A stretch of DNA of 10,234 bases from Alphaproteobacteria bacterium (GTDB lineage Bacteria > Pseudomonadota > Alphaproteobacteria > Rhizobiales > Hyphomicrobiaceae): the NCBI GenBank assembly GCA_022600335.1, contig JAHZKN010000308.1, positions 1 to 10,234 on the forward strand. Direction: 5' to 3'. Below are positions 1-10,234 of the stretch, in pieces. The notes beneath the pieces are model-generated. The model was not told the origin of the DNA and made no database searches. It was given only the letters and a program-made list of their open reading frames with translations. Position 1 is the first letter of the stretch. Every line of letters starts with the position of its first letter. The position numbers and the translations under genes were made by a program.

Positions 1-1159
1 AGAAAGCAGAGTCAGACCGCCGCCAACGCTCATAGCGCTCAAGAACATCAAGCCGGCCAATATCTAAACCAAGGCTTGCGCCATCCATCACCACATCAAC
101 CAATGCTGCTACGTCTCTGAAACCGAGGTTAAGTCCCTGTCCGGCAATCGGATGTACGGTGTGTGCCGCGTCTCCGATCAAGGCAAACCGTTCCGCGATA
201 TAGCTGTGCGCCAAGTGCATGGACAGGGGCCAGGATTGACGGGGCCCTACGACTTCAATGGCGCCAAGCCGTCCACCAAGACGTGTGTCCAGTTCGGATA
301 AGAACAACGCATCCTCACCATCCAAAATGCGTGACGCCTCAGCTGCTGTTTCACTCCAGGTAATACAACTGCGATTGCCCATCAGCGGCAGAATTGCAAA
401 CGGCCCACCTGGCAGGAAGTGTTGTACAGCTGTGCTGTTATGCGGTTTTTGATGCGCTATTGTTGTAACAATGCCGATTTGGTCATACGTCTGCCGGACT
501 GTTTTTAAGTCGTGCATCGATCGCAATGGCGATTTTTGACCGTCCGCTGCAACAACAAGCGTCGCGTGCAGCGTGCGACCGTCTTGCAAGACCACTTGTT
601 GGCTAGATCCAACAGTTTTTGAAGACACAATTTCAGCTGGTTGCAGGATGGTGATTGCTGCATCGTCCATAGCCGCTTTGGTTAGGGCCGCGTGTAAACG
701 AGGGGCCGGTACGATGTAAGATGCTGGATCACCGTTGGGGATGCGGTTTTCCCACGACAGGAGCACACGGCGGATTCCTGAATCGAGGGAGGAATCTGTA
801 ATCTCTATGGTCGTCACAGGCTGCGCGTCATCTGCAATCTGAACCCACACGCCAAGGCGTTCTAACAAATACCGTGATGACGCGGATAGCGCGAATGCGC
901 GTGCATCCTCCAATGGCTGATCTTGAGTGCCATCTCGGCGTTCCACCAACGCAATGCGCAGACTGCCGCGGCTTTCGTCAGCCAACGCTCTTGCCAGCGC
1001 CAAGCCAGCAAAGCTTGCACCGGCAATGACAACATCAAAGTGCTTTGGTGTCTTAAGGTCAGACAAAAGACCCTCGCTTGATTTCAAACCGACCCTTGCG
1101 TGTGACACCGGCTGCGCTACGGTATTCAAAGCACGGGACACGATCATAGGATAATTCAT
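1..1159 (-). CDS. ubiH: UbiH/UbiF-family FAD-dependent hydroxylase, C-terminus cut by window edge
   Basis: Flavoprotein monooxygenase of the UbiH/UbiF/COQ6 family, which hydroxylates the aromatic ring of ubiquinone precursors at the inner membrane. From the ATG at 1159 the frame stays open to the left edge (386 residues), so only a short C-terminal tail is missing. Visible motifs: N-terminal dinucleotide fold FDVVIAGASFAG (residues 41-52, Ser at the middle Gly of GxGxxG), the VVAADG motif at 202-207, and the FAD-binding GDAAHTVHPIAGQGLNLG at 329-346. The ending YERWRRSDS is typical of the family. The start is uncertain: the first 40 residues precede the conserved fold and the ATG at 1159 has no Shine-Dalgarno. 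An in-frame TTG at residue 32, preceded by GCGAGGG, would begin just before the fold. Which ring position it hydroxylates cannot be told from sequence alone. Confidence 0.9.
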   Translation of the reverse strand, partial: MNYPMIVSRALNTVAQPVSHARVGLKSSEGLLSDLKTPKHFDVVIAGASFAGLALARALADESRGSLRIALVERRDGTQDQPLEDARAFALSASSRYLLERLGVWVQIADDAQPVTTIEITDSSLDSGIRRVLLSWENRIPNGDPASYIVPAPRLHAALTKAAMDDAAITILQPAEIVSSKTVGSSQQVVLQDGRTLHATLVVAADGQKSPLRSMHDLKTVRQTYDQIGIVTTIAHQKPHNSTAVQHFLPGGPFAILPLMGNRSCITWSETAAEASRILDGEDALFLSELDTRLGGRLGAIEVVGPRQSWPLSMHLAHSYIAERFALIGDAAHTVHPIAGQGLNLGFRDVAALVDVVMDGASLGLDIGRLDVLERYERWRRSDSAF

Positions 1160-1160
1160 G
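1148..1160 (+). promoter_or_regulatory. tesB ribosome binding site and start codon, overlapping the divergent ubiH start
   Basis: AGGA at 1148-1151 lies six bases before the ATG at 1158 and supports that tesB start. The four bases CATG at 1157-1160 form an ATG on both strands, so the outermost starts of the two divergent genes overlap. Any promoter for one gene must then lie inside the 5' coding part of the other, unless ubiH starts further in. Confidence 0.6.
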
Positions 1161-2057
1161 GCTGCCGCGAACCAAGAACCAAAACAACCGGTTGAAGGCC
1201 TTCTTAAGCTTCTCGATCTTGAAACACTCGAAGAAAACCTGTTCCGCGGGGTCAGCCCTGATATCGGCTGGCAGCGTGTTTATGGAGGCCAGGTCCTCGG
1301 GCAGGCGCTTGTCGCCGCTTCCCGTACTGTTCCAAGCCCGCGCACAGCGCATTCTTTGCATGCCTACTTTCTCATTGGCGGCGACCCAACGATCCCCATT
1401 GTCTATGATGTCGAGCGTACCCGCGACGGTGGCAGTTTCACCAATCGCCATGTCAAAGCCCAACAACACGGCAACACGATTTTTTCTATGAGTGTTTCCT
1501 TTCACGGCAACGAGGAAAGCTTCAATCATCAAGCAAAAATGCCAGACGTGCCACCGCCAGAGGAGCTTCCCAGCGCCGCGGTTTTGATGGAGAAGTTCAT
1601 CGATAAGCTACCTGAGGGCATGCAGAAGTACTGGAAAAAGAAGCACCCGGTTGATATGCGCCCGGTCGACGTTAGCCGCTATATGAACCGCGAAAAGCAT
1701 GCCCCGGCACAGAACGTGTGGCTCCGCGCCAACGGCACGTTGCCCGATGATCAAAGCTTGCACCACTGCGTGCTGGCCTATGCTTCTGACTTCACCCTTC
1801 TCGACACAGCCCTTATCGCGCACGGCAAACTGATGTTTGACAATGACATTCAATTGGCGAGCCTTGATCATGCACTGTGGTTTCATCGACCATTCCGCGT
1901 CGATGATTGGCTCTTGTACAGTCAGGAAAGCCCCAACGCGCATGGCGCGCGCGGGTTTTGCCGCGGACAGGTTTTCGCCCGTGATGGCCAACTGGTGGCG
2001 TCGGTGACCCAAGAGGGCTTAGTGCGCAAACGCGACACCGCTTTTGTGCTGAAATAG
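1158..2057 (+). CDS. tesB: Acyl-CoA thioesterase II (TesB)
   Basis: Hydrolyses acyl-CoA to free fatty acid and CoA in the cytoplasm. The product has 299 residues, close to the roughly 286 of E. coli TesB, and shows the double hot-dog layout: an N-terminal half with VYGGQVLGQAL at 41-51 and HSLHAYFL at 65-72, and a C-terminal half with ASDFTLLDTAL at 209-219 and LDHALWFHRPF at 236-246. By alignment with the known E. coli triad (Asp204, Thr228, Gln278) the active-site residues are Asp211, Ser235 and Gln285. The Ser for Thr change keeps the hydroxyl. No signal peptide is present. It diverges from the ubiquinone hydroxylase and is followed by its own terminator, so it is probably transcribed apart from glnK-amtB. 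Confidence 0.95.
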   Translation: MAAANQEPKQPVEGLLKLLDLETLEENLFRGVSPDIGWQRVYGGQVLGQALVAASRTVPSPRTAHSLHAYFLIGGDPTIPIVYDVERTRDGGSFTNRHVKAQQHGNTIFSMSVSFHGNEESFNHQAKMPDVPPPEELPSAAVLMEKFIDKLPEGMQKYWKKKHPVDMRPVDVSRYMNREKHAPAQNVWLRANGTLPDDQSLHHCVLAYASDFTLLDTALIAHGKLMFDNDIQLASLDHALWFHRPFRVDDWLLYSQESPNAHGARGFCRGQVFARDGQLVASVTQEGLVRKRDTAFVLK

Positions 2058-2123
2058 TAAGATGATTAAATAGTAGGCATCTTATGTTATCAGCCTATAT
2101 TTTAGGCATTGACTACTTGAAGA

Positions 2124-2164
2124 AGGCTTGATCCAACGTTGGGTCAAAGCCTTTTTTTCTTTTT
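2124..2164 (+). terminator. Rho-independent terminator after tesB
   Basis: The arms AGGCTTGATCC (2124-2134) and GGGTCAAAGCCT (2141-2152) pair with one bulged A and one G-U pair. A T-rich tract follows through 2164. It lies 66 bases after the tesB stop and separates tesB from the glnK promoter. Confidence 0.85.
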
Positions 2165-2195
2165 AAAACAAGATATTACACCACTTTAGCATGGG

Positions 2196-2212
2196 TTGGC
2201 ACAGCGCTTGAA
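2196..2212 (+). promoter_or_regulatory. Sigma54 (RpoN)-type promoter for glnK-amtB
   Basis: TTGGCAC at 2196-2202 is a perfect -24 element. TTGAA at 2208-2212 stands where TTGCA is expected, with the correct spacing (GG at 2198-2199, ten bases, then G at 2210). The C of the -12 GC is A, which is a weakening mismatch. Transcription would start near 2222 and give a leader of about 75 bases. Family knowledge supports the call, since glnK-amtB operons are commonly NtrC/RpoN controlled. I see no clear paired NtrC site upstream. Confidence 0.6.
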
Positions 2213-2298
2213 AGGTTAACGCGCATGGGCTGGTCTGGGGGACAAATACGCGCCTGCGGCCAGCACTTGAACACACAAAAACTAAGGACACAGGTGCC

Positions 2299-2637
2299 AT
2301 GAAACTCATCACCGCAGTGATCAAGCCATTCAAATTGGATGATGTGCGCGAAGCGCTCACGACGCTCGGCCTCGAAGGCATGACGGTTAGTGAGGTCAAA
2401 GGCTTCGGCCGACAAAAGGGACACACGGAAATTTACCGCGGCGCTGAATACGCCGTGACCTTCGTTCCCAAAATCAAAATTGAAGTCGCGGTGCCGTCAG
2501 CGAAACTCGATGACGCTGTCGCAACCGTCGCCAAGGCTGCCAAAACCGGACAAATCGGCGACGGCAAAATTTTTGTCACGCCCATCGAACACACGCTCCG
2601 GATTCGCACAGGCGAATCTGATGACGCAGCTCTTTAG
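2299..2637 (+). CDS. glnK: PII signal transduction protein (GlnK type)
   Basis: Trimeric PII protein that reads ATP/ADP, 2-oxoglutarate and glutamine status and blocks the AmtB channel when nitrogen is plentiful. The length of 112 residues is standard. Family residues are in place: opening MKLITAVIKPFKLDDVREAL, T-loop with Gln39 and the uridylylation site Tyr51, Lys58 for 2-oxoglutarate binding, and a B-loop TGQIGDGKIF at 83-92. It should therefore be a working GlnD substrate. The start has AAGGA at 2284-2288, ten bases upstream. It sits 66 bases before amtB with no terminator between them, the normal paired arrangement. GlnB and GlnK paralogues are hard to separate by sequence; adjacency to amtB favours GlnK. 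Confidence 0.95.
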   Translation: MKLITAVIKPFKLDDVREALTTLGLEGMTVSEVKGFGRQKGHTEIYRGAEYAVTFVPKIKIEVAVPSAKLDDAVATVAKAAKTGQIGDGKIFVTPIEHTLRIRTGESDDAAL

Positions 2638-2703
2638 CTGTCACCGCGTAGTGAACACTCCAACACAGATTGTCTCAAAAACCTGCACAACAGGAGCTAC
2701 AAA

Positions 2704-4095
2704 ATGAATAGGCGCCTACTTGACCGGCTCGCATTGCCATGCCTTGCCGCCTTGGTCTTATCGCTCGTTACAATATTGCCTTCGCACGCACAGGATACGG
2801 CTACGGCTGCGGCCCCCGCTGCATCAACGGAAGCGGCCGTATCAACGCAATACATTCTCAACACGCTGTTGTTTTTGATTGGCGGTTTCTTGGTGATGTG
2901 GATGGCAGCCGGTTTTGCCATGCTTGAAGCTGGCCTTGTGCGAACCAAAAATGTCGCCATGCAATGCACCAAGAACGTTGCGTTGTTTTCGTTCGCCGGC
3001 ATCATGTACTGGGCAGTCGGATATAACCTGATGTACGACGGCGTTGCCGGTGGCTTTATGGGATCATTTGGTCCAAAGGTCATTCCCGATCCAGCAAGCG
3101 ATCCTGGTACCTATTCGGCCGGCTCCGATTGGTTTTTCCAAATGGTGTTTTGTGCCACGACAGCGTCGATTGTCTCTGGCACGCTGGCCGAACGCATCAA
3201 GCTGTGGCCGTTTCTGATTTTTGTTATCGTTCTGACAGGCTTCATCTACCCGATCCAAGGTGCCTGGAAATGGGGTGCAGGTTGGTTGGCCTCCGGTGCC
3301 GATACGAGCTGGATCAAAACCGTTGCTGGTGCTGAATTCCAAGACTTTGCGGGTTCAACCCTGGTGCATTCTGTTGGTGGCTGGGCTGCATTGGTTGGGG
3401 CGCTACTCCTCGGAGCGCGCCACGGAAAATATGGCCCTGGCGGATCTATTACACCAATGCCGGGCTCAAACATCCCGCTCGCGACACTTGGCATGTTTAT
3501 CCTTTGGCTGGGTTGGTTTGGTTTTAACGGTGGATCACAACTTGCAATGGGTACGATTTCAGATGCGTCATCTGTCTCACGCATCTTTGTCAACACCAAC
3601 TTAGCTGCCGCCGCAGGTGCCATCGCCGCCTTGATCACCAACCAAATCGTCTACGGAAAAATCGATATTACAATGGTGCTCAACGGTGCGTTGGCCGGTC
3701 TGGTGTCGATAACGGCAGAACCACTAACCCCGGACCCTCTATGGTCGATCATCATCGGTGGTATTGGTGGCGCACTTGTCGTGTTTGTCGTTCCTCTACT
3801 CGATAAAATGCGTATCGATGATGTCGTTGGTGCGATCCCAGTCCACCTTGTTTGCGGCATTTGGGGCACCATGGCTGTGCCGCTGACCAACTCAAGTGCA
3901 AGCTTCTTAGGACAAGCCATTGGCGTTACTGCAATCGGATTATTTGTGGTTCTTACAAGTCTCGTTGTGTGGGCCATCCTCAAAGCAACAGTCGGCTTGA
4001 GACCAAGTCTCGAAGACGAGATCGCTGGCCTCGACAAAGCTGAAATCGGACTTGAGGCCTATCCAGAATTTGGTGTCGGAAGCCAACGGATCTAA
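2704..4095 (+). CDS. amtB: Ammonium transporter AmtB
   Basis: Trimeric inner-membrane ammonium channel of the Amt/Rh family, 463 residues. An N-terminal signal peptide ends near SHA-Q (residues 27-30), followed by a low-complexity Ala/Thr linker and a series of membrane segments consistent with the eleven of the mature family. Pore residues by comparison with E. coli: Phe145 and Phe149 (F103, F107), Trp190 (W148), Asp214 (D160), the twin histidines His222 (H168) and His381 (H318), and Phe274 and Ser278 (F215, S219). The loop between Trp190 and Asp214 is about a dozen residues longer than in E. coli. The cytoplasmic tail EDEIAGLDKAEIGLEAYPEF (437-456) matches the conserved GlnK-contact region, with Ile where His is common. 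AGGAG at 2692-2696 supports the start. Expression is expected to rise on nitrogen limitation from the promoter before glnK. Confidence 0.96.
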   Translation: MNRRLLDRLALPCLAALVLSLVTILPSHAQDTATAAAPAASTEAAVSTQYILNTLLFLIGGFLVMWMAAGFAMLEAGLVRTKNVAMQCTKNVALFSFAGIMYWAVGYNLMYDGVAGGFMGSFGPKVIPDPASDPGTYSAGSDWFFQMVFCATTASIVSGTLAERIKLWPFLIFVIVLTGFIYPIQGAWKWGAGWLASGADTSWIKTVAGAEFQDFAGSTLVHSVGGWAALVGALLLGARHGKYGPGGSITPMPGSNIPLATLGMFILWLGWFGFNGGSQLAMGTISDASSVSRIFVNTNLAAAAGAIAALITNQIVYGKIDITMVLNGALAGLVSITAEPLTPDPLWSIIIGGIGGALVVFVVPLLDKMRIDDVVGAIPVHLVCGIWGTMAVPLTNSSASFLGQAIGVTAIGLFVVLTSLVVWAILKATVGLRPSLEDEIAGLDKAEIGLEAYPEFGVGSQRI

Positions 4096-4152
4096 CGACT
4101 CCCACAAATCGGTATACGCGATAAGTCCCCCTATCAATCGCGTACGCCACGG

Positions 4153-4187
4153 GGCCCGGATGGAGAAACACCATCCGGGCCTTTTTT
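4153..4187 (+). terminator. Rho-independent terminator of glnK-amtB
   Basis: A perfect 11-bp stem (GGCCCGGATGG at 4153-4163 with CCATCCGGGCC at 4171-4181) closes a 7-base loop and is followed by six T. On the minus strand no T-run follows the hairpin, so it works in one direction only. Its T-run overlaps the stop codon of the convergent L,D-transpeptidase-family gene. Confidence 0.95.
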
Positions 4188-4716
4188 AAATGCAGATTTT
4201 CGTGCCAGGACGAATGGCAGCTAAGAGCCGTTTCACATCTGCCTTTCTAAGCGCGATGCAGCCTTCTGTCGGTGAAAGGTTTGGATGCGCGACATGCAGA
4301 AAAATAGCGCTGCCAAGATTGCGTCGACGTGGCGCGATGTTGTAGTCCAGAACCGCAACAAAATCGTACAACCCATCATCACGCCACATGCGTTCCGCGC
4401 GTTGGCAATAGGGATGGTGAACAGGTCGGTTGTAGTTGCGATCCTGAGGGGCGTCACACCAGCCATCGTCGAGGCTCAAAGCAGAAACTGGTAGGGCGGT
4501 CTTTGGTCTACGATCTCGATCGGCGCGATAATAGACGGCCAGAATGGAAAAGCACCCCAACGGCGAGGCTCCATCGCCTTCCCGCTTGAGGGCGCGTCGC
4601 CCGCTGCGGCCGAGCGCGCAGGGAAGTCGCGCATACCCTAGGTCGAGCCAGCCTCGCGTTGCCTTCGCTGACAATGACCTCACGAATAAGTGACGTGAAA
4701 GGCGTGTGTTGTTCAT
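4186..4716 (-). CDS. Short L,D-transpeptidase (YkuD) family protein
   Basis: YkuD-domain protein; relatives form 3-3 peptidoglycan cross-links or attach proteins to peptidoglycan through a catalytic cysteine. The chosen ATG at 4716 gives 176 residues, with CAGG eight bases upstream; the frame stays open further upstream, to an ATG at 4839, but that part looks non-coding. Visible features: CALGRSGRRALKREGDGASP near residues 33-52, DDGWCDAP, DGLYDFVAVLDYN, then SAIFLHVAHP with the conserved His141 and PTEGCIAL with the catalytic Cys153. The Arg that follows the Cys in classical members is absent. I see no signal peptide or membrane segment, unlike typical periplasmic L,D-transpeptidases, so its location and substrate are unclear. 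It diverges from the response regulator across about 110 bases and converges on amtB. Confidence 0.85.
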   Translation of the reverse strand: MNNTRLSRHLFVRSLSAKATRGWLDLGYARLPCALGRSGRRALKREGDGASPLGCFSILAVYYRADRDRRPKTALPVSALSLDDGWCDAPQDRNYNRPVHHPYCQRAERMWRDDGLYDFVAVLDYNIAPRRRNLGSAIFLHVAHPNLSPTEGCIALRKADVKRLLAAIRPGTKICI

Positions 4717-4732
4717 TCTTGTTGCCTGTTGT

Positions 4733-4760
4733 TTGTGGAATCTCTTGGACCGCCTAAAAT
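4733..4760 (+). promoter_or_regulatory. Candidate sigma70 promoter of the response regulator
   Basis: TTGTGG (4733-4738), 16 bases, then TAAAAT (4755-4760), which differs from the -10 consensus at one base. Transcription would start near 4767, about 60 bases before the gene. The -10 box is framed by a short inverted repeat CGCC/GGCG (4751-4754 and 4762-4765) that could be an operator, although four-base arms are easily chance. Confidence 0.4.
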
Positions 4761-4826
4761 TGGCGAGACGTGGGGGGTCTTCCTCGCGTAGTCTTAGCAA
4801 AACAATCGCCACTGGAGATGACTCGA

Positions 4827-5513
4827 ATGAGCACCGCACGAAAGATCCTTCTTGTCGACGACGATGAGGATCTACGCGGATCTCTCAAAGATCAGCTTGC
4901 CCTGCATCAGGAATTTGAAGTTTCTGAAGCCAACACTGCCACCAAAGGCGTCGATCGGGTCAAAGAAAACCAATATGACTTGGTTGTCTTTGACGTTGGC
5001 CTTCCAGACATGGATGGGCGGGAAGCGGTCAGACTGTTGAGAAAATCCGGATTCAAAAATCCGATCATCATGCTCACCGGCAATGATTCTGACGCCGACC
5101 AGATTCTAGGGCTTGACGCCGGCGCCAATGATTACGTCACCAAGCCGTTTAAGTTTGCGGTCTTACTGGCCCGCATTCGTGCGCAGCTGAGGCAACACGA
5201 GCAAAGCGAAGATGCTGTCTTCAAGATTGGTCCGTACATGTTTAAGCCCGCCTCAAAATTGCTGGCCGATGACAAAAAAACAAAAATACGTCTTACGGAA
5301 AAAGAAACGTCCATTCTGAAGTTCTTATATCGATCAGGGGACTCCGTCGTCTCACGCGACGTGTTGCTGCACGAGGTGTGGGGCTACAATGCTGGTGTCA
5401 CCACCCACACCCTCGAAACTCACATTTATCGTCTCCGGCAAAAAATTGAAAAAGATCCATCAAATGCTGAAATTTTGGTGACAGAATCTGGTGGCTATAA
5501 GTTGGTTCCCTAG
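4827..5513 (+). CDS. OmpR/PhoB-family response regulator, orphan
   Basis: Two-component transcription factor of 228 residues. The receiver domain (about 5-122) carries the acidic pair Asp11/Asp12, the phospho-acceptor Asp56 in VVFDVGLPDMDG, Thr84 and Lys106 (YVTKPF). The C-terminal winged helix (about 130-228) has RLTEKETSILKFL, VSRDVLLHEVWG, the recognition-helix region THTLETHIYRLRQKI and the closing GGYKLVP. All phosphorylation residues are present. The start at 4827 is chosen because GGAG lies at 4814-4817; an in-frame ATG at 4818 is too close to it. No histidine kinase is in the window, so partner and target genes are unknown. The neighbouring L,D-transpeptidase-family gene and the cyclic-nucleotide-fold gene are possible targets only by proximity. 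Confidence 0.93.
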   Translation: MSTARKILLVDDDEDLRGSLKDQLALHQEFEVSEANTATKGVDRVKENQYDLVVFDVGLPDMDGREAVRLLRKSGFKNPIIMLTGNDSDADQILGLDAGANDYVTKPFKFAVLLARIRAQLRQHEQSEDAVFKIGPYMFKPASKLLADDKKTKIRLTEKETSILKFLYRSGDSVVSRDVLLHEVWGYNAGVTTHTLETHIYRLRQKIEKDPSNAEILVTESGGYKLVP

Positions 5514-5610
5514 TGCGTGTTGAGCCATACATTATGCCCATGTTTTCCTCGCCTCATCCACACCTGCCTAGACCGTAATCATCGAATCACCGCAAGCCTG
5601 CTTTGTAGTC

Positions 5611-5628
5611 GGCGACGCATCTGTCGCC
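5611..5628 (+). repeat. Perfect hairpin upstream of the cyclic-nucleotide-fold gene
   Basis: GGCGAC (5611-5616) and GTCGCC (5623-5628) form a perfect 6-bp stem with a 6-base loop. No T-run follows, so it is not a terminator. It lies 70 bases before the next start codon. It may be a regulator site or a leader structure; nothing else recognisable is seen in 5514-5698. Confidence 0.35.
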
Positions 5629-5698
5629 CGTCATGTCTGGGCTTTGATCCCTGTGTCGTGGATCGCAACAGCCCCGCGTTGATTTAGGATGTAAAGCG

Positions 5699-6250
5699 AT
5701 GGCAATTGAGAAGTTGATGGGCGCAGCGTTGCGAGTCCCTCTATTCCATGGTCTCCAACCGCAACAGATGTCGGAAATTGTACATCGCGCTAACCGCATC
5801 ATTTACCAACCCGGTGACATGATTTTTCGTCAACACGAAATTGGCGATGCGGCCATACTGATTGTGACTGGTCGTGCAACGAGCATTAGTACACACACGG
5901 GTCAGCATGCGTACGACGCCGTTGCTCCAGGTTCGCTGATTGGTGAAATGGCGATGTTGATCGAAACCGAACATCTCACAACTGTCGTTGCAGATGACGT
6001 GGTCCGAGCGCTGCGGTTCCCGCGTGCCGTGATCCAAGACCTGATGGCCGAAGATCCAGACCTTGCCGACCACTTCGTGCGTCGTATTGCCAGCCGCCTC
6101 AATGGTCTGGCTTCAGAGATGCGCGCAATCGAAGCGCAAATGGATGAGACGGCACCACAACCTGGTGCGGCAGCGAGCGCGGCACTCAACCTGAGTCCTG
6201 GCGCGACATCACAGCCGTCGGACGTGGCGCACGGCCAGCCGGTCCACTAA
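5699..6250 (+). CDS. Stand-alone cyclic-nucleotide-binding-fold protein
   Basis: A 183-residue protein made of one Crp-type nucleotide-binding beta-barrel (about 13-125: LFHGLQPQQMSEIV, YQPGDMIFRQHEIGDAAILIVTG, GSLIGEMAML) and a following helix (about 124-148). An Ala/Pro/Ser-rich tail without predicted structure completes it. There is no helix-turn-helix and no catalytic domain, so it is not itself a Crp-like transcription factor. In the phosphate-binding cassette the Glu is kept (Glu83), but the Arg that grips the cyclic phosphate is replaced by His92 or Leu93 depending on alignment. Canonical cAMP/cGMP binding is therefore doubtful. AGGA at 5686-5689 supports the start. No membrane segment is visible. 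Function unknown; it follows the response regulator by 185 bases. Confidence 0.85.
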   Translation: MAIEKLMGAALRVPLFHGLQPQQMSEIVHRANRIIYQPGDMIFRQHEIGDAAILIVTGRATSISTHTGQHAYDAVAPGSLIGEMAMLIETEHLTTVVADDVVRALRFPRAVIQDLMAEDPDLADHFVRRIASRLNGLASEMRAIEAQMDETAPQPGAAASAALNLSPGATSQPSDVAHGQPVH

Positions 6251-6306
6251 ATCGCCGTACAATTTCTAAATCCCCCCAACCCCACATCATCAGGTAACCT
6301 ATTGAT

Positions 6307-6341
6307 AAAAAAGCCCAACCCTGGGGGGACAGGGCTGGGCT
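6307..6341 (-). terminator. Rho-independent terminator on the minus strand
   Basis: Arms AGCCCAGCCCTG (6341-6330) and CAGGGTTGGGCT (6323-6312) pair over 12 positions with one A-C mismatch, followed by six T (6312-6307, the first also the last stem base). The T-run is on the minus strand only. It ends either the candidate small RNA or the ftsK-lolA transcript, which has no strong terminator of its own next to its stop codon. It may also block read-through from the convergent plus-strand gene ending at 6250. Confidence 0.85.
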
Positions 6342-6449
6342 CTATCGGCGCTATGTATGCGCGACACCGGGAGGGATCCGGTGCCTCAGGCTGCGTCATC
6401 GGCTAGACGGGGGGACTACCGATGTAGGTGTTGACGCCTCCTGCATGTT
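6307..6449 (-). ncRNA. Candidate small RNA with C-rich loops
   Basis: The minus strand of this protein-free stretch folds as a chain of hairpins. Helix 1: CAGG-AG-GCGT (6443-6434) with ACGC-AG-CCTG (6396-6387), the AG pairs being tandem G-A mismatches, then after a nine-base bulge CATCGG/CCGATG (6424-6419 with 6402-6397) and TAG/CTA. Helix 2: GGCACCGG/CCGGTGTC (6385-6378 with 6370-6363). Helix 3: GCGC/GCGC (6362-6359 with 6351-6348). Last comes the terminator at 6341-6307. The loops of helix 1, helix 2 and the terminator are C-rich: UCCCCCCGU, AUCCCUC and UCCCCCC. The tandem G-A mismatches exist only on the minus strand, which fixes the orientation. TATTCT (6459-6454) could be a -10 box; the -35 is poor. 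The 5' end is approximate. It does not show the long rod of 6S RNA or the SRP RNA core. It could instead be part of a long lolA 3' untranslated region. Confidence 0.55.
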
Positions 6450-6688
6450 CTAAAGAATAGGACGAAGTGGCGCACCAAAACAGATGGCATGTGCAATCAT
6501 CACGAAAAAGTGATCGTTTTGCCGGATTTTCCACAGTTCTGCGATTGCTTTGCGTTAATTTCGCCACAGGCCTGAGTCGGATGCTCGGCGATCTGAACAA
6601 CGGGAGATCACCAGCTCACAGCGGCCAAGCTGCCACTGCAGCCTCTCCACAGCGCTAACTCTCCGACCTAAAAAACTGCACTATCAGG
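6450..6688. other. Gap downstream of lolA, no gene recognised
   Basis: No convincing protein gene on either strand. A short plus-strand open frame at 6467-6658 has no ribosome binding site and resembles nothing I know. A small inverted repeat ATCAC/GTGAT (6499-6503 and 6510-6514) encloses GAAAAA. Just past the lolA stop, the minus strand has a T-run (6675-6670) after only a 3-bp stem, too weak to call a terminator. Confidence 0.5.
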
Positions 6689-7387
6689 CTAAGGGTGTTG
6701 CATCAGGCCGACCGGCTTGATCTTGAACATCCGAGCGTCGATTTTTTCGTCCTTAACCAAGTTCCCGATTACCACCCGGGTGTCCTGGCCTTGGGCATCC
6801 TTCGTCAGCCATTCCTCAAGCTCGAAGTCTGGCTTGCGCGAAAAGGTCAGTTTGATGTGGCCGGGCGTTGCGCTGTTTTTGTCGCGCAACCCCAACACGA
6901 CCTGATCGTCTGATTCTTTAACACCAGTGATCAACGCATCCCGCAGCAAATCAACATTTTTGCGCAACAGCAAGCGGAACGGCGTTTGGTCCAGCTCGAC
7001 CCGATCTTCATTATTGAGATCGTAGTCTTGGATAGCCAAGAAACGACCGTCAGAGATAATCACCTGGCGGCTTGGCTTATTGTAATTAAAGCGAAATTTT
7101 CCGGGCCGCTGCATGAGGAAGTTGCCTCGCATGGGCCGCTTACCCTTGGCATACTGAATAAACTTGCCTTTGAGATCACCGAGCGAATTGAAGTAGCTTG
7201 CGACCTGCTTAACCAGCTCGGTTTGGCGCTCACTCAGGACCAATCCTGACGTGCCGCGCTTAGCCACTTCCGCACTCCACCCAGACCCCGACGTGCCTGT
7301 GTCTGACTTGTTTTCCTTAGCAAACGCTGCTTGCGCAACGACTACAGCACCAAATACCAATACTGTCAGAGCAGTTTTCAACGTCAT
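6689..7387 (-). CDS. lolA: Outer-membrane lipoprotein carrier protein LolA
   Basis: Periplasmic chaperone that takes lipoproteins from LolCDE at the inner membrane to the outer membrane. The product has 232 residues with a clear signal peptide (about 1-23, cleavage after AFA) and a charged and Ser/Gly-rich stretch, then the LolA fold from about residue 50. Typical elements are VASYFNSLGDLKGKFIQY, GNFLMQRPGKFRFNYNKPS, QVIISDGRFLAIQDYDL and DQTPFRLLLRKNVDLL. It is longer than E. coli LolA, mainly through the region after the signal peptide. AAGGG nine bases before the ATG at 7387 supports the start. It follows ftsK in the same orientation by 193 bases, and co-transcription is likely because no terminator is seen between them. 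Confidence 0.92.
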   Translation of the reverse strand: MTLKTALTVLVFGAVVVAQAAFAKENKSDTGTSGSGWSAEVAKRGTSGLVLSERQTELVKQVASYFNSLGDLKGKFIQYAKGKRPMRGNFLMQRPGKFRFNYNKPSRQVIISDGRFLAIQDYDLNNEDRVELDQTPFRLLLRKNVDLLRDALITGVKESDDQVVLGLRDKNSATPGHIKLTFSRKPDFELEEWLTKDAQGQDTRVVIGNLVKDEKIDARMFKIKPVGLMQHP

Positions 7388-7399
7388 TCGAATAGGCCC

Positions 7400-7591
7400 T
7401 TAAAATCGAATCAATTGCGCACCGGCAGGTGTCAGCCCGCCGTCATTCCGCAATATTGCGTCCAGATCTAGGCGACTCAAGGCCGCCACAGCGAACCATG
7501 GCAGCGTTTTCGCGACTTTAGAATGTCGAACATGAACGCAGGGGAAGGTTGTGCCCAGCCTGTGGCGAATTGCGCCCGCTTTAGGCGGCAT
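7400..7591 (-). CDS. Doubtful 63-residue open frame between ftsK and lolA
   Basis: This frame starts with an ATG that overlaps the last 11 bases of ftsK and stops 12 bases before the lolA start, so it fills the gap as a coupled gene would. Against it: no Shine-Dalgarno before the ATG, no third-position base bias obvious by eye, and no recognised motif, signal peptide or membrane segment. The product is basic at its N-terminus and contains LPWFAVAALSRLDLDAIL. It may be chance. Confidence 0.2.
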   Translation of the reverse strand: MPPKAGAIRHRLGTTFPCVHVRHSKVAKTLPWFAVAALSRLDLDAILRNDGGLTPAGAQLIRF

Positions 7592-10234
7592 TATCGGCAG
7601 TCGAGCCCGCTGAGATCAATATGTCTCGCTTGCCGCCGGGCCCAGCTGGGCCAATGACGCCCTCGCGCTCCATACGCTCTATGAGATCCGCCGCTCGATT
7701 GTAGCCAATGGCAAGGCGTCGCTGAATATAGCTTGTTGAGGCTTTACGATCACGCTGAACAATGGCCAATGCTTGATCAAAGAGATCGTTGGTCGTGCCT
7801 GTGCTGCGCGTGTCGTGAGCTTGGTTTGCAGGCTCCTGAGACTCCGTCACTTCAGCAACATACTTAGGTGCACCCTGCGATCTGAGATGGTCAGCAATTG
7901 CTTCCACTTCTTCATCAGAGACAAAGGGTCCGTGAATACGCACAGTCTGGCCCGAGCCTGATGCATAGAGCATGTCGCCCTGACCCAACAACTGCTCGGC
8001 ACCTTGTTCATTCAGAATGGTGCGACTATCAACCTTTGAGGTGACTTTGAAACTCATGCGTGTTGGAAAGTTCGCCTTGATAGTGCCAGTGATCACATCC
8101 ACGGACGGGCGTTGAGTTGCCATGATGAGATGAATTCCAGCCGCACGCGCCATCTGCGCAAGGCGTTGGATGGCCGCCTCAAGTTCCTTGCCGGCGACAA
8201 GCATGAGATCTGCAAATTCATCAACGACAATGACAATATACGGCAGCACCTCAAGATCCATGTTTTGCTGTTCATAGATCGCTTGTCCGCTGGCATCGAA
8301 GCCAGTGTGCACCGTCCGCGATAAGCGTTCGCCACGCTTCTTCGCATTGCGCACGCGGTTGTTGTACACATCGATATTGCGCACCGAGAGTTTGGTCATG
8401 CGCTTGTAGCGCTCTTCCATTTCTCGCACCGCCCAGTTCAAGGCGACGACCGCCTGTTGAGGATCTGTAATCACCGGTGACAAGAGATGCGGAATGTTAT
8501 TGTAGATCGACAGCTCCAGCATTTTTGGATCGATCATCAACAACCGGCATGCGTCCGGTGCGTGGCGATAGAGCATCGATAGCACCATGGCGTTGACACC
8601 GACGGATTTGCCCGAACCTGTTGTTCCAGCGACCAGTAGGTGTGGCATGCGCGCCAAATCGGCGATGATTGGTTCACCACCGATAGATTTTCCTAAAGCT
8701 AAAGGCAGTGATGCCTGTGACGTACGAAACGCTTGAGCATCTAAGATTTCGCGCAGATATACAGATTGCCGTTGGCTATTTGGTAGCTCAATGCCAATTG
8801 CGTTGCGACCTGGCACGACAGCAACCCGTGCAGAGATAGCACTCATGGAGCGCGCGATATCATCTGCAAGGCCAATGACACGCGATGATTTCGTGCCGCG
8901 CGCGGGCTCAAATTCATACAACGTCACAACTGGTCCAGGGTGAATGTTCTTTACCGCACCTTTGATACCAAAATCGGCAAGCACGCTTTGCAAAGCTTCC
9001 GCCCGCACGCGCAGCTGTTCCGGTGTTGCATCGAACGAAGTCTGGGCAGGGCTTGGGCGGCTTAATAGATTTGTCGACGGGCGCACAAACCCAACTCTAG
9101 CGGTTCTCGCAGATGCGCCGCGCAACATGCCAGGTACCGCGGTTCCGGTGACAGCCATCGGATCGCGTGGCGCGGCTGCAGTTTGCGCTACGGATGGCGG
9201 TGGGATTGGTTGCTCGACTTCAATCTGTGCATTGGCAGGTGCGAAACGGCGTGCCATGGCGCGGCTTGTTTCATCGACGTCATCGTGATCGTCCTCAACA
9301 CCACCATCATCGGCTGCAAAGGCAGCAAACTGTTCTGCAATACTTACGTCTGGCGCACCGCCCGGACGGAGTACAGATTGGGATGCGGTCTCAGATGGTG
9401 GCCGCGGTACCCAACTGGATTGGGCAGCTGGCGCTATGGCAGCCACAGCCATTGCCCCAACCCCGACACGAGGACCACCCGGCATAGCCGCTTGTGATAT
9501 CTGGCCTGCCTGTTGCACGACCGCGGGCTGCGCTACAGACGCCTGCACCACCTGCGCATCCGACACAATTGGGTTGGGAGGCAACGGCCTGAGCCCAACA
9601 TGCTCAGACATTGGTCTCTCAGCGTCCAAAGGCTCCGACGTTAATGCAGGCGTCGGCTCTGGATGGGATTGCGGCAGCCAATTTTTCAATCGAGATCGCA
9701 CAGCACCTTGCGCGCGCCACGCAGCGTCCTGAATGAGAGAGGCTGTTGACGTGGTCGGCTCGACCAAGTGCTGTGGTTCGGGCGAAGCGGCGATATGCGA
9801 CTCTCGTGCAACAATGATGCTCGGACCCGCGTCAACACTCGGTCCAGTTGCTTCATTGCCGATCGCTTCACTTGCTCGCGCTAGCGCGTTTGCGTGCTCA
9901 ACGCGGCGGTCCTCGTCTTCAGGATCAGGCCAATCCTTTTCGAGTGTCTCTCGCACGCCTTGGTGTAGCCGTTTGGCTTCGTTGAGTAACGAGTTTTGCC
10001 ACGAATCTGCTTTTTGACGCCAATTGACCTTGCGCAACGGCTGACGCAGCACGCGCACAACATCACGCATTTCTAGGCCAATGGAATGCACCAGAGACGT
10101 TGCACCAATGGCAAACAACAAAATCCCAGTTGCTAAACTGGCGCGCGCTGGATTGACTACAGAAAAAACGCCAGCGCCTAGCCCAAATACAAAGTCACCT
10201 AGAATGCCGCCATAGCCATGTTCAATTGGCCAAT
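7581..10234 (-). CDS. ftsK: DNA translocase FtsK, N-terminus cut by window edge
   Basis: Septum-anchored, DNA-pumping ATPase that clears and aligns the chromosome termini at division and activates XerCD at dif. The visible 883 residues run from the end of the membrane domain to the stop; the start and first membrane segments lie beyond the right edge. In order: HGYGG-LGD and one membrane segment (LATGILLFAIGATSL), a long Ala/Pro/Gln-rich linker of about 300 residues coded around 9050-10000, the alpha/beta motor with Walker A GTTGSGKS (8627-8604) and Walker B IVIVVDEFADLM (about 8240-8202), and the C-terminal gamma winged helix (about 7797-7618: LFDQALAIVQRDRKASTSYI, NRAADLIERMEREGVIGP). The gamma domain reads KOPS orientation sequences. 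The frame has no internal ATG near its visible upstream end; it simply continues off the window. Confidence 0.96.
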   Translation of the reverse strand, partial: WPIEHGYGGILGDFVFGLGAGVFSVVNPARASLATGILLFAIGATSLVHSIGLEMRDVVRVLRQPLRKVNWRQKADSWQNSLLNEAKRLHQGVRETLEKDWPDPEDEDRRVEHANALARASEAIGNEATGPSVDAGPSIIVARESHIAASPEPQHLVEPTTSTASLIQDAAWRAQGAVRSRLKNWLPQSHPEPTPALTSEPLDAERPMSEHVGLRPLPPNPIVSDAQVVQASVAQPAVVQQAGQISQAAMPGGPRVGVGAMAVAAIAPAAQSSWVPRPPSETASQSVLRPGGAPDVSIAEQFAAFAADDGGVEDDHDDVDETSRAMARRFAPANAQIEVEQPIPPPSVAQTAAAPRDPMAVTGTAVPGMLRGASARTARVGFVRPSTNLLSRPSPAQTSFDATPEQLRVRAEALQSVLADFGIKGAVKNIHPGPVVTLYEFEPARGTKSSRVIGLADDIARSMSAISARVAVVPGRNAIGIELPNSQRQSVYLREILDAQAFRTSQASLPLALGKSIGGEPIIADLARMPHLLVAGTTGSGKSVGVNAMVLSMLYRHAPDACRLLMIDPKMLELSIYNNIPHLLSPVITDPQQAVVALNWAVREMEERYKRMTKLSVRNIDVYNNRVRNAKKRGERLSRTVHTGFDASGQAIYEQQNMDLEVLPYIVIVVDEFADLMLVAGKELEAAIQRLAQMARAAGIHLIMATQRPSVDVITGTIKANFPTRMSFKVTSKVDSRTILNEQGAEQLLGQGDMLYASGSGQTVRIHGPFVSDEEVEAIADHLRSQGAPKYVAEVTESQEPANQAHDTRSTGTTNDLFDQALAIVQRDRKASTSYIQRRLAIGYNRAADLIERMEREGVIGPAGPGGKRDILISAGSTADNAA

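Follow-up and report, generated by a model that had tools for sequence, protein, structure and literature searches.

A small RNA gene downstream of lolA in Hyphomicrobiaceae, probably a form of the RusT-locus family

Introduction

What occupies the gap behind lolA in this member of the Hyphomicrobiaceae, and does it belong to any small RNA that has already been described? The window analysed here, a stretch of 10,234 nucleotides (contig JAHZKN010000308.1), carries lolA at 6689-7387 on the minus strand (PF03548, 3.1e-30; TIGR00547 stayed below its cut-off). About 240 nt behind this gene, on the same strand, a sequence-only reading had placed a small RNA (sRNA) with C-rich hairpin loops. The studied RNA of comparable position is RusT (CCNA_R0199) of Caulobacter crescentus, published as a 118-nt RNA with four stem-loops, encoded between lolA and xth (PMC11005374). 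According to the same account, its seed is stem-loop 2 (nt 45-57, C53), which pairs with outer membrane protein mRNAs, it requires Hfq, which binds stem-loop 3, and its promoter is bound by NtrX, which represses, while RusT rises on iron starvation or zinc (PMC11005374). As far as that description goes, homologues are named for Caulobacteraceae only (PMC11005374), and among the matches listed from the open-licence literature none extends RusT beyond this family.

Results

Predicted structure

The candidate sRNA gene covers 6307-6443 on the minus strand, a delimitation that comes from the match of a covariance model (R1), the fold z-score and covariation; the predicted transcript is ~137-143 nt long, with its 5' end predicted at 6443-6449. 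Stem-loop 1 (6387-6443, minus) is made of an outer helix (6433-6443/6387-6397) and an inner hairpin (6397-6424) with a C6 run at 6409-6414. It is followed on the same strand by stem-loop 2 (6363-6385), with the loop AUCCCUC and CCCUCCC at 6369-6375, by stem-loop 3 (6348-6362), a short GCGC-GCGC hairpin, and by stem-loop 4 (6307-6342), a Rho-independent terminator hairpin with a C6 loop at 6323-6328 and a U6 tract at 6307-6312. The region 6300-6460 folds with -69.2 kcal/mol (z = -6.96) and the segment 6307-6449 with z = -6.31, and 0/200 shuffles equal either value; the terminator by itself (6307-6345) reaches z -7.16, its hairpin and U tract being plain in sequence and fold. The minus-strand hairpins and terminator proposed from the letters are thus present, with z of -6 to -7 and no shuffle of 200 as good, and so are the C-rich loops, two of them with six C. 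R1 matches the window at 6307-6443 with 116.7 bits, a score to be read knowing that the window is one of its 30 training rows. In a consensus scan of the window, neither a sigma-70 promoter on the minus strand nor any terminator was listed.

The sequence-only reading had also pointed to tandem G-A mismatches. They are real in the outer helix of the window (A-G/G-A) but incidental, being no family trait: at the corresponding alignment column (5/59) a standard pair is formed by 25 of the 30 rows (24 of 29 when only distinct rows are counted), while four are unpaired and one has a gap.

A shared open reading frame was sought in the 30 homologous rows, where the longest frames differ in start, frame and sequence; a small-protein reading of the locus was dropped, as the rows have no common frame. 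Elsewhere in the window's own genome (69% complete) the search for further copies of the sRNA returned only matches of 14-24 nt at E 0.9-3.

Covariation among homologues

We aligned the 30 best blastn loci, own included (29 distinct rows), with MAFFT without structure, and derived pairs with RNAalifold. The resulting 38 pairs are formed in 97.3% of cells and include 21 with change on both sides, which are compensatory changes of the kind whose absence would have spoken against the sequence-only reading. The covariation exceeds that of shuffles on each of five measures (0/500 as high), and when partners are slid by 1-3 columns only 31.8-45.2% of cells remain paired and only 3-6 pairs change on both sides; it should be noted that the shuffle control can be beaten by relatedness alone, the slid-partner control less so. 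The outer helix of stem-loop 1 (helix 1), hairpin 2 and the terminator have stems that vary with compensation, both-sided change being found in 7/9 pairs of helix 1, 6/8 of helix 3 and 8/12 of the terminator helix. The inner hairpin of stem-loop 1 behaves in another way: none of its seven pairs changes on both sides and four are invariant across the 29 distinct rows, that is, its sequence is kept as well as its pairing. A C run of at least five is present in stem-loop 1 in 29/30 rows and in the terminator loop likewise in 29/30, and CCCTC stands in stem-loop 2 in 28/30 of these close homologues.

For a wider view we hand-picked 40 loci from R1 matches, each with flanks of at most 8 kb, for family breadth and with some single-contig genomes; nine are from outside the order, and R1 matches all 40, as expected from the choice. 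In these loci 94.1% of cells are paired and 35 of 38 pairs change on both sides, in an alignment that was fitted to R1 and so leans towards it. The C run of at least five in stem-loop 1 is found in 39/40, a count favoured by selection with R1, CCCTC of stem-loop 2 in 31/40 and a terminator C run of at least five in 25/40.

Distribution across genomes

Searched with blastn at E < 1e-6, 39 of 100 related genomes match, namely 38/60 of the same family (own included) and 1/40 of the others; at the looser E <= 1 the number rises to 83/100, much of it chance. Of 397 genomes from the order, at least 143, among them the own one, have an R1 match at E <= 1e-3. In a class draw of 289 genomes at least 18 match at E <= 0.01, namely the own genome, one other of the order and 16 from outside it; both counts are lower bounds, with 8 to 11 candidates scored per genome. 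A search of the phylum at E <= 0.01, intended as a negative control but with 175 non-matching genomes of unstated kinship, matched 5/200 genomes; the own genome is one of these five, and all are from its order. When named genomes were scanned for an exact pattern, 109 stretches came up. Among the 80 listed of these 109, most carry Hyphomicrobiales names (Hyphomicrobium, Filomicrobium, Methyloceanibacter, Rhodomicrobium, Kaistia, Bauldia, Prosthecomicrobium, Chthonobacter and others), and the remaining ones are generic proteobacterial bins, one entry with a Hyphomonadaceae label and one with a Cytophagales label.

Two oddities of the named matches deserve mention. The Cytophagales-labelled contig (L095) carries the core motif and is perhaps mis-binned. 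The core motif also occurs twice in each of two metagenome assemblies, JAJFHX (L035, L104) and JAMXLN (L041, L110), which may reflect paralogues or mixed bins.

Poorly matching genomes were approached from the side of the neighbour gene. Forty genomes of the order, 36 of them with no R1 match in the order and phylum searches and four with weak ones, were queried for lolA, and 30 of the 41 lolA matches were fetched. R1 detects the sRNA below 0.02 in 6/30 of these loci, and in 15/30 xth follows lolA at 42-280 nt with no R1 match. Judged from these loci, several families have lost or relocated the sRNA, or their copies have diverged beyond the reach of R1. One may speculate that better-known sRNA screens might have missed it because several families lack it between lolA and xth.

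Genomic neighbourhood

Of the 40 picked loci, 27 have lolA no more than 1200 nt upstream of the sRNA and on its strand, none being detected there in 13; in 24 loci xth follows at up to 1200 nt, again on the sRNA strand. One or both of these same-strand neighbours are found within this distance in 34/40, including six of the nine loci from outside the order. In the window itself and in the four Hyphomicrobiaceae loci of the 40 (L207, L217-L219) xth is absent after the sRNA; the 3' neighbour in the window is a gene with a cyclic-nucleotide domain that faces the sRNA. Together, covariation and conserved place support the sequence-only claim of a small RNA, and the stretch 6307-6443 looks like a real small RNA gene.

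Comparison with the RusT locus

We took one family (f115) as Caulobacteraceae-like on 87% identity to an approximate CtrA query that was run against 80 class genomes, and fetched 24 lolA loci from the 25 genomes searched. The motif UCCCCUCCC stands behind lolA in 16/24 of them and a one-base variant in three more, giving 19/24; the typical order is a hairpin such as GCCGGACUCUAUCCCCUCCCGGC, then GGCGGCAUGAGAGAC, the terminator and xth. At E <= 10, R1 matches 18 of these 24 loci downstream of lolA and on the lolA strand; 11 of these matches are < 0.02, one of the 11 (L242) consisting of the terminator alone; two further weak matches are on the other strand. In the opposite direction, we built a second model (R2) on the 19 Caulobacter-like rows, of which 16 were used after L242, L245 and L252 had been left out and some ends trimmed by hand. 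At E <= 1 R2 hits the sRNA position in 44/47 Hyphomicrobiaceae and wider loci, 28 of them < 0.01; having only nine pairs, it depends largely on the loop of stem-loop 2 and on the terminator, two elements that might arise by convergence. Three loci were missed (L009, L033 and L174), and three matches fell elsewhere at 0.22-0.96.

RusT is known here by its published description, and by that description the likeness is one of plan: both RNAs stand behind lolA, are of similar length (118 nt against about 137 nt) and have four stem-loops of which the last is the terminator. The conserved loop of stem-loop 2 is the seed in RusT, and stem-loop 2 of our sRNA corresponds to it by position and by the loop of the RusT-locus relatives. 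There are also differences. The RusT locus is followed by xth and the window sRNA is not, and the Caulobacter-like relatives have a stem-loop 1 lacking the C run (0/16 rows) and a stem-loop 3 that is mostly of the GGCGGCAUGAGAGAC type. Seven loci outside both groups (L209-L215) combine the traits: stem-loop 2 carries AUCCCCUC(C/U)C in six and UACCCCUCCC in one, and stem-loop 1 has a C run of at least six in 7/7. With both traits present, these loci appear to join the Hyphomicrobiaceae and the Caulobacter-like forms, and the simplest history would be one old RNA with a shared seed hairpin and with a C6 hairpin that the Caulobacter branch either lost or did not acquire.

Upstream region

A -10-like element, CCTATTCT, is seen at 6454-6461 (minus), where relatives have CTTAA-N-T among 30 aligned upstream stretches; it is not in the list of the consensus scan. 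A TTGAA or TTGAC -35 is absent from the window's own upstream stretch, and among the 30 homologous stretches TTGAA occurs in 21 and TTGAC in two, position not being enforced. Further upstream the window has a conserved inverted repeat, TCACTTTTTCGTGA, at 6500-6513 (minus), a possible regulator site. Its pattern TMAC-N6-GTGA is found in 25/30 upstream stretches, ~50-70 nt before the predicted sRNA start, which points to a regulator. The fetched loci as a whole, 101767 bases with these stretches counted in, contain it 27 times. The pattern GGAAC-N14-19-CGTT, which we take to be that of general stress sigma factor promoters, has no match in the window. The NtrX patterns published for other genera, CAA-N2-5-TTG and GCA-N9-TGC (PMC9223101), are absent from window positions 6300-6690, the conserved repeat being of a different pattern.

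Rfam and other RNA classes

The sequence-only reading had recognised no family, and Rfam 15 bears this out: no score comes near a gathering cut-off at the sRNA, in the window or in the further loci scanned. The best score on the window is BSnc120 with 21.8 bits against a gathering cut-off of 114, and at the sRNA of the other scanned loci only anti-hemB on L175 appears (23.6 versus 49.5). The weak matches BSnc120, NsiR1, anti-hemB and DsrA were rejected, since they rest on the terminator and short stems. Away from the sRNA, sub-threshold Rfam matches were seen on other loci, e.g. mir-4433 on L184.

Actinobacterial 6C RNA, or B11, has hairpin loops with six-C runs. Our sRNA shares such runs, but 6C RNA is from another phylum and its Rfam model has no match on the window at E <= 5. 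RsaE/RoxS likewise gave no match in the Rfam scan of the window, and the cuckoo motif in the form quoted by the sequence-only reading, CCUCCUCCC, has 0 matches on either strand of the whole window, in agreement with its view that the motif of the sRNA is a different one. GsrN of Caulobacter uses six tandem C in an exposed loop to pair with the G-rich katG leader, is controlled by the general stress sigma factor and has homologues that typically adjoin the regulators of that factor (PMC5869019); the six-C loop is common to both RNAs, but GsrN is not at lolA. The alpha-r8 RNAs MmgR and SisA-D, as described, are Hfq-associated, have the core UUUCCUCCCU and mostly adjoin an N-formylglutamate amidohydrolase gene (PMC12559287). 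Like our sRNA they are alphaproteobacterial and possess a CCUCCC-containing core, but theirs is single-stranded behind a weak hairpin and at another locus (PMC12559287). In PmaR of Agrobacterium a C-rich loop is required for target regulation; that RNA is reported as one spoon-like stem, found solely in Agrobacterium and Rhizobium sp. IRBG74, and shares with ours the C-rich loop (PMC6234868). It appears, then, that the suggestion of a perhaps undescribed RNA stands insofar as no Rfam family covers it, but that it is probably not wholly undescribed, Caulobacter RusT occupying the same locus.

A separate observation concerns CC2171 (RF01867), considered as a marker for Caulobacter genomes and abandoned, as its matches do not discriminate. 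They are found in 84/385 alphaproteobacterial genomes at E <= 0.001, 13 of them over the cut-off of the family, and therefore reach well beyond its Caulobacter-style name.

Candidate targets

A target search of the own genome found no conserved target of the stem-loop-2 loop. Apart from the sRNA itself, the own genome contains two copies of the complement of this loop, GGGAGGGAT. One of them forms the Shine-Dalgarno sequence and the start (ATAGGGGAGGGATG) for a 98-aa protein, lipoprotein-like by eye and with no Pfam match. The gene (L265:1206-1502 minus, contig C367) matches nine stem-loop-2 bases with its Shine-Dalgarno and start (GGGAGGGATG). Relatives of the protein are matched in 35/60 genomes, own included, and 11 of 30 fetched loci (own included) have a six-letter G-rich stretch near a possible start, which the nearest relative lacks. 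Because start codons were guessed and the count had no control set, the mRNA was dropped as a target; nor is the 9-nt site kept in the nearest relative.

Discussion

We propose, with a probability of roughly three in four, that the locus is an independent gene for a trans-acting sRNA and represents, in Hyphomicrobiaceae, an old alphaproteobacterial RusT-locus family, most likely RusT-like in its action. The members of this family would be encoded behind lolA, many of them with xth on the far side, and RusT would be the one that has been studied. We infer that the sRNA is transcribed from a promoter of its own about 240 nt behind lolA; it would end at its own terminator and present its C-rich loops on rigid hairpins. 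Together with Hfq, by analogy to RusT, the CCCUCCC of stem-loop 2 would pair with G-rich Shine-Dalgarno or early coding sequences of mRNAs, probably for envelope proteins, whose translation would be blocked or which would be destabilised. In Hyphomicrobiaceae the CCCCCC loop of stem-loop 1 might act as a second pairing site and the terminator loop perhaps as a third. We hold to the RusT reading slightly less firmly because xth does not come after the sRNA in Hyphomicrobiaceae and the NtrX patterns are absent.

A separate, new sRNA family might have settled behind lolA independently of RusT, with the C-rich loop a product of convergence, which several alphaproteobacterial sRNAs with anti-Shine-Dalgarno C-rich stretches make conceivable, as do the alpha-r8 RNAs with their similar core UUUCCUCCCU at another locus (PMC12559287). 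Stem-loops 1 and 3 do differ between the Hyphomicrobiaceae and Caulobacter-like forms, R1 misses 6/24 Caulobacter-like loci and most of its matches there are weak, and Hyphomicrobiaceae have no xth after the sRNA. Both forms, however, share the neighbour lolA, its strand and the order of hairpins, intermediate members combine the traits, and R2 returns reciprocal matches in 44/47 loci; separate origins seem to us unlikely. We give about the same low weight to a view that concerns function instead of descent, namely that the RNA mainly binds a protein through stem-loop 1, or soaks up G-rich RNA with it, mRNA pairing being secondary. What speaks for such a protein-binding or sponge RNA is the inner hairpin, with 0/7 pairs changing on both sides and four invariant, unlike helices 1, 3 and 5 (7/9, 6/8 and 8/12). 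Long pairing with a conserved target would leave the same pattern, however, and in the 40 wider loci the pairs of the inner hairpin do vary on both sides (7/7, in the alignment fitted to the model).

Two further explanations deny the RNA a gene of its own. It could belong to the lolA transcript, as 3' untranslated region or as an end produced by processing, and lack its own promoter, as its position on the lolA strand about 240 nt behind the gene would allow and as the missing TTGAA/TTGAC upstream in the window and the consensus scan, with no minus-strand promoter, might suggest. Yet TTGAA is present in 21/30 and TTGAC in 2/30 upstream stretches and the inverted repeat in 25/30, the 1200 nt upstream showed no lolA in 13/40 loci, and RusT is described as having its own, NtrX-bound promoter (PMC11005374); we regard this origin as improbable, more so than the two preceding alternatives. 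That there is no RNA gene at all, only a terminator and chance hairpins in G+C-rich DNA, can appeal to a consensus scan that listed neither a minus-strand promoter nor a terminator, but z-scores of -6 to -7, covariation that beats both shuffles and slid partners, and wide conservation leave it next to no credibility.

Within the RusT-locus reading, the kept sequence of the C6 hairpin of stem-loop 1, typically AUCGGUAGUGCCCCCCGUCUAGCCGA in Hyphomicrobiaceae, leads us to a more tentative idea, which we put somewhat short of even odds. The ancestral alphaproteobacterial sRNA may have had two recognition modules, the RusT seed in stem-loop 2 and a C6 hairpin with its own conserved partner, be it a set of mRNAs, a G-rich RNA or a protein; RusT would then show half of the family's function, and the invariant C6 hairpin would mark a second functional site invisible to work in Caulobacter. 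If the main reading is true, a RusT-locus family found across the class at the same locus would be one of few old alphaproteobacterial sRNAs kept in place, and the link between lolA, iron and the envelope would become testable in genera such as Hyphomicrobium, Methyloceanibacter, Rhodomicrobium and Kaistia.

Some features of the surroundings were seen along the way. Behind the convergent cyclic-nucleotide-domain gene, TCCCCCCA (6271-6278, plus strand) forms an 8-nt inverted repeat with 6322-6329 in the terminator loop, and read-through of that gene would run antisense to the sRNA. Between amtB and the sRNA lies an L,D-transpeptidase-like gene (PF03734; 4186-4839, minus), divergent from a gene for an OmpR-type response regulator (4770-5513, plus), the predicted 5' ends of the two overlapping; in many of the 40 loci both genes also fall within the flanks fetched with the sRNA.
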